Assembly (NCBI RefSeq): GCF_000711225.1
Contig: NZ_JOMG01000002.1
Coordinates: forward strand, 1,996,501-2,060,500
Reading direction: 5' to 3'
Origin: Pelobacter seleniigenes DSM 18267
GTDB lineage: Bacteria > Desulfobacterota > Desulfuromonadia > Desulfuromonadales > Geopsychrobacteraceae
DNA length: 64,000 nt
Position numbers and translations under genes: made by a program. Of this stretch, positions 1-64,000 are shown piece after piece. The notes below the pieces were generated by a model. It made no database searches. It was not told where the DNA came from and saw only the letters and a list, made by a program, of their open reading frames with translations. The number at the start of each line of letters is the position of its first letter. The stretch's first letter is position 1.

Positions 1-1
1 C

Positions 2-652
2 AACGGCGCAGACAACAGTGCCTGGATCGCATCCGGACATGCCAACTATCTACAATTTGCGGAACCCTTTGACACCCCCGGCGCCGTTAAAATGGCACAT
101 GTCATCAGCCAGCTCTCCGCGATTCTCCCCGACGATGCCATCATCACCAACGGGGCCGGCAATTACGCGGCATTTCTGCACCGCTTCTACCACTACCGGA
201 GCTTTGGCACTGAGCTGGCGCCGACCTCAGGCTCTATGGGCTACGGCTTGCCGGCGGCGATCTCGGCCAAAGTACACTATCCCAAGCGCGAGGTGGTTTG
301 CGTGGCCGGGGATGGCTGCTTCATGATGCATTGCCAGGAATTCGCCACCGCCGTCCAGTTTGGCGCCAATATTATCACCGTCATTGTCAACAACGGCATC
401 CTCGGCACCATCCGCATGCATCAGGAGCGGAACTATCCTTACCGAGTCAGCGGCACAACCTTGCGTAACCCGGATTTCGCCGCCTATGCCAAGGCCTTTG
501 GCGGCTATGGCGAGAAGGTCACCCGCACCGAAGACTTTGCCGGTGCTCTGGAGCGTGCCCGCAAAGCCAATTTGCCGGCAATCATCGAATTGAGGGTTGA
601 CCCGGAAGCGCTTAGCGTGGCCAAAACTCTTTCCGAGATCCGCAATGGCTGA
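2..652 (+). CDS. Thiamine-pyrophosphate-dependent enzyme, acetolactate-synthase-like (C-terminal part)
   Basis: The reading frame is open from the left edge, so the gene starts outside the window; 216 residues are visible. They form the C-terminal TPP-binding domain of the acetolactate synthase/benzoylformate decarboxylase superfamily. The visible signature is the GDG...NN metal/TPP motif: VCVAGDG, then 24 residues later VNNG, with a SGSMGYGLPAA segment before it that is typical of the family. Known members decarboxylate 2-keto acids and often ligate the product to a second carbonyl compound. The substrate cannot be read from this fragment, because the N-terminal and FAD-type domains lie outside. 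No ilvN-type regulatory subunit follows, which argues weakly against a biosynthetic acetolactate synthase. The next gene lies 127 bp away on the opposite strand. Confidence 0.8.
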   Translation, partial: NGADNSAWIASGHANYLQFAEPFDTPGAVKMAHVISQLSAILPDDAIITNGAGNYAAFLHRFYHYRSFGTELAPTSGSMGYGLPAAISAKVHYPKREVVCVAGDGCFMMHCQEFATAVQFGANIITVIVNNGILGTIRMHQERNYPYRVSGTTLRNPDFAAYAKAFGGYGEKVTRTEDFAGALERARKANLPAIIELRVDPEALSVAKTLSEIRNG

Positions 653-779
653 GTGGGGCTCAGCATATAGCTGCCCTGGGTCGTGTTGACTCTTCTGATG
701 GTGGGATGGCCCTGCTCGGGCTGCTCAGGGATTATTCCGGCCAGACAGGCTGACCCGGTTATGGTATGGTCGAGAGGGA

Positions 780-3107
780 TCAGCTTCTTGCTTCACATTC
801 TGCTGCAGTGGTCAACGTTGCGGCGACCTTTGCGGCCAGTTCATTTTTGGAAAAGGGTTTCTGGATGAAGTTAACGCCTTCATCCAATACGCCACTGTGG
901 GCAATGACGTTGGCGGTATAACCGGACATAAAGAGAACTTTCAACTCTGGATAGTTCTGCTTGAGTTGTTGTGACAATTCCCGGCCATTCAGGTCGGGAA
1001 GGATGACATCGGTAATCAGCAACCGAATATCCAGCCGCGCGCTACGGACCAGCTCAAGGGCCTGATTGGCGGTTTCTGAACAGATCACCTGATAGCCCAG
1101 GCTGACCAGGATCTTCTGGCACATCTGCAGAATGGCTTTCTCGTCTTCGACCAGAAGCACCAGTTCTCCATGGCCGGAAGGGGTTGCGGCCGGCGGGTGA
1201 ACCTCTTTTTTCGCGGCGACGCCATGGTGCTCAGGGAAATAGATGTTGAAGGTGCTACCGATCCCCTGTTCACTGTAAATGTTGATAAAGCCATTATTCT
1301 GTTTGATGATGCCGTAAACGGTGGCCAGCCCCAGTCCGGTCCCTTCATTGACCTTTTTGGTGGAAAAGAAGGGCTCGAATATTTTTTCCCTCGTCTCCCG
1401 ATCCATCCCAAGTCCGTTGTCGCTGATGCTGAGGCAGATGAACTCTCCCGGTTGAAAACCGTGATGGCGGGCACAATATTCCTGATCGATTTTGACCGAC
1501 CGGGTTTGCAGAGTGATTTTCCCTCCGGTCGGCATGGCATCTTTAGCATTGATGCAGATGTTGGCCAGAATCTGATCGATCTGGGTTGCATCCATTTTGA
1601 CCATTCCCAATGAACTTTGTGGGAGCCATTCCAGCTCAATGTTTTCCCCGATCAGTCTGCGCAGTATTTTCAGCATGTCGCTGATACAGGCGTTGAGGTC
1701 CAGGGCCACGGGGGCAATGGTCTGCTTTCTGGCAAAGGCCAGGAGTTGCCGGGTGATATCCGCCGAGCGCTGGGCGGCATTGATAATTTCCTTTAGATAG
1801 CGGCGATTGGCGTCCGACTCGTCCATATTCATCAGCGCCAGTTCGGCACTGCCGAGAATAACCCCGAGCATGTTGTTATAATCATGGGCCACTCCACCAG
1901 CCAGGCGACCGACTGATTCCATTTTTTGGGACTGGAGCAGTTGCTCCTGCATCTCCTGGTGAGCCTTCTCCTGGGCGATGCGGGTGCTGATGTCCTCGAC
2001 CGAAGCCATGATTCCGACAATGGCTCCGCTGCTGTCGCGAATCGGCGAGGAGGACAGGGAGGCATGAAACAGGGTGTCGTTTTTACGCTTTTGCTGGAAT
2101 TCCTGTCCCAGCATCACCTCCCCTTGACAAATCCTGGCGAAGATTTCGTTAAAGCGCTCCTGGGCCGAATCCGGAATAATGGGCAATGGTTGCCCGGTCA
2201 CCTCATCGGCCTGCCAGCCGAACAAACGCTCGGCGGATTCCGTCCAAATGGCCACCGCGCCATGCACATCGACGCTGAACAGGGCGACTGGAGAGCAGGC
2301 GATCAGGGCTTTGACTTGCTGGGTCTTCTGTTCGATTTCATAGATATTTCGACGGATAGAATCGCGCATGTGCGTCAGGCTACAGGCCAGCTCTCTGAAT
2401 TCTTTGACTTTTTCCACCGCAATTTCGCGGGTCAGGTTGCCATTGGCGATATCGGTGGTGACCTCAATGAGATGAGCGATGGGGCGGTAAAGCGCCTGAT
2501 TGATAAATAACCAGACTAGCAGGAACACCACCAGGAACAGGGCGAGGCAAATGAGAATTGCGCTACGCATGCTGCCCTCAATTTTATCAGTGACGATGCT
2601 TTGGGGCAGGCCGACATCAATAGCAGCCAGAAAGCGACCATTTTCAGTGGTGATCGGTATGAGAGTGTGGTAATTCGGGCCGACGAGGACAGTTCTTATC
2701 TGCCTGGACTGCAGTGCGGAGAGCAGCGCCGGATCGTTAAGGCGGGAGCCCCAGCGGTTTTTGTCATTGTGGGAAATGATCAGCCCGTTTTCGTCGAGAA
2801 TGGCGACGAAAGCGACATACCTATCCCGATTTGCCTCATAAAGTCTTTTGCACTGAAAATAGGTCGATTGAAGAAGGAGTTGTTGATCGGCAAGGTTGCC
2901 GAAGTACTGGTAGCGGGATTGGATGTCGACATAAAGGCTTTGCACCAGGGAGACGGAGCGCCATTCAATCGCTTCCAGATAATTGGTGCGAAAACTGTTG
3001 ATATAAAGAAAACTACTGACCCCGATGGTAGCAAACATGATCAGGCCGATGAAGATTATGACCTTGACCCGCAGGCTCTGGCTGGCACGCAGAGTTCGTT
3101 TCAGCAT
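780..3107 (-). CDS. Membrane hybrid sensor histidine kinase (sensor-HAMP-PAS-HisKA-HATPase-REC)
   Basis: This 775-residue protein has a transmembrane helix at about 14-36, an extracytoplasmic sensor of about 145 residues, a second helix at about 181-203, and a HAMP linker to about 257. A PAS domain follows (starting near ALIACSPVALFSVD). The HisKA box contains GGVAHDYNN, the phospho-acceptor histidine type seen in many Desulfuromonadia hybrid kinases. The ATPase has the N box (NICINAKDAM), DNGLGMD, FEPFFSTK and GTGLGLA. A C-terminal receiver keeps VEDE, the phospho-Asp in LLITDVILPD, and a KPF lysine. It lies 73 bp downstream of a TRAP solute-binding protein gene on the same strand, so the pair may form one operon in which the binding protein presents a ligand to the sensor. 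That partnership is inference. An output regulator is not encoded nearby. Confidence 0.9.
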   Translation of the reverse strand: MLKRTLRASQSLRVKVIIFIGLIMFATIGVSSFLYINSFRTNYLEAIEWRSVSLVQSLYVDIQSRYQYFGNLADQQLLLQSTYFQCKRLYEANRDRYVAFVAILDENGLIISHNDKNRWGSRLNDPALLSALQSRQIRTVLVGPNYHTLIPITTENGRFLAAIDVGLPQSIVTDKIEGSMRSAILICLALFLVVFLLVWLFINQALYRPIAHLIEVTTDIANGNLTREIAVEKVKEFRELACSLTHMRDSIRRNIYEIEQKTQQVKALIACSPVALFSVDVHGAVAIWTESAERLFGWQADEVTGQPLPIIPDSAQERFNEIFARICQGEVMLGQEFQQKRKNDTLFHASLSSSPIRDSSGAIVGIMASVEDISTRIAQEKAHQEMQEQLLQSQKMESVGRLAGGVAHDYNNMLGVILGSAELALMNMDESDANRRYLKEIINAAQRSADITRQLLAFARKQTIAPVALDLNACISDMLKILRRLIGENIELEWLPQSSLGMVKMDATQIDQILANICINAKDAMPTGGKITLQTRSVKIDQEYCARHHGFQPGEFICLSISDNGLGMDRETREKIFEPFFSTKKVNEGTGLGLATVYGIIKQNNGFINIYSEQGIGSTFNIYFPEHHGVAAKKEVHPPAATPSGHGELVLLVEDEKAILQMCQKILVSLGYQVICSETANQALELVRSARLDIRLLITDVILPDLNGRELSQQLKQNYPELKVLFMSGYTANVIAHSGVLDEGVNFIQKPFSKNELAAKVAATLTTAAECEARS

Positions 3108-3180
3108 GGGGCATTCCGCTCCTGTCGGTTGCCTGTCGCCTCAGTCGTTGAGCTGTGACTGTCTGCTGGCAAATAATAAC

Positions 3181-4218
3181 TTATTGGTAGCCAAGCTGCT
3201 TTTCGGCCTCGGCCGTGGCTTGCAAAGCACCCTCGACCCATTCCTTGCCGATATTTTCGTTCAGCCATTGAATAGCGGGCGGGCGGGTTTTTTCCCGGAA
3301 CAGTCTCATTTCTTCCGCTTATGGAATGGTAATGGTAACCCCTTGGGATTGCAAATAATTGAGATTATATATTTCATTACTGATGGAGAGACCGCGGTTG
3401 GCCACGGCAGCGGGCCGTTTGGCCCGCTGGATAATGCGTTTCAGGTCGTCCGGTAGCGCCTGGTACCAGGCTTCGTTCATCAGGAGTGTATAGATGCTGT
3501 AGACATGGCTGTCGAGAACGATATAGCTTTGAACCTTTTCCAAATGGGGGATGAGAAAGGTGCTGATGGAGTTTTCCTGCCCATCCACAATGCCTGCTTC
3601 AATAGCTTCGTAAACGTTTGCCCAGTTGATGGGCACCCCCTTGGCGCCGAGATCGTTGACGATTTTGACATGCAGGGGGCTGTTCATGGTGCGAATGCGC
3701 AAGCCGCTCATATCGGCAGGTGAGTGAATGGCGTGCTTATTGTTGGAAAAATGTCGAAAGCCGCCGTTTTCAATCCAGAACAGCGGGCGCAACCCGGTTT
3801 TGGCGGCCATGTCCTCAATCATTTTCTGGCCGAACGGGCCGTCCAAGACCGTCCAGGCAATGTCCCGATTGGCAAACAGGTAAGGAATCGAAAACACCTG
3901 AATGGGTGGATAAACAGCGGCCAGGTTGCCATCGGTAAAGGTGTTGGCCTGGATAGCGCCGTTACGGACCATACGAATGGTTTCGAGGTTGGATTCCCAA
4001 TTTTCTCGGTCGTGGAGTTCGATTTTCAGCCGACCTTTGGATTGCTTTTCGACCTGTTCTTTGAGGACCTCAAGGGGGGTCCAGTAATGAGTATTATGGG
4101 TAACCGAGGTAGTGAAGGAAATGCGCATAACCACGGGCACATCGTCCTGAGCGCATGCCAAATGAGGAAGAGTCGTTATCAGCGGGACCGCCAGGAAAAA
4201 GAGGACTCTTTTTAGCAA
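3181..4218 (-). pseudogene. TRAP-type solute-binding protein DctP family, interrupted by an in-frame TAA
   Basis: The frame starts at a TTG (4216-4218) six bases after a good AAGGAGG site and opens with a signal peptide ending around HLACAQ-DD. The product is a periplasmic DctP-family binding protein (conserved GLRIRTMNSPLHV and WANVYEAIEAGIVDGQEN). The first stop, TAA at 3319-3321, ends the protein at 299 residues after VTITIP. The same frame continues without a shift for 45 more codons (AEEMRLFREKTR..., WLNENIGKEWVEGAL, ...EKQLGYQ) to a second TAA at 3181-3183. Those residues look like the normal DctP C-terminus, and the total of about 344 matches the family length. One base change therefore explains the truncation. 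It could be a real nonsense mutation, a readthrough site or a sequence error. No dctQ/dctM membrane subunits are nearby. Confidence 0.85.
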
Positions 4219-4576
4219 TGGCCACCTCCTTCGGCAGAGGGAAAAGGGCTTTTATCGCAACATTTTAGTCTAAAGCTTAGGGATGAAGGAAGCTCTATTT
4301 TATGTTGCTGAGACGGGTCGAAGGGCAGGATCATGCTCCGTAAAGCCGTCTTTCGGGTATGGCCCGGGTCTGCCGGAGCAATGTTATTCACACCTTGCGG
4401 GCAGGTCGTGCCGCTAATTCTTTGTTTTTCGAGGGATTGAATGGTAGTTTCATGCGAGGGACGAAGGCCGCTTCACGATGTTTGAACGATTTTTTAAGGT
4501 GATGCTTTCCGGACCGGATGCTAATCGTTCAGTTTGTAGATTGATAATGAACTCAATAACTTCAAAGGGGTAGATT
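4219..4576. other. Divergent intergenic region between the dctP-like gene and cysQ
   Basis: This 358-bp gap must hold the divergent promoters of the dctP-like gene (minus) and cysQ (plus). I see no clear sigma-70 or sigma-54 site. A small inverted repeat, TGCTCCG at 4334-4340 and CGGAGCA at 4374-4380, could fold into a stem with a 33-base loop that itself contains GC-rich pairs. No known riboswitch family was recognised. Confidence 0.4.
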
Positions 4577-5341
4577 TTGAATATAGCAATAGCAGAGGTT
4601 TGTTATATTGCCGAACGGGCCGGTGCTGCCATCATGGACGTCTATGCTGGTGATGTGGCGGTAGAATTGAAAGAGGACAACTCGCCGCTGACCGCGGCCG
4701 ACAAGGCGTCACATCAGGTGATCAGTCGCGGGTTGGCGGAACTGTATCCCGATATCCCGGTGCTGTCTGAAGAGGGGAAGGATATCCCTTTTTCAGAGCG
4801 CTGCCGCTGGGAGCGCTTCTGGTTGGTCGATCCTTTGGACGGGACCAAGGAGTTCATCAAGAGAAATGGCGAATTTACGGTCAATATCGCGCTGATTGAA
4901 GATGGTCGCCCCGTGCTTGGCGTGGTCTATGTTCCGGCCCAGGAAAAACTCTATTGGGGGGTGGTCGGAGAAGGGGCCTGGGTTAAGTCCAAAGGTCAGG
5001 AGGCGCAGCAAATTCAGGTTCGTCGGATTGCTCCTGAGCAGGGATTGACCGTGGTCATGAGCCGCTCCCATCCGTCCCCTGAATTGGCCGCTTTTCTTGA
5101 GAATATCAAGGTGGCTGAGGCTCTGCCGGTGGGCAGTTCGTTGAAGCTTTGTGTGGTTGCTGAAGGGAAAGCGGATCTCTATCCGCGCCTGGGGCCAACC
5201 ATGGAGTGGGACACCGCTGCCGGCCACGCGGTCGTTGTTGCTGCCGGGGGAACGGTGGCGACTCCCGACGATGCTCCTTTGCTGTATAATAAGGAAAACT
5301 TGCTGAATCCCTTTTTCATTGTCAGGGCTGCAGCCGAATAA
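4577..5341 (+). CDS. cysQ: 3'(2'),5'-bisphosphate nucleotidase CysQ
   Basis: This 254-residue protein belongs to the inositol monophosphatase-like family and matches CysQ. Metal and substrate motifs are visible: SEEGKDIP at about 64-71, DPLDGTKEF at about 85-93, and EWDTAAGHAV near 212. CysQ hydrolyses 3'-phosphoadenosine 5'-phosphate to AMP and phosphate, which removes the inhibitory by-product of sulfate assimilation and sulfotransfer. It acts in the cytosol or at the inner membrane. The start is a TTG preceded by AAAGGGG at about 7 bases; no ATG nearer the family start is available. It stands alone: its upstream neighbour is divergent, and the sequence downstream is a repeat array. Confidence 0.88.
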   Translation: MNIAIAEVCYIAERAGAAIMDVYAGDVAVELKEDNSPLTAADKASHQVISRGLAELYPDIPVLSEEGKDIPFSERCRWERFWLVDPLDGTKEFIKRNGEFTVNIALIEDGRPVLGVVYVPAQEKLYWGVVGEGAWVKSKGQEAQQIQVRRIAPEQGLTVVMSRSHPSPELAAFLENIKVAEALPVGSSLKLCVVAEGKADLYPRLGPTMEWDTAAGHAVVVAAGGTVATPDDAPLLYNKENLLNPFFIVRAAAE

Positions 5342-5418
5342 TTACTTTTCAGGATCTCTTTTTTACCAATTGACAATCCAGTCAATATAGACAATGTCAA
5401 GTTTCAGAGGACGATCGG

Positions 5419-5857
5419 GAATGACGTTAGTTTAAGAGTCACTGGCAGCAAAACCGGGACTGTCCCCGCACTGGGGCTGTCCCAGGTCTTTGCGGTGCAA
5501 ACCGTGACAGTTTCATGGCTCGCAAACTCTTGGAACAGCCCCCGATGACCCTGGGGACAGTCCCGAGTTTACTGCAAAGTTGCTTAAACTAGCGCCATTC
5601 GGGGCTGTCCCAGGCTTTTGCGGTGCAAACCGCCAGCGTTCCAAGGGCCGCAAACATCTGGGACAGCCCCAGATAGGGCTTGGGACAGTCCCGAGTTTGC
5701 TACAAAAGTGCTTAAACTAGCGCCACACGGGGGCTGTCCCAGGTCTTTGCGGTGCAAACCGCGACAGTTTCATGGCTCGCAAACTCTTGGGACAGCCCCC
5801 GATGACCCTGGGGACAGTCCCGAGTTTACTGCAACATTGCTTAACCTAGCGCCATTC
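5419..5857. repeat. Tandem array of palindromic MITE copies (three units)
   Basis: The array begins with a MITE-type terminal repeat (GAATGACGTTAGTTTAAG, 5419-5436) and ends with GCGCCATTC at 5857. Within it, a unit of about 128 bp is repeated head-to-tail at 5473-5600, 5601-5729 and 5730-5857. Each unit carries GGGGCTGTCCCA, its inverted partner TGGGACAGCCCC, then GGGACAGTCCC and a closing CTTAAACTAGCGCCA end. The middle unit has diverged most. The flanks GGACGATCG (left) and GGACAACCG (right) agree in 7 of 9 positions, as expected for an old 9-bp target duplication. The ORFs that run through the array are artefacts of the repeat. Confidence 0.85.
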
Positions 5858-5895
5858 AGGACAACCGGTGTAAAGACCAAGGCAAGGAGGATTTT

Positions 5896-6912
5896 ATGTC
5901 CATATTAGTGACGGGAGGTGCCGGTTATATCGGCTCCCACACCGTGGTTGAATTGCTTCAGGCGGGGCAGGAGGTTGTTATTATCGATAACCTGGCCAAT
6001 TCCTCTCCGGTTGCCGTGCAGCGCATTCAGGAAATTAGCGGTCGGAAGCCGGTGTTCGTCCAGGCCGATATTCGTGACCGCGAGAGTCTGCGCTCGATCT
6101 TCGCTGCTCAGCGGATCGATGCGGTGATCCATTTTGCCGGTCTCAAGGCGGTCGGCGAGTCGACTCAGATCCCGTTGGCCTATTACGATAATAACGTCAA
6201 CGGGACCCTGGTCCTGCTGGAAGAGATGCGCCGGGCTGAAGTCTTTAAACTGGTTTTCAGCTCTTCCGCAACGGTCTACGGTGATCCTGCAACGGTACCC
6301 ATCAAAGAGGATTTTCCGACTTCTGCGACCAACCCCTATGGGCGAACCAAGCTGATGATCGAAGAGATCCTGCGTGATCTGGCGACCTCGGACCCGCGCT
6401 GGGGAATCGTTCTGCTGCGCTATTTCAACCCCATCGGAGCCCATTCGTCAGGGCGTATCGGCGAGGATCCCAAAGGCATTCCCAACAACCTGCTCCCCTT
6501 TATCGCCCAGGTTGCCATCGGCCGCCTACCGGAACTGGCGGTGTTCGGCCATGACTACCCCACCCGGGACGGAACCGGGGTCAGGGATTACATTCATGTT
6601 GTTGATCTGGCCCAGGGCCATTTAAAAGCCCTGCAGCGGATCAATGCTGAAAGCGGTGTCCTTACCTATAATCTGGGCACCGGCACGGGCTATTCGGTGC
6701 TGGAAATGGTGCGCGCTTTTGAAAGAGTCTCTGGACGGGCTGTCCCCTATCGGATTGCGCCGCGTCGGCCGGGCGATATCGCTCAATGTTGGGCTGACCC
6801 GGGGTTGGCAAATCAGGAGTTGGGGTGGGGGGCACAGCGTGGTCTGGATGAAATGATGCGGGACAGCTGGAACTGGCAGCACAATAATCCGGACGGGTAT
6901 GAAAAAAGCTAA
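5896..6912 (+). CDS. galE: UDP-glucose 4-epimerase
   Basis: This 338-residue protein is an extended short-chain dehydrogenase/reductase. It shows the NAD-binding TGGAGYIGS at 6-14, the catalytic serine region FSSSATVYG at about 121-129, the YxxxK pair in NPYGRTK (Tyr148, Lys152), and the epimerase-type C-terminal [13 protein letters not shown]. It interconverts UDP-glucose and UDP-galactose for surface polysaccharide synthesis in the cytosol. The ATG start has AAGGAGG eight bases upstream. The length is normal for GalE. The gene sits alone between two MITE sites; its stop lies 18 bp before the next MITE. Confidence 0.95.
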
Positions 6913-6928
6913 AGGCCGCGGACCGCTT

Positions 6929-7109
6929 TGAATGACGCTCATTTAAGAGTCGCTGGCAGCAAAACCGGTGTCCCCGCACGGCGGCTGTCCCAGGTCTTTG
7001 CAGTGCCAACCGCGGCAGTTTCATGGCCCGCAAACTCTTGGGACAGCCCCCGATGACTCTGGGGACAGTCCCGAGTTTACTGCAAAGTTTCTTCAATGAG
7101 CGCCATTCG
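6929..7109. repeat. MITE copy with a perfect 9-bp target-site duplication
   Basis: The element runs from T-GAATGACGCTCATTTAAG to GCGCCATTC-G. It is flanked by the perfect direct repeat GGACCGCTT (6920-6928 and 7110-7118). Inside, the CGGCTGTCCCA...TGGGACAGCCCCC stem is nested within a shortened outer GGTGTCCCC...GGGGACAGTCCC stem. The orientation matches the array at 5419-5857. The element has no room for a transposase, so it must be moved in trans. Confidence 0.85.
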
Positions 7110-7259
7110 GGACCGCTTCCCTGGTTTGCTGCAATGTTTTTGCGGCGGCAGGAGCAGGGAGGGTGGTCTCGGGTTGGTTGGTGTTTGGACACTTATTTTC
7201 ACTTCTGGCTGATAGGATCAACCGCTTTTGCCCGGGCAGCGCTTTCTTTTTTATTTATC

Positions 7260-8614
7260 TGTTGAGTGCCAGGACATCGCTAACGGATTTTAGTGCCACA
7301 ACATCGCTGACACTCAACACGGTTTATCTGAGCTTGTAATCAAATTCCTCTACCTGGGTTTTGTCCAGATAGAGCTTTAACCTTTGCTCTTTGACATCGA
7401 TAGTAGCCACCACATATTCGAGCTTCAGTTCCGGCGGAACAGGAAACAGTTCGCCGAGAATGTTCAGCTTAAGATCGCTGCGAATAAGACGAACCAGATG
7501 GTAACGGCCTGTTTCTGGTTTCTCCAACCGCTGTTGGCGCTTGTCGTCTGGATTAGGAAACCTCAGGGTGGCCTTACTCGCAGAAAGTGCCTTGATGGGC
7601 GTTTTGCCGCCAAGTTTGCTATAGCGGTACGAGCTGTTATGCCGTTGCTCAAAGGCCATTGTTCCGGTCGCCAGTTCATCGGTTGTGGTCATCATGACCT
7701 TGCTGAGAAACTTCTGTCGATAATGATCGTTGAACTGCTCGATGTTGCCATTGCGCCAAGGTTCGGCCATAGGAACAAACCAGGGCTCAACACCATGCTG
7801 AAGACAAAGACGAACAAACTGGCTCAATGCTCGCGGATACCTCGGACTACCAAGGAAAGACATGGCGTTATCAACTTGGAGGTTGTCTGGTATGCCTAGC
7901 CGAGACCAGATGGCCCAGGTTCCGTCCAGAACATCTTCTCCTGCCTTGGATAGCGAGGAGTGCAGCCCACAGCGTGCCGTTGCCGTATCGATCGCGTTGA
8001 GCCCGTAGAAACGGATCGGACCGGTCAAATAGCAGGGGCCAACCATGTCCATCTGATGGGTCTGATTCGGCAGCTGTGCCGGAAGTTTGGGATAGAGTGT
8101 TCCCTTCGGCTCATATTTACCTGTTCTGCGGTGCGTCAGATCATTGCGTTTTAGGATCCGATTGATCGTACGCAGTGAAGGCAACGGCGATACACCCAGG
8201 TCTTCCAATTCCCACAGAATGGCCTGCGCACCGCAAAACAGATCCTGATTGTAGAGATTCAAACGCACAAGTTTGACGATCTCCTCAATCTCGGCGGGTG
8301 TACGATGCGGCGTTGATAGCGGTTTGCGAGAACGATCTTCAAACCACAAAGGATCATTTTCGCTGTTTCGCTTAACCCATTTGTAAAGCCAGAATTTTGA
8401 TTTGCCGAGTGAAGCGCAAATCGCTTCAGGGCTTTCTCCAGCCTTGAACCGCTGAACAGCCAAAACCCGGCATTTCTTGATTTCATCGTCCATGAACACC
8501 TCCAGATGGGATTAGGTGCTCACAGATTTACGTGGCTACTATTCGATTGTCAGAGAACATTTGTTATCGATGTACTGGCACATTTTTCAGTAATCGATGT
8601 TGTGGCACTTAACA
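7260..8614 (-). mobile_element. IS481-family insertion sequence, complete, with 6-bp target duplication
   Basis: The ends are readable. The left end is TGTTGAGTGCCAGGACATCG (from 7260), and the right end read inward is TGTTAAGTGCCACAACATCG (to 8614), matching at 17 of 20 positions and beginning with the TGT...ACA typical of this family. TTTATC lies directly outside both ends (7254-7259 and 8615-8620) as a 6-bp target duplication. Each end holds two copies of a GTGCCANNACATCGNT motif about 30 bp apart, probably paired transposase-binding sites. One transposase gene fills the interior, so the element is likely intact and recent. Confidence 0.92.
7324..8499 (-). CDS. IS481-type transposase (DDE integrase core)
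   Basis: This 391-residue protein has an N-terminal helix-turn-helix region (GESPEAICASLGKSKFWLYK), a second helical DNA-binding segment, and an rve-type integrase core. The likely catalytic triad is Asp in HQMDMVGP, Asp in LQVDNAMSF and Glu in WRNGNIEQFN. A short beta-rich C-terminal domain follows. It would catalyse cut-and-paste or copy transposition of the surrounding element. The frame is uninterrupted. The start ATG lies 115 bp inside the right end of the element. Confidence 0.92.
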   Translation of the reverse strand: MFMDDEIKKCRVLAVQRFKAGESPEAICASLGKSKFWLYKWVKRNSENDPLWFEDRSRKPLSTPHRTPAEIEEIVKLVRLNLYNQDLFCGAQAILWELEDLGVSPLPSLRTINRILKRNDLTHRRTGKYEPKGTLYPKLPAQLPNQTHQMDMVGPCYLTGPIRFYGLNAIDTATARCGLHSSLSKAGEDVLDGTWAIWSRLGIPDNLQVDNAMSFLGSPRYPRALSQFVRLCLQHGVEPWFVPMAEPWRNGNIEQFNDHYRQKFLSKVMMTTTDELATGTMAFEQRHNSSYRYSKLGGKTPIKALSASKATLRFPNPDDKRQQRLEKPETGRYHLVRLIRSDLKLNILGELFPVPPELKLEYVVATIDVKEQRLKLYLDKTQVEEFDYKLR

Positions 8615-8837
8615 TTTATCATCTATAAATCAATAGGTTTTGTCTTTGTCTCAGATTTTTCTGCAGCTTGTCAAATTTTCGACTTTTTAAGGCTCTGTTG
8701 AGCGAGATTATCTTTCTGTTAGAAAATGAAGGGAAAATGATGAATAATGTGTCTAAATATTGACACATTATAGCTAATATATTATTTTTATCTCATTGTT
8801 TGAATGGGTTATTCTTTTTATACATGCAATACGGAAA

Positions 8838-9890
8838 ATGGCTGCCATGCAGATGATGACAACGAGTGGATACGGAGGGATGATCGGACAGTCGTCCCAG
8901 ATGCTGGAACTGTTCGAATTGATTTCCTGCGTTGCTGAGGAAGGCGACAGTACGGTTTTGATACAGGGCGAGAGCGGCACCGGCAAGGAGCTGATTGCCC
9001 GGGCGATCCATGAAAACAGCCCGCGCCAGGAGGGGCACTTCGTGCCGGTCAACTGTGCCGCCATTCCGGATGAATTATTGGAAAGTGAACTGTTCGGCTA
9101 TGTTAAGGGGGCTTTCACCGGCGCCCAGCAATCGAAAATCGGCCGGGTTCAGTTTGCTGATGGCGGGACGCTCTTTCTTGATGAAATCGGCGATATGAAA
9201 CCGACTCTGCAGGCGAAGCTGCTGCGGGTTTTGCAGGAACGCGAGGTCGAGCAGGTCGGCGGGGTTCGTCCCAGCAAGGTTGATGTGCGGGTCATTGCCG
9301 CGACGCACCAGAACCTTGAAGGGTTGGTTGCTGACGGCCGTTTTCGGGAAGATCTCTATTACCGGCTGGCGGTCATTCCGATACAGGCTCCGCCGTTACG
9401 TGAACGGCGGGATGACATTGTCCTGCTGATCGAAAAATTCATCGATCGATTCAGCCGCAGAAAGACCGATCGCAGAACCACCATCGACCCCATTGCCATG
9501 CGGAGCCTGCAATCTTACGGCTGGCCGGGCAATGTGCGGGAATTGGAAAATCTGATTCAGCGTCTGGTCATCCTCCATCGGGGCAAAAAAGTCACTTTGA
9601 AGGAACTGCCGGAAAAATATCGCTGCGAAGGGGCATTGCTGGAACCGTTAGAGCCGGTTGCGGCTGACCCGCAGCCTGCTGAAGAGGTGATGGCTGCGAT
9701 AGTCCCGCCCGAGGTGGAATGGTGCGCGGCCGGACTCGATTTCAACAGTCTGATCAGCGAGTTTGAGGACCGCCTGATTCTTGAGGCCCTCAGCCGCACC
9801 GGCGGCAACAAAAAAGAAGCGGCCCGCCTGCTCAATCTGAAACGCACCACTTTGATTGAAAAAATTAAAAAGAAAAATCTGCCGGGGTAG
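8838..9890 (+). CDS. Sigma-54-dependent transcriptional activator (AAA+ and Fis-type HTH, no receiver)
   Basis: The AAA+ domain contains GESGTGKE (Walker A), the sigma-54-contacting GAFTGA loop, GGTLFLDE (Walker B) and the [10 protein letters not shown] arginine-finger region. The C-terminus is a Fis-type helix-turn-helix ([25 protein letters not shown]), whose sequence resembles FleQ/FlrA-type flagellar regulators. There is almost nothing N-terminal to the AAA+ domain, so activity cannot be controlled by an attached receiver or ligand domain. The start is uncertain: the frame is open to a TTG at 8796, with ATGs at 8838, 8847, 8853 and 8856 and only a weak GGAAA site. It points toward the chemosensory operon, which it may regulate along with motility genes elsewhere (inference). 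Confidence 0.9.
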
Positions 9891-9967
9891 GAAATGAGCG
9901 ACAGGGCGAAACGGGAATGGCTGCCGCGCGCTGTTCCAATGGCCTCCTCGGGGCAACCGGAACCGCT

Positions 9968-11866
9968 TCAGCTGGCTTTTTTAAGATAACGATCAACTTT
10001 TTCGCGAATCTCGTCATGACTGGCTGGAGTCATGAGGATATCTTTGGCTCCGTATTTCACCGCCCGCAGAACTGCGGAGCGGGTCCATTCCGGCCCGGCA
10101 AAAATAATCGGCGGCAGGGTGCGACCCGCTGACTGCAGTTTGATTGCCGCAGCAAATCCTTTCTCACCGACCTGGGCCATAACCAGGAAAATCCCCAGAA
10201 TATTGTGCTGCTGAAAGAGCTCCTTGACTTCGTCCTGAAAGGACAGCACCCGGCACTCATAGCCGGCCGTAGAGAGAATGTCAACAAAAGGAGCAGTGGC
10301 ATTTTGTTGATCGCTGACAATCATGACGATCGGCGTGGCTGTGGGCGCTGACGCGGTTACGGCCGGTGCCGCGGGCTGGCTGGCGGCGGGTGGTTGCTGT
10401 TGTCGGTCCGGCGTTGCGGGTGTCGCCGGCGGACCGCCCCATTCGCCCGGAGCAGGGGCTGCCGCCGCAGCGGGTTGTCCCGTTGCCGGAGCTTCCGTTG
10501 TTCCATCCAGCTGAAAGACCTCTGCCGGAAAGATCAGCAGCATGCGCTGCAGCTCGTAATCCTCCATATGAATCGCGAAGGACGCCAGGTAATAGTCCCC
10601 TTCCGGGAAGGGCGCGGCTGAAGCGATGTCGACTTTGGTCGGAACCACGACCTCCGAATCGGTCTTGATAAATCTGATCTGCCCGGGGTAACGGTCCAGA
10701 AATGTCTGGGTCAGGCTGCCGGAGAGGATGTTGGCGATCTCTCCATAAGCATCAGCGACCTCACCGTCAAACTGGCCGGCTTGCTGCTGCTCCTCAATCT
10801 GATCTTCGGGCAGCATGATCAGGGTGCCACCCATGATGATCGCGTCCGGGATCTGGGTCAGCATAAATCCCAGGCCCTCTTTGTCACCGGTCACTTTGAG
10901 GTGAGTCAATACCGATTTTTCCAGGCAATGCTGAGAGAAAAAATCAGCCTTGCTGGTCATCACCAGTTGGACATCATCACACTTGAGGGATTGTCCGAGT
11001 AGGGCGCCGATTTCCTCGCCGATTTGACCGATAGTTGCTTTAAAGACCACATCGATTATTTTTTTGGCTTCAACAAAGGGCTTTTTGGTCTGCTTTTGTG
11101 GCGCGGCTGGCTCAGCCACCGGGGGTGGCGCGGACTTGGGCTCCTCGACCGGCCTGGGTTGTTCCGGGGCGCTGACAGCTGGCCCGGGTTGCGCCGGTTT
11201 TACAGGGGCTGCCTGGGCTGCAGGTGGTGCACTCTCCTCCAGGTCGAAGATGGCGGCCGGGACGACAAATTCCAGTGGCCCGAGGTCCTGGTCATCGATG
11301 CTCATCTGACAACTGGCGAGATAATAATTGCCGGGTGGGAAGGGCGTGTCAGCGTCCGGGTCGATCTTGGTTGGCGTCAGCTCTTCAATGGTTTTTTTAA
11401 TGAAGCGGATGGTTTTGGGATATTTATCAACAAACGCCTGGGTGAAGACTCCGGCGATGATATTGGCAACTTCGCTGTAGGCATCCTGCAGTTCGCCGTC
11501 CAGGGTTCCCGTTTTCGCATGTTCCTCGATCATGTCCTGGGGCAGCATGATCAGGGTTCCGCCCAGAATAGCGGCGGTTGAAGCTCTGGTCAGAAGATAG
11601 CATTGACCTTCCCGTTCACCACCGACGGACATATGGGCAAGGATGGTCTTTTCGCGCGTAGGATCACTGAACAGCCGGGCTTTGCTGGTCAGATCCAAAT
11701 GAATCTGCGAGCAGCTCAGGTCCTGCCCAAGCAAGGCGCTGATTTCGCCGGCAAGTTTTTCCAGCCCTGACTTGCAGACGACGTCGATGATGGCGCGGTG
11801 ATCCAAAATAACCTCTTGTGCACGCTTGGAGCCGCTCCCCATCTGTCCTCGGGCATCGGCTGTCAA
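9968..11866 (-). CDS. Tandem CheX-type phosphatase domains fused to a degenerate receiver
   Basis: This 632-residue protein has two homologous CheX/CheC-superfamily domains (about 20-205 and 268-450), each with the phosphatase E-x2-N signature (DAYSEVANIIAG and DAYGEIANILSG). Proline/alanine-rich linkers separate them and lead to a C-terminal receiver-like fold (about 516-632). That last domain lacks the phospho-acceptor Asp (IFLVMAQVGEKG at beta-3), and has Ala for the Thr/Ser switch (IIFAGPEW) and Thr for the conserved Lys (ILMTPAS), so it is a pseudo-receiver. Expected role: dephosphorylating CheY~P, with the pseudo-receiver binding a partner. The annotated TTG start (11866) has no good ribosome site; a TTG 20 codons in (MDHRAII) follows AAGAGGT and is an alternative. 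It is the last gene of the che operon. Confidence 0.85.
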   Translation of the reverse strand: MTADARGQMGSGSKRAQEVILDHRAIIDVVCKSGLEKLAGEISALLGQDLSCSQIHLDLTSKARLFSDPTREKTILAHMSVGGEREGQCYLLTRASTAAILGGTLIMLPQDMIEEHAKTGTLDGELQDAYSEVANIIAGVFTQAFVDKYPKTIRFIKKTIEELTPTKIDPDADTPFPPGNYYLASCQMSIDDQDLGPLEFVVPAAIFDLEESAPPAAQAAPVKPAQPGPAVSAPEQPRPVEEPKSAPPPVAEPAAPQKQTKKPFVEAKKIIDVVFKATIGQIGEEIGALLGQSLKCDDVQLVMTSKADFFSQHCLEKSVLTHLKVTGDKEGLGFMLTQIPDAIIMGGTLIMLPEDQIEEQQQAGQFDGEVADAYGEIANILSGSLTQTFLDRYPGQIRFIKTDSEVVVPTKVDIASAAPFPEGDYYLASFAIHMEDYELQRMLLIFPAEVFQLDGTTEAPATGQPAAAAAPAPGEWGGPPATPATPDRQQQPPAASQPAAPAVTASAPTATPIVMIVSDQQNATAPFVDILSTAGYECRVLSFQDEVKELFQQHNILGIFLVMAQVGEKGFAAAIKLQSAGRTLPPIIFAGPEWTRSAVLRAVKYGAKDILMTPASHDEIREKVDRYLKKAS

Positions 11867-11901
11867 TGAGGAGTGCCGTGGTTGTTATGGACACCCCCCG
11901 A

Positions 11902-12360
11902 TCAATTCAGATTGTATTTGATCTCAATATAAAATGGCCCTTCTGCAACCTGGAAAGGCACAATCACCCGGTTGCTCCCCTTCGGGGCCGAGATCGTATA
12001 GGATTTGCCGGAAATCGCGGTTGGAATAGCCAGTTCAAGAGGGATGTCTTCCGCCGCAAACCGTTCTTTGAGCCCGCCGGCAAGCATGTTGGCGATTTCA
12101 CCGAGGGCGTCTTTGACATCGGCGTCAATTTCCGTAATCTCCATTCCGAGCATGGCTCCGGTTATCCCCAGGCCGACTGCTTCAGGGCAATGAATCCCCA
12201 GCATCGCTGAAAACCCCCCGGTCAGTCCAATCATTGCTGAGACATGACAGCCGAGAACCTGCTTCCCCTCAGCGAGGGGAGGATCGGCCGTCAAATCCAT
12301 GAAGATCATTGTACTGAAGATCTCTTCGGTTGTTTCCGTAATTTTTTTAGCAAATTCCAC
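11902..12360 (-). CDS. CheX-type chemotaxis phosphatase
   Basis: This 152-residue single-domain protein of the CheX/CheC/FliY superfamily has the E-x2-N catalytic pair in DALGEIANMLAGG. CheX-type proteins dephosphorylate CheY~P by direct insertion of the Glu and Asn side chains into the receiver active site. The start is a GTG preceded by TGAGGA at 7 bases. It lies 27 bp downstream of another CheX-type gene and 35 bp upstream of the tandem-CheX gene, within the same operon. It shares clear sequence with its upstream neighbour (ITxxTxEIFSxMI at the N-terminus), consistent with local duplication. Confidence 0.9.
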   Translation of the reverse strand: MEFAKKITETTEEIFSTMIFMDLTADPPLAEGKQVLGCHVSAMIGLTGGFSAMLGIHCPEAVGLGITGAMLGMEITEIDADVKDALGEIANMLAGGLKERFAAEDIPLELAIPTAISGKSYTISAPKGSNRVIVPFQVAEGPFYIEIKYNLN

Positions 12361-12387
12361 AATGATTCCTCAGAAATGAAAGATGAC

Positions 12388-12849
12388 TCAGCTGTCTTCA
12401 CGGATTTGCAGTTCCACCATGAAACTATGCCCATCGAATTCAAAAGGAACCGTCACCATTTCAGCATCAGCCAGACAGTCAATAGCGTACTCGTCGCCGT
12501 AGACCGATGACGGCATCGACAGTTTGATGTCGCTACCACTCGGATCGAGAACAGCTTTCAGGCTGCCGCCGAGCATATTGGCGAGCTCGCCGATGGCATC
12601 CCTGACGTCTTCATCGATTTCCTCAACATCCATGCCCAGAAAGGCCGTGGTGACGGCCAACGCCGTTGGGTTGGGCAGATGGATGGCCAGCAGTCCTTTG
12701 GTGGTTCCGGCCAGGCCGATGATGCCGGAGATGCTGTTTTTCAGCATTTCATTTCTGCGTTTAAACGGTTCTCCCGGAGTGACATCCAACATAATCATAC
12801 TGGAAAAAATTTCCTGAGTGGATGCTGTAATGTGTTCTGCGTGTTTCAC
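12388..12849 (-). CDS. CheX-type chemotaxis phosphatase (paralogue)
   Basis: This 153-residue CheX-like protein has the catalytic pair in DAIGELANMLGG. The N-terminal TASTQEIFSSMIMLDVTPG and the DEDVRDAIGE segment align with the next gene downstream (DADVKDALGE), so the two are paralogues. A GTG start follows a GAGGAG site. It lies downstream of a cheY in the same operon and is probably a CheY~P phosphatase. Whether the two paralogues serve the two different CheY proteins here is unknown. Confidence 0.9.
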   Translation of the reverse strand: MKHAEHITASTQEIFSSMIMLDVTPGEPFKRRNEMLKNSISGIIGLAGTTKGLLAIHLPNPTALAVTTAFLGMDVEEIDEDVRDAIGELANMLGGSLKAVLDPSGSDIKLSMPSSVYGDEYAIDCLADAEMVTVPFEFDGHSFMVELQIREDS

Positions 12850-12921
12850 GGATAGCTCCTCATGAACGGATATCTAAGGCTTCGTCTCAGCCCCCTGCTG
12901 CGGGGGCTGAGGATTCTTGTG

Positions 12922-13293
12922 TTAGAGCAGAGCTCCCAGGGTTTCGTTGATCAGGTCCGGGGTGAAGGGCTTTTTAATGGCCCCTTTGGCTCCGTATGAT
13001 TTAGCCTCATTGATAATATCCGCCCCGGTCTCGGTTGAAATCATAACCACCGGGATATCTTTAATCGCGGCATTTTCGGCTTTGGCTTTGAGAAACTCGA
13101 GTCCGTTCATGTTGGGCATATTGATATCGCTCAAAACGACATCCACGCTGTTGCTGCTGAGTACGTCAAGGGCTTCCTGGCCGTCGCCGGCTTCGAGAAT
13201 GGTACTGAAATCGATCCCTGCCTGACGCAGTGCCCGGGAAACAATTTTGCGCATAGTGTTGGAATCATCGACAATCAATACAGTTTTTCCCAT
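12922..13293 (-). CDS. cheY: CheY-type single-domain response regulator (1)
   Basis: This 123-residue stand-alone receiver has every conserved position: the acidic pair in VDDSNTMRK, phospho-Asp in VLSDINMPNMNG, the switch Ser/Thr in VMISTE, and Lys in IKKPF. The sequence follows the classical CheY pattern and it probably carries the signal from CheA to the flagellar switch or another output. It sits between two CheX-type genes. A GGAG site precedes the ATG. Its sequence is only moderately similar to the second CheY of the operon, so the two may have different partners. Confidence 0.93.
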   Translation of the reverse strand: MGKTVLIVDDSNTMRKIVSRALRQAGIDFSTILEAGDGQEALDVLSSNSVDVVLSDINMPNMNGLEFLKAKAENAAIKDIPVVMISTETGADIINEAKSYGAKGAIKKPFTPDLINETLGALL

Positions 13294-13340
13294 TATTTTC
13301 TCCTGTCGCGTATAAAAAGGTTTTCTGTCGAGGCAGTTGG

Positions 13341-13820
13341 TTATTGGTTTTGTAAAGCAATCAAAGGCGCCCCGGCGGCGCGAATTTCCAACGGGTCATC
13401 GTCACTGGTGATCAGCTTCCAAACCAGGGTGTCGGCGTCGGCTGGGGCAAATTTGCCGTGGCCGATGGCCGGTAAACCCAATTTATATTGCTGATCATTG
13501 GCCAGCAGATTGGTCATGAACAGGCCGGCAATGGTGTTCAGCAATTCGTTGAGAATGTCGTTTTTCTGGGTGTCCGTCAGCTCGTCCTCGGACATGGCGA
13601 AAATATTCCCGGTGAATTTTTCCAGGGTGTTGTATGGCATTGCCAAAACCAGTTCACCCTGGACCGGGTCATTGATCAGCAACGATGTCCAGGCGGTTTC
13701 GTCTTCAGGCATGCAATAGGTTTTATCGGGGTGCGCCATGACTTCCAGAAAAACCATGTTTTCAAGAGTCTGGCTGACCGCCTGATGCATTGCCTGATAA
13801 AATTTTCCTTGGGTGTCCAT
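13341..13820 (-). CDS. CheX/CheC-like phosphatase, divergent
   Basis: This 159-residue protein is more divergent than the two CheX paralogues downstream but keeps the signature E-x2-N in ILNELLNTIAG, followed by a hydrophobic helix (LFMTNLL). The N-terminal MHQAVSQTLENMVFLEV resembles the opening helix of CheX-type domains. It is flanked by the two cheY genes, 20 bp after one and 47 bp before the other, which supports a role as a CheY~P phosphatase. The C-terminus has an acidic segment (ITSDDDPLEI) not seen in its paralogues. Confidence 0.8.
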   Translation of the reverse strand: MDTQGKFYQAMHQAVSQTLENMVFLEVMAHPDKTYCMPEDETAWTSLLINDPVQGELVLAMPYNTLEKFTGNIFAMSEDELTDTQKNDILNELLNTIAGLFMTNLLANDQQYKLGLPAIGHGKFAPADADTLVWKLITSDDDPLEIRAAGAPLIALQNQ

Positions 13821-13840
13821 TGATTCTCCTCAATCCGTGG

Positions 13841-14212
13841 CTAGTCTAGAAAGTCCGCCAACGCATCCATCATCACCGGTGGCGAAACCGGTTTGTTCAG
13901 GACTTTGTAGGCTCCCAGGTTAAGCAGCTGTGCTTCCTTTGCTGAATTCCCGGCACTGGTGATCACGATGACCGGCAGCTCGCACAGCTTGGGACTGGCT
14001 TTGACCCATTTGACCAGCGTTTCCCCATCCATCACCGGCATGTTGAGATCGGTCAGTAAGAGATCGACATGATTGGCTTTGGCTGCTTCCAGCGCTTCCT
14101 TGCCATGTTCGACCTCGATGATCTCGGCATCCCCCAGGCCGATGATCTGAAGGCAGCGCTTGATGAACATACGGGCGGTGGCTGAGTCGTCCGCGATAAT
14201 GATCCGTTTCAT
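13841..14212 (-). CDS. cheY: CheY-type single-domain response regulator (2)
   Basis: This 123-residue receiver domain has the acidic pair in IADDSATAR, phospho-Asp in LLTDLNMPVMDG, switch residues in VIVITSAG and the Lys in LNKPVS. No output domain is attached. It lies 5 bp downstream of the HDOD gene and 20 bp upstream of a CheX-like gene, so it is translated from the same message. It and the other CheY are candidates for separate switch-binding and phosphate-sink roles, which the sequence does not decide. Confidence 0.93.
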   Translation of the reverse strand: MKRIIIADDSATARMFIKRCLQIIGLGDAEIIEVEHGKEALEAAKANHVDLLLTDLNMPVMDGETLVKWVKASPKLCELPVIVITSAGNSAKEAQLLNLGAYKVLNKPVSPPVMMDALADFLD

Positions 14213-14217
14213 GAGTT

Positions 14218-15090
14218 TTATTCTCCCAGGTCGTTTAGTGACTCTTCGAGTTTCGTAAATTCGGTGTCGACAGCCAACATAATGCTCGCCAGAATATTGG
14301 GAGTGATCTGGATATACTGAGCATAGGCTGGATCAAGCTTGTAGCGCATACTGTCGGAGCCGGTCCCAAACCCCCCCATCATAGCGATGCTGTCCCCCAG
14401 ATGAACTGCGTAGACCAGTGGCTTGAACTCTTCGCTGGCGCGGCCGGGTTCATGGTGGAAGCGAATGACTTCGATCAGTTCTTCCGGCAGTTGCCAGTAT
14501 TTCGCCAATTCGTAACCGGCGATGGTGTGATCAAAACCGATCAGTTTTTTTTCCGCTTCAAGATAGTCGAAACTGTCCTCTGCAGTCAGCAGCTCAATGG
14601 CTTCCGGAGCAGTCCCCTGCAGGTAATCGGAGATCAGGGCTTTACCGATATCATGCAACAGACCGGCGGTAAAGGCCAATTCCGAGCGGATTTCTGCTTT
14701 GCCCTGGGTGACCACTTCCCGTGCTGCAATGGCGGCCCGCAGATCATGTTTCCAGAGGTCGCCACTGGCTGCGGCATAGCCGACCAGCTCTTTTTCGAGC
14801 AGATTGCCGGCGCAGTCACCGATGGCGATACTGACGATAACCCGTTCACCCAAAAATGAAACCGCCCGGTCGATGGAGGTAATTTTGTTGAGCATGCCAA
14901 AGGCAGCCGAGTTGATGACTTTCAGCACTCTGGCGGTGAGATTGGCATCCGTTTTAACCAGACTGACCACCTCGTGAAGGTCGTGATCGGGATTGGCGGT
15001 AATCTGTAACAGCCGGCTGGCACTGGCCGAAAGCATGGGGACCGATCTGACGATTGTCTGGAGTTCTTCGCTGCTTATTTGCTTGACCAT
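14218..15090 (-). CDS. HDOD-domain signalling protein
   Basis: This 290-residue protein is dominated by an HDOD domain, seen in VPMLSASASRLLQI, ARVLKVINSAAFG, ISSIDRAVSFLGE-type spacing, and the metal-like residues GLLHDIGKALISDYL and FDHTIAGYELAKYWQLP. HDOD proteins are related to HD phosphohydrolases but usually lack catalysis and act as regulatory scaffolds; here the HD pair is present (LLHDIGK). It is embedded between cheD and cheY with gaps of 9 and 5 bp, an arrangement that ties it to the chemosensory output. AGGAGG lies five bases before the ATG. A second HDOD protein, with GGDEF, is at 30286-31842. Confidence 0.88.
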   Translation of the reverse strand: MVKQISSEELQTIVRSVPMLSASASRLLQITANPDHDLHEVVSLVKTDANLTARVLKVINSAAFGMLNKITSIDRAVSFLGERVIVSIAIGDCAGNLLEKELVGYAAASGDLWKHDLRAAIAAREVVTQGKAEIRSELAFTAGLLHDIGKALISDYLQGTAPEAIELLTAEDSFDYLEAEKKLIGFDHTIAGYELAKYWQLPEELIEVIRFHHEPGRASEEFKPLVYAVHLGDSIAMMGGFGTGSDSMRYKLDPAYAQYIQITPNILASIMLAVDTEFTKLEESLNDLGE

Positions 15091-15099
15091 ATTCGCCTC

Positions 15100-15588
15100 C
15101 TATAACTGCCAGTTCGGTTTTCCGGGTGAACTCAGGACAACCTGCCCGGCAGAAACAGAGATGGTGACTGTGCGGCTGAAGTTTCCTCCGAGATCCTCGG
15201 AAACAGCTCCCATACCATAGGCCCATAAGGCTTTTTTGATCGCCAGTGCGTTTCGTTTGCCAATTTGAAAGGTGTCGTTGGTATCCATCACATTGGCCCC
15301 GCCGCACAATTTTACCACCAATCCCCGGCCGCGTTTATCGCAACCGAATTTGCTCATCAACTCGAGTAATGCCGGGATGGCGGTATCCGCAAAATAACCG
15401 GGTTTTTCTGAAGCCTTGGCTTTATTGATGGATGAATCGGGGAGGGCGACATGGGCCATTCCGACGGTCCGTGTTTTCGGATCAAGAAAAATAACAGAAA
15501 CACAGGAACCGAGTGCAAATGTTTTGACATCGTCTCCTGGTGTGTTCGATGCGCCGTAATCACCGACACCTAAAATGACCTGCCCCAT
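15100..15588 (-). CDS. cheD: Chemoreceptor glutamine deamidase CheD
   Basis: This 162-residue CheD protein has the catalytic cysteine in ALGSCVSV, the histidine in GMAHVALPDS and the conserved LCGGANVMD...IGKRN segment. CheD deamidates receptor glutamines and in many species also binds CheC, which stimulates CheY~P dephosphorylation. Its co-occurrence with five CheX/CheC-type domains in this operon is therefore notable. The ATG follows the cheB stop directly, so the two are probably translationally coupled. Confidence 0.95.
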   Translation of the reverse strand: MGQVILGVGDYGASNTPGDDVKTFALGSCVSVIFLDPKTRTVGMAHVALPDSSINKAKASEKPGYFADTAIPALLELMSKFGCDKRGRGLVVKLCGGANVMDTNDTFQIGKRNALAIKKALWAYGMGAVSEDLGGNFSRTVTISVSAGQVVLSSPGKPNWQL

Positions 15589-16647
15589 TTATTTTTTCTC
15601 CATTAGCAAGCTGAGAAGGGATGACGCAATCTTCTCCAGGGGGACCAGCCGTTCGGCCCCGCCCTTTTCATAAGCAACTTTCGGCATCCCAAAAACAACC
15701 GAGGATGCTTCATCCTGTGCGATACAACGCGCTCCTGCCTCTTTCATGGCTAGCATTCCCATGGCCCCGTCCTGACCCATCCCGGTTAGCATGGCGCCGA
15801 TGGCATTGGCACCGACATGTTTAGCAACGGAATGCATCATGACATCGACGGACGGGCAATGTCCGCTGACCTTTTCTTCTCCTCCCAGGCGGACTTCATA
15901 AAAGCCGCCCGAACGCACCACTTCAAGTTGACGGCCGCCGGGGGCGATGAGCACCAGCCCGGTCCGAACCCGGTCGCCATGCTCTGCTTCTTTCACCTGC
16001 ATGGGACAGAGCTGGTTGAGGCGGTCGGAAAACATTTTGGTGAACCCGCCGGGCATGTGCTGCACGATGACAGTGCCCGGGGTTGAGGCTGGGAAATTTT
16101 CAATAACCCTGCGAATGGCCTCGGTTCCTCCGGTCGAAGCACCGATGGCGATAACCTTGTCAGTTGATTCAGCCAGTGCCGCCGATGTGATACCGACCGC
16201 TTTTTGCGGTATGACCGGTCTTTTTCCTTTCCAGTGGGACACGTTTGCCGTGGAGGCAATTTTGACCTTGGAGCGCAGTTCCATGAGCATGGCGTTGAGG
16301 CCTGCCGAGACATTGCTGGTTGGCTTGGCGACAAAATCGACCGCCCCGGCATCAAGCGCTTCCATGGTGATCTGTTTGCCACGCTGGGTCAGCGAACTGA
16401 CCATGACCACCGGAATGGGGTACTGGGGCATCAGTTTCCGCAGGAAGGCAACGCCGTCCATCCTGGGCATTTCCACATCCAGGGTGAGGACATCGGGTTG
16501 CAGTTCGATAATTTTGTCGCGGGCGATGTAGGGATCAGACGCCGTCCCGACGACTTCGATGCCCGGGTCCAAGGCCAGCCCCTGGCTGAGAATGTTTCGG
16601 ACCAACGCTGAATCGTCTACCACCAGAACGCGAACCATACGAGCCAT
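15589..16647 (-). CDS. cheB: Protein-glutamate methylesterase CheB
   Basis: This 352-residue protein has an N-terminal receiver (VVDDSALVRN, LTLDVEMPRMDG, AKP lysine) joined to a C-terminal methylesterase. The likely catalytic triad is Ser in GASTGGTEAI, His in VQHMPGGF and Asp in TGMGQDGAMG. It removes methyl groups added by CheR from receptor glutamates and is activated by CheA phosphorylation. Its ATG overlaps the cheR stop codon (ATGA-type overlap), and its stop abuts cheD. Confidence 0.97.
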   Translation of the reverse strand: MARMVRVLVVDDSALVRNILSQGLALDPGIEVVGTASDPYIARDKIIELQPDVLTLDVEMPRMDGVAFLRKLMPQYPIPVVMVSSLTQRGKQITMEALDAGAVDFVAKPTSNVSAGLNAMLMELRSKVKIASTANVSHWKGKRPVIPQKAVGITSAALAESTDKVIAIGASTGGTEAIRRVIENFPASTPGTVIVQHMPGGFTKMFSDRLNQLCPMQVKEAEHGDRVRTGLVLIAPGGRQLEVVRSGGFYEVRLGGEEKVSGHCPSVDVMMHSVAKHVGANAIGAMLTGMGQDGAMGMLAMKEAGARCIAQDEASSVVFGMPKVAYEKGGAERLVPLEKIASSLLSLLMEKK

Positions 16648-17513
16648 CAGAATTCTCCTTTCTGGTAGAGAGCAGGTTTCAGATAACGGTAGAGAGTCTG
16701 GCTTCGCCCAAGGGTTTCGGAATGGCCGATAAAAAGGTAACCGCCCGGTTCGGTAAACTGATGATAGCGGTTGACCAGGGCTTCCCGGGTCGGTTGATCA
16801 AAGTAGATCATGACGTTGCGACAGAAGATCATCTGGAAAGGTTTTTTAAATGGAAACGAGGTATTCATCAGGTTAAAACGCCTGAAGGTTGCTTCCCGTT
16901 TGACCTTGTCGATAACAGCCATTTCATTCGGCCCGGCAGGGGTAAAATATTTTTTGCGCAAGGCTTCCGGCAGTTGCATAACCCGGTCGGTGGAATAGAC
17001 CCCGCGTCTGGCGCTGGTCAGAGCCCGGTCGGAAATGTCGGTGGCGAGGATTCCGGCATCCCATGCGCTGTAATCGCTGCCGAGATATTCCATCATCAGC
17101 ATCAGCAGGGTATAAGGCTCTTCTCCGGTTGAACAGCCGGCACACCAGATGCGCAGATCCTTGCGTTTCTCCCGTTTCAGCTTTTCAATCACCGTCGGTA
17201 AAGCGGTCTGGGAAAAAAAGTCGAAATGATCTTTTTCTCGATTGAAATAGGTGTGGTTGGTCGAAATAAGATCGACCAGCTCACCCAAAGCCCCCTCGGT
17301 TTTGTCATGACTCAGATAATCATAGTAATCCGAAAAGTTGCCCAGATTCAGGTTGCGCATCAGCTTTTGCAGGCGTCCGACCAGCAAGGAGCGTTTTTGC
17401 TCGGTCAGGTTGATCCCGAAGCGCTTGTGGATGAGATCGCGCAAGCGGGAAAATTCAGCATCGGAAATGGCCATCATGCCACCCTGCTGCTGGTTGGGTA
17501 CTGTCTCCATCAT
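16647..17513 (-). CDS. cheR: Chemoreceptor methyltransferase CheR
   Basis: This 288-residue protein has an N-terminal all-helical CheR_N domain and a C-terminal SAM-dependent methyltransferase fold. Motifs include WCAGCSTGEEPYTLLM (SAM binding), ILATDISDRAL, and the NVMIYFD segment. It methylates glutamates on the receptor cytoplasmic helices. The start is one of two adjacent ATGs at 17513; an internal ATG at MMAIS is less likely. No C-terminal pentapeptide tether is evident on the receptor of this operon. Confidence 0.96.
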   Translation of the reverse strand: MMETVPNQQQGGMMAISDAEFSRLRDLIHKRFGINLTEQKRSLLVGRLQKLMRNLNLGNFSDYYDYLSHDKTEGALGELVDLISTNHTYFNREKDHFDFFSQTALPTVIEKLKREKRKDLRIWCAGCSTGEEPYTLLMLMMEYLGSDYSAWDAGILATDISDRALTSARRGVYSTDRVMQLPEALRKKYFTPAGPNEMAVIDKVKREATFRRFNLMNTSFPFKKPFQMIFCRNVMIYFDQPTREALVNRYHQFTEPGGYLFIGHSETLGRSQTLYRYLKPALYQKGEF

Positions 17514-17525
17514 GCGCTGCCTCTG

Positions 17526-18029
17526 TTATTGCTCATCAAGGGACGCTGACAGTTCCTGCATTTCACCACTGTATAAAAGTTTGTGGACATCGAGGAGGAT
17601 TTTGACGTCGTTGTTGATTTTACCCATCCCCTGGATATAGCTGCTTTCCGAGTCTTTACTGGTTTTTGGTGGCGGTTCCACATGGCTTTCCGGGATGTCG
17701 GCGACTTCACTGACTTCATCAACCACCAAGCCGACCTCTGTCCCTTCAACATTGACAACGATGATACAGGTTCGGTCGTCATAGTCGCGATCTTTGAGGT
17801 TAAAGCGAGCGCGAACATCCATCACCGGAATCACTTTGCCGCGCAGGTTGATGACCCCACGGATAAAGGAGGGCATGTCCGGAACTTCGGTGATGTTCTG
17901 AATGCCGATAATCTCGATGACGTAACGGATTTCAATACCATAATCCTCACCGGCCAGGTGAAAGGTCAGGTATTTATCTTTCTGGGTGTCTTCGTTGTCC
18001 AGATTGGTCATGGTCAAGTCTTCAGCCAT
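17526..18029 (-). CDS. cheW: Chemotaxis coupling protein CheW
   Basis: This 167-residue CheW domain has YLTFHLAGEDYGIEI, the VPDMPSFIRGVINLRG signature and VGLVVDEVSEVADI. It links the receptor and CheA in the array. The C-terminal tail (KTSKDSESSYIQGMGK... to SASLDEQ) fits a normal CheW with a short acidic end. AGGAGAAGACC precedes the ATG. It is 47 bp downstream of cheA and 12 bp upstream of cheR. Confidence 0.96.
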   Translation of the reverse strand: MAEDLTMTNLDNEDTQKDKYLTFHLAGEDYGIEIRYVIEIIGIQNITEVPDMPSFIRGVINLRGKVIPVMDVRARFNLKDRDYDDRTCIIVVNVEGTEVGLVVDEVSEVADIPESHVEPPPKTSKDSESSYIQGMGKINNDVKILLDVHKLLYSGEMQELSASLDEQ

Positions 18030-18076
18030 GGTCTTCTCCTTATGGTTGTATAGTGAATCGGAAGTCGAAACTTTTT

Positions 18077-20380
18077 TTACTCAACGTCCTCGGAATCCAG
18101 CTTTTTGCTGTCGGCCGATTCGACCAGGGTACCGACATCGAGGATCAGGCTGACCCCGCCGTCGCCAAGGATGGTACAGCCGGAAACACCGGGGACCGTG
18201 CCGATGAAATCCGACAGTCCTTTGATGACAGTTTGCTGTTGGCCGAGGATCTCGTCGATGAACAGGCAGAACCGGTTCTCAAGGTATTCCAGGACAATCA
18301 GAATGCCGTCGGAAAGTTTCCGGGAATCCGGCTCTTTGTCGAGAATCTCATGCAGGCGGACAATCGGGAAGAAGTTCTCCCTGACCCGGGCCAGCTCCGC
18401 CCCGTCCGGCGTGATGGTGATCTGATCCATTTCCGGGCGATAGGCTTCCAGGATCGACAGGGTCGGCACGATGCAGGTCGTTGTCCCGACGCGGACAATC
18501 ATGCCGTCGATGATGGCCAAGGTCAGCGGGATGCGCAGATTAATGCGGGTGCCTTTGCCGGGGGTGGTGCTGACATCGATTTTCCCTTTGATTTTTTCAA
18601 GATTACGTTTAACGACATCCATGCCGACGCCGCGGCCGGAAATATCGGTAATTTTCGCGGCCGTGGAGAAGCCGGGCGCGAAGATCAGATTGTTGATCTG
18701 TTTTTCGGTCAGATCCGATCCGTCCCCTTCGATCAATCCTTTGCTGATGGCTTTTTCAAGGATCTTTGCTCTGTTGAGTCCGCGACCATCGTCTTCAATG
18801 GTGACCCAGACCTCGCCTTCTTCATGGCGGGCCGACAGGCGCACCGTCCCTTTTTCGTTTTTGCCGGCAGCAACCCGTTCGGCCGGGGTTTCCAGCCCGT
18901 GATCCAGAGAGTTGCGCAACAGGTGCACCAAGGGGTCGGTAATGGTTTCGATGACCGTCTTATCGATCTCGGTCTCTTCGCCGATCAATTGCAGATCGAC
19001 TTTCTTTCCGGCTTTGACGGAGATGTCGTGAACCAGTCGGATCATGCGTCGGAACAGGCCGGAGACCGGAATCATGCGGATGGTCATGGCCATTTCCTGG
19101 AGTTCCCGGACCAGCTTGGACATGTGTTGTCCGGCTTTGTTGAAGTTTTCCAGTTCGAGGCCTTTCAGGTCCGGATTGTGGATCAGCATGTTCTCGGCAA
19201 TGACCAACTCGCCGATCAGGTTGATAAGGTTATCGAGTTTGCCCAGTTCGACCCTGATATCCTGACGTTTCGCCGGGGTTTTGGTCCGGGCCGCCGGTTT
19301 GGCTTCGGCTTTGGCCTTGTTCAGATTATCCTGCTGTTTCTTGAGCGCGGAATCGATCTGTTCCTTGGACGCCGAGCCCTGCTGGATGAGGATTTCACCG
19401 ACCGGTTTTTTCTGAGTCTGCACGGCTGTGGAAATAGCCTCTTCAAGGACGCCTTCCTCAACCAGGAAATCTCCCAACAAGGGAGCGACCAGGCGATTGA
19501 GGTCGTCGATGTGGTCATGCAGGTTGTTGATGGAATCGGTTTTTCCCTCCGCAACATTATTGATGCCCTGCTGCAGAATGTCGAGGCTGGCCAGTAACTG
19601 ATCCGCCGGGTTATCGACCGCCAGTTTGGATCCGGATTTGGCTCGATCGAGGATATTTTCCATCTGATGGCTGAGCTTTTCCAGATCGGAAAAACCGAAG
19701 AAGCCGCAATTTCCCTTGAAACTGTGAATATGCCGGAAGACTTCACCCAGGGAATCTTTATCTTCAGGAGTTTCGCTCCAGAGCAGCAGCCCTTGTTCTG
19801 CGTTTTGCAGCAGTTCGTTCCCTTCCTGAACAAAGCTCAGCCGCATCTCCTCGGTGATTTCCATCTGCGGGAACCCATCTCCGGCGGCCTCCGCATTGTC
19901 CACTGGCAAGGCTTGACTGGCCGGTGGTGCTGCTTCGGGCTCGTCTTCCTCCGCAGCCTGGTATTCCGGATTTTTGCCTCGTTCGATAGCCTGATGCAGT
20001 TTTTCGGAAACGTCATCGGCAGCGGAGACCATGGAATCATCGTTGTAATCGCTTTCGATCATATCCAGGGCTTCCTTGGCAAAATCGCACGAAGCACAGA
20101 GGAGATTGACATGATCCGGGACCAGATCGATTTCTTTGTTGCGGATCAGGTCAAGCAGGTTCTCGGCTGCGTGGGCAACCCGTGTTAAATGATCAAATTC
20201 CAGAAAGCCCGCACTCCCTTTCATGGAGTGGAACAGGCGGAAAATTGCATTAATCGTTTCAGGATCGCTGTTCTGGCCCAGCTCGATGATGGCCGGTTCC
20301 AACTGTTCGATCATGTCGCGGCTTTCAGTTACGAATTCCTGAATGATTTCAATCTGATCATCATCAATTTGCATACTCAT
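18077..20380 (-). CDS. cheA: Chemotaxis histidine kinase CheA with two Hpt domains and an MshEN-like insert
   Basis: There are two histidine-phosphotransfer domains, HSMKGSAGFLEF near residue 45 and HSFKGNCGFFGF near 210. A segment around 295-345 (LLGDFLVEEGVLEEA... then PVGEILIQQGSASKEQ...) has the doubled LGxxLxxxG...Q pattern of MshEN/GspE-N modules. Next come the dimerisation helices, the HATPase (HLLRNSLDHGLE, DDGRGLN, GFSTA, GRGVGMD) and a C-terminal CheW-like regulatory domain. It autophosphorylates under receptor control and passes phosphate to CheY and CheB. I chose the ATG at 20380 because AAGGA lies six bases upstream; a TTG at 20398 is the longer option. The length is about 767 residues. 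Confidence 0.95.
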   Translation of the reverse strand: MSMQIDDDQIEIIQEFVTESRDMIEQLEPAIIELGQNSDPETINAIFRLFHSMKGSAGFLEFDHLTRVAHAAENLLDLIRNKEIDLVPDHVNLLCASCDFAKEALDMIESDYNDDSMVSAADDVSEKLHQAIERGKNPEYQAAEEDEPEAAPPASQALPVDNAEAAGDGFPQMEITEEMRLSFVQEGNELLQNAEQGLLLWSETPEDKDSLGEVFRHIHSFKGNCGFFGFSDLEKLSHQMENILDRAKSGSKLAVDNPADQLLASLDILQQGINNVAEGKTDSINNLHDHIDDLNRLVAPLLGDFLVEEGVLEEAISTAVQTQKKPVGEILIQQGSASKEQIDSALKKQQDNLNKAKAEAKPAARTKTPAKRQDIRVELGKLDNLINLIGELVIAENMLIHNPDLKGLELENFNKAGQHMSKLVRELQEMAMTIRMIPVSGLFRRMIRLVHDISVKAGKKVDLQLIGEETEIDKTVIETITDPLVHLLRNSLDHGLETPAERVAAGKNEKGTVRLSARHEEGEVWVTIEDDGRGLNRAKILEKAISKGLIEGDGSDLTEKQINNLIFAPGFSTAAKITDISGRGVGMDVVKRNLEKIKGKIDVSTTPGKGTRINLRIPLTLAIIDGMIVRVGTTTCIVPTLSILEAYRPEMDQITITPDGAELARVRENFFPIVRLHEILDKEPDSRKLSDGILIVLEYLENRFCLFIDEILGQQQTVIKGLSDFIGTVPGVSGCTILGDGGVSLILDVGTLVESADSKKLDSEDVE

Positions 20381-20439
20381 CACGGATCCTTCGCACAATT
20401 ATTTTACCAGGTCATTAAGATATCTTTTGTCAAGCGATT

Positions 20440-20455
20440 GTTAATTATACAAAAC
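20440..20455 (-). promoter_or_regulatory. Possible extended -10 promoter for the cheA-proximal operon
   Basis: In the AT-rich gap between the MCP gene and cheA, the minus strand carries TGTATAAT (TATAAT at 20449-20444), an extended -10 element about 64 bases before the cheA ATG. A good -35 box is not visible at the right distance. It would allow cheA to be transcribed separately from the MCP gene. A 20-bp palindrome (20493-20512, GAAAAAATTATAATTTTTTC) lies just upstream. Confidence 0.3.
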
Positions 20456-20574
20456 AAATAAATAAAAACAAAGGGTAAATGGGTGTTGTCAGGAAAAAAT
20501 TATAATTTTTTCACAAAGGGTGTCAGAATTTACCTCTTTGGGCTTCCTGAGCAAAGGCAAACACCGCTTGTATT

Positions 20575-22773
20575 TTAGTGGGTTTTACGAAAAATTCCGT
20601 AGCTGTTACGATCTTCCTGCTCAATATGTTCGACCAGCCAGTTTTTGAGAAATCGGTAGACATCGGCTGGAGCAATGCGGCTGCCTGATTTGATTTTTTC
20701 GACAAAGCGACCGACTTGCTGCACAAAATCCTGGTGCTTTTGTCGGTGCTCGGCCAGCTTCGGGAAACCATCTTTTTTCATCACTTCTTCTTCGGCTCGA
20801 AAGTGCATGACGGTATAGTCGACCAGTTCGTCAACGACCTGGGCGGTCAGCATGCGGTCGCCGCCATCCTGCATGCAGTGGAACAGCTGATTGATGAGTT
20901 CGACCAGGCGCTGATGATGTTTATCCATCAGGGCGACACCGGTAAGGAACCGGTCACTCCATTGCAGCAGGAGATGATCGTTATCCCTGCGCGGCGTGCT
21001 CGGTAATCCACCCCAGTTCGACGGAGGAGTTCCGGTCTGTTTGGGAATCTGTCTGGGACTGCGTGAGGAATTCTGGCGCAAGACGGTTTTTTTGACAATA
21101 AAGCGGCTGAGCTGGCTGCGCAGTTCGGCGGCCTGACTGGACAGCTCTTCGCTGGTTGCCGCGCTCTCTTCCGCGCTGGCGGTATTCTGTTGAATAACCT
21201 GGTCGATCTGCTGGAGGCCTTGATTGACTTGGGCAATCCCTTGTGCCTGTTCGCTGCTGGCCGCGGCAATTTCCGAGATCAGGTCGGTCACTTTGCCGAT
21301 AGAACCGACAATTTCGTCAAGAGCGTCTGCGGTTCGTTCGGCAATCTGAGTTCCATTGCCCGTTTTGGCTACCGAGCCTTCGATCAGTTCAGCTGTTTCT
21401 CGGGCGGCCTTGGCGCTACGGGCGGCCAGGTTGCGAACCTCTTCGGCGACTACCGCAAAGCCTTTACCGTGCTGGCCTGCGCGGGCAGCTTCGACTGCCG
21501 CATTCAGGGCGAGCAGATTGGTCTGGAAGGCAATCTCATCGATGACCTTGATAATTTTACTGATGTTTTGGCCGGCTTCATTAATCTGCCCCATGGCCTG
21601 GATCATTTCTTCCATGCGCTGGGTGCCGGTGTCGGCGGCTTGTTGGGCCGATACCGCTAATTGGTTGGCTTGGCGGGCGTTCTCGGCGCTGGTTTGGGTC
21701 TGACTGCCAATTTCATTCATCGAACTGCTGATCTGTTCGACTGAAGCAGCTGACTGGGCGGCACCGTCGGAAAGCATTTGGGCGGACTCGCTGACCTGGG
21801 AACTGCCCTGGTCGATCTGTTCGCCGGCGGCCTGCAAATCGGCAATCATGGCATTGAGGTCCTCGCCCAGTTTTTTGATACTGTGGCGCAATTGGTCATC
21901 CTGATCATGGGGAACGATGTCAAAGGTCAGATCGCCGTTGGCCAGCTGTTGCAGGGGGCCGACGATTTCATTCTGCAGGCTGTCGGCCAGGTCATCAAGG
22001 GTTCTCGCGGTGACACCAAGCTCGTCGGCCTGGGTCATCTTGAGGCGGCGCTGGAGATGACCGTTACCGATATCGGTGAGCACGGTCTGGATGGCGGACA
22101 GCGGCCGGACGATCATTTTCCGTAACATGAAAAAAAGTAGCAGCCAGGTGGCGATCAGGCTGAGCAAGCCCATACTGACAGTGCTAAAGATACTTTTGGA
22201 TTTTGCGGTGGCCAGGATTGCTTCATTCTGAGCCTTCTCCTGATGGAGTTTGTCCAGGCTGTATTCGATGTAGAGGACTCCGGCCAGGGTGCCGGGGACG
22301 GCTCCGTCATGGCATTCCAGGCATTTTTGCTGGAACATGTGACTGTGGGCTATGAAAAAGGAGGTATCCGACTCTTTTTCCAGAGCGATTTCTTTTTGGG
22401 GGTCGGTGATGTTGATATGGGGCTCGTTTTTGCCGATTTGATCCTTCTTGCTGGAATAGATGGTTTTCCCCTGTGGATCGGCCAGGCCGACTTCCAAAAC
22501 TCCGGGGACCGAACCGAGTCCGGTGACAAGTTCGTCGAAAACATCCATTTCACCACGTTCCAGAGACCCTCTGGTGCCGATTTCCAGGCTGGAAAAAATG
22601 CTTCGGCCCTGTTCGAGGCTGACGTCATGAAGAGCTTCAGTGGATTGGTCAGCCTGCCGGCTGAGCAAGTTGCGTGACTGCAATGCTGTTATGGTAAAGC
22701 TGATACCCAGGATAATCAGGAGGATTAGAATTAATGCACCGCCAATCTTACTCTGAATACTCTTCAATTTCAT
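20575..22773 (-). CDS. DcrH-like methyl-accepting chemotaxis protein with periplasmic c-type heme and C-terminal hemerythrin
   Basis: In this 732-residue receptor TM1 is about 11-31 and a periplasmic domain spans about 32-196. That domain contains one CxxCH heme-binding site, CLECH at 151-155. TM2 is about 197-217, followed by HAMP and the cytoplasmic MCP signalling hairpin with its conserved tip ([21 protein letters not shown]). The last 130 residues are a bacteriohemerythrin domain with the di-iron ligand set: His in [20 protein letters not shown] and HIEQED. The layout resembles Desulfovibrio DcrH, where heme senses redox/oxygen outside and hemerythrin binds oxygen inside. It is the only receptor of this operon, encoded just ahead of cheA. 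Confidence 0.93.
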
Positions 22774-22937
22774 GTGGGCCTCATTTTAATGAATTAGGAT
22801 GTTGATAAAAAATTATTAATCCCCAATGTGTCGGAAGATACCAAGGTTTGTAAAAAATTACAATGCCTTAATTTTCGCGAGTTAGTTGACCTTGCCTGCC
22901 TCAAAACCTTCGCCAAAAGGATGATGGTATGTTGTTC

Positions 22938-23121
22938 TGAATGGCGCTAGTTTAAGCAACTTAGCAGTAAACTCGGGACTGTCCCCAGGGTCATCGGGGG
23001 CTGTCCCAAGAGTTTGCTAGCCATGAAACTGTAGCGGTTAGCACCGCAAAGACCTGGGACAGCCCCCGGGCGGGGACAGTCCCGGTTTTGCTGCCATCTC
23101 CTCTTAAACGAGCGCCATTCC
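22938..23121. repeat. MITE copy, opposite orientation, with near-perfect 9-bp target duplication
   Basis: The terminal repeats GAATGGCGCTAGTTTAAG (22939-22956) and CTTAAACGAGCGCCATTC (23103-23120) are inverted and differ at one position. Nested stems GGGACTGTCCCC/GGGGACAGTCCC and GGGGGCTGTCCCA/TGGGACAGCCCCC fill the inside. The flanks ATGTTGTTC and ATGTTGTCC match in 8 of 9 positions. The orientation is reversed relative to the copies at 5.4 and 6.9 kb. Confidence 0.85.
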
Positions 23122-23280
23122 ATGTTGTCCTAGGTTTTCATGCAGCTTGTTTTTTTTGCTTATGCAAAGGGAAATGGGCGGCTTAACGCAGGCCTGGCTT
23201 GGGCTAAGCCGAGAAGGCAGAACGTAGACAGCGGCAATAAGGATCGAAATTGGGGTAGAGAGCTAACCGTACGGGGCACT

Positions 23281-23424
23281 AGCAGGCTGTTGAAAAACTA
23301 TCTGCGTTGCAATTACTGCGTTAAAAATAGCCTCAAAATGCTCATTTACTGAATGTAAACTGTGCTTTTTCGGCAATTTTTGCCTTGTACTTGCTGCCTC
23401 GAAAACGTTTTTCAACACCCTGCT
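23281..23424. repeat. 144-bp palindromic-end repeat (AGCAGG...TTGAAAAAC family)
   Basis: The element begins AGCAGGCTGTTGAAAAAC and ends GTTTTTCAACACCCTGCT, arms that are inverted with one mismatch in 18. The interior is unique and AT-leaning and has no coding capacity. No target duplication is evident. A much shorter relative with the same type of ends is at 50978-51033. It lies 31 bp from the end of the IS1111 element. Confidence 0.7.
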
Positions 23425-23478
23425 GATATGGCTGACAATTACAAGAGTAAACGCACTGCTCCTTGAAAACTGTGGTTA

Positions 23479-23699
23479 AATCTCTGTCACGAAAAAACGG
23501 GGCCGCTTTTTACGACGGTAGATCACGCTGATATTCGCGGGTTGGTTACCGCCTGTCTTGGCTACGTCGTGGAGCTGCCTCTCGCTAGAGCCGGGAGTTC
23601 GGCAAATGCCTGATCCCATAACAGGCCCGAGGATTCTCCGTTACCGGGGCCGCGCTTTTTCGCGACAGAAGCTGGTTCCGTTGTTCCTTGACTCCTTCG
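23479..23699 (-). ncRNA. Candidate bridge/seek RNA region of the IS1111-group element
   Basis: This non-coding stretch lies between the transposase stop and the subterminal repeat, the place where IS1111-group elements encode the RNA that pairs with donor and target DNA. The sequence is GC-rich and has potential stems, for example GCGGCCCC near 23650 against GGGGCCGC near 23500 (plus-strand order reversed). No fold was computed and the guide loops were not identified. Confidence 0.4.
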
Positions 23700-24809
23700 C
23701 TATGCCGGGCGTGGCACCGTTTGGGCGATGGCCCAGATAAATGCTGATAACTCACGGGCGATGGCCGCAATGACCACCTGACTGCGTTTCCCCTTGGCGG
23801 TCAGCAGTCGATAGCGGGAGCAGAGCCTCAATTGTGCTTTCCAGGCGATCTCCCAAACAGCCTGCGGTAGGTGCCTCTGCCGTTCAAGCAGCCGACGACT
23901 GACCCGAGCCGGAAGTCGATACGACCAAGCCGCTTCGACCAGCATGCGCCGGGCATGTCCGTTCCCGGTTTTGGTGATCCCGCCACGCTTGACCGTCTCG
24001 CCGCTGGAGTGTTCCGAGGGAACCAATCCCAGGTACGCCATGAGCTGTCGAGGATGATCAAAGCGGGTCAGGTCTCCCAATTCGGCAACCGTTGTTGTCG
24101 CAACAATCAGGGAGACGCCTCGCAGGGCCTGAATCGCCTCGACGACAGGATTCATGCGCCACGGCTCGGCAAGTTGGCGAATCTGTTCAGTCATGCGTTC
24201 AACTCGTTCTGTGCAGGAACGTACGGCATCAATATATTCCTGCAAGGTGATCTGCTGGGCCGGATGCGGCATCTTGATGCAAGAGATCCAGTTCCAGTGA
24301 GCCTTGCTCCAGGGTGTTTTCCCGCTGTAGCGGAACCCGCTGCGCAGGAGAAAGGCCCCCAGTTGTTGGCGCGCTTTGCGTTCAGCACTTTTGCTGTCGA
24401 TGCGGGCTCTGCACAAGTCGCGCATCGCCTCATCTTCGAGACAAGGGACATAGACCGGAGTCAGTTCTCCAGCACGATGCAGCCGCGCCAGCATCTCAGC
24501 GTCGCGGCGATCATTCTTGATGCGGTCGCCGCTTTTTCGCGGAATCAGCGATGGGGCAACCACCTTGCAATCGTATCCTTGCTGTGTCAGATGCCGATAG
24601 ATTTCATAGCCACAGGGTCCGGCCTCGTAAACAAAGGAGGGTCTGGTTCCCCGTGAGACCAGTTTACGGATCACCTTGTCCAGTGAGGCAAGATCTCCGT
24701 TAATGGTGCCGTAATAGCGGATCTCACTCTCGCGGCCAGCATCGGCTAACGCGACATCGATCGAGTTTTTATGAACATCGAAACCAACATAAGTGATAGA
24801 CTTTGTCAT
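23700..24809 (-). CDS. IS110-family (DEDD) transposase
   Basis: This 369-residue protein has an N-terminal RuvC-like DEDD domain (Asp in YVGFDVHKNS, Glu in VYEAGPCGYE, and the NDRRDAEMLARL pair) and the C-terminal transposase_20 domain (ALRGVSLIVATTTVAELGD, LMAYLGLVPSEHSSG, TKTGNGHARRMLVEAAW), which carries the nucleophilic serine. It catalyses RNA-guided recombination in this family. The frame is intact and full-length. The ATG lies about 60 bp from the subterminal repeat, too little room for a 5' RNA, which supports assignment to the IS1111 group. Confidence 0.93.
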   Translation of the reverse strand: MTKSITYVGFDVHKNSIDVALADAGRESEIRYYGTINGDLASLDKVIRKLVSRGTRPSFVYEAGPCGYEIYRHLTQQGYDCKVVAPSLIPRKSGDRIKNDRRDAEMLARLHRAGELTPVYVPCLEDEAMRDLCRARIDSKSAERKARQQLGAFLLRSGFRYSGKTPWSKAHWNWISCIKMPHPAQQITLQEYIDAVRSCTERVERMTEQIRQLAEPWRMNPVVEAIQALRGVSLIVATTTVAELGDLTRFDHPRQLMAYLGLVPSEHSSGETVKRGGITKTGNGHARRMLVEAAWSYRLPARVSRRLLERQRHLPQAVWEIAWKAQLRLCSRYRLLTAKGKRSQVVIAAIARELSAFIWAIAQTVPRPA

Positions 24810-24916
24810 GACCTGTCTCCTTGGTTATGGCTCTGTGCCGGTTGTTTCAACGACTCCAGCATAACCCATGTTTGCAAGGGGCAGGTCTTCTCTTTTTTAA
24901 CTGTCAGCCATGATGG

Positions 24917-26206
24917 CTAGGACGGTTTGTGACCAGGGGCCGATTTTTTCCGGCGCGTTCTTCTTCTTGCCGGGCGTTGGCCGGACCGAGCCTTTTTGGG
25001 ACTTTGCGTCTGATGGTTGTGGCTGGCCTGGCGCCATTCCTGGAGCAGGGGGGCCAGCTGTGGTCGGACTTCGGACCAGAGCCGAAACAGCTCGAGGATT
25101 TTCGGCAGCTGGGGGCTCTGCAGAAAGCGTTTTTCACCGCGGAACCCGCGGCCGCGGGCGAGGCGGAAACAGCCGATCAGCAGCTCGCGAGCGTCATGCC
25201 GGATGCCGCCAGCAATGCTGAAATAGCGGCAGTGGGGGGTGATGATCTCGTTGGCTTTATGCAGGACCTGGGTCAGATTGATATCTGCGGTCGGCGGACA
25301 GCTGTCCATGAACAGGCGTAAATAGAGGGCAGCAATACTCAAGCTCTCCGGAATATCCGTGCCGCTGTGGGTTCTTTGATCGATTTTTTCAAGCAGCGCA
25401 ATCCCTTCGTCGGTTCCAGGATAGCCGGCCAGCAGATGTGGCAGCAGGCCCAATTGACGGCATTGTTCCAGCACCCTGCCCGCAATTCCCCGGCGGAACA
25501 GTTCCATGGTTTCTTCACGAACCCGGGCCGGTGCGGCGGTTGCCAGCAAGGCTTTGTGAGTGTGAATGGCCTGCAGAATGTTATCGTCCAGAGAAAAGTC
25601 GAGCCGGGCGGCAAATTCCAGAGCGCGCAGCATTCTGACCGGGTCTTCGACAAAACGGACCAGCGGGTCGCCGATGACCCGGAGCTGTTTGTTGAACAGG
25701 TCTTCCAGGCCGTTGACATAATCGATGACTGAAAAATCAGCGATATTGTAGAACAGGGCATTGATGGTAAAGTCGCGCCGGTGGGCATCTTCACAGGCCG
25801 TACCGAAGACATTCTGGACAAAATGAAAGTGTTCGTCCGGATCGTCCGGCAGTTCGTCTGCGTCAGGCTCACGGCGAAATGTCGCGACCTCAATGATCTT
25901 GTTGCCGCTGAAACGGATATGGGCCAGGCGGAAGCGCCTGCCGACCAGGAAGCAGTTGCGAAACAGTTTGCGCACCTGACTGGGGGTGGCGTCGGTGCCG
26001 ATGTCGAAATCTTTCGGTTGACGGCCAAGGAGTAAATCACGGACACTGCCCCCGACCAGATAAGCCTTGTAACCGTGGCGGTGCAGACGGTAGAGAACTT
26101 TCAGGCAGTCGGGATCGATCTGTTTGCGGGAAATGGGGTGTTGATCGCGACTCAGGATAACGGGATTTTTTTCTTTCATGAAACTGACAGCCGATCTGAA
26201 GACCAA
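24917..26206 (-). CDS. pcnB: Poly(A) polymerase I / class II nucleotidyltransferase PcnB
   Basis: This 429-residue protein opens with the class II polymerase-beta-type fold (YLVGGSVRDLLLG at about 50-62, then KDFDIGT with the catalytic aspartates), the head-domain RRDFTINALFY and DPVRMLRALEFAARL. PcnB adds A-tails to RNA 3' ends, promoting decay. The shape HPISRKQIDPDCLKVLYRLHRHGY at the start and a strongly basic C-terminus (ARRRTRRKK) fit PcnB better than a CCA-adding enzyme, though the two are hard to separate by eye. A TTG start with AAGAGGT eight bases upstream is given; an ATG nine codons in is the alternative. The IS1111 element lies directly downstream. Confidence 0.88.
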   Translation of the reverse strand: MVFRSAVSFMKEKNPVILSRDQHPISRKQIDPDCLKVLYRLHRHGYKAYLVGGSVRDLLLGRQPKDFDIGTDATPSQVRKLFRNCFLVGRRFRLAHIRFSGNKIIEVATFRREPDADELPDDPDEHFHFVQNVFGTACEDAHRRDFTINALFYNIADFSVIDYVNGLEDLFNKQLRVIGDPLVRFVEDPVRMLRALEFAARLDFSLDDNILQAIHTHKALLATAAPARVREETMELFRRGIAGRVLEQCRQLGLLPHLLAGYPGTDEGIALLEKIDQRTHSGTDIPESLSIAALYLRLFMDSCPPTADINLTQVLHKANEIITPHCRYFSIAGGIRHDARELLIGCFRLARGRGFRGEKRFLQSPQLPKILELFRLWSEVRPQLAPLLQEWRQASHNHQTQSPKKARSGQRPARRRTRRKKSAPGHKPS

Positions 26207-26428
26207 TAACCGGACCTCTTGATATTTTTTGCCGGAATTCCGTCCAGGGAAAAATGATGTCTCGACAGGTCCGGACGAATCATCAGATGCCTCGGGAAAA
26301 CTGCCGGGGACCGGTTCCGGACGGGTACTGAAAAAGCTACCGGACTATAGCAGATCAGTGGGGAAGGCAAAAGCCTTTTGACAAGGCGTCGTTGAATAGC
26401 GCTGTACAAAGGGCGGGAATAAAGGGTG

Positions 26429-27385
26429 ATGACGAACACAAAATTCAATCTATTGGTGATTCTCGGTGCGACCGCCGGCGGCAAGACCGCGCTGGCGGTG
26501 CGGGCGGCCAGCCGGTTCCAGGGGGAAATCATCTCCGCCGACTCGCGCCAGGTCTATCGGGGCATGGATCTGGGGACCGGCAAGGATCTCGCCGAGTATG
26601 GCGAGATTCCGTACCATCTGATCGATATTGCCGAGCCCGGCTCAGAATACAATCTGTTCCGCTTTCAGCGGGAATGTTTTGCCGCGGTTGAAGCGATCTG
26701 GCAGCGGCGGCGCCTGCCCCTGGTCTGCGGCGGGACCGGTCTTTACCTTGATGCGGTTCTGCGCGGCTACCGGCTCATTGAGGTTCCGGAAAATCACCTG
26801 TTAAGGGCGGAGCTTGCAGCGTTGAGCGATGCCGAGCTGCAGCATCGCTTGTTGCAGCTGAAGCCTGAACAGCACAATGTCACCGATATGCTGGAACGGG
26901 CACGGCTGATCCGGGCCATTGAAATCGCTGTTGGTGAACAGAACGCTGCAGAAGGACTTGCTGCCCCCCCTCTGGCGCCGCTGGTGTTCGGGCTGCGCTG
27001 GCCGCGGGAGGTCCTGCGCAAGCGGATTGGCGAGCGGTTGCGGCAGCGGCTTAAAGAAGGAATGGTTGCGGAGGTGCAGCAGCTGTATGAGCAGGGAGTG
27101 CCCTGGCCTCAGCTGGAGTTTTACGGCCTCGAATACCGCTTTATCGCCCAGCATCTGCAAGGGCAAATGACCTACGACGAGATGGTGCAGAAATTGAGCA
27201 TCGCCATCGGCAAGTTTGCCAAACGCCAGGAAACCTTTTTTCGCCGGATGGAGAAAAACGGGGTGGTCATTCACTGGCTGGACGGGCAGGAGGAGCCTTT
27301 CGAAGAACTCTGCGCAATCATTGCTCGTCATCAGTTGTTGCTGCCGGGGGATCGTGCCGTGGCCGGAGTTCAGCATGGGGAGTAG
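26429..27385 (+). CDS. miaA: tRNA dimethylallyltransferase MiaA
   Basis: This 318-residue protein has a P-loop (VILGATAGGKTALA, a variant of the usual GPTASGKT), ISADSRQVYRGMDLGTGK, the HLIDIAEPGSEYNLF segment and CGGTGLYLDAVLRG. It transfers a dimethylallyl group to A37 of tRNAs reading UNN codons. The ATG at 26429 was chosen over the overlapping GTG at 26426 because AAAGGG precedes it. The C-terminus (VQKLSIAIGKFAKRQETFFRRM) is the expected KxxxRQxxWFR-type region, with FF in place of WF. The next gene starts 3 bp after the stop. Confidence 0.93.
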   Translation: MTNTKFNLLVILGATAGGKTALAVRAASRFQGEIISADSRQVYRGMDLGTGKDLAEYGEIPYHLIDIAEPGSEYNLFRFQRECFAAVEAIWQRRRLPLVCGGTGLYLDAVLRGYRLIEVPENHLLRAELAALSDAELQHRLLQLKPEQHNVTDMLERARLIRAIEIAVGEQNAAEGLAAPPLAPLVFGLRWPREVLRKRIGERLRQRLKEGMVAEVQQLYEQGVPWPQLEFYGLEYRFIAQHLQGQMTYDEMVQKLSIAIGKFAKRQETFFRRMEKNGVVIHWLDGQEEPFEELCAIIARHQLLLPGDRAVAGVQHGE

Positions 27386-27388
27386 TTC

Positions 27389-28648
27389 GTGGCCGGCCCT
27401 GTGAACGGCAAAACTCTCGACAAATATCTTCGCTCCCGGGCGATCAGCGCTCCCTGGACCATCACCGGAGTCAGTCGCCGGGATTTCAAGGCCCTGCTGG
27501 TTATTCCGGCCCTGGCCGAGCAGGAACAGTTGCCGTTGACCCTGGCCAGTCTGGCCCGCAACGCGGGCGTTCTGCTTGGGCAGACCCTGCTGCTGGTCGT
27601 GGTCAATAATCATGCGACTGCCGCCGCCACTGCCAAAGAGGACAATCAACAGCTGCTGTGCTGGCTGCAATCCTGTTGTTGCCCGGGGTTGCAACTGGCC
27701 TGGGTTGATGTCGCCAGCACGGGGTTGGAGCTGCCGGCCGGAGAAGGAGTTGGGCTGGCGCGCAAGATCGGTTTTGACCTGGGGCTGGAGTATCTGGATT
27801 GGCACAACGATCCGCTGCTGATTTCCCTGGATGCCGACACCCTGGTGGATGAAAACTACCTGAGCGCGGTCTTTGCGCATTTTGCCAGGAGCAAGGCCGC
27901 CGGCGCGGTGATTCCGTTTCGCCACCAGGTGGCCGTGACTCCGGAACGGGAGCGGGCCATTCGTGATTATGAACTGTACCTGCGCAGCTATCTGTTCGGA
28001 TTGCAGGTGGCGGGATCTCCCTATGCTTATCACAGTATCGGCAGCGCGCTGTGCTGCCGGGCGGCCGCCTATGTTGCGGCCGGCGGGATGAATCGGCGGC
28101 TGGCAGCGGAAGATTTTTACTTTTTGCAGCGGCTGGCCAAGATCGACCGGGTCGATTTTGTTGCCGGCACCGTTGTTCGTCCGGCTCCACGTTATTCCGA
28201 GCGGGTCCCCTTCGGCACCGGCCGGACCCTGCGCGAGCAGGTTGAGGACGGCCGCCGGGGGTATCGGTTTATCGGCAAGGAAGGATTTGACCTGTTGCGG
28301 CGCTGGCTGGCGTTGGCGAGGGAGAACATCGATGCCCCGGCTCAGGTGATCTGCCTGCAGGCCGAAAAGCTTTCGGCCGGACTGGCCGGGTATCTGGCCG
28401 AGGTGGATTTCGTGACTGTCTGGGCGAAGTTACAGCGAAACCATCGTCCCGGGCAACAGCGGCTAAGGGCTTTTCAAGGCTGGTTCGACGCGCTGCGCAC
28501 CCGCCAGCTATTGACCCGGGTGGATGGAACGGCCAGCGCTGAGCCTGTCGAGGTCGTAGCGGAACTTCTCGCCTGGGGCGGCTGCGCCGCTCCCGAGACC
28601 CTGGCCGCTCAGTTGCGGCTGCTGGAGCGGCTGCAGGGAGTGGATTGA
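27389..28648 (+). CDS. GT2-like family glycosyltransferase-domain protein, function unknown
   Basis: This 419-residue protein has a glycosyltransferase-A-like fold: ALLVIPALAEQEQLPLTLASL at the start (nucleotide-binding strand), and ISLDADTLVDENYLSAVF, which contains a DxD-type LDAD motif. The RAIRDYELYLRSYLFGLQVAGSPYAYHSIGSALCCRAAAY stretch resembles acceptor-site regions of GT2 enzymes. There is no membrane segment. The C-terminal 130 residues are helical and charged and do not match a family I recognise. The GTG start, 3 bp after miaA with GGGGAGT upstream, indicates translational coupling to miaA. The sugar donor and acceptor cannot be inferred. Confidence 0.65.
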   Translation: MAGPVNGKTLDKYLRSRAISAPWTITGVSRRDFKALLVIPALAEQEQLPLTLASLARNAGVLLGQTLLLVVVNNHATAAATAKEDNQQLLCWLQSCCCPGLQLAWVDVASTGLELPAGEGVGLARKIGFDLGLEYLDWHNDPLLISLDADTLVDENYLSAVFAHFARSKAAGAVIPFRHQVAVTPERERAIRDYELYLRSYLFGLQVAGSPYAYHSIGSALCCRAAAYVAAGGMNRRLAAEDFYFLQRLAKIDRVDFVAGTVVRPAPRYSERVPFGTGRTLREQVEDGRRGYRFIGKEGFDLLRRWLALARENIDAPAQVICLQAEKLSAGLAGYLAEVDFVTVWAKLQRNHRPGQQRLRAFQGWFDALRTRQLLTRVDGTASAEPVEVVAELLAWGGCAAPETLAAQLRLLERLQGVD

Positions 28649-28693
28649 CTGCTCTTTGTCGACCGGGCCGCCGGCAGAGAGCAGGGCACATTT

Positions 28694-29758
28694 TTACAGC
28701 AGGGTGATCCAGTTGTGGTTATCCGGCTCGCGGCCGTACTGAATCCCGGTTAGTTTGTCATACAGTTTCATGGTCAGTTCGCCGGGTTTGCCATCGCCGA
28801 GCTGGACGCATTCGTCCCGATAGCAGAATGAGCCGACCGGTGAGATAACCACGGCGGTTCCGGTGCCGAAGGCCTCCTGGAGCCGACCGCTGCGCGCTCC
28901 TTCCATGACTTCGTCGACGCTGAGGGCGCGTTCTTCGATCTCATACCCCATTTCCTGCAACAGGGTCAGGGCCGAGCGTCTGGTGATGCCGTCCAGGACG
29001 GTGCCGTGCAGTGGGGAGGTGACGATCTTGCCGTCGTACAGAAACAGCATGTTCATGCTGCCGACCTCCTCGACAAAGCGTTTCTCCTTGGCGTCCAGCC
29101 AGAGCACCTGATCGTAGCCCTGTTCCGAAGCCTGCTTGGCGGCATAGAGGCTGGCCGCGTAATTGCCACCGGTCTTGGCTTCGCCGGTGCCGCCTTCAGC
29201 AGCGCGGACATAAAAGTCGGAAATCCAGATTTTAACCGGAGCGATACCGCCTTTATAATAGGCGCCGACCGGGCTGAGGATGATATAGCACAGGTATTTA
29301 TTGGCCGGGCGGACACCCAGCATGGCTTCCGTGGCAATCATGGTCGGCCTGATATAGAGGCTGGTGCCGATATTGTGTGGCACCCAGTCCGCTTCAAGGC
29401 GCAGCAGCTGAATCATGGCGTCGAGGAAGAATTTTTCATCGACCTGAGGCATGCACAGTCGCTCCGCACTGCGGTTGAAGCGGGCCACATTGTCCGCGGG
29501 GCGGAACATGGCGATGCTGCCATCGGGGCGGCGAAACGCTTTCAGCCCCTCGAAAATTTCCTGGGAGTAGTGCAAAACCATGGCAGCGGGATCAATACTG
29601 AACGGGCCATAAGGCTGGATGCGGGCTGAGTGCCAACCCTGACCGGTATCGTATTCCATAATAAACATGCGATCGGAAAACAGTTTTCCGAAAACCAGCT
29701 GGCTTTCGTCGGTGACTTTAGGTTTCAAAGCAGGGACAGGCAGGACGTTCAGTTCCAT
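28694..29758 (-). CDS. ilvE: Branched-chain-amino-acid aminotransferase
   Basis: This 354-residue fold-type IV PLP enzyme is of the long BCAT type. Visible marks are IFEGLKAFRRPDGSI, FNRSAERLCMP, SLYIRPTMIATE, the PLP lysine in GTGEAKTGGNYAASLY, and EVGSMNMLF with GTVLDGITRRSAL. It interconverts leucine, isoleucine and valine with their 2-keto acids using glutamate. An ATG three codons further upstream (29767) is only two bases from the AGGAG site, so the ATG at 29758 is preferred. It is a single gene, facing away from the HDOD-GGDEF gene. Confidence 0.95.
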   Translation of the reverse strand: MELNVLPVPALKPKVTDESQLVFGKLFSDRMFIMEYDTGQGWHSARIQPYGPFSIDPAAMVLHYSQEIFEGLKAFRRPDGSIAMFRPADNVARFNRSAERLCMPQVDEKFFLDAMIQLLRLEADWVPHNIGTSLYIRPTMIATEAMLGVRPANKYLCYIILSPVGAYYKGGIAPVKIWISDFYVRAAEGGTGEAKTGGNYAASLYAAKQASEQGYDQVLWLDAKEKRFVEEVGSMNMLFLYDGKIVTSPLHGTVLDGITRRSALTLLQEMGYEIEERALSVDEVMEGARSGRLQEAFGTGTAVVISPVGSFCYRDECVQLGDGKPGELTMKLYDKLTGIQYGREPDNHNWITLL

Positions 29759-29767
29759 GGTATGCAT

Positions 29768-30285
29768 TTCTCCTGTGCAAAAGGCGTGAAAAACTTAAGG
29801 TTCTTTTCATATCACAGCTTTTTACCCTGCTGCAACAAGATCCTTATAGCCGCGACAAAGGCGGTGATTTATAGAATCTGCAGCTCTTCAGCAGCGAGAG
29901 GAAGCCCCCTTGGCGGGGCGTATTGGTGAGCGCGGGTATCGTTGCACGGTTCCCCAATTAAAAGGTGCGATGGTTTGGCGGGCGGAAAAGATGACAAGAT
30001 CGGTTTCTTGTGGCTGTTCAATTCGATGCAAAAAGTGATATCATCCGTCCGGTTACGAGTTCGAGCAATTATTTAGTTGTCATCCGGAAACACTGTATGG
30101 CAATCATTAAGTTTTCAGATTGGAAACGAGCAGTTTTCCGTTGTGTCAAGGAAATCAAGTGTTTGCGCGGAGGCGTACGCTGCTATGCCGCACAAGTCAG
30201 CCTGCAGATTGACGCTGCTACAGTGGGAAAAGTCGTTTCCGGATGGAAACTAATCAAATGAAAACTGAATACAGGGATAGCGCAG
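29768..30285. other. Intergenic region between ilvE and the HDOD-GGDEF gene
   Basis: This 518-bp region must hold the divergent promoters. A plus-strand frame starting with ATG at 30097 (55 codons, ending 30261 with GKVVSGWKLIK) has no recognisable domain or strong ribosome site, and I do not call it a gene with confidence. I looked for a cyclic-di-GMP riboswitch because a GGDEF gene follows and saw no GEMM-type consensus. Confidence 0.3.
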
Positions 30286-31842
30286 ATGCAGAGCAAAGAA
30301 AAAGCCCTTCAGTACGTGATCGATGCGGGTGCCTTGCCGACCTTGTCAACGGTTGCCTCTAAACTGATCAATATTACCGGAAAAGAAGAAACGACAATTT
30401 ATGATATCTCCAAGCTGATTGCTCAGGATGTCTCTCTCTCAACCAAAATTCTCAAAGTTGTCAATTCGGCATTTTACAATTTCCCCAATGAGGTCGGCAC
30501 CATTCAGCAGGCGGTCGCCATTCTCGGCACCAATGCCGTGCGCAGTCTGGTGTTGTCCTTTTCTTTCCTCAATATGGAACGACCCCGCTACAGGGGCGGT
30601 TTCAGTTATGAGGATTTCTGGGAAGAGTCCCTGGCTGCAGCGGTCGCCTCCAAACTGATCATGTCGAAGGTTTCCGATCAGGATCCGGAAGAAGCGTTTA
30701 CCGTTAGCCTGCTACAGAATCTGGGTAAACTGATCCTGGCCTGCGCTTACCAGGATACCTATGATCGCCTGCTGAGCGAAGCGGACGGAATTGAAAGCAG
30801 GCTGCTGGAACTGGAGGAGGAAAACTTCGGCGTGACCCATGCCTATATCGGCGGGGAAGCGGCCAAACATTGGAATTTCCCCGAGGCTCTTTCAATTCCG
30901 ATCATTTATCATCATCACCCGGAACAGTATCCGGGTACGAATCGCAACCTGAAAACCGTGGTGCAGGTAGTCCATCTGGCTGCCTTGCTGGCCAATATCA
31001 TGTATTCCGGCAAGCCGATTAGCTATCATACCCCATTTCGGGAACGAGCCCAGAAAATGTTCCGGCTGGACGCCAAGACCATTGACGATATCCTTGCCCA
31101 GGCCAACGTTGAAGTCGCCAAAGCCGCCGAATATTTCGGGATCAAAATCGCCGGCACCGCCTCAATCCCCGAACTGCTGCAGCAGGCCAATATTGAGCTC
31201 AGTCTGCTCAATATGAGTTATGAACAGATGAACCGGGAGCTGGTTCAGGCCAAGATGCAATTGGAAAAGCTAGCCGCTGAACTGGCGGAAAAAAATAGCT
31301 ATCTTGAAGAGATTGCCAATCTTGACGGTCTGACTGAGGTTTACAACCATCGCTATTTCCAGGAATTTCTCGACCGGGAAATCAGCAGGTCCCTGCGCTT
31401 GGAAAATGAACTCAGCCTGATTCTGGCTGACGTTGATAACTTTAAGAAATTTAATGATTTTTATGGACATCAGGCCGGAGATTATGTGCTCAAGGAAGTC
31501 GCCGCTCTATGTCGTGATATTATTCGGGAATATGACCTGCTTGCCCGTTATGGAGGGGAAGAATTTGTGTTTGTCCTGCCCGAAACCGGTTTGGCCGATG
31601 CTCTGACCGTGGCGGAGAAAATCCGTAGTGCGATCGAACAGCACAGTTTTGAATATGATGGTGATGAATACCGGGTCTCCTGTAGCTTCGGGGTTGCTGT
31701 TTTCCCGCTGCAGGACAAGCCAATCAAAAAAAGTGAACTGATCGAACGGGCCGATAGGGCGCTCTATGCGGCCAAGAAGAAGGGGCGCAACCGGACTGAA
31801 GTTTTTGTGGAAAAAAGCGGCTGGTTCGGTAAGGGAAAGTAG
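30286..31842 (+). CDS. HDOD-GGDEF signalling protein (probable diguanylate cyclase)
   Basis: This 518-residue soluble protein has an N-terminal HDOD domain (LPTLSTVASKLINITG, STKILKVVNSAFYNFPN, TNAVRSLVLSFSFL). A coiled-coil linker rich in Glu/Leu follows, then a C-terminal GGDEF domain (DGLTEVYNHRYFQEFL, DVDNFKKFNDFYGHQAGD). The active-site loop is RYGGEEF, a competent variant. Five residues before it, REYD fits the RxxD inhibitory site, so product feedback is likely. The HDOD histidine/aspartate pair is absent at the usual place (LLQNLGKLIL), so that domain is probably regulatory. Expected product: cyclic di-GMP from two GTP. Confidence 0.92.
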   Translation: MQSKEKALQYVIDAGALPTLSTVASKLINITGKEETTIYDISKLIAQDVSLSTKILKVVNSAFYNFPNEVGTIQQAVAILGTNAVRSLVLSFSFLNMERPRYRGGFSYEDFWEESLAAAVASKLIMSKVSDQDPEEAFTVSLLQNLGKLILACAYQDTYDRLLSEADGIESRLLELEEENFGVTHAYIGGEAAKHWNFPEALSIPIIYHHHPEQYPGTNRNLKTVVQVVHLAALLANIMYSGKPISYHTPFRERAQKMFRLDAKTIDDILAQANVEVAKAAEYFGIKIAGTASIPELLQQANIELSLLNMSYEQMNRELVQAKMQLEKLAAELAEKNSYLEEIANLDGLTEVYNHRYFQEFLDREISRSLRLENELSLILADVDNFKKFNDFYGHQAGDYVLKEVAALCRDIIREYDLLARYGGEEFVFVLPETGLADALTVAEKIRSAIEQHSFEYDGDEYRVSCSFGVAVFPLQDKPIKKSELIERADRALYAAKKKGRNRTEVFVEKSGWFGKGK

Positions 31843-32043
31843 CGGGCACTGCGCAGAATAGTCTTTCGGTGACTGTTTGGGGGAGGAGGCTTAGACTGGT
31901 TTTTTGCGATACCCTGGTAGACTTTACGGCGCATTTACTCAATAATGGCCGCGCGGTAAGATAAGGGCACGCGATGTCGGTCACGTGATCGTCTGCGTGC
32001 CTTAAATTTTTGCAGGAGCAGTGAACAAAAGGACTCGTTACCA

Positions 32044-33450
32044 ATGCTTGAACAATCGATCTTGAAACAACTTGAAGAGATCTGCGGTAAAGACCATGTC
32101 ACCACGGCGACCGCCGATTTGATCTGTTATTCCTACGATGCGACCCAGCGCCAGTATCGTCCGGACGTGGTGGTTCATCCGGGGAGCAATGAAGAGATCA
32201 GCGCCATCATGAAGCTGGCCAACAGCGCACGGATTCCGGTCTTCCCGCGCGGGGCCGGCAGCGGCTTTACCGGCGGCAGCCTGCCGATCAGCGGCGGGAT
32301 TGTGCTGGGGCTGTCGCGACTCGACAAGATCCTTGAGATTGATGAAGAGAACCTGGTCGCCACCGTCGAACCCGGTGTGGTCACCGAACAGTTCCAGCAG
32401 GCGGTTGAAAAAGTCGGCCTGTTCTATCCCCCCGACCCGGCCTCCCTCAAGGTCTCGACCCTGGGCGGCAACGTTGCTGAATGCGCCGGGGGGCCGCGCT
32501 GCGTCAAATACGGTGTCACCAAAGATTACATCATCGGCCTGGAGATCGTCACCCCGACCGGCGACATCATCAAGACCGGCGGCCCGACCATGAAAGGGGT
32601 GGTCGGTTACGACCTGACCAAACTGATCTGCGGCAGCGAAGGGACCCTGGCGGTGATCACCAAAATCATCATCAAGCTGCTCCCCAAACCCGAAGCCAAA
32701 AAAACCATGCTGGTGCTGTTCGACTCCATCGATGGCGCGGCCCAGGCGGTCTCCGCCATCATCCGCGGCAAGATCATCCCCACCACCCTCGAGTTCATGG
32801 ACGGGCGGACCCTTGACTGCGTGCGCAAGGCCACCGATCTGCAGGTCCCTGCGGGCGCCAACGCCGTGCTGATCATCGAAGTCGACGGCGACCGCGAGTT
32901 CCTTGATAAGCAGGCGGCCAAGATTGCCGCTATCATCAAACCCCTCGGGGTGGTCGAAACCCGCATCGCCGAAACCCCGGAACAGAGCGAAGCCCTCTGG
33001 CAGATCCGCCGCTCGGTGTCGGCTAGTTTACGCCGGGTCAACCCTGACAAATTCAACGAAGACATCTGTGTGCCGCGCTCCAAGGTCCCGGAGATGATTC
33101 GCAAGATCGATCAGATCTCCGACCGCTACGCCATCCCCATTGTCAACTTCGGCCATGCCGGCGACGGCAACATCCACGTCAACATCATGATCGACAGCAA
33201 AGTCCCCGGCCAGAGCGAAAAAGCGGAAAAGGCCATCGCCGAAGTCTTTGCCGGCGCCCTGGAACTGGGTGGGACCATGAGCGGCGAACACGGTGTCGGG
33301 ATTATGAAAGCCCCCTTTATCACCATGGAGCTGAGCGACGCCGGGATCGACTACATGAAGACCATCAAGAAAGCCCTAGACCCCAACAACATCCTCAATC
33401 CGGGCAAGATGTTTCCCAGCGACCGGGCCGTTGCCCCCGCGCAGTCCTGA
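32044..33450 (+). CDS. glcD: FAD-linked 2-hydroxyacid oxidase subunit, GlcD-like
   Basis: This 468-residue protein is a VAO-type FAD-binding oxidase (FPRGAGSGFTGGSLPISGGIVLGLSRLDKI; LGGNVAECAGGPRCVKYGVTKDYIIGLE) with the GlcD C-terminal domain (FGHAGDGNIHVNI, GGTMSGEHGVGIMKAPF). Known relatives oxidise glycolate or D-lactate. The following gene encodes the Fe-S partner after 12 bp. No glcE is present, which matches D-lactate-type two-subunit enzymes as well as reduced glycolate oxidases. The ATG has AAAGGA ten bases upstream. Confidence 0.9.
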   Translation: MLEQSILKQLEEICGKDHVTTATADLICYSYDATQRQYRPDVVVHPGSNEEISAIMKLANSARIPVFPRGAGSGFTGGSLPISGGIVLGLSRLDKILEIDEENLVATVEPGVVTEQFQQAVEKVGLFYPPDPASLKVSTLGGNVAECAGGPRCVKYGVTKDYIIGLEIVTPTGDIIKTGGPTMKGVVGYDLTKLICGSEGTLAVITKIIIKLLPKPEAKKTMLVLFDSIDGAAQAVSAIIRGKIIPTTLEFMDGRTLDCVRKATDLQVPAGANAVLIIEVDGDREFLDKQAAKIAAIIKPLGVVETRIAETPEQSEALWQIRRSVSASLRRVNPDKFNEDICVPRSKVPEMIRKIDQISDRYAIPIVNFGHAGDGNIHVNIMIDSKVPGQSEKAEKAIAEVFAGALELGGTMSGEHGVGIMKAPFITMELSDAGIDYMKTIKKALDPNNILNPGKMFPSDRAVAPAQS

Positions 33451-33462
33451 GGCGGTGCGATC

Positions 33463-34719
33463 ATGGCCAAACTGAAAGAACTCAGTGAGCTGCGCGAGCA
33501 GATCGAACTCTGTGTCAAATGCGGCGGCTGTCGCGCCCACTGCCCGGCCTTTGGCGCCGACAAACAGGAAGGGCGGGTGGCCCGTGGCAAGATCGCCCTG
33601 GCCGATGCCCTGCTCAAGGAGCAGGTCGACCTGGAAGAACGCTTTCTACTCGACATGTCCCAGTGCCTGCTCTGCGGCAGCTGCTACAGCCAGTGCCCCA
33701 ACAAAGTCCATACCGAAGAGATCGTCGCCGCCACCCGCCGTGAGATCGCCAAACGACAGGGACTGTCCACCTTCGGCAAAGGGGTGGCCACGGTGCTCAA
33801 GCACCAGGGGCTGATGAATCTGCTCGCCAAAGGCGGCGGCGCCTTCTCCAAGCTGCTGTTCAAAAAGGTTCCCGAGCAGAGCGGGCTGCGGCTGCGCTTT
33901 CCCGCCCCCTTCATCAGTTCCGACCGGACCCTGCCGCCACTGACCAGCAAACCGTTTCGCGAGCGCCATCCCGAAGTGATTCCGGGAACTGCGGGCAAGC
34001 CGACGGTTCTGTTTTTCACCGGTTGTGGCATCAATTACATGTACCCGGACAGCGGCGAAGCCCTGCTCAAGGCCCTGCAGTTCCTCGGGATCACCGTCAT
34101 CATCCCCAAAGACCAGGGTTGCTGCGGCCTGCCCGCGGTCTCCGCCGGAGCCAGCGCTACCGTCGAACAACTCGCCAACGACAACCTGGCCATGCTGCGC
34201 AAGCACCAGTATGACTACATCGTCACCGCCTGCGCCTCCTGTCATTCCGGGCTGACCCAGATCTACCCGAACATGGGCGCCGAGTTTGACACTTATAAAG
34301 AAAAGGTCCGCGACATCTTCGTGTTCCTGGTCGAGCAGGGGCTGCCGGAAAGACTTGCCGAGCTGCCCAAAGCCGCACAGCAGCTCAGGGTCACCTATCA
34401 CGATCCCTGCCATCTGCGCAATCACGGCATTACCAAACAGCCGCGGGCGATCCTCAAGGCCTTGCCCCAGGTCGCGTATGTCGAGATGGAGGGTGCCGGC
34501 AGTTGCTGCGGGCTGGGCGGAACCTACTCGGTCTACCACTACGAGACCAGCAAGCAGATCGGCGCCAAGAAGGCCGCCCACATCGCCCAGAGCGGTGCCA
34601 GTCTGGTGGCCACCGACTGCCCGGGGTGCATCATGCAGCTGCAGGACAGCATCAACCACGCCGGTGGACAGCAGCAGGCCGTGCATATCCTTGATCTGCT
34701 TGCTGAGGCGTTGCCCTGA
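33463..34719 (+). CDS. glcF: Fe-S oxidoreductase subunit, GlcF-like
   Basis: This 418-residue protein has two N-terminal 4Fe-4S ferredoxin clusters, CVKCGGCRAHC at 17-27 and CLLCGSCYSQC at 68-78. Two CCG domains follow (GCGINYMYP...DQGCCGLPA...CASCH, then YHDPCHLRNHG...GAGSCCGLGG...CPGC). It accepts electrons from the FAD subunit encoded just upstream and passes them to the quinone pool or another carrier. The pair is a two-gene operon; translation of the second gene follows a short gap. Highly GC-biased third positions across both genes suggest strong expression. Confidence 0.92.
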   Translation: MAKLKELSELREQIELCVKCGGCRAHCPAFGADKQEGRVARGKIALADALLKEQVDLEERFLLDMSQCLLCGSCYSQCPNKVHTEEIVAATRREIAKRQGLSTFGKGVATVLKHQGLMNLLAKGGGAFSKLLFKKVPEQSGLRLRFPAPFISSDRTLPPLTSKPFRERHPEVIPGTAGKPTVLFFTGCGINYMYPDSGEALLKALQFLGITVIIPKDQGCCGLPAVSAGASATVEQLANDNLAMLRKHQYDYIVTACASCHSGLTQIYPNMGAEFDTYKEKVRDIFVFLVEQGLPERLAELPKAAQQLRVTYHDPCHLRNHGITKQPRAILKALPQVAYVEMEGAGSCCGLGGTYSVYHYETSKQIGAKKAAHIAQSGASLVATDCPGCIMQLQDSINHAGGQQQAVHILDLLAEALP

Positions 34720-34820
34720 TTGGTCTGTTAAACTATTCATGCTGAGAGGTCGGGAAATTCCATTTTCCCGACCTGGCCTGCGAAAGAACAAGCTGACTGA
34801 CCGCTGTCAGGGGAGGTGGG

Positions 34821-35657
34821 ATGCCTGAACTCAAATCATCAGTGATTCAGAACCTGCGTCGCCGCTTGCATGAAATCATCTTTGAGGCGGATACCCCGGC
34901 GGGGAAACTCTTTGATGTCGTGCTGATCCTGAGTATTATTGCCAGTGTGCTGATCGTCATGATGGACAGTATTGCGACCCTGCACCTTGCCTACGGGCGT
35001 CTTTTCCACTATTGCGAGTGGTTTTTCACCCTCCTGTTTACCCTGGAATATCTCCTGCGCCTGGCCTGTATCGGGCGGCCGTTGCGCTATGCGGGCAGTT
35101 TTTACGGTGTTGTCGATTTGCTGTCGATCCTGCCGTCTTATGTCAGTCTTTTTTTACCCAGTGGGAAGTATTTCCTGGTGATCAGAATCCTGCGGTTGCT
35201 GCGGGTTTTTCGGGTGTTGAAGCTGGTGCAGTATGTCGGGGAGTCCAATTATCTGCAGCGGGCTCTGTGGGCCAGCCGAAGGAAAATTCTGGTATTCCTG
35301 TTTTCGGTATCGCTGCTGCTGATTATCTTCGGGGCCATTATGTATATCGTCGAAGGGCCGGAGCATGGTTTCAGCAGTATCCCGCGCTCGATTTACTGGG
35401 CGATCGTGACCATGACCACGGTCGGCTATGGTGACATTTCCCCGCAGACCGGAATCGGCCAGGCAATTGCCTCGATCATCATGATCGTCGGTTACGGGAT
35501 TATTGCGATCCCGACCGGCATCGTAACCTCGGAGATGGTCTTCAAACAGAATATTTCGACCCAGGCCTGCCCGGAGTGCGGGGCCGAAGGACACGACCAC
35601 CAAGCCATGTTCTGCAAGCAGTGTGGCGCCAAACTGAACCCGGAAGTCAGAGTTTAA
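34821..35657 (+). CDS. Voltage-gated-type potassium channel with C-terminal zinc ribbon
   Basis: This 278-residue protein has six predicted transmembrane segments. S4 holds regularly spaced arginines (IRILRLLRVFRVLKL, 121-135), the pore helix is followed by the selectivity filter TTVGYGD at 199-205, and S6 is IASIIMIVGYGIIAIPTGIV. The last 30 residues form a CxxC-CxxC zinc ribbon (Cys250, 253, 265, 268) of the kind called a zinc-ribbon tail. It probably conducts K+ across the inner membrane. Its ATG lies 101 bp after glcF and follows GGGAGGTGGG. Confidence 0.93.
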   Translation: MPELKSSVIQNLRRRLHEIIFEADTPAGKLFDVVLILSIIASVLIVMMDSIATLHLAYGRLFHYCEWFFTLLFTLEYLLRLACIGRPLRYAGSFYGVVDLLSILPSYVSLFLPSGKYFLVIRILRLLRVFRVLKLVQYVGESNYLQRALWASRRKILVFLFSVSLLLIIFGAIMYIVEGPEHGFSSIPRSIYWAIVTMTTVGYGDISPQTGIGQAIASIIMIVGYGIIAIPTGIVTSEMVFKQNISTQACPECGAEGHDHQAMFCKQCGAKLNPEVRV

Positions 35658-35758
35658 ACTGATTAATACGAATCTTCCACAAAGTCGGCTCCCCCTTTCT
35701 TAAAGGGGGGGATTCTTCTGTAGCGGAAGATCAGTGCTAATCAGGAAGTTTAATCAGT
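35658..35758. repeat. Nested palindromic intergenic element
   Basis: The outer arms ACTGATTAA (35658-35666) and TTAATCAGT (35750-35758) are perfectly inverted. Inside them, GAATCTTCC and GGAAGATC pair approximately. At the centre CCCCCTTT-CTT-AAAGGGGG (35691-35709) is a strong stem-loop. It lies between the converging channel and uup genes and could act as a two-way terminator or be a small REP-like repeat. The T-run is short. Confidence 0.55.
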
Positions 35759-35790
35759 CGCTGAAATATGAAAATTCCCCCCAGGAGATC

Positions 35791-37569
35791 CTATTCGGGG
35801 ATTTGATCGAGTTCTTCCCAGCGGCGGTAAGCTTCGGCCAAACGTGCTTCCGTTGCCGCAAGCTGTTCTTGAAATTGGATGATTTTGCTGCCGTTATTCC
35901 CTTTGTAAAGGTTCGGATCGGCTAACTGTTCATGGAGCTGTTGCTGCTCGGTTTCCAATTGATCGATCCGTTCCGGCAGTTCTTCCAGTTCCCTTTTTTC
36001 TTTGAAGCTTAATTTGCGCGGCCGCTCCTGGCGTGGTGCGGGTTTGACTTTCTTCTCTTTTTTGGCTTCTGTGGCAGGTTGCTGCAGAACGAGCCAATCG
36101 TCATAGCTACCGATAAATTCCTCAACCTCTCCCTGACCAGAAAAAATCAGCGAACTGGTGACAATATTGTCGAGAAAGCTGCGATCATGGCTGACCAGTA
36201 GCACAGTCCCCTTGAAATCGTGCAACAGCTCTTCCAGCAGGTCGAGGGTCTCCATGTCCAGATCGTTGGTCGGTTCGTCAAGGATCAGCAGATTGGCCGG
36301 CTGGGTAAAAAGTTTGGCCAGCAACAGACGATTTTTTTCTCCGCCGGAGAGGACCCGGACCGGTGTGCGTGCGCGTTCCGGGGTGAACAGGAAGTCTTGC
36401 AGGTAACCGTAAATATGGCGCGTCTGGCCGTTGATGATCACCTGGTCGTGATCGTCGGCAATGTTCTGCTTGACCGTTGCGTCTTCATCGAGCTGATTGC
36501 GCAACTGGTCAAAGTAGGCGATCTGCAGATTGGTTCCGTGACGCAAGCTGCCGGATGTCGGTTGCAGTTCTGCTGCTATCAGCTTGAGCAGGGTGGTCTT
36601 CCCGCTGCCGTTGGGACCGATCAGGCCCAGGCGGTCACCGCGCATGACTCGCAGGTTCAATCCGTTGATGATCGGTTGCTCGGCATAAGCGAAGGAGAGG
36701 TCCTTGGCTTCAAGAACCAGTTGGCCACTGCGCGGAGCCTCTTCCAACTGCAATTTGACCTTGCCGGTGCGCTCCCGGCGCTGGCGTCTTTCCTCGCGCA
36801 TTTTCTGCAGGTCGCGAACCCGCCCCATGTTCCTGGTGCGGCGCGCTTTAATCCCTTTGCGAATCCAGACTTCCTCCTCGGCCAGCTTCTGATCAAACCG
36901 GGCCCAGGATTTTTCCTCGGCATGGAGGACATCCTGGCGGCGTTCCAGGTAGGTGGAGTAATCGCAACGAAAATCATGCAGCTGACCGCGATCCAGTTCC
37001 AGTATCCGGCTGGCCAGTCTGCGGGAAAAGGCTCGGTCGTGACTGATAAAGATCAAGGTTTTCCTGATCTTCAGCAGAAACTCCTCGAGCCAGCGGATCG
37101 CGTCGATATCGAGGTGGTTGGTCGGTTCGTCGAGCAGGATCAGTTCCGGATCCAGACTCATGGCCGCGGCCAATAAAACACGCCGTTTCTGGCCGCCGGA
37201 AAGAGCGGATACCTCGGCTTCACCATCCAGTTCAAGCAGACTGAGCGCCTGATCAATTTTGACCTCGGCGGCCAGAGGATCAGTTGTCACTGTGTCAACC
37301 TGCAGCCGCAGATAGTCGCGGATCTGCCCGCTCCAGTCGTCCGGAAACTCCTGGGGAACATAAGCGGTCTGCAGACCCTGGGACCTGATGATGTCACCGC
37401 TATCCGGCGGAACATCGCCGTTGATCAGGTGGAGTAAGCTCGATTTACCGGCTCCGTTGCGCCCCAATAGACAGATTCGCTCGCCGGAAGCAACCTGCAG
37501 GCTGACCTGATCAAGAAGTTTGGGTCCGCCAAAGGCAAGGGAGGCCTGATGAAGAGAAAAAATATTCAT
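35791..37569 (-). CDS. uup: ABC-F family ATPase, Uup-like
   Basis: This 592-residue protein has two ABC ATPase domains and no membrane segment. Walker A motifs are GRNGAGKSS (36-44) and GPNGSGKTT (near 320), signatures are SALSGGQKRR and VLSGGEKNRL, and Walker B strands are LILLDEPTNHLD and LLILDEPTNDLD. The interdomain linker is short and basic (RKGIKARRTRNMGRVRDLQKM), and a C-terminal coiled coil (LEELPERIDQLETEQQQLHEQL) is of the Uup DNA-binding type. ABC-F proteins act on ribosomes or, for Uup, also affect transposon excision. Its stop faces the palindromic element upstream of the channel gene. Confidence 0.92.
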   Translation of the reverse strand: MNIFSLHQASLAFGGPKLLDQVSLQVASGERICLLGRNGAGKSSLLHLINGDVPPDSGDIIRSQGLQTAYVPQEFPDDWSGQIRDYLRLQVDTVTTDPLAAEVKIDQALSLLELDGEAEVSALSGGQKRRVLLAAAMSLDPELILLDEPTNHLDIDAIRWLEEFLLKIRKTLIFISHDRAFSRRLASRILELDRGQLHDFRCDYSTYLERRQDVLHAEEKSWARFDQKLAEEEVWIRKGIKARRTRNMGRVRDLQKMREERRQRRERTGKVKLQLEEAPRSGQLVLEAKDLSFAYAEQPIINGLNLRVMRGDRLGLIGPNGSGKTTLLKLIAAELQPTSGSLRHGTNLQIAYFDQLRNQLDEDATVKQNIADDHDQVIINGQTRHIYGYLQDFLFTPERARTPVRVLSGGEKNRLLLAKLFTQPANLLILDEPTNDLDMETLDLLEELLHDFKGTVLLVSHDRSFLDNIVTSSLIFSGQGEVEEFIGSYDDWLVLQQPATEAKKEKKVKPAPRQERPRKLSFKEKRELEELPERIDQLETEQQQLHEQLADPNLYKGNNGSKIIQFQEQLAATEARLAEAYRRWEELDQIPE

Positions 37570-37680
37570 AAAGTCGTCAGATGTCTGTCACTGAAAAAGT
37601 TCTCTGCCGATTTCATCGGAACCGGCAGAGAACTCAGCTCAAAAAATCAGGAGAAGGGGAGTTTGGGCTGCACTTGGCAC

Positions 37681-39414
37681 TTATTCATTGAATTCGTAAA
37701 TGACCACTGTTGAGCGGCCTTTTTGAAACAGGGAACCTTGCTTGAATGACATCATCATGACGATTTCAGGCTGACCATCGTTGTCTGCATCAGCGACCGA
37801 AAAATCGACCAGATAGCCGTTTTGATCCGAGGTTCGCCAGGTCTCTTGGGGAGCAAAGCCGTTCCATTGCAGGGCAACAACCCGGCTTTTATCAAAATTA
37901 CGATAGCCTTTAAATATCCGTGGTCCTTCATTCTGTGCGGTCAATAATTCCCCGGACGGAAGCAGCAGAATGCGTTTCTGGATATAGGTTGGCGTTTTCA
38001 GTTCAGTACTGTTTTGTTTTTGAACGGGATAAAAACTGGTCTCGGAACCACCGAAATTTTCGTTCGATTCCCAGAGATTATCCCCCTTCAAGGTTGAAAT
38101 ATTCAGGAAATCGCTGGTTGAAATATAGGCGAACAGTTCCTTTGTGTCAGTTCCGATAAAGGGCACAAAGCTGAAGACATTGATATTTTTAGGCACATTG
38201 AGCGGCCCTTTGGATGCCAATGAGTTTTCTTGGTATTGCAACTCGACCACCGGGGTCGAAAACGGATTTTCCCGGTCGCCAAAGAGCTGGCCTGCGAGAA
38301 CCGTCCCTTTATCCGGGATACTGACAACCCGTAAGAACCAGCGGATACCGGTATCGGTTCTTTGGTAGGTCCCGTCTTTAAATTCAACGATTTGGGAGTT
38401 GACCTCGGCTCCACTGACACCACTTAGGAAAATTTCCGGAAAGCCGTCGTGATTCAGGTCCAAGCTGTCAGCACTTAACAATTTTATCCCGGTAGGAATG
38501 TCGATGGTCGCAATTTGTTGAAACTCACCCTGGGAGATTCTCGCGATCAACAGCTCGGATTCAAAGGCTATCGCGGTTTCCATTTTGCCGTCGTGGTCGA
38601 AATCCGCAACGGTAATGCCGACCGGGGTGCCCTCCAGGTTCGGTCCCATCCAGACTGCAGATTGATTTTGCTTGCTGTGAATGATTCCAGGAGCTTCCAG
38701 GCGCTCATCCCGTTCATCAAGTCCGACGCTGCCGAAGATATTACCAACCGCCTGGTTGAGAAGTGACTTCTTTTCCTGGCGGGGAGCATTCAGGGAAAAC
38801 GGGTCATCTGCAGCTTGGCTTGATGGAGCTGTAATCATCGCTGACAGACTTCCTTCTGTGTACTGATAGCGTTTCAGTGGAATGTTTTCGTTATTGCTGA
38901 CGACCAGAGTATTACCCGGCATTGAAAAGGTCAGGATCGGTTGGGTGGTGTCGGTATCTCCCAGCCAATTCAATTGCGGGAGACCATTCTCAAGTTCTTT
39001 ACGCAATTGTTCCGGTACTGATTCGGTGATTCGGGACGGGACCTGCTCAAACCTTTTGACCTGGTCTCCTTTGTGTGGAGGAGCATTCGAACTTAGTAGT
39101 TTTGCATAGGAGTAACCGGATTTGACCCGGGTGACCTGCAGATATCCTTGAGCGACATCCAAGGTGCCGAGGATCTCTTTGGTGACCGGATGAATAACCT
39201 TTTCCCCTTCGCTGATCAGGGTCAGAATGTCGCCTTGCCGGATGCCACTGGTCACATCCAGATCAATCAGATACTCATCGCCGATGGGCATGATGACCAC
39301 ACCTGTCAGAGGGGCAAAGTCCTGTTTGATCTGTTGTGGGAACTCGGCGAAACTTGCTGTGGTTGACACGCAAAGCAGAATAAGGGCTGAAAAATAGATA
39401 AGAATACGCTTCAT
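37681..39414 (-). CDS. Exported VCBS/FG-GAP repeat protein with FlgT-like N-terminal region
   Basis: This 577-residue protein has a cleavable signal peptide (LILLCVSTTASFA). The region at about 35-115 (GVVIMPIGDEYLIDLDVTSGIRQGD..., GYLQVTRVKSGYSYAKLL) resembles the C-terminal domain of FlgT-like proteins. The rest holds FG-GAP/VCBS repeats with calcium-binding-like loops DFDHDGKMET, DLNHDGFPEI and DADNDGQPEI, typical of beta-propellers. It probably sits in the periplasm or outside the cell. Function unknown. It lies upstream of a porin gene, separated by a terminator, and is not obviously part of an operon. Confidence 0.75.
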   Translation of the reverse strand: MKRILIYFSALILLCVSTTASFAEFPQQIKQDFAPLTGVVIMPIGDEYLIDLDVTSGIRQGDILTLISEGEKVIHPVTKEILGTLDVAQGYLQVTRVKSGYSYAKLLSSNAPPHKGDQVKRFEQVPSRITESVPEQLRKELENGLPQLNWLGDTDTTQPILTFSMPGNTLVVSNNENIPLKRYQYTEGSLSAMITAPSSQAADDPFSLNAPRQEKKSLLNQAVGNIFGSVGLDERDERLEAPGIIHSKQNQSAVWMGPNLEGTPVGITVADFDHDGKMETAIAFESELLIARISQGEFQQIATIDIPTGIKLLSADSLDLNHDGFPEIFLSGVSGAEVNSQIVEFKDGTYQRTDTGIRWFLRVVSIPDKGTVLAGQLFGDRENPFSTPVVELQYQENSLASKGPLNVPKNINVFSFVPFIGTDTKELFAYISTSDFLNISTLKGDNLWESNENFGGSETSFYPVQKQNSTELKTPTYIQKRILLLPSGELLTAQNEGPRIFKGYRNFDKSRVVALQWNGFAPQETWRTSDQNGYLVDFSVADADNDGQPEIVMMMSFKQGSLFQKGRSTVVIYEFNE

Positions 39415-39660
39415 GATTGTTCCGTCCTGAAAAGAGAACCTCTGAATTCTATATTTTCAAAGGAATGGAGGGGGAGAACTTTGTCCCTCGACCATATTCG
39501 CAGCGACCAAAATAACGTGATCATATATCAACAGTAAAGGGGATGAAAGAGATATCCTGTTAAAACTTTTGCGGCTCGTAATGTAAATAGTGGGGTGAGG
39601 AGAATGGAGGGAAGGTAAACAACCGGGGTGGAGGGAACACGTACTTATATAAAAATATAA

Positions 39661-39689
39661 AAAGCCCGCTACTTTGGTAGCGGGCTTTT
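39661..39689 (-). terminator. Intrinsic terminator after the porin gene
   Basis: AAAGCCCGCTAC-TTTG-GTAGCGGGCTTTT is a strong 12-bp stem with a four-base loop and T-run on both strands. It lies about 24 bases beyond the porin stop codon in the direction of transcription. Confidence 0.9.
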
Positions 39690-39712
39690 CAAGTCAAGCT
39701 TCTAAATAAAAA

Positions 39713-40951
39713 TTAGAAGTTAACGAACAGACCTGCACCAGCGGTCAGGACGGTCGGATCAGAAGGCATGGTGCTGGTTTCGTCAGCAGAGATACCTTTG
39801 TACTCAACCTGAACACCGAGAGAGGTGTTAGCCATGACATTGTATTTCATGCCAAGAGCGACCAGGATTGCAGAGTCCAGAGCGGTGTTGCTGTCTTCTT
39901 CCGGCTCGGCGTAAGCGAGTGAACCGGACAGGGTCATGTCGTCGCTGGCTTTGAAGCTGGCATAGCCACGGACAGCCATGATACCGGTGTTGCCGGCGTA
40001 GCCAAGAGCGCTACCCAGGTCCCAAGGACGGCCCATACCGGCTTTTTCGTTGTCCAGGCCGGTGCCGAGGATGAACATGGAGTCCCAGCCACCGAATTCG
40101 TTACCGAGGCAGTAGTACTGAGCTTCGTCAGCTTTGTCGGTACCAAGAGCATAGTAGAGTTGGCCGCCAACAGTGAAGGCTTCGGATGCAGCAACAGAAG
40201 CGTCAACAAACAGTTGGGTGCCGATAGCATCAACATTTTCAGCAGCGTCACCGGTGAAGTATTCAAATTCAGCTTCGAGTTTAACAGCACTCAGGTCAAA
40301 TTTGCCATTAGCACCGACAACAAAAACTTCTTCGCCGTTACCGGTTTGTCCTGCCAGGTAGCCTTCAACAGCAGTGGTGTCAGCTTTGAAGCCGGCTTTT
40401 GCACCAAAGTAGTAATCGTCAGAGTTGTAGTTGGCTTTTGAGCTGTAGACGGTTTTGGTGTTGATTTCGCTCCAGTTGTTGTCATTGATCATCCAGAACA
40501 AGGTGACCGGAACAGAACCTTTGATGTTCAGAACCAGACCGTTGTCTTGGGCGTCAAATGCGCTGTTGCCAAACTGGAGGAATTGTTGACCTGCACGCAG
40601 GTGGAACATCCCTTTGGTGATGTCAAGATGAGCGCGGTCCCATTGCATCGGACGATCAGTACCATCAACAAAACGGCCAGAACCGTAACCGGCTTGATCA
40701 CCCCAAGCGGATTCAGTTTCATCAAAACGGAAGGTGACGCTGACGCCTTCTGCGATGTTGAATTTACCGCCGATACGCAGGCGCTGATCCATGAAGCTGC
40801 TGGTGTAGTCTTCGCTGGCGCGCTCGTCATCCAGGTACCAACCACGGACACGCATTTCACCGCCCAGGCTCAGGCGGTCTTCTGCCATAACAGGTGTTGC
40901 TACAGCAGCGATCGTCAGCAGGACGATCATGATTTTCAGAAATCTGCTCAT
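39713..40951 (-). CDS. Outer-membrane porin (beta-barrel)
   Basis: This 412-residue protein has a signal peptide (MIVLLTIAAVATPVMA-ED) followed by alternating beta strands rich in Gly/Tyr/Asn, an amphipathic start (RLSLGGEMRVRGWYL), and a terminal aromatic residue (GAGLFVNF), the classical C-terminal Phe for outer-membrane assembly. It resembles the abundant porins of Desulfuromonadia. Codon use is strongly biased, consistent with high expression. A good TAGGAGG-type ribosome site precedes the ATG. Confidence 0.85.
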   Translation of the reverse strand: MSRFLKIMIVLLTIAAVATPVMAEDRLSLGGEMRVRGWYLDDERASEDYTSSFMDQRLRIGGKFNIAEGVSVTFRFDETESAWGDQAGYGSGRFVDGTDRPMQWDRAHLDITKGMFHLRAGQQFLQFGNSAFDAQDNGLVLNIKGSVPVTLFWMINDNNWSEINTKTVYSSKANYNSDDYYFGAKAGFKADTTAVEGYLAGQTGNGEEVFVVGANGKFDLSAVKLEAEFEYFTGDAAENVDAIGTQLFVDASVAASEAFTVGGQLYYALGTDKADEAQYYCLGNEFGGWDSMFILGTGLDNEKAGMGRPWDLGSALGYAGNTGIMAVRGYASFKASDDMTLSGSLAYAEPEEDSNTALDSAILVALGMKYNVMANTSLGVQVEYKGISADETSTMPSDPTVLTAGAGLFVNF

Positions 40952-41070
40952 TTTTTGTTACCTCCTAGGTAAGAAAATTTGCCGAACCATTCGGCGTGTG
41001 AAAATTAAATTCACGTCTGCTCAGGACATCCTTTAATTTTCATTTGCTGTGTTCTGCAATAAAAGCAAGC

Positions 41071-41205
41071 TCAGCCTTCCGGCTGGACATCAAATTCATA
41101 TCCGCATGCAGGGCACTTGACCCTGATGGGTTCAACTTTTTTTGCACATCCGGCGACGGTGAGGGCCAGCATGACCAGCAGGGCTGTCGCAATAATTTTC
41201 GGCAA
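41071..41205 (-). CDS. Tiny lipoprotein with a zinc-ribbon-like tail
   Basis: The longest frame is 67 codons, but the TTG at 41205 (AGGAG eight bases upstream) gives a coherent 44-residue protein. It has a short hydrophobic signal (PKIIATALLVMLALTVAGC) with a lipobox LTVAGC and a mature 25 residues containing CPACGYEF, half of a zinc-ribbon. After lipidation the mature peptide would sit on the outer or inner membrane. No function can be assigned, and a stand-alone CxxC tail may bind metal or be a redox site. It lies between the porin and thioredoxin genes. Confidence 0.6.
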   Translation of the reverse strand: MPKIIATALLVMLALTVAGCAKKVEPIRVKCPACGYEFDVQPEG

Positions 41206-41516
41206 TTTTAATGACTCCTGGTAAAACTTGATGATCAAACCAGATTGCACATCAATCAGGTAAATCCAGAGCATGGATTATGCCAAATAAAACTGTTTTA
41301 TAATGAAAGTCCTCAAGTGCTTGAAATACAGTTTTTTTTTAACCGGCTATAGGTGAAGCAGTAGCCATTTGATTTTATTATGTTGTTTTACTGCAACACT
41401 GGTGTGTTGGCTCTTTGCCACAACCGGAAGGTTGTCTGTCCATTTTTGCCAACACTCTCTTGAAATCATGAAACCCGCCGGGCTGATGTAATAGCACAGG
41501 TCTTTTGCCCGGTGTG

Positions 41517-42020
41517 TTATTTTCCTGTTAGCATCTGCTGCAGCTGGGTTTTCAATGCCTTGTCGCCCAGCGGTGCACCGTCTCTGGCAACCAGAAAATT
41601 TTTATCAACCAGAATGACGCGTGGAATCGTATAAATATTCAATTCCCTGGCAATCGTCCCGGAATCGAGAACAGCCACATCAGGACTGCGGTATTTTTGA
41701 TGGTTGAGGAAACGTTCAACTGTTGCTGCGGATTCCTGTACGAAAACTTCCACGTACTGAATCTGATGCTGATCAAGAAATGTATCGAGTTTCTTTATGT
41801 CTGCACTCTGCTCTTCACAGGCTGGACACCAGGTTGTCCCGATCTTTATAAGAATTGGTTTCCCCTCCAATTGCTTGAACTCAAAATCACCACCGGATAA
41901 CAATTTTCCTGTCAATGCAGGAAATTGATCACCTTGCCGCAAGGCGAGAGCCAATGACGGCAATAGCAACAGCAAGTGCAGTACTAATATGATGATTTTT
42001 TGCCTTCCGGGCATTTGCAT
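41517..42020 (-). CDS. TlpA-like thioredoxin-fold protein, periplasmic
   Basis: This 167-residue protein has an N-terminal signal/anchor (IIILVLHLLLLLPSLALA), then a thioredoxin fold with the active site TTWCPACEEQ and the cis-proline region YTIPRVILVDKN. TlpA/ResA-type proteins reduce disulfides in periplasmic proteins such as apocytochromes c. The gene stands apart, 242 bp upstream of the lipoprotein gene, and no cytochrome-maturation gene is nearby. Good family match; the exact substrate is not clear. Confidence 0.85.
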   Translation of the reverse strand: MQMPGRQKIIILVLHLLLLLPSLALALRQGDQFPALTGKLLSGGDFEFKQLEGKPILIKIGTTWCPACEEQSADIKKLDTFLDQHQIQYVEVFVQESAATVERFLNHQKYRSPDVAVLDSGTIARELNIYTIPRVILVDKNFLVARDGAPLGDKALKTQLQQMLTGK

Positions 42021-42259
42021 GAACCTTGGGACGGCAGAACCGGTCTGGTCATTTCAAAAATCAGTTTTCAAGCCGAAACAAGTATATTTCTTTGGTCTGC
42101 TTAGTCAAATAAAAAATTGCTAAAGAATAAGAAAAGTTAGCTGTGGCGGGGGGGCATTGCAGGGAGTTCTTGGCATATCGCGAAGTCAGTTCTGGGGGAC
42201 TGTCACTGAACTGCCGCAAAAAGCAAGCGGTTTTGGCTTGGTGGAAGGGCGTTTGGGGC

Positions 42260-42293
42260 ATCATACACGGGTGAGACTTCACCCGTGTATGAT
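42260..42293 (-). terminator. Strong hairpin downstream of mce (possible terminator)
   Basis: ATCATACACGGGTGA (42260-42274) and TCACCCGTGTATGAT (42279-42293) form a perfect 15-bp stem with a four-base loop, 16 bases after the mce stop. The following bases on the minus strand are GCCCC rather than a T-run, so its role may be 3'-end protection rather than intrinsic termination. Confidence 0.55.
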
Positions 42294-42309
42294 GAATTTT
42301 GTCGAACGA

Positions 42310-42714
42310 TCAGTGTTGGGGCTGACAGATCTCGGTGAGTACGCCGCCGGTTGCTTTGGGATGGAGAAAGGCGATGAGGCTGCCGTGTGCGCCGAGCCGG
42401 GGTTTCTCATCGATCAAGCGGACTCCCTGTTCTTTCAGGTCGGCCAGTGCCGCCTCGATGTCAGCAACTTCATAGGCGACATGATGGACTCCCTGGCCGT
42501 TTTTTTCCAGGAATTTGGCAACTGGAGAGTCGGCAGCGGTCGGTTCCAGAAGCTCGATGCGGCTCTCTCCGACCAGGAGAAAAGCGACTTTGACTTTTTG
42601 TTCTGCGACGACTTCAGTCCCTTCGAAAGTCATCTTAAGCTGATCGCGATAGTAGGGGATTGCTGCTTCGAGATCATTAACGGCAATACCGATATGGTTG
42701 ATTTTTTTAGTCAT
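42310..42714 (-). CDS. mce: Methylmalonyl-CoA epimerase
   Basis: This 134-residue VOC-superfamily protein has KKINHIGIAVNDLEAAIPYYRDQL, GESRIELLEPTAADSPVAKFLEKNGQGVHHVAYEV and the final strand LIAFLHPKATGGVLTEICQ. It interconverts (2R)- and (2S)-methylmalonyl-CoA between propionyl-CoA carboxylation and the mutase. It is the last gene of the minus-strand set mutase-meaB-mce, 79 bp after meaB. Length and motifs are normal. Confidence 0.95.
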   Translation of the reverse strand: MTKKINHIGIAVNDLEAAIPYYRDQLKMTFEGTEVVAEQKVKVAFLLVGESRIELLEPTAADSPVAKFLEKNGQGVHHVAYEVADIEAALADLKEQGVRLIDEKPRLGAHGSLIAFLHPKATGGVLTEICQPQH

Positions 42715-42792
42715 TGTGAAGCTCCAAAGCTAGTAATAAATGGGTATGAATTCAGTGTTAAGGTCCAAGATCAATAAATTATGAGGCCGTCT

Positions 42793-43770
42793 TCAATGTC
42801 TTTTAAATGCTTCTATCAGCCGGCGGGCTGCTACGCTGGGGGACGTTGTCCCGGCGGCGACGCCGGTCTGTACCCGGTCGAGCATACCAGCGACATTTTT
42901 ATCGTTGCGGAACAAGTCTTTCAATCCGTCCATGACCAGTGCCCACATCCAGTCATTGGCCTGCAGGCTGCGCTTGGTTGCGAATTCACCATGCTCCTGC
43001 ATGGTAGCAACAAATTTATTGATCATTTCCCAGATTTCATGGATTCCCTGATTATGCAGGGCACTGCAAAGCATGGCCGGAACCTGCCAGTGGGAGCTTT
43101 TGGGCTTGAGCAGATGCAGGGCATTTTCATATTGGCGGCGAGCCAGATCGGCCCGGGGTCGATTGTCGCCTTCCGCTTTATTGATGACGATGGCATCGGC
43201 AATTTCCATGACCCCTTTTTTGATTCCCTGCAGTTCGTCACCGGCATTGGCCAGTTGCAGGAGCAGGAAAAAATCGACCATGGAGGCGACGGTTATCTCG
43301 GATTGCCCCACTCCGACCGTTTCGATGACAATGACATCGTAACCGGCGGCTTCGCACAACAGCATGGTTTCCCGGGTCTTTCGGGCCACCCCGCCCAAAG
43401 TGTCACCGGAGGGTGAAGGGCGGATAAAAGCGTTTTTCTCACGGGCCAGCTCTTCCATGCGGGTCTTGTCGCCGAGGATGGAGCCGCCGGACAGTTGGGA
43501 CGACGGATCAACGGCGAGGATCGCGATTTTGTGATCCTGCTTGATCAGGTTCATGCCGAACGCTTCAATAAAGGTGCTTTTGCCGACACCCGGAACTCCG
43601 GAGATACCGATTCTGATGGAGTTACCGGTATCCGGCATCAGTTCGTCGATCAGTTCGGCCGCCTTGCCACTATGCTCAGGATGACGGCTTTCGATCAGGG
43701 TGATGGCTTTGGCCAGGGCGCGCATGTTGCCGGCGCGGACGCCGGCTGCTAATTGACTAATATCAGACAA
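42793..43770 (-). CDS. meaB: Methylmalonyl-CoA mutase-associated GTPase MeaB
   Basis: This 325-residue protein is a SIMIBI GTPase with a Walker A at GVPGVGKS (58-65), AVDPSSQLSGGSILGDKTRM (switch region), and the base-specificity NKAEGDN. MeaB protects and reactivates the B12-dependent mutase. The genomic context supports this over the older ArgK annotation: the mutase gene is immediately upstream and the epimerase downstream. The C-terminal RLIEAFKRH ends normally. Confidence 0.95.
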   Translation of the reverse strand: MSDISQLAAGVRAGNMRALAKAITLIESRHPEHSGKAAELIDELMPDTGNSIRIGISGVPGVGKSTFIEAFGMNLIKQDHKIAILAVDPSSQLSGGSILGDKTRMEELAREKNAFIRPSPSGDTLGGVARKTRETMLLCEAAGYDVIVIETVGVGQSEITVASMVDFFLLLQLANAGDELQGIKKGVMEIADAIVINKAEGDNRPRADLARRQYENALHLLKPKSSHWQVPAMLCSALHNQGIHEIWEMINKFVATMQEHGEFATKRSLQANDWMWALVMDGLKDLFRNDKNVAGMLDRVQTGVAAGTTSPSVAARRLIEAFKRH

Positions 43771-43892
43771 AATATGAACCCGTTAAGATATGTGTGCCGA
43801 GGAGAAAGCAGAAGCCGGAATCCTTGTTCTGGCGAATAATAAATTCCGGCTTCTGGATCTTCTTCTAGGGCATATTCCTGCAAACCCTGCGT

Positions 43893-46031
43893 TTATTTTC
43901 CTTCAATCGCATCCAGGGTCTGGCCGGCCGAGTAGACGATTGAGGTACCGGGGCCGAAAATTTTGCTGGCTCCGGCTGCGTACAGGGCATCGTAGTCCTG
44001 GTGGGGGATAACCCCGCCGCAAACAACGGCAATGTCTTCGGCTTCGAGTTTTTTGAGCTCTTCGACCAGCTGCGGAACCAAGGTCTTGTGGCCCGCGGCC
44101 AGGCTCGAAACACCGACCACATGGACGTCATTTTCAACGGCCATCTTGGCGGTTTCCTCCGGGGTCATGAAGAGCGGGCTGACATCGACGTCAAAGCCGG
44201 CGTCGGCGTAAGCAGTGGCAACCACTTTGGCACCGCGGTCATGGCCGTCCTGACCCATCTTGGCGATGAGGATCCGGGGGCGGCGACCTTCTTTGGCGGC
44301 AAAGGCGTCGACCCGTTTTTTCAATTCGGCAAAATCACTATCTTCACTCACGACCGATCCATATGCTCCTGAAACCAGTTTGATTTCCGCCCGGTGGCGA
44401 CCGAAAACCTTTTCCATGGCATCGGAAATCTCTCCCACCGAAGCTCTCAGCCGGGCAGCGGCGACGCTCAGTTCAAGCAGGTTGCCTTCTCCACTTTCGC
44501 AGGCTGCGGTGAGGGCGTCAAGGGCCTGCTGACAGGCGGCTTCGTCACGGGATGCACGCATTTTCTCAAGGCGGGCGATCTGTGAGCGGCGAACCGCAGT
44601 GTTGTCGATATCGAGGACTTCAATCGGGTCTTCCTTGTCCAGCTTATATTTATTGACCCCGACGATGACATCGCGGCCGCTGTCGATGGCGGCCTGTTTT
44701 TTGGCAGCCGATTCCTCGATCCGCAGTTTGGGCATGCCCGATTCAATGGCCTTGGTCATACCGCCCAGCTCTTCGATTTCATCAAGGATTTTCTGTGCTT
44801 CCTCAATAAGCGAATTGGTCAGGGACTCAACATAGTAGGAACCGCCGAGGGGGTCGATAACGTTGCAGATCCCGGTTTCTTCCTGGATCACCAACTGAGT
44901 GTTCCGGGCGATTCGGGCACTGTGGTCGGTTGGCAGGGCGATGGCTTCATCCAGGGCGTTGGTGTGCAGCGACTGGGTTCCGCCAAGGACTGCAGCCATG
45001 GCCTCGATGGTGGTGCGGATGACGTTGTTGTAGGGATCCTGTTCGGTCAGCGACCAGCCAGAGGTCTGGCAATGGGTCCGCAGCATGGATGATTTGGGGT
45101 TCTTGGGGTTGAACTGAGCCATCAGTTTGGCCCACAGGAACCTGGCTGCCCGTAGTTTCGAGACTTCCATGAAAAAGTTCATGCCGATGGCGAAGAAGAA
45201 GGACAGGCGCGGGGCAAACGCATCGATGTCCAGCCCTTTGGCGATGGCGGCCTTGGCGTACTCAAGCCCGTCGGCCAGCGTGAAGGCCAACTCCAGTGCG
45301 GCATTGGCGCCAGCTTCCTGGATATGGTAGCCGGAGATGGAAATCGAGTTGAAGCGCGGCATGTTCTTGCTGGTGTATTCGATGATATCGCCGATAATGC
45401 GCATCGAAGGTGCCGGCGGATAAATATATGTATTGCGAACCATGAATTCTTTGAGGATGTCGTTCTGGATGGTTCCGGCCAGTTTTTCCTGGCTGACGCC
45501 CTGCTCTTCGGCAGCAACGATATAGTTGGCCATGATCGGCATGACCGCACCATTCATGGTCATGGACACGGAGACCTTGTCGAGGGGGATACTGTCAAAA
45601 AGAATCTTCATGTCTTCGACGGAGTCGATTGCGACCCCGGCTTTGCCGACATCACCGACAACGCGGGGATGGTCAGAATCGTAACCGCGGTGGGTTGCCA
45701 GGTCAAAGGCGACCGAAAGACCCTGCTGCCCTGCCGCGAGGTTACGTTTATAAAAGGCGTTGGACTCCTCGGCTGTAGAAAAACCGGCATATTGCCGAAC
45801 CGTCCACGGCCGACCGGCATACATGGTTGCCATTGGGCCACGGACGAAAGGAGCCAGCCCGGGGAGGGTGTCGGCAGTTGCGAGTCCGGCAATGTCAGCC
45901 GCCGTGTACAGTGGCTTGACGGTAATTCCTTCCGGGGTGTCCCATTTGAAATTGGAAAGATCGTCTGTTTTCTTCTCTTTTTTCGCCTGTGCTTCCCAGT
46001 CGGCGAGAGTCTTCTTTTCAAAACTGCTCAT
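43893..46031 (-). CDS. Methylmalonyl-CoA mutase (B12-dependent, large-subunit type)
   Basis: This 712-residue protein has the TIM-barrel catalytic part ([55 protein letters not shown]) and a C-terminal cobalamin domain with the DxHxxG motif ([13 protein letters not shown]). It isomerises succinyl-CoA and methylmalonyl-CoA. I chose the ATG at 46031 ([11 protein letters not shown]); the frame is open further upstream without clear family residues. It matches the alpha/large subunit alone; no separate small subunit is present, as in single-chain enzymes. The regulator gene lies upstream on the same strand. Confidence 0.95.
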
Positions 46032-46174
46032 GATATCAATGCCCTTCTTCTTTAAGTCTTCTGTTGCAACGCAGGTTGACAAGCGGATAAAAATCACTGG
46101 CGGGATTATATACGCAAACCGATTATTTTATGAATGCCGGTCAGTTCCTGAATTATGCCGGTCACAATTTTTTT

Positions 46175-46735
46175 TCAGCGTGTGACAATAGCCAGGACCT
46201 CGACGGTCGCTCCTTCTTTGAGCAGCAGGCGGTGCTTTACGGTTGAATCAAAATAGACAGCGTCCCCCTCTGTAAGGGTAAAGCGTTCATCGTCCAGAAT
46301 GATTTCAGCGGTCCCTTTCAGGATCAGCAGGAATTCTTCGCCTTCGTGATTGTAGAGAGTCTCTTCCTTGGCCCGTTCGGTGACCGTGAGTAGAAACGGT
46401 TCCATCTTTTTGTTCTTTTTCCGAAAGGAGAGCGCCTCATAGGTGTACCCATGTCGGGTTCCGTCTTTGGAAATGACCCTGCTGACCACGCGACGCTCAT
46501 CACGCCGCACAATTTCATAGCGGGTATTCCCTTCTCCTTCCTCAAAAAAATAACTCATTTTTACGTCAAAAAAACGAGCAATCTTAGAGAGGGTCGCGAT
46601 GGGCGGAGAGACATTGTTATTTTCAATTTGAGAGATAAGCGCGGGTGAAAATCCGGTTTCGTTGGCTACATCCTGAAGGGTTAGTTTGCGCATTTTGCGC
46701 AGCCCTTTTATCTTCTGCCCAATATTGAATTCCAT
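46175..46735 (-). CDS. XRE-family transcriptional regulator with cupin domain
   Basis: This 186-residue protein has an N-terminal XRE helix-turn-helix (GLRKMRKLTLQDVANETGFSPALISQIENNN) joined to a C-terminal cupin (TLYNHEGEEFLLILKGTAEIILDDERFTLTEGDAVYFDSTVKHRL). Such proteins bind small carboxylate or amine ligands through the cupin. It is directly upstream of, and in line with, the mutase gene, so control of the methylmalonyl-CoA genes is likely (inference). The cupin metal ligands are partly present (HEGEE, VKHR). Confidence 0.88.
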   Translation of the reverse strand: MEFNIGQKIKGLRKMRKLTLQDVANETGFSPALISQIENNNVSPPIATLSKIARFFDVKMSYFFEEGEGNTRYEIVRRDERRVVSRVISKDGTRHGYTYEALSFRKKNKKMEPFLLTVTERAKEETLYNHEGEEFLLILKGTAEIILDDERFTLTEGDAVYFDSTVKHRLLLKEGATVEVLAIVTR

Positions 46736-47393
46736 AATGAACCTGCGCGAAAATTTTAAAAATAAAAAGGTGTTCTGTTTAACGATGCTATAGCGAACAT
46801 GAGGTCAAAAGTCAACCGCAATAATTTTATCATTATTAAAAATAGGACTTTGCACCAAGCTTGGATCTTTGGGTTCTTAGGAAGCTGTCGGGAAGCGCGG
46901 AGCGGGCGGTGGGGATCCTTGGGCGAGCCTGGGTCGGGCGATTCGGTGCAGCAAGGCGGGGGTCCTTTTCTTAAGCCTTACTTGAAATAGCTCCCGCCTG
47001 CTTGACTGGCCGATCCGAATGGCGCTCGTTTAAGCAACTTTGCAGTAAACTCAGGACTGTCCCCGGGGTCATCGGGGGCTGTCCCAAGAGTTTGCGAGCC
47101 ATGAAATTGTAGCGGTTCGCACCGCAAAGACCTGGGACAGCCCCCGTGCGGGGACAGTCCCGGTTTTGCTGCCACCTCCTCTTAAACGAGCGCCATTCGG
47201 AGACGTCCCCCAAACAACAGGTTGGACATCACAAATATGCAGGCAGGTGGCAATGCTGCCCGGAGCAGCGGATTGTCTTTATTTGGCGCGGTTTTGGAGT
47301 GCTCCCAAAGCGTCGGTCCGGGGAATGAAAATGCCGGCCCGGCGGGGAGCTTTTCTTTTTGTGCGATCGATTTGTTGGCAGATAAAAAATCGC
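46736..47393. other. Intergenic region with a MITE, upstream of groES
   Basis: Outside the MITE and the groE promoter listed separately, the 280 bp left of the MITE are AT-rich near the regulator start and then GC-rich, with no gene, RNA or clear operator that I can support. The regulator's own promoter should be in 46736-46850. The 190 bp right of the MITE hold nothing recognisable. Confidence 0.3.
47017..47198. repeat. MITE copy upstream of groES
   Basis: The terminal repeats GAATGGCGCTCGTTTAAG and CTTAAACGAGCGCCATTC are perfectly inverted (18 of 18). The nested GGGACTGTCCCC...GGGGACAGTCCC and GGGGGCTGTCCCA...TGGGACAGCCCCC stems are intact, and this copy is closest to the consensus. No 9-bp direct repeat is visible at its flanks, unlike the copies at 6.9 and 22.9 kb. 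It shares orientation with the 22.9-kb copy. Confidence 0.85.
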
Positions 47394-47464
47394 TTGACAA
47401 TATTGGCGTGGCTATTATTATTACCCGTTGTTAGCACTCAAGCCATTCGAGTGCTAACAACGGG
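47394..47464 (+). promoter_or_regulatory. groE promoter with extended CIRCE operator
   Basis: TTGACA (47394-47399) and TATTAT (47416-47421) are 16 bp apart. The HrcA operator follows: TTAGCACTC (47431-47439), nine bases, GAGTGCTAA (47449-47457). The palindrome extends to 16-bp perfect arms, CCCGTTGTTAGCACTC and its inverse (47424-47464). HrcA binding here would overlap the expected transcription start (about 47428). No hrcA gene lies in the window. Confidence 0.92.
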
Positions 47465-47584
47465 TTGAGACAACCGGCTCGTAGCGATGTCAGCCTCAGG
47501 CAGCTTCGCCTGGGCGCTTGTCGTTCGATTGAAAACTATAGCGGCCATTGGCCACATTAATGTAAGTGAAAGGAGAAATTCAGG

Positions 47585-47875
47585 ATGAACATCAGACCGT
47601 TGCAAGATCGTATTATCGTGGAGCGTGTTGAAGAAGAGACCAAAACCGCAGGTGGTATCATTATTCCCGACACCGTCTCCAAAGAAAAGCCCCAGGAAGG
47701 TAAAGTGATCGCCGCAGGAAAAGGCAAAGTCACTGCTGAAGGTAAGGTTCTGCCCCTGGATGTCAAAGAGGGTGACCGCGTTCTGTTCGGCAAATACGCC
47801 GGCAGCGAAATCAAGATCGACGGCAAAGAATATCTGATCATGCGTGAAGACGATATTCTCGGAATCGTAGAATAA
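47585..47875 (+). CDS. groES: Co-chaperonin GroES
   Basis: This 96-residue GroES has the mobile-loop region and the conserved start [27 protein letters not shown] and end [27 protein letters not shown]. It caps GroEL during ATP-driven protein folding. It has the AGGAGA ribosome site seven bases before the ATG. It is transcribed from the CIRCE-controlled promoter about 150 bp upstream, with groEL following. Confidence 0.99.
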
Positions 47876-47954
47876 ATATCAATTTCTGTCGATTGGGGCT
47901 GCCGCAGCGCTGGCGGCCTGACTCAAATCAAAAAAAGATCAGACAGATATTTAA

Positions 47955-49634
<1,680 letters not shown>

Positions 49635-49661
49635 TTCAGCCGGTCAACGCCTGAACCTCGA

Positions 49662-49697
49662 AGCCCTGTCGGAGAATTCCGACAGGGCTTTTTTTAT
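49662..49697 (+). terminator. Intrinsic terminator of the groESL operon
   Basis: AGCCCTGTCGGA-GAAT-TCCGACAGGGCT followed by TTTTTTT: a 12-bp stem with a four-base loop, starting 28 bases past the groEL stop. Confidence 0.95.
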
Positions 49698-49781
49698 ACG
49701 ATCAACTAAATTTGACGTAGAGTTGTGTCCCGGAGGCTATTGGGATCGTTGCGGCGCTGTCCCTATCGGGGGCCGGATTGA

Positions 49782-50759
49782 TTAACAGAGAATATATAAT
49801 TGAGACTGTTCTCGCGGTAGCGGCTTGACCAGCAGGACCTCTTCGCCGGCGTCCGTCAGGCAGAGGACGGCAACACTGTTTTCCTCTTTGCCTTTTCCGT
49901 AAGAGGCCACAATGGCCGCCGCCGTACTCAGTGCGGCACTGTCCGCCGGACCGCTGACCAGGCCGAGGGGGCCGCTGAAATCTTTGCAGCGCAGTTTGCT
50001 GTGCTCAGGTTTGGCCAACGCCTGCAGGCGGTCATTGTCTGCTTGATTACGCCCCAGAATCAGCTTGACCGTTTCCGTCAGCCGAAACTGGCGGCCGGCT
50101 TTGAGCAGCTCGACATCATTAACCGTTGCCGTGGGATCATGTTCAAGCAGGTCGCGCAGCTGGTTGGAAAAACCCTCTTCAGTCAGCAGGCAGCCGCCGG
50201 CCGAAGGCGGGTAATTGTGATATCCCCATTCTTTAGCCAGTGCCTGCTGTCGCTTGCGCGACCGGCCCTGGATATCCAGCAGTTGCTCCCGGTCGACCAG
50301 TCCTTCCCGTTCCATTGGGGTTTCCGGGAGTAGTTTGGCGCTCAATGGGCGCAGGACCCGTTCCGCATAGCTGGAGAGGTTAGCCACCGAGCGCAGGGCA
50401 TTGGCGTTTTGACTCATGGGCCGTTGCCCGAGTACTTCTCCGGAAAAGAGAAAGTCGTAGCCGCCCTGCTGCATCCGTTCGCCAGCCAGGCGGAACATCA
50501 GGGCATGGCAGTCGATACAAGGGTTCATGTTCCTGCCGTAGCCGTAGCGAGGCGTTTTGACCATGTGCAGGTGAATATCGCTGATATCTTCGATAATCAG
50601 TTCGAAGCCGATCAGCTGTGCGGCCTGGCGGGCTTTTTCGGCATTGAAAAACGGGGTGACGAAAGAAATGCCCGTGACCTCGACCCCTTGCCGCATCAAA
50701 GTCATTGCGGCGAGAGTGCTGTCCAGGCCGCCGGACATTAATCCTAGTGCTTTGCTCAT
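49782..50759 (-). CDS. PP-loop ATPase protein, MnmA/ThiI-like, function unresolved
   Basis: This 325-residue protein opens with an ATP pyrophosphatase P-loop (LMSGGLDSTLAAMTLMRQG). It has a cysteine motif NPCIDCHALMF and a later SAGGCLLTEEGF, a set seen in tRNA thiolation-type enzymes. The C-terminal 130 residues (DPTATVNDVELLKAGRQFRL..., LILGRNQADNDRLQAL) do not match MnmA, so the protein is MnmA-like only in its first part. It may thiolate tRNA or a cofactor. I took the ATG at 50759 because GGGAGAAC lies before it; the frame also starts at 50780. It faces away from the groE operon. Confidence 0.6.
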   Translation of the reverse strand: MSKALGLMSGGLDSTLAAMTLMRQGVEVTGISFVTPFFNAEKARQAAQLIGFELIIEDISDIHLHMVKTPRYGYGRNMNPCIDCHALMFRLAGERMQQGGYDFLFSGEVLGQRPMSQNANALRSVANLSSYAERVLRPLSAKLLPETPMEREGLVDREQLLDIQGRSRKRQQALAKEWGYHNYPPSAGGCLLTEEGFSNQLRDLLEHDPTATVNDVELLKAGRQFRLTETVKLILGRNQADNDRLQALAKPEHSKLRCKDFSGPLGLVSGPADSAALSTAAAIVASYGKGKEENSVAVLCLTDAGEEVLLVKPLPREQSQLYILC

Positions 50760-50780
50760 CTTTGTTCTCCCAAAAAACAT

Positions 50781-51232
50781 TATCGTTTTGTGCGACTATC
50801 ACGGCAATCTAGCACAGGCCAGACGCTCTGTTCAATCGCAGAAGTGGTAGGCGGGAAGGGGGATTGAATCCCAGCAGCAGAGGCATTTGGGCCGTTCGAT
50901 GTCAGCTATGAGGGGATCGGTCCAACTGCCTGACCGGGAAAGGCGGCTTATCCTGTGACATTTTCCAAGGGGTAGTAGCAGGTGTTGAAGAACAGCCTGC
51001 GGAGCCCGTGGATGGACTTTTTCAACAGCCTGGAAGTGGTGCGGTAGGGATTTGCAACAGGCCTTTTCAATGCCGCTGGCAGATTGCTAACGCTGATGAT
51101 GAGCAGGCCGGGGCCGCTGCAATAGCGAAAGGGCCACCTGCCTGCCATGATTCATCGCCCGGGTGATGCACCTCGCCGTGTCTGTCGAAGCGGCCCGGGA
51201 TCAGTTGATTCTGTTTTTAACTGCAGGATCGT
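50781..51232. other. Intergenic region with a short repeat fragment
   Basis: The region holds a 56-bp palindrome-ended fragment (50978-51033), with left end AGCAGGTGTTGAAGAAC and right end CTTTTTCAACAGCCTGG, the same type of ends as the repeat at 23281-23424. A 17-bp stretch within it (AACAGCCTGCGGAGCCC, 50991-51007) recurs at 53068-53084. No gene is visible in the remaining sequence; a downstream terminator for tatA was not recognised. Confidence 0.5.
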
Positions 51233-51454
51233 TCAGGACTTGCCCTTATTGTTGTCCGAATTGTCTTTGCTGTTGTCAGAGAGCTTGGTGATTTCGCCCT
51301 CTTCAATCTCTTCATCGTTGTCGTTCATGCCTTTTTTGAAATTGCGCAAGCCTTTACCCAGTGCGCCGCCGACCTGGGGAAGTTTGCCTGCCCCGAAAAT
51401 GATCATGACCAGAACCAGAATGATCAGTAATTCCTGTGTTCCCAACCCAAACAT
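51233..51454 (-). CDS. tatA: Twin-arginine translocase subunit TatA/TatE family
   Basis: This 73-residue protein has an N-terminal membrane helix ([16 protein letters not shown]), the hinge [13 protein letters not shown], the amphipathic helix region RNFKKGM and an acidic/polar tail. TatA oligomers form the conduit for folded proteins with twin-arginine signals. There is no tatB/tatC next to it, so tatC is presumably elsewhere. The ATG has AGGAGG at seven bases. Confidence 0.93.
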
Positions 51455-51717
51455 AAAATCCTCCTCAAAACCTGTGTGGCTTTAGTCTTCAATCTTGGTG
51501 CGGAACCTTTCACCAACGGTCCCGAATCTTCTCGTAAGGCTGACAAAGATACACCGGATGGAGGGAAAAAACAATCAAAGTTCATTGTCTTTGCTGATTG
51601 TCCGGGCACGTGGAGCAGCTCTTTTCTCCGTATGGCCAGTCTGCTAAAGTAAAAATTAATGATCGGAGACTTTCCCGATTGTGAAACGAGGGGGTATTGC
51701 TGACCAACAGGGGGCTT

Positions 51718-51963
51718 ATGTTGCAAGATAACAGAATCGAAGTCGTGTATCTGGATGGCACCGCCGGCAAAGTCAGCAACGATGTTCTTGACGTTCTGAT
51801 TGCGACCGAGAAGATCATGCGCTTCAAGCGGGCGGAAGGATGGGTCGAAATTGTTCGTAAGAATGCCCGGTTGCGAGATTATCGAAATGCCGGATCTTAC
51901 CACGGCCAGGAAAGAAGGGCTCCCTGGCCGATGAAAAATGGCCGCGCTGGCAGTGATGCCTGA
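51718..51963 (+). CDS. Small GSU3473-like conserved protein
   Basis: This 81-residue protein (RIEVVYLDGTAGKVSNDVLDVLIATEKIMRFKRAEGWVEIV) resembles small proteins known from Geobacter and relatives as the GSU3473 family, which share the VxYxDGxxGxVxxxxLDxLIxxxxIxxFxRxxGWVxI pattern. Function is not known. The ATG at 51718 follows AGGGGG by five bases; a longer frame starts at 51697. It ends 40 bp from the convergent dksA-like gene. My identification rests on memory of the pattern. Confidence 0.6.
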   Translation: MLQDNRIEVVYLDGTAGKVSNDVLDVLIATEKIMRFKRAEGWVEIVRKNARLRDYRNAGSYHGQERRAPWPMKNGRAGSDA

Positions 51964-52002
51964 AACTCGAGCTGAGCGCGACTTAGCTCTGTTGCATTCC
52001 GG

Positions 52003-52359
52003 TCAACCGATTTTTTCCTGGCGTTCCTGCTCGGTTTTGCAATCGATACACAGGGTGGTGACCGGCCGCGCTCTCAGCCGATCCGCACCGATCTCTTCTT
52101 CGCAGCTCTCACAGAGGCCAAAGGTCCCATCTTCGATCCGATCCAGCGCCTGGCGAATTTTATTGATCAGTTTGCGCTCGCGGTCTCTGATGCGCAGTTC
52201 AAAGTTACGGTCCGACTCGAGGGATGCCCGATCGGTCGGATCGGGAAAATTGGCATTTTCCTCGGTCATCTCTGAAACGGTCCGGCCCGCTTCCTGGCGC
52301 AGGGACGCTAATTGGCCCATCAATAAATCCTTGAATTCAGCTAACGTCTTTTTATCCAT
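52003..52359 (-). CDS. dksA: DksA/TraR-family zinc-finger regulator
   Basis: This 118-residue protein has a coiled-coil hairpin (LMGQLASLRQEAGRTVSEMTEE... DRNFELRIRDRERKLINKIRQALDRI) and a C-terminal four-cysteine zinc finger (CESCEEEIG...CIDCKTEQE). DksA-type proteins enter the RNA polymerase secondary channel and mediate ppGpp effects. The ATG has AGGATAG nine bases upstream. This member is shorter than E. coli DksA, and the acidic pair at the hairpin tip (DPTD) is preserved, as needed for activity. Confidence 0.93.
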   Translation of the reverse strand: MDKKTLAEFKDLLMGQLASLRQEAGRTVSEMTEENANFPDPTDRASLESDRNFELRIRDRERKLINKIRQALDRIEDGTFGLCESCEEEIGADRLRARPVTTLCIDCKTEQERQEKIG

Positions 52360-52403
52360 AGCTCCTATCCTTCCAGGCCTGAAGTTTGTCAGCCTTTACA
52401 GAG

Positions 52404-52925
52404 TCAAAAAAGATCCCTGAGTTGAACGTAGATGATCAAAGCCAGAACTGCAACTGCAAGCCAGGCTGAAAAAATATCACTGCCTTTTTGCGGCGGATTC
52501 TCCGCCAGACGTCTGGTTTCAGCACTAATAACCGTTTCCGGAAGCACCTTCAGTAGTTGTTGCAGAAGGGTGCCGAAATTTTCATAGCTGTTGGAAATAA
52601 TGAGAAAGTCGTTTTCGCTGCTCAGGCTCAAAAAAGCACGTTTACGAACCTGGATTATATCAACGGAGGTCAACTCCGCAAAGTTCAGCGTCTTGCAGCG
52701 CAAAAGTTTTTTGACCTGGATCGATTCCTGCCCCAGGATGATGGTGCGCCGCAAACTTTCGGCAAAAATAATACAGGCCGGAAGCAGAAAAGCAGCCAGA
52801 ATAACCATTTTTGCCGTCGGGAGCCGTAAGTACCAGGCACTGCCAAGCAGGACGAAACTCAACAGCACCACCAGCCCCAACGGGATCAGAAAGGTTTTCC
52901 GAATTCTGAAACTGATTGATTCCAT
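52404..52925 (-). CDS. Predicted membrane protein with possible PH-like domain
   Basis: This 173-residue protein has two N-terminal membrane helices (FLIPLGLVVLLSFVLLGSAWYL and KMVILAAFLLPACIIFAE). A soluble central part follows (TIILGQESIQVKKLLRCKTLNFAELTSVDIIQVRKRAFLSL), whose strand pattern resembles bacterial PH-like domains, and there is a C-terminal membrane helix (AWLAVAVLALIIYVQL). I chose ATG 52925 (ESISFRIRK); the frame opens further upstream. It is 44 bp upstream of the dksA-like gene on the same strand. Function unknown. Confidence 0.55.
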   Translation of the reverse strand: MESISFRIRKTFLIPLGLVVLLSFVLLGSAWYLRLPTAKMVILAAFLLPACIIFAESLRRTIILGQESIQVKKLLRCKTLNFAELTSVDIIQVRKRAFLSLSSENDFLIISNSYENFGTLLQQLLKVLPETVISAETRRLAENPPQKGSDIFSAWLAVAVLALIIYVQLRDLF

Positions 52926-53169
52926 GCATTTATTGCCGGCTGCGCAAAACAGCGAGGCATCCTTTCCGCAGGTTTTCACCCGTTAGAATTTCTTATAGCA
53001 AGTGAATTTATCAGGTCTCGGGGATTTTGCCAACTCCCGGATGCGCATTTCTCGCGGGTGGTCTCAAAACAGCCTGCGGAGCCCATGACCGGGAAATTAA
53101 AATTAAAGGCGGTTTTCTTACGGATTGTTCTGTCCAGGTGGGGAAAAGCGCCTTTCTTCACCATGCCTG

Positions 53170-54525
53170 CTACATAAAAATATGCTCCAGGGCCTGGCTG
53201 GCGTGGCTGACCCCGATCAACTCAATCGATTTCGGAATGTCAATATTCTTCAGATTGCCCTGGGGAAGAATGCAGTGGGTAAAGCCGAGTCGCGCCGCTT
53301 CCTTGACCCTCAGCTCGGGCTGAGAAACCGCCCTGACTTCGCCGGTCAGGCCGACTTCGCCGAACATCACCATATGGGGGTTGATAACCCGGTTCAGATG
53401 ACTTGAGGCCAATGCGGCGATGGCCGCCAGATCGACGGCCGGTTCATCCAGCCTGACCCCGCCGGCGACATTGAGAAAGATATCCTGCCCGGCCAGGGAC
53501 AACTCCACCTTCTTTTCGAGGATCGCGACCAGCAGCGCCACCCGTTTATGGTCAATGCCGATGGCGGTGCGCTGGGGGGTGCCGAAGGAGCTGCCCGAAA
53601 CCAGCGCCTGCAGCTCGACCAGAATCGGCCGGCTCCCCTCCAGGGCCGCGACAACCGCGCTGCCGGCAGTATGTTCGGGACGCTCGGCCAGGAACAGCTC
53701 CGATGGATTGCCAACCTCGCGCAAGCCCTGCTCCTGCATTTCAAACACGCCGATTTCATTGGTTGAGCCGAAGCGGTTTTTCACGGCCCGCAGAATCCGG
53801 TAAGGATGCCCGCCGCTGCCTTCAAAATAGAGGACGGTGTCAACCATGTGTTCGAGGACCCGTGGTCCGGCGATGGAGCCGTCCTTGGTGACATGGCCGA
53901 CCAGGAAGGTCGGCAAGCCGTCGCCCTTGGCCTGGATCATCAGCTGGCCGGTACACTCCCGGACCTGACTGACGCTGCCTGGGGCCGAATCGAGACTGTC
54001 GCAAAAAATTGTCTGAATGGAATCGATGACCAGGAACGCCGGCTGCAGCTCCTTGATGCGCTGCTTGATCTGGGCCAGGGATGTTTCGGCCAGCAGGTAG
54101 AGATTGTCGGCTTTGACCCCCAGACGTTCGGCGCGCAATTTAACCTGGCGGGCCGATTCTTCTGCGGTGACATAGAGGGCGGTCCCATTCTGGGCGAGTT
54201 GCGCAAACGCCTGCAACAGCAGGGTGGACTTGCCGATGCCGGGGTCTCCCCCGACCAGGATCAGCGAGCCGGGCACCACGCCGCCGCCCAGGGTTCGGTC
54301 GAACTCGGCCAGCCCGGAACTGAGCCGGTCTTCCTCGCGGCCGCTGACTTCGGAGAGCTTCAGCGGCTTGCCCGGTTCGGCCAGGCTGCGGCTGTTGCTG
54401 GACGTCGGCAGCGGATGTTCTTCGACCAGGCTGTTCCACTGCTGGCAGTCCGGGCAGCGCCCCATCCATTTGGGGCTTTGAAAGCCGCATTGCTGGCAAG
54501 TGTAAATGGTTTTCTGGCGGGCCAC
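53170..54525 (-). CDS. radA: DNA repair protein RadA (Sms)
   Basis: This 451-residue protein has an N-terminal zinc finger (Cys10, 13, 24, 27), the RecA-like ATPase with Walker A GDPGIGKST (93-101), the RadA-specific KNRFGSTNEIG motif and a Lon-protease-like C-terminal domain (GGVRLDEPAVDLAAIAALASS). It promotes branch migration in recombinational repair. It is a single gene, 204 bp downstream of the membrane protein gene's start, on the same strand. The length is as expected. Confidence 0.97.
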   Translation of the reverse strand: MARQKTIYTCQQCGFQSPKWMGRCPDCQQWNSLVEEHPLPTSSNSRSLAEPGKPLKLSEVSGREEDRLSSGLAEFDRTLGGGVVPGSLILVGGDPGIGKSTLLLQAFAQLAQNGTALYVTAEESARQVKLRAERLGVKADNLYLLAETSLAQIKQRIKELQPAFLVIDSIQTIFCDSLDSAPGSVSQVRECTGQLMIQAKGDGLPTFLVGHVTKDGSIAGPRVLEHMVDTVLYFEGSGGHPYRILRAVKNRFGSTNEIGVFEMQEQGLREVGNPSELFLAERPEHTAGSAVVAALEGSRPILVELQALVSGSSFGTPQRTAIGIDHKRVALLVAILEKKVELSLAGQDIFLNVAGGVRLDEPAVDLAAIAALASSHLNRVINPHMVMFGEVGLTGEVRAVSQPELRVKEAARLGFTHCILPQGNLKNIDIPKSIELIGVSHASQALEHIFM

Positions 54526-54909
54526 GGGGTCTCCTCTGGCGCTATTTAGTTTTCATCCGGAACCGGCCCTTTTCCGCTGTGGCGGTGTCAATCTGCGGGT
54601 TTTCTTATGCGGCGTAAGGGACTACGCCTCCGCGCAACCCTTTGATTTCCTTGCCACAACGAAAAATTTCTGGTTTCCAGATCAGAAACATTACACTACC
54701 CCACCGGAGTTTCCGGATGGCAACTATTTAGAAAATGCCGCATCCTATGCCGAATGGCGATAACCTGTCAATTTTAAAGCAGGACTCAGCTCCAGGAACG
54801 GGTGCGGCTCTGTTCAGGGCGGGGTGGCTCTGGTATATTTTGAGCAATGCCCGGCAGGCTGTTGGCAAGCGGCTGCCGGAAGCGGATCAGACAATCAAAG
54901 GGAGAGCCC
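54526..54909. other. Intergenic region between radA and the DnaJ-domain gene
   Basis: This 384-bp divergent gap holds promoters for both genes, none of which I can pin down. A small inverted repeat, GGCGTA/TACGCC (about 54611-54628), has a six-base loop. No RNA or gene was recognised. Confidence 0.3.
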
Positions 54910-55206
54910 ATGACCTATGCTGAGTTACAAGCCGCCCTGGCTGAATTCGATCTCTCCGAACAGGCGACCCTGCAGGAGATCCGCCTGCGCCACCGCGAAC
55001 TGGTCATGCGCTATCATCCCGACCGGGGAGCCAGTGCCGATGAAGAAAAAATCCGCCGCATCAATGCCGCTTATAAAGTGATCATGGCCTATGTTCAGCG
55101 TTACAAATTCGATTTTTCCAAGGAGCGGTTCTGGGAGCAATATCCGGAAGAACGCCTCCGCGAGCAATTTTATGACGCTGACCTGTGGCTGGGCAAAGGG
55201 CATTGA
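54910..55206 (+). CDS. DnaJ-domain protein
   Basis: This 98-residue protein is essentially one J-domain, with helix II/III loop HPD in VMRYHPDRG and RRINAAYKVI in helix III. There is no G/F region, zinc centre or C-terminal substrate domain, so it is a single-domain J-protein (class III type) that stimulates an Hsp70, client unknown. I chose the ATG at 54910 because GGGAGAGCCC precedes it. The C-terminal tail (KERFWEQYPEERLREQFYDADLWLG) may direct it to a partner. Confidence 0.88.
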   Translation: MTYAELQAALAEFDLSEQATLQEIRLRHRELVMRYHPDRGASADEEKIRRINAAYKVIMAYVQRYKFDFSKERFWEQYPEERLREQFYDADLWLGKGH

Positions 55207-55247
55207 CCCGCTTTTGCAAGGCCCATTCCATAACCTTTCAACCCCGT

Positions 55248-55937
55248 TTACGGGACCGAAACGTAAAACCATTTACTGTTCAGGAGAATCTGGATAAACG
55301 GCTGCGGATCTTTTAACGATAACAGGTGCAGGTAGGACTTGACGGCAAATTTGCCCGGCTCCATGGCCATGTAAGCATCGCTGATCAGATCGCCCGATTC
55401 CCAGGCGCCGACTCCCAGCTCGGCGATGATGGCCTGCCGACGTTGGGTGGGGAGGACCGCCAGTTGGGTGGCGTGGGCCAGATATTCCTGGGCCGAGGTG
55501 CCGATCAATTTGACCGCCAGGTTGTGCTGAACCACGGCATGGGTTGTCTCATGGGCAATGGCGCCGGCATAGTGGACCCGGTCAAAGGGTTCCCCATACA
55601 TGGTCGGCGCTGCGCTTAAGGCCATGATGGCGGCATAGGACATCAACTGAATCCGGTCGCTGCGACTGTCGTAACTGCCGAAGGCCGAATAGCCGTGGCT
55701 GTCGATCTGTTGATTGGTAATCTCAAGAACAATATCCCGCTGCGGAGATAAGGCGAATTTGGCCAGGAAGGCGATGGCCTGGTCTGCTGCGGAGCAGATT
55801 TCGCGTCGTACTGCCGGGTCCGCGACCAGCACGACAACCTGCGGCTGCTGGGGGCAGCGTTCTCCATCGGCGGCCCGGAGTTCGGCATGCCAGAACAGAA
55901 GAAGGATGCCGGCAAGGAGGATGAATCTTTGCCGCAA
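55248..55937 (-). CDS. Exported HExxH putative metalloprotease (DUF6639-like)
   Basis: This 229-residue protein has an N-terminal signal peptide (FILLAGILLLFWHAELRA). A zinc-protease motif HETTH is at 129-133, and a Glu 18 residues later (Glu151, in QEYLAHATQ) could be the third gluzincin ligand. The body does not match a protease family I know well. The N-terminal part has two cysteines (GERCPQQPQ and EICSAAD) that could form a disulfide. It may cleave envelope proteins or be a non-enzymatic relative. It converges with the DnaJ-domain gene. Confidence 0.65.
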   Translation of the reverse strand: MRQRFILLAGILLLFWHAELRAADGERCPQQPQVVVLVADPAVRREICSAADQAIAFLAKFALSPQRDIVLEITNQQIDSHGYSAFGSYDSRSDRIQLMSYAAIMALSAAPTMYGEPFDRVHYAGAIAHETTHAVVQHNLAVKLIGTSAQEYLAHATQLAVLPTQRRQAIIAELGVGAWESGDLISDAYMAMEPGKFAVKSYLHLLSLKDPQPFIQILLNSKWFYVSVP

Positions 55938-56319
55938 TGGTTTATCTGCTTTCTCCCGCCTTTTAATTGAGTGTTTTATTCCATGGCAAGCTGTGTTTGC
56001 TGAACAATCAGCCTCAATTCTAAATGAAAATCCGGGTTCATAGCAATGTGCACATTGAGAAAGTGCCTGGGGCTAAAAAATCTGGAGAGGAAAGCCGGGG
56101 CTACGCTGGACAGCAACCTGTTTCTGCCCGTATCCTTGACGCAATGGCGCTTGTTTTGGCGGGGCAAGGGTGGTACTTTACCGCCTTTTGCGGAAACGTT
56201 TTGCATTCGCTCGTGAACCGGCGGGGGAACCGGGTTGCCAGTTGTTGCCGGCAGGGCGAACGCTCAGATGATAAAACCGTGATTGCTAAAAATCACTGGC
56301 GATAAAAGGATTTGAAGCG
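55938..56319. other. Intergenic region upstream of the radical SAM gene
   Basis: This 382-bp divergent region carries the promoters of both neighbours. No clear sigma-70 box pairs, terminators, RNA motifs or repeats were seen. Confidence 0.3.
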
Positions 56320-58830
56320 GTGTCAGAAAAATATCAATCCACAGCATTGACCCAGGTCAGTCGGCCCAGCCGCTACCTGGGCGGGGAACTGGGCAGTATT
56401 GTCAAAGCGGACGCCGGCATCGAGGTGCGGATCGCGCTGGCTTTTCCCGATGTCTATGAAGTCGGCATGAGCCATATCGGCTTCCCGATTCTTTACAACA
56501 TCCTCAACCAGCTTGAATGGGTTGCGGCGGAGCGGGTCTATGCACCCTGGCCGGACATGGAAGAACGCTTGCGGGCCGATGGCCAGCCCCTCTGCACCCT
56601 GGAAACGGTACGCCCTTTGGCGGACTTCGATATCATCGGCTTCACCCTCCAGTACGAGCTCAGCTATACCAATTTGCTGGCCATGCTCGATCTGGCCGGG
56701 CTGCCGCTGACCCGGCAACAGCGCGCCACGGATGCGCCGCTGGTGGTGGTCGGCGGACCCTGTGCCTACAATCCTGAGCCGCTGGCTGACTTTTTTGATG
56801 TTGCCCTGATCGGCGATGGTGAAGAAGCCGTGGTCGAACTGGTCCGGCTGGTTCGGCAGGCCAAGGCCGAAGGCTGGGACCGGGAACAGCTGCTCGCCGC
56901 CCTGGCCGGGCATGAAGGCTTTTACGTTCCGGCTTTTTTTGACGTCGCTTACCATGACGACGGGCGGGTTGCCAAAATTCAGCCGCTGCGGCCGGGTTAT
57001 GAACAGGTCCGCCGGCGTTTCCTGGCTGACCTTGACAGCGCTCCCTTTCCGACCCGGCCCATCGTGCCGTTCATGGATACGGTGCATAACCGGGTCGCCA
57101 TGGAGATCGCCCGCGGCTGTACCCGGGGTTGCCGGTTCTGTCAGGCCGGTTATATCTACCGCCCGGTCCGCGAGCGGGATCCCGCTACCATCAAGGACCT
57201 GATCAAAAAGAGCCTTGCCAATTCAGGGTTTGAAGAAATTTCCTTGTTGTCCCTGTCGACCGGGGATTACAGTTGCATCGAGCCGCTGCTCAAAGAGCTG
57301 ATGGCAGAGCATGCCGACGAGCAGGTCGCGGTGTCGCTGCCAAGCCTGCGGGTCGGTTCCCTGACCCCGGAACTGATGGAAGAGATCAAACGGGTGCGCA
57401 AGACCGGCTTTACCCTGGCGCCCGAAGCCGGCAGCGAACGGTTGCGCCGGGTGATCAATAAGGGGATCAGCGAAGCGGACCTGCTCACCGCCACCGGCAA
57501 TGCCTACCGGCTCGGTTGGCGGCTGATCAAGCTCTATTTTATGATGGGCCTGCCGACGGAGACCGATGCCGATCTCGAAGCATTGATCTCCCTGGCCTGG
57601 CAGGTGAAAAGGAGCGGCAAGGGGACCGGCGGGAATGACGTCAATGTCGCGGTCTCGACCTTCGTGCCCAAGCCTCATACGCCTTTCCAGTGGCAGGCGC
57701 AGATCGGTGTCGAAGAGACCCTGCGCAAGCAGCAGCTGCTGCGCGACGGTCTGCGCAAGAGCAAGTTGCGTTTCAAATATCATGAAGCCCAGCTGTCTTT
57801 CCTGGAAGGGGTGTTCGCCCGCGGCGACCGCCGTCTTGGCGCTGTCCTGGCCCGGGCCGTGGCCCTCGGCTGTCGGTTTGACGGCTGGCGAGAGCATTTC
57901 GATTTTGCGCGCTGGCAGCAGGCTTTTAGCGATTGCGGAATCGAGCCGGCCTGGTATCTGCGCGCCAGGGAGCGCGACGAGATTCTGCCTTGGGACCATA
58001 TCGACTGCGGGGTGAGCAAAGCCTTCTTCTGGCAGGAGCTGGAAAAAGCCCTTGCCGAAGCCGCCACCGTTGATTGCCGTAACGGCGCCTGCCACAGCTG
58101 CGGAGTCTGTGATTTCGAAACCCTGCGCATGCGCTTGCTCGACCCGCGCCAGGCCGCAGCCCGGAACCTGGAGCCGGCCGCAGCGCCACCGAATGCGCCG
58201 GCGGAGCAACTGACCCGGGTCAGGCTGACTTTGAGCAAGCTGGGCCGGGCGCGGATGGTTGCGCATCTGGAATACCTGAAAATGTTCCACCGGGCGGTCC
58301 GCCGGGCCGGGATTCCGGTGCGCTTTTCGCAAGGATTTCACCCCGCACCCAAGATCTCCTTTCTGGAGGCCTTGCCCATGGGGGTGGCCAGTGACGCTGA
58401 ACTGGTCGATCTGGAACTGCATTACCCGGTTCCCCTGGAACAGCTGGTGGGCGAGCTGAACCGGCAGCTGCCGGAAGGTTTTACGATCCATCAGGCCGAA
58501 GAGATTGCCTGGAAGGCCCTCTCCCCCTCGGCGGCCATTGCGGGCAGCAGTTATCTGGTGCCGGTGCCCGCAACGGTCAGGGCGACCCTGGCGGGACGGA
58601 TCGCAGAGTTTTTGTCCGCTGCGGAAGTTCCGGCAACACGGCTCAAAAAAGGGAAGGTCGAACAGTTGGACCTGCGACCGGATGTGCAGAACCTGCAACT
58701 GGTTGAGGATAACCTGCTCATAGAGCTGCGCAAAGGCAGCCCGCTGCAGATTGCCGCCTGGTTGTTCGAGCAGGATGTCGAAACGATCCGCCGTTCCGGG
58801 GTTCGGAAAACAGGAATTATTCTCAAGTAG
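56320..58830 (+). CDS. B12-binding-like radical SAM protein (TIGR03960) fused to a TIGR03936-type domain
   Basis: This 836-residue protein is a two-part fusion. The first 600 residues hold a cobalamin-binding-like N-terminus (LAFPDVYEVGMSHIGFPILYNILN, VVVGGPCAYNPEPLADFFDVALIGDGEEAV) and a radical SAM core with the cluster motif CTRGCRFC (Cys267, 271, 274). The last 230 residues match the TIGR03936 family (VRLTLSKLGRARMVAHLEYLKMFHRAVRRAGIPVRFSQGFHPAPKISF). The N-terminal part has no B12-ligand histidine motif that I can see. Its link to the following rng is common in this lineage and suggests RNA or ribosome work, but the reaction is unknown. The start is a GTG with AAAAGGA about ten bases upstream. 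Confidence 0.9.
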   Translation: MSEKYQSTALTQVSRPSRYLGGELGSIVKADAGIEVRIALAFPDVYEVGMSHIGFPILYNILNQLEWVAAERVYAPWPDMEERLRADGQPLCTLETVRPLADFDIIGFTLQYELSYTNLLAMLDLAGLPLTRQQRATDAPLVVVGGPCAYNPEPLADFFDVALIGDGEEAVVELVRLVRQAKAEGWDREQLLAALAGHEGFYVPAFFDVAYHDDGRVAKIQPLRPGYEQVRRRFLADLDSAPFPTRPIVPFMDTVHNRVAMEIARGCTRGCRFCQAGYIYRPVRERDPATIKDLIKKSLANSGFEEISLLSLSTGDYSCIEPLLKELMAEHADEQVAVSLPSLRVGSLTPELMEEIKRVRKTGFTLAPEAGSERLRRVINKGISEADLLTATGNAYRLGWRLIKLYFMMGLPTETDADLEALISLAWQVKRSGKGTGGNDVNVAVSTFVPKPHTPFQWQAQIGVEETLRKQQLLRDGLRKSKLRFKYHEAQLSFLEGVFARGDRRLGAVLARAVALGCRFDGWREHFDFARWQQAFSDCGIEPAWYLRARERDEILPWDHIDCGVSKAFFWQELEKALAEAATVDCRNGACHSCGVCDFETLRMRLLDPRQAAARNLEPAAAPPNAPAEQLTRVRLTLSKLGRARMVAHLEYLKMFHRAVRRAGIPVRFSQGFHPAPKISFLEALPMGVASDAELVDLELHYPVPLEQLVGELNRQLPEGFTIHQAEEIAWKALSPSAAIAGSSYLVPVPATVRATLAGRIAEFLSAAEVPATRLKKGKVEQLDLRPDVQNLQLVEDNLLIELRKGSPLQIAAWLFEQDVETIRRSGVRKTGIILK

Positions 58831-59138
58831 TTGGCAAATCAGATTGCGGAAAGTACAATAGCAGTCTGAAACAAGCGTTCAACATTATTGATTGCGCAAA
58901 ACGGCCTGCGGTGCAACGGCTGTCGGGAGCCCTGCCGGAGGTTGTCTGTCCGAGCAGGGGTCCGCACTGGTTTGCCCGCCTCCCGCTCAAGGCCGGGGCG
59001 CATGCTTCGCCCTTCAAGCAGGTTTGCGGTGGTCGGCACAAACACCGTCCCGGCGGGTTGCCCGTCGGCTGACGCCTGCAGCGCTCGAATCGAATAGCTT
59101 ATTTTCTTTTTATATATTTAAGAATACAGGAGTCGGAT
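58831..59138. other. Intergenic leader region of rng
   Basis: This 308-bp GC-rich stretch separates two genes usually found close together. It contains a hairpin with arms CCCTGCCGG (58930-58938) and CCGAGCAGGG (58950-58959) and further GC pairs down to 59080, then an AT-rich run just before the ribosome site. A structured leader of rng is possible, but no known family fits. Confidence 0.35.
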
Positions 59139-60644
59139 ATGACAAAGGAGCTGGTCATCAGTACCACCTCCCATGAGACCCGTGTCGCCTTGCTCGAAGG
59201 GGGGCATATCGCGGAGCTTTATATTGAACGGGAGAAGGAACGGGGGATTGTCGGTAATATCTATAAAGGCAAGGTGATTCGGGTGCTGCCCGGCATGCAG
59301 GCGGCCTTTGTCGATATCGGTCTGGAAAAGGCCGCCTTCCTCTATGTCGCCGATGTGTTCGACGAGATGGAGCAGGTCGAACGCACCATCGAGGGGGAAG
59401 AGCATCCCCACGACCAGGCCGAGGAGGCCGAACTGCCCCATCTGCCGCCCATTGAGGACCTGCTCCGGGAGGGGCAGGAGCTGCTGGTGCAAATCTCCAA
59501 GGAGCCTATCGGCACCAAAGGGGCGCGCATTACCTCGCATATCTCCTTGCCCGGCCGGCATCTGGTCTACATGCCGACCGTCGATCATGTCGGGATCTCG
59601 CGGCGGATCGAAAGCGAGGAAGAGCGGGACCGGCTGCGGCTGATCGTCGAAGGAATCCGCAAGCCCGGCACCGGCTTTATCGTGCGCACGGTGTCCGAAG
59701 GCAAGAGCGAGGGGGACCTGCGCCACGATATGGAGTTTCTGGTCGGCCTCTGGGAGAATTTAAGTCGCGGCCTCGATGAAGTCAAAGCACCCAGCCTGAT
59801 CCATTCCGATCTCGACGTGACCAGCAAGGTTTTGCGCGATATCCTGACCGAGGATGTCCACAAGATCGTGGTTGATGATTTCGAAGAATACAACAAGATC
59901 GTGCGCTTCTTGCGCACCTTCATGCCACGGCTGAATTACTGTATCGAACTCTATAAAGGGGAAGAACCGGTGTTCGACGCCTACGGCCTCGAAGTCGAGA
60001 TCTCCCGCGCCCTGGGGCGCAAAGTCTGGCTGAAAAGCGGCGGTTCCATCATTATCGAACAGACCGAAGCCCTGACCGCCATCGACGTCAACACCGGCCG
60101 CTACGTTGGTAAGCACAACCTTGAAGACACGATTCTCAAGACCAACCTGGAAGCGGTTAAGGAGATCGCCTTTCAGCTCCGGCTGCGCAATATCGGCGGG
60201 CTGATCATTATCGATTTCATCGATATGGAAAAGGAAGCCCACCGGGAAAAAGTCCATGCCGCCCTGGAAGAAGCCCTTAAAAGCGACAAGAACAAAACCA
60301 ATATCCTGAAGATTTCCGAGCTTGGCCTGGTGGAAATGACCCGCAAGCGGGTGCGCGAAAGCATCGGCCGCACCCTTTGCGAACCCTGCCCCTACTGTGA
60401 GGGAAAAGGCTACGTCAAAGGCAAGCTCACAGTTATTTACGAGATCCTCCGCGAACTGCATCGCGAAATGGCCGATCTGCCGGCTGGTCGGGTCACCTTG
60501 CTGGCCCACCCGGAAATCGCCGGGCTGCTCATCGACGAAGAACGCGGCGGGCTGGACGAGGTTGAGCAGGCCTACGGCCGGGCCGTGACCATCAACCCGC
60601 GCCCCGGGTTTCATATCGAGCAGTACGAAATCGCCGTCGGCTGA
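59139..60644 (+). CDS. rng: Ribonuclease G/E family endonuclease
   Basis: This 501-residue protein has an S1-like domain (GNIYKGKVIRVLPGMQAAFVDIG), the DNase I-like catalytic domain with both metal aspartates (ALTAIDVNTGRYVG; GGLIIIDFIDM), and the zinc-link cysteines (CEPCPYCEGKGY). The length and lack of a long C-terminal scaffold favour RNase G over RNase E. It processes 5' ends of 16S rRNA and degrades mRNA. The insert after the S1 domain (ERTIEGEEHPHDQAEEAELPH) is acidic. A hairpin at 60661-60697 follows the gene. Confidence 0.96.
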   Translation: MTKELVISTTSHETRVALLEGGHIAELYIEREKERGIVGNIYKGKVIRVLPGMQAAFVDIGLEKAAFLYVADVFDEMEQVERTIEGEEHPHDQAEEAELPHLPPIEDLLREGQELLVQISKEPIGTKGARITSHISLPGRHLVYMPTVDHVGISRRIESEEERDRLRLIVEGIRKPGTGFIVRTVSEGKSEGDLRHDMEFLVGLWENLSRGLDEVKAPSLIHSDLDVTSKVLRDILTEDVHKIVVDDFEEYNKIVRFLRTFMPRLNYCIELYKGEEPVFDAYGLEVEISRALGRKVWLKSGGSIIIEQTEALTAIDVNTGRYVGKHNLEDTILKTNLEAVKEIAFQLRLRNIGGLIIIDFIDMEKEAHREKVHAALEEALKSDKNKTNILKISELGLVEMTRKRVRESIGRTLCEPCPYCEGKGYVKGKLTVIYEILRELHREMADLPAGRVTLLAHPEIAGLLIDEERGGLDEVEQAYGRAVTINPRPGFHIEQYEIAVG

Positions 60645-60660
60645 GCTATTGTCAAACCCA

Positions 60661-60697
60661 CCGGGAAGAAGGACCGCCCTCGCGGTTTTCTTCCCGG
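60661..60697 (+). terminator. Hairpin downstream of rng (possible terminator)
   Basis: CCGGGAAGAA (60661-60670) pairs with TTCTTCCCGG, with an inner ACCGC/GCGGT pairing. It begins 17 bases beyond the rng stop. There is no T-run after it, so intrinsic termination is uncertain. Confidence 0.55.
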
Positions 60698-60817
60698 GCG
60701 TTCTCCCCTCCGTTTTCCTGAATTTTCTTGCCTCAGTCAACTTTTCGTTTAAAAATGCCTTATTTAACCCGTTCTGTCCGTTTCTCCTGGGGGCAGGCTT
60801 GTCATTGAGGAGGCGTT

Positions 60818-61759
60818 ATGGCGCGTAAACCGCGACTGCATTTCCCCGGAGCCGTCTATCATGTGACCCTGCAGGGGAACGCCCGCCAGCAGGTGTTTAC
60901 CGACGCTATCGACCGGACCCGTTTTCTGCTGCTGATTCAGGAAGGGATCGAAAAATTCGGTCATCGGGTCCATGCCTACTGCCTGCTGGCGGACCGGCTG
61001 CGGCTGGTGGTCGAAGTCGACGAAGTGCCCCTGGCGCGCATCATGCAGCAGCTCGGGTTCCGCTACACTCGCTGGTTCAACGACTGGCACGGCCAGATCG
61101 GCCATCTCTTTCAGGGTCGCTACAAAGCGATCCTCATTGATCCGGAACAGTACCTGCTGCCCCTGGTCCGCGATCTGCACGTCAATCCGCTCCGGGAAAG
61201 ACTCGCCGCAGATCCGATGCATTACCCCTGGAGCAGCCATCGCGCCTATTGTGGCCGCGAGACCGTCCCCTGGCTGAGCCGCGAACGGACCTTCCTCGGC
61301 ATCGAAGACACCGGCATCCGCGCACTGATGAAATTCCACGCCTATGTCAATGAAGGCCTGACTCCGGCGGAGACCAGCGATTTTTCCACCGGCGGAAGCT
61401 ATGATCCGCGCATCCTTGGCGAAGAGGATTTCGTGCGCGGAGTGATGAAGCTGTCGCGACAGAAATACCGTCCCAAAATCGGTGCCGAGCGGGTCGACCG
61501 GTTGATCCAGGAGCGCTTTCGCCTGACCGAGCAGGAACTGGCCGCGCCCGGTAAAAATCGCGCCTGCGCCGATGCCCGGGCCTGCTGGGCCTGGCTCTAC
61601 CTGGAAACCGGCTGCGCCACCCTGACCACCCTGGGCGACCGTCTCGGCCGCGACGTCTCCTCCCTGAGTTCCGCGGTCCGGCGCCTGCAACTCAAAGCCA
61701 AAACCGACCCGGCCGTCGCCGACCGGCTGCAAAAACTGCTTAACCGGCTGCAGCGTTGA
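60818..61759 (+). CDS. RAYT/Y1_Tnp-type protein with degenerate active site and DnaA-IV-like tail
   Basis: This 313-residue protein has the REP-associated transposase fold (FPGAVYHVTLQGNARQ, HLFQGRYKAILI, YLLPLVRDLHVNPLRERL, PWSSHRAY). The usual HUH metal motif (NHxH in relatives) reads DRLR here at 59-62, so both histidines are replaced by arginine. The catalytic tyrosine position in the RYIxxNP helix is Asp119. After about residue 222 comes a tail like DnaA domain IV, with GDRLGRDVSSLSSAVRRL as the DNA-binding helix-turn-helix. Such tails exist in known RAYTs of this lineage, but this copy should not cut DNA. It may bind DNA as a regulator. GAGGAGG precedes the ATG. Confidence 0.85.
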   Translation: MARKPRLHFPGAVYHVTLQGNARQQVFTDAIDRTRFLLLIQEGIEKFGHRVHAYCLLADRLRLVVEVDEVPLARIMQQLGFRYTRWFNDWHGQIGHLFQGRYKAILIDPEQYLLPLVRDLHVNPLRERLAADPMHYPWSSHRAYCGRETVPWLSRERTFLGIEDTGIRALMKFHAYVNEGLTPAETSDFSTGGSYDPRILGEEDFVRGVMKLSRQKYRPKIGAERVDRLIQERFRLTEQELAAPGKNRACADARACWAWLYLETGCATLTTLGDRLGRDVSSLSSAVRRLQLKAKTDPAVADRLQKLLNRLQR

Positions 61760-61879
61760 GCTTGCGGCAGGGTAGCTTGCCGATGAGGTAGAACCCTTTA
61801 TACTGATTTCAGTTTACGGTGTTTGAACCCGATGACTTGTGGAGGGGTGGGTGAAGACAGAAGAAATTTACAGCTGATT

Positions 61880-61913
61880 GCGCACATGGATTTTGCAGCC
61901 ATGTGCGTTTTTT
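61880..61913 (+). terminator. Intrinsic terminator between the RAYT gene and the next gene
   Basis: CGCACATGG (61880-61888) and CCATGTGCG (61898-61906) form a nine-base stem with a nine-base loop, followed by seven T residues. It ends RAYT-gene transcription, or that of a short RNA starting after 61760. Confidence 0.9.
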
Positions 61914-61982
61914 TGTGGTTGAAGCGCCGGATTAGTTATTTCTTCATTGGTTGTGTGACTTATTTTGACGCAATGGACGGAT

Positions 61983-62007
61983 AGATTCTGAGAGAATCTG
62001 TTCTCAG
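61983..62007 (+). promoter_or_regulatory. Overlapping palindromes at the 5' end of the 62016 gene
   Basis: AGATTCT-GAG-AGAATCT (61983-61999) and CTGAGA...TCTCAG (61988-61993, 62002-62007) are mutually exclusive. The second ends in the first bases of the AGGAGGG ribosome site. They could be an operator or a translation-control hairpin for the gene and cas3 downstream. Confidence 0.4.
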
Positions 62008-62015
62008 GAGGGACC

Positions 62016-62465
62016 ATGTCTGACAAACACACACTCCGGACCATCACCCGCCGACTGCTACGCTGTCGAGAGTGGTTTCTCAACGTTATCGGCAAGGTTT
62101 TAAGCTGCGGAAACAAATACTTTGCGGTTTATGTGGCTGGAGTGGTGGTGATCTGTATTGGCTGGTTATTTCAGGCTGGTTCTCTCTTTCTGGCGGTTGT
62201 ATTGGGTGGGCTGTGCGGATGGTGGTTGGCCTATGCCCTGGCCTTTTTGGCTTTGCTGGCGTTCAAGCTGTTTCTTCCCCTGTTCGATCTGTGCTTTTTG
62301 CCGGTCATCCTGCTTGGCCGCTGTTATGGATACCGTTCTGCGGGGATCTCTGCCAGGGCGTATTTCGCTGATGTTTTTGCACCGTTGGAGATCAACGGGG
62401 TGCTCAGGTTGGTGCTGGCTCTGTTTGGGGTTGAGTTGATTTTTGGGGTGTTGGGGGATGATTAG
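62016..62465 (+). CDS. Small integral membrane protein immediately upstream of cas3
   Basis: This 149-residue protein starts with a basic, cytosolic N-terminus (KHTLRTITRRLLRCREWF), followed by three hydrophobic segments (YFAVYVAGVVVICIGWLF, LFLAVVLGGLCGWWLAYALAFLALLAF and FDLCFLPVILLG). After a polar stretch a last hydrophobic segment ends the protein (VLRLVLALFGVELIFGVL). It does not match a Cas family I recognise. Its ATG follows AGGAGGG and its stop lies 17 bp before the cas3 ATG, so the two are likely co-transcribed. Whether it is part of the CRISPR-Cas system is an open question. Confidence 0.6.
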   Translation: MSDKHTLRTITRRLLRCREWFLNVIGKVLSCGNKYFAVYVAGVVVICIGWLFQAGSLFLAVVLGGLCGWWLAYALAFLALLAFKLFLPLFDLCFLPVILLGRCYGYRSAGISARAYFADVFAPLEINGVLRLVLALFGVELIFGVLGDD

Positions 62466-62482
62466 AGGGAGGAGGGAAGGTG

Positions 62483-64000
62483 ATGGAAACCTATTACGCA
62501 CATTCGACGGAGAGTCCTGATAAGTCAGGCTGGCAGACGCTGGAAGATCATCTTCAGGGAGTCGCCGGATTAGCCAGAGGATTTGCCGCGGTGTTTGGTG
62601 CTGCTGACTGGGGGGAGTTGGCCGGGTTGCTGCATGACGTCGGCAAGGCAACAGCTGCTTTTCAGCGCCGGTTGGAAGGGAATTCCCAGCGGGTCGATCA
62701 CACGACTTTTGGTGCGCGGTTGGCTCGTGAGCATGGTGGGCCACTTGGGCCGCTGCTTTCCTATATGATCACCGGCCACCACGGGGGATTGCCGGATGGC
62801 GGTGCCCAGGAGACAGAGCTGCACTGGCGGCTGAAGTACGGCAAGGTTCCCGAAGATGCATCGTTGCTGCCGTCGATTGAGTTGCAGAATGTGTTGCGCT
62901 GGCCGTTGGAAAAACCGGAAGAAAAAACGGCTGGATTCAGCATGGCATTTTTCACGCGGATGATTTTTTCCTGTCTGGTCGATGCAGACTTTTTGGATAC
63001 GGAAACATTTTGTACGCCGGAAAAAGCTGCACTAAGATCCTCTTTTGATTGTCAGCAGCTAGTCGATCTGCGGGAGAAGCTAAACCTCCATCTGCAAAAG
63101 CTCACGCAAAAGGCCGAACCAACACCGGTGAATCGGCTCCGCCAAGCCATCCTGCAGCAATGCCGGACCAAGGCCGAGCTTGCCCCACAGGTTTTTTCTC
63201 TGACCGTGCCGACTGGCGGAGGGAAAACTCTTTCGTCGCTGGCGTTCGCCCTTGATCACGCCGTTGCCAACAAGTTGCAACGGGTGATCTATGCCATTCC
63301 CTTCACCTCGATCATTGAGCAGAATGCCAGGGTGTTTCAGGATATTCTCGGTCGCGAATCGGTCTTGGAGCATCACTGCAATTACAAAGAAAAAGACGAG
63401 CCGGAAGAGGCGGTTTACAACCGGCGGCGTGGGCTGGCGACGGAAAATTGGGATGCACCGGTCGTGGTGACAACCAATGTGCAGTTTTTCGAATCGTTAT
63501 TCAGCAACAAGCCGTCCCGTTGTCGCAAACTGCACAATATTGCTGGCAGTGTCATCGTGCTGGACGAAGCGCAGGCGATTCCGACCGAATACCTGGAACC
63601 CTGTCTGGCGGCTTTGCGTGAATTGGTTGAGCGCTACGGGTGTTCGTTGGTGCTCTGCACGGCAACCCAGCCCGCTCTGGACGATAGCGCACTGCGTAAT
63701 CGGCTGCCGAAAATCCATGAAGTTATTGAGAGACCGCAACAGCTATATACTGACTTGCGCCGCACCGAGGTTACGTTTATCGGTAAGCTGACCAACGGAG
63801 AATTGGCCGAACGGTTGGCAGCGGATGAGCAGGTCCTCTGTATTGTGTCTACCAAGCCTCAGGCGCGTAAACTGTTCGAGATGTTGCCGCCAAGCGAAGG
63901 CAATTTTCATCTCTCCACCAATATGTATCCCGAGCATCGTCGCCAAGTACTGGACACAATTCGATTGCGTCTAAAACAGAACATGTCCTGCCGAGTTATT
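62483..64000 (+). CDS. cas3: CRISPR-associated helicase-nuclease Cas3 (partial; type I, probably I-C)
   Basis: This gene runs off the right edge; 506 codons are visible. The N-terminal HD nuclease has YYAHSTESPDK, LLHDVGKATAAFQRRLEG (His51, Asp52) and ITGHHGGLPDG (about 97-105). The superfamily 2 helicase follows with VPTGGGKTLSSLAFAL (Walker A 243-249), VIVLDEAQAIP (DEAQ 361-364), and CTATQPAL (motif III). Cas3 degrades DNA targeted by Cascade. The opening resembles type I-C Cas3, but the effector genes lie beyond the edge. It starts 17 bp after the membrane-protein gene, with GGAGGGAAGG before the ATG. Confidence 0.93.
   Translation, partial: METYYAHSTESPDKSGWQTLEDHLQGVAGLARGFAAVFGAADWGELAGLLHDVGKATAAFQRRLEGNSQRVDHTTFGARLAREHGGPLGPLLSYMITGHHGGLPDGGAQETELHWRLKYGKVPEDASLLPSIELQNVLRWPLEKPEEKTAGFSMAFFTRMIFSCLVDADFLDTETFCTPEKAALRSSFDCQQLVDLREKLNLHLQKLTQKAEPTPVNRLRQAILQQCRTKAELAPQVFSLTVPTGGGKTLSSLAFALDHAVANKLQRVIYAIPFTSIIEQNARVFQDILGRESVLEHHCNYKEKDEPEEAVYNRRRGLATENWDAPVVVTTNVQFFESLFSNKPSRCRKLHNIAGSVIVLDEAQAIPTEYLEPCLAALRELVERYGCSLVLCTATQPALDDSALRNRLPKIHEVIERPQQLYTDLRRTEVTFIGKLTNGELAERLAADEQVLCIVSTKPQARKLFEMLPPSEGNFHLSTNMYPEHRRQVLDTIRLRLKQNMSCRVI

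Follow-up and report, generated by a model that had tools for sequence, protein, structure and literature searches.

A catalytically dead Y1 transposase homolog with one conserved transposon end looks like a self-regulating DNA-binding protein

The gene, its domains and its surroundings

The window analysed here is a stretch of 64,000 nucleotides from Pelobacter seleniigenes DSM 18267 (contig NZ_JOMG01000002.1). At 60818..61759 on the plus strand, which also carries all features of the gene given below, it encodes a protein of 313 amino acids with an ATG start. The open reading frame is that of a catalytically dead homolog of Y1 transposases of the RAYT/TIRYT type, with open orthologs in 19 of 20 genomes. 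A ribosome-binding site, GAGGAGG, was recognised by eye ahead of the ATG at 60807..60813, in agreement with the preliminary description of this DNA, which had noted a good ribosome site. The gene upstream encodes RNase E/G, and on the downstream side a small ORF separates the gene from one that is Cas3-like. A perfect 9-bp stem with a 9-base loop, followed by a T-run, was seen by eye at 61881-61914 and is likely the terminator after the gene.

The N-terminal part of the protein (aa 13-107, 60854..61138) matched the Pfam domain Y1_Tnp (Transposase IS200-like, PF01797) with 35.2 bits at a cut-off of 23. The NCBIfam model REP_Tyr_transpos reached 47.2 bits at a cut-off of 80. The tail (aa 224-289, 61487..61684) resembles the helix-turn-helix domain IV of DnaA; here the domain IV profile Bac_DnaA_C scored 23.7 bits, under its cut-off of 31.5, and the NCBIfam DnaA model at the C-terminus (E 3.2e-7) was likewise below cut-off. 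When a profile of 14 orthologs was compared with solved structures, the DNA-binding domain of DnaA (3pvp) was matched over aa 221-313 with an E-value of 1e-6, and Foldseek with the predicted model ranked the same structure first (E 1.2e-4, 29% identity) and the RAYT-REP structure 4er8 fourth (E 4.1e-3). The model had a mean pLDDT of 55, with a poor Y1 half and a tail that alone was usable, and the catalytic pocket was therefore assessed from alignment instead. Within the tail, the recognition-helix signature GRDVSSLSSAVRRLQ (aa 277-291, 61646..61690) is nearly invariant in 14 aligned orthologs and aligns to GRDHTT of DnaA. The protein has both the Y1_Tnp core that marks TnpA-Y1/RAYT proteins and the DnaA-IV-like/HTH tail that marks TIRYTs. 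The AAA+ domain that stands before domain IV in DnaA gave no match in a Pfam profile search.

A CRISPR-Cas locus occupies 62480-64000 of the window and extends into the continuation of the contig (L147), where it includes a 31-copy repeat array; it is assigned to type I-C by Csd1, and its other cas genes were recognised by eye. Among the six genomes that have both Csd1 and the dead gene, two (G031, G037) have the downstream side within about 550 and 150 bp of a contig end. The Cas5 protein of L047 is ~30% identical to those of L046 from Desulfuromusa kysingii, L048 and the window, whereas the dead-transposase orthologs at these loci are 70-78% identical, so that different I-C systems may have reached the same neighbourhood, a possible hotspot. 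In L039, L041, L046 and L047 the dead gene is followed, at 0.2-0.7 kb, by a second, different gene that resembles a Y1 transposase (NHFH motif, by eye). Genome G000 contains two IS200-like transposase genes (L001 at C5:395366 and L002 at C5:443955) with identical Pfam scores of 140.6 bits, which are presumably copies of one insertion sequence.

Loss of the catalytic residues in a single clade

In the alignment to intact relatives (41-48% identity), residues D59, R60, L61 and R62 (60992..61003) take the place of the HUH motif, which reads N-H-x-H in those relatives or T-H-x-H in L036, where a Thr stands in place of the Asn before the first His. Asp119 (61172..61174) takes the place of the catalytic tyrosine, which is present in 14 of 14 intact relatives and in none of the 20 dead orthologs. 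This bears out the preliminary description, which had read both HUH histidines and the tyrosine as replaced; it had also considered that an intact HUH motif might lie elsewhere in the protein, and no second H-x-H in a matching context was seen by eye on the translation. Asn123 (61184..61186), the Asn of Y---NP and third metal-ligand position (PMC6006769), is by alignment retained in the window and is Ala, Ser, Thr or Leu in 19 of 19 other orthologs.

Both HUH histidines occur together in none of the 20 orthologs, and the motif is thus broken in all of them; one of the two survives in four (H60 in L038 and L049, H62 in L048 and L020). The tyrosine position holds D, E, H, A or Q, and the letters at 60, 62 and 119 differ between lineages of dead orthologs. 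The preliminary description had suggested a search for orthologs with the same replacements; the same loss was indeed found across the whole clade, but the replacing residues are not one shared set. Both His, the Tyr and the following Asn-Pro are all kept in 14 family- and order-level relatives (L033-L036, L051-L060), and likewise in seven loci of the phylum search (L149-L155), of which L149 and L154 are copies from a single genome and L155 belongs to the same order as the window. These 21 intact loci are the ones fetched for the best matches and represent a subset of all matches.

A search of the family gave matches at E <= 1e-50 in 24 of 44 genomes. Twenty of the 44, the window's genome included, carry a full-length dead ortholog, in one copy per genome at this threshold and with 65-75% identity in the other 19, and four further genomes hold a relative of 42-45% identity that has retained the Tyr together with N-H-x-H (L033, L034, L035) or T-H-x-H (L036). 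One of these four also contains L037, a fragment that passes over into a different protein and resembles an assembly chimera. The reading frame is open in 19 of the 20 full-length orthologs, the exception being L020 with an in-frame TAA at codon 179. Orthologs as close as these were found outside the family neither among 136 genomes of the order, where the best match had 48% identity, nor among 395 genomes drawn from the phylum; the phylum sample gave eight matches at E <= 1e-80, and only the window's genome and one genome of the same family fell within the dead clade. Viral contigs, searched for more remote relatives, gave 1 locus. In a tree of 34 proteins (19 dead and 15 intact, L020 and L037 being left out) all dead proteins lie on one side of a branch supported at 100/100; the stem of this clade is 1.06 changes per column long, and its tips measure 0.04-0.23.

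Omega was 0.04-0.135 by NG86 and 0.05-0.16 by YN00 in 10 pairs of dead orthologs, out of 171 pairs of which the calculation gave no value for the other 161. A pseudogene is ruled out by the 19 open frames together with the NG86 values of these 10 pairs, and the decaying orthologs that the preliminary description had named as grounds against its own reading are not what we see, since omega is well below 1. Median omega was lowest for the DnaA-like domain (0.049, 10 pairs), followed by the Y1 domain (0.079, 10 pairs) and the linker (0.14, 9 pairs). Column 60, where the first catalytic His stood, is invariant in 14 intact relatives and ranks first of 313 in entropy among 19 dead proteins, with 3.37 bits and 12 residue types. 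Taken together, the four catalytic columns 60, 62, 119 and 123, all of them invariant in the intact set, are freer in the dead clade than draws from 60 intact-invariant columns (0 of 20,000 as high), a test that is descriptive as the sequences share kinship. When variability is scaled to the mean of each group, the dead clade holds its DnaA-like domain more tightly than intact relatives do, with 2.6% of windows of equal length being as low. The HUH strand has shifted towards less constraint (a value as high in 6.4% of windows), and the tyrosine helix leans weakly the same way (15% of windows). Judging from these figures on column freedom and domain constraint, selection has let go of the active site and has held the remainder, the DNA-binding tail most of all. 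The idea of a domesticated protein kept by selection for DNA binding without cutting, as proposed in the preliminary description, is well supported by a single clade, purifying selection, a released active site and constraint towards the DnaA-IV-like domain, with the binding itself being predicted from sequence.

The conserved left end and the missing right end

Ahead of the gene, 17 of the 20 orthologs share a sharply delimited footprint around GGGGCAGGCTTG. In an alignment on GGGGCAGGCTTG of 18 upstream regions, namely those of the 17 full-length orthologs and the L037 fragment, the block RGGGGCAGGCTTGYRAT reached 2.0 bits in 13 of the 16 columns after R, and outside it the values were 0.0-1.1 bits per column over 59 upstream columns, with 1.3 bits in the last one. 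The window's site, GGGGCAGGCTTGTCAT at 60790..60805, deviates from this consensus at the R before AT, where it has C for A/G. Based on the ortholog footprint and the repeats of intact relatives, it is probably an operator left over from an ancestral left terminal inverted repeat, and it has one base fewer than GGGGTCAGGCTTG. Sixteen of the 20 orthologs match the 12-mer of the site exactly and L017 differs from it at one base; the three genomes of the Pelovirga group lack it. Between site and ATG lie 28-61 bp, with no more than 40 bp in 15 of 17 orthologs. Since these spacings differ by non-multiples of three, the conserved block is not coding.

The 16-base site with at most one mismatch has exactly one match each in 20 of the 44 family genomes. 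Seventeen of these matches, that is one per genome in every family genome with both gene and site, lie at the dead gene, one lies at the L037 fragment and two lie elsewhere (G021, G038); a reversed control pattern gave 1 match in all 44 genomes at the same stringency. The exact 12-mer also occurs elsewhere, for example as a second match in G006 and as single matches in genomes without the gene. In the window's genome the 16-mer with up to two mismatches had 36 matches, compared with 14 for the reversed pattern, and only two other matches had a single mismatch. Strict-match targets besides the promoter of the dead gene itself were not found.

The origin of the site is indicated by the intact relatives. 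In 12 of 12 family and order loci with enough upstream sequence we found GGGGTCAGGCTTG or a variant with 1-2 mismatches at -44, -52 or -53, mostly at -44, and in seven of seven phylum-search loci GGGGTCAGGC at -44, -45 or -53. These left repeats fit the GGGGWSAS repeat described for TIRYT elements (PMC3733652). L009, a more distant RAYT in the window's own genome, has no such repeat within 350 bp. The T of GGGGTCAGG is missing in 17 of 17 sites of the dead clade. Exact GGGGTCAGGCTTG occurs once in the window's genome, within a coding sequence, and there are five further matches with one mismatch.

The three Pelovirga-group loci without the conserved site (L030, L031, L050) show a GTAGGGGC...-type palindrome between RNase G and the dead gene. 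This GTAG-type palindrome is of low copy number in the group, with 2, 5 and 7 matches at up to two mismatches in G041, G043 and G040, and in L030 it contains a one-mismatch look-alike of the site at -121. In L038, L039, L048 and L049 the dead gene is divergent from a gene of cluster c4, and the site thus lies between divergent genes; in three of these four loci c4 adjoins c11, and the two appear by eye from their sequences to be a phosphate-transporter-like pair.

In 13 of the 18 upstream regions the best sigma-70-like pair has a TG-extended -10-like element and stops 9-14 bp short of the site, and L041, L042 and L045 have a lower-scoring promoter pair at the same place (by eye). The mean promoter score is modestly above that of shuffled sequences, being reached by 2.3% of shuffled sets. 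At the expected place in the window no convincing promoter was seen; the best pair there matches 6 of 12 positions, and another scan gave none. A conserved RNA fold over the site was not detected in five sequences, with z-scores of -0.94 to 1.41.

Nine of 14 intact relatives have a right terminal inverted repeat (0-1 mismatch) that spans the stop codon, and in L055 and L057 it is near the stop; a contig end truncates L036, and L056 and L058 have none. The corresponding place in the window, 61748..61800, lacks such a repeat (best match with 6 mismatches of 13), and none was found within 350 bp at up to 2 mismatches. In 19 of 20 members of the dead clade the right repeat has at least 4 mismatches of 13 from 40 bases before to 60 bases after the stop (less for L030). 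The exception is L042, where a sequence resembling the right repeat (1 mismatch) is found 16 bp past the stop. It seems to fall within the opening codons of the following gene and, as one case in 20 orthologs, may be due to chance. Where TIRYTs have repeats of the GGGGWSAS type on both sides, the window has the left site GGGGCAGG alone. With the left end frozen and the right end gone in the dead clade, the left end, one base shorter, is what selection kept.

Possible functions and comparison with known systems

A transposase-derived, catalytically dead gene that persists across a family of anaerobic bacteria, mostly with one frozen transposon end shortly before its start codon, suggests a self-regulating DNA-binding protein. 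The locus looks like that of an immobilised dead transposase which kept one transposon end as the probable operator at its own promoter. We propose that a single capture of a TIRYT-type Y1 transposase, with a Y1 core and a DnaA-IV-like tail, took place in an ancestor belonging to the family. The sequences show that its catalytic pocket was destroyed by loss of at least one HUH His and the Tyr, and usually of the metal-binding Asn too; that the right transposon end disappeared from the place it normally occupies, with the gene inherited in single copy and constrained; and that the left end, one base shorter, is preserved as a site of 16-17 bp shortly before the start codon. The protein would bind this site as double-stranded DNA via its DnaA-IV-like helix-turn-helix, with the dead Y1 core possibly acting as a dimer or scaffold module. 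In this way it would control the transcription of its own gene, and auto-repression would be the simplest mode, given that the site is expected to cover the transcript's start. Any further targets would be few or more degenerate, and the silencing of incoming related elements might be the most natural secondary role. We regard this explanation as a whole, from capture and dead pocket to frozen left end and autoregulation, as fairly probable, and another protein could also be the binder of the site. Points that speak against it are the three Pelovirga-group orthologs without the site, the window's poor promoter and its deviating C next to the site, the sub-threshold Bac_DnaA_C score and the right-repeat-like sequence of L042.

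The dead protein might instead be a transposition-immunity factor that occupies the repeats of incoming active relatives and blocks the transposase or its promoter, with its own site serving for feedback. The operator derives from those relatives' repeats, and within the order 0 of 20 dead-gene genomes contain a relative from outside the clade (E <= 1e-50), compared with 31 of 116 others (Fisher p 0.007), although this count is confounded by shared ancestry, all 20 genomes being of one family, and the 31 include partial matches whose catalytic residues were checked in part of them. The base missing from all 17 dead-clade sites, however, implies that recognition may have left the live repeats, and a fixed one-base deletion speaks against binding to the intact repeats of relatives. 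The single exact GGGGTCAGGCTTG of the window's genome, located inside a coding sequence, also argues against such a role, which we consider possible but rather unlikely.

It is improbable that the protein regulates neighbouring genes, such as the type I-C CRISPR-Cas operon starting 0.7 kb downstream. Csd1/Cas8c is encoded 4.0-5.1 kb downstream on the same strand in four of six dead-gene genomes that have Csd1/Cas8c, but the genes between differ, and 14 of the 20 dead-gene genomes, some of them incomplete assemblies, gave no Csd1 match at E <= 0.001. Moreover, no operator-like site was found before cas3 in window 61701-62600, where the best match had 6 mismatches of 16.

Slightly less probable still is a DnaA-like replication protein whose tail binds DnaA boxes or origin DNA. 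The tail does match DnaA domain IV and keeps the GRD of the DnaA signature, but GRDHTT has become GRDVSS in the window protein. The His and Thr of GRDHTT contact bases in DnaA, and a specificity other than for DnaA boxes is therefore expected. The intact relatives, furthermore, have the same kind of tail, an AAA+ match is lacking, and the conserved site is unlike the DnaA-box consensus TT[AT]TNCACA (PMC6006769). A role at palindromic sites (REP/MITE) or in replication, as put forward in the preliminary description, found no support in these analyses, the conserved site being a derivative of the left terminal inverted repeat and neither REP nor DnaA box.

Least probable is a slowly decaying, functionless remnant, which could draw on the stop codon in L020 and on the absence of the gene from some nearly complete family genomes (e.g. 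G001, G010, G030, G042) but is contradicted by 19 of 20 open frames, omega far below 1, a nearly invariant helix-turn-helix and a frozen upstream site.

Returning to the self-regulating DNA-binding protein, to our knowledge bacterial transposases domesticated after catalytic loss have rarely been documented. Among titles and abstract openings of the literature searched we found no catalytically dead RAYT/TIRYT recognised as a regulator, which is no claim of absence from print. The chances appear evenly balanced that the clade represents a new route to a bacterial transcription factor, in which a HUH/Y1 transposase lost catalysis once, one transposon end became the sole operator and selection shifted from the active site to the DnaA-IV-like tail, giving a Y1 counterpart of nuclease-dead TnpB repressors that is maintained family-wide as an autoregulated DNA-binding protein. 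With a precise 16-bp site and a before/after comparison between intact relatives with two ends and a dead clade with one, the change from transposase to regulator can be studied stepwise.

Among known systems, the nearest sequence relatives of the window protein appear to be of the TIRYT type. It shares with TIRYT/subclass 2.1 proteins, the TIRtron transposases (PMC3733652, PMC6006769), a Y1 core followed by a Bac_DnaA_C-like tail and a left repeat before the start codon, and TnpA-Y1 subclass 2.1 is known to have Bac_DnaA_C or HTH tails (PMC6006769). TIRYTs, however, possess HUH, Tyr and repeats on both sides, many of them GGGGWSAS (PMC3733652, PMC6006769), with the catalytic residues conserved in all those aligned (PMC3733652), whereas the dead protein is without catalytic residues and right repeat and its left site is one base shorter. 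A survey of Y1 sequences kept 722 of 924 with a complete core containing both HuH and Y motifs and took missing core motifs as non-function (PMC6006769). The dead clade is an exception to this, and shows that Y1 sequences without core catalytic motifs can be under strong selection.

RAYT/TnpA-REP proteins are likewise HUH-fold Y1 transposases regarded as domesticated (PMC8266576), but TnpA-REP is still catalytic and associated with REP palindromes, whereas the dead protein has no catalytic residues and showed no link to REP in the analyses made here. With DnaA it has in common a tail that aligns over nearly the whole of domain IV (3pvp), and it differs from DnaA in having no AAA+ domain, other residues in the GRDHTT signature and another conserved site. 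TldR proteins are RNA-guided and derived from TnpB. Like these nuclease-dead TnpB repressors (PMC13418256), the dead Y1/HUH protein is transposon-derived, has lost its catalytic residues and is a putative transcription factor. Unlike TldR, it has its own helix-turn-helix and, as its probable operator, a fossil transposon end.
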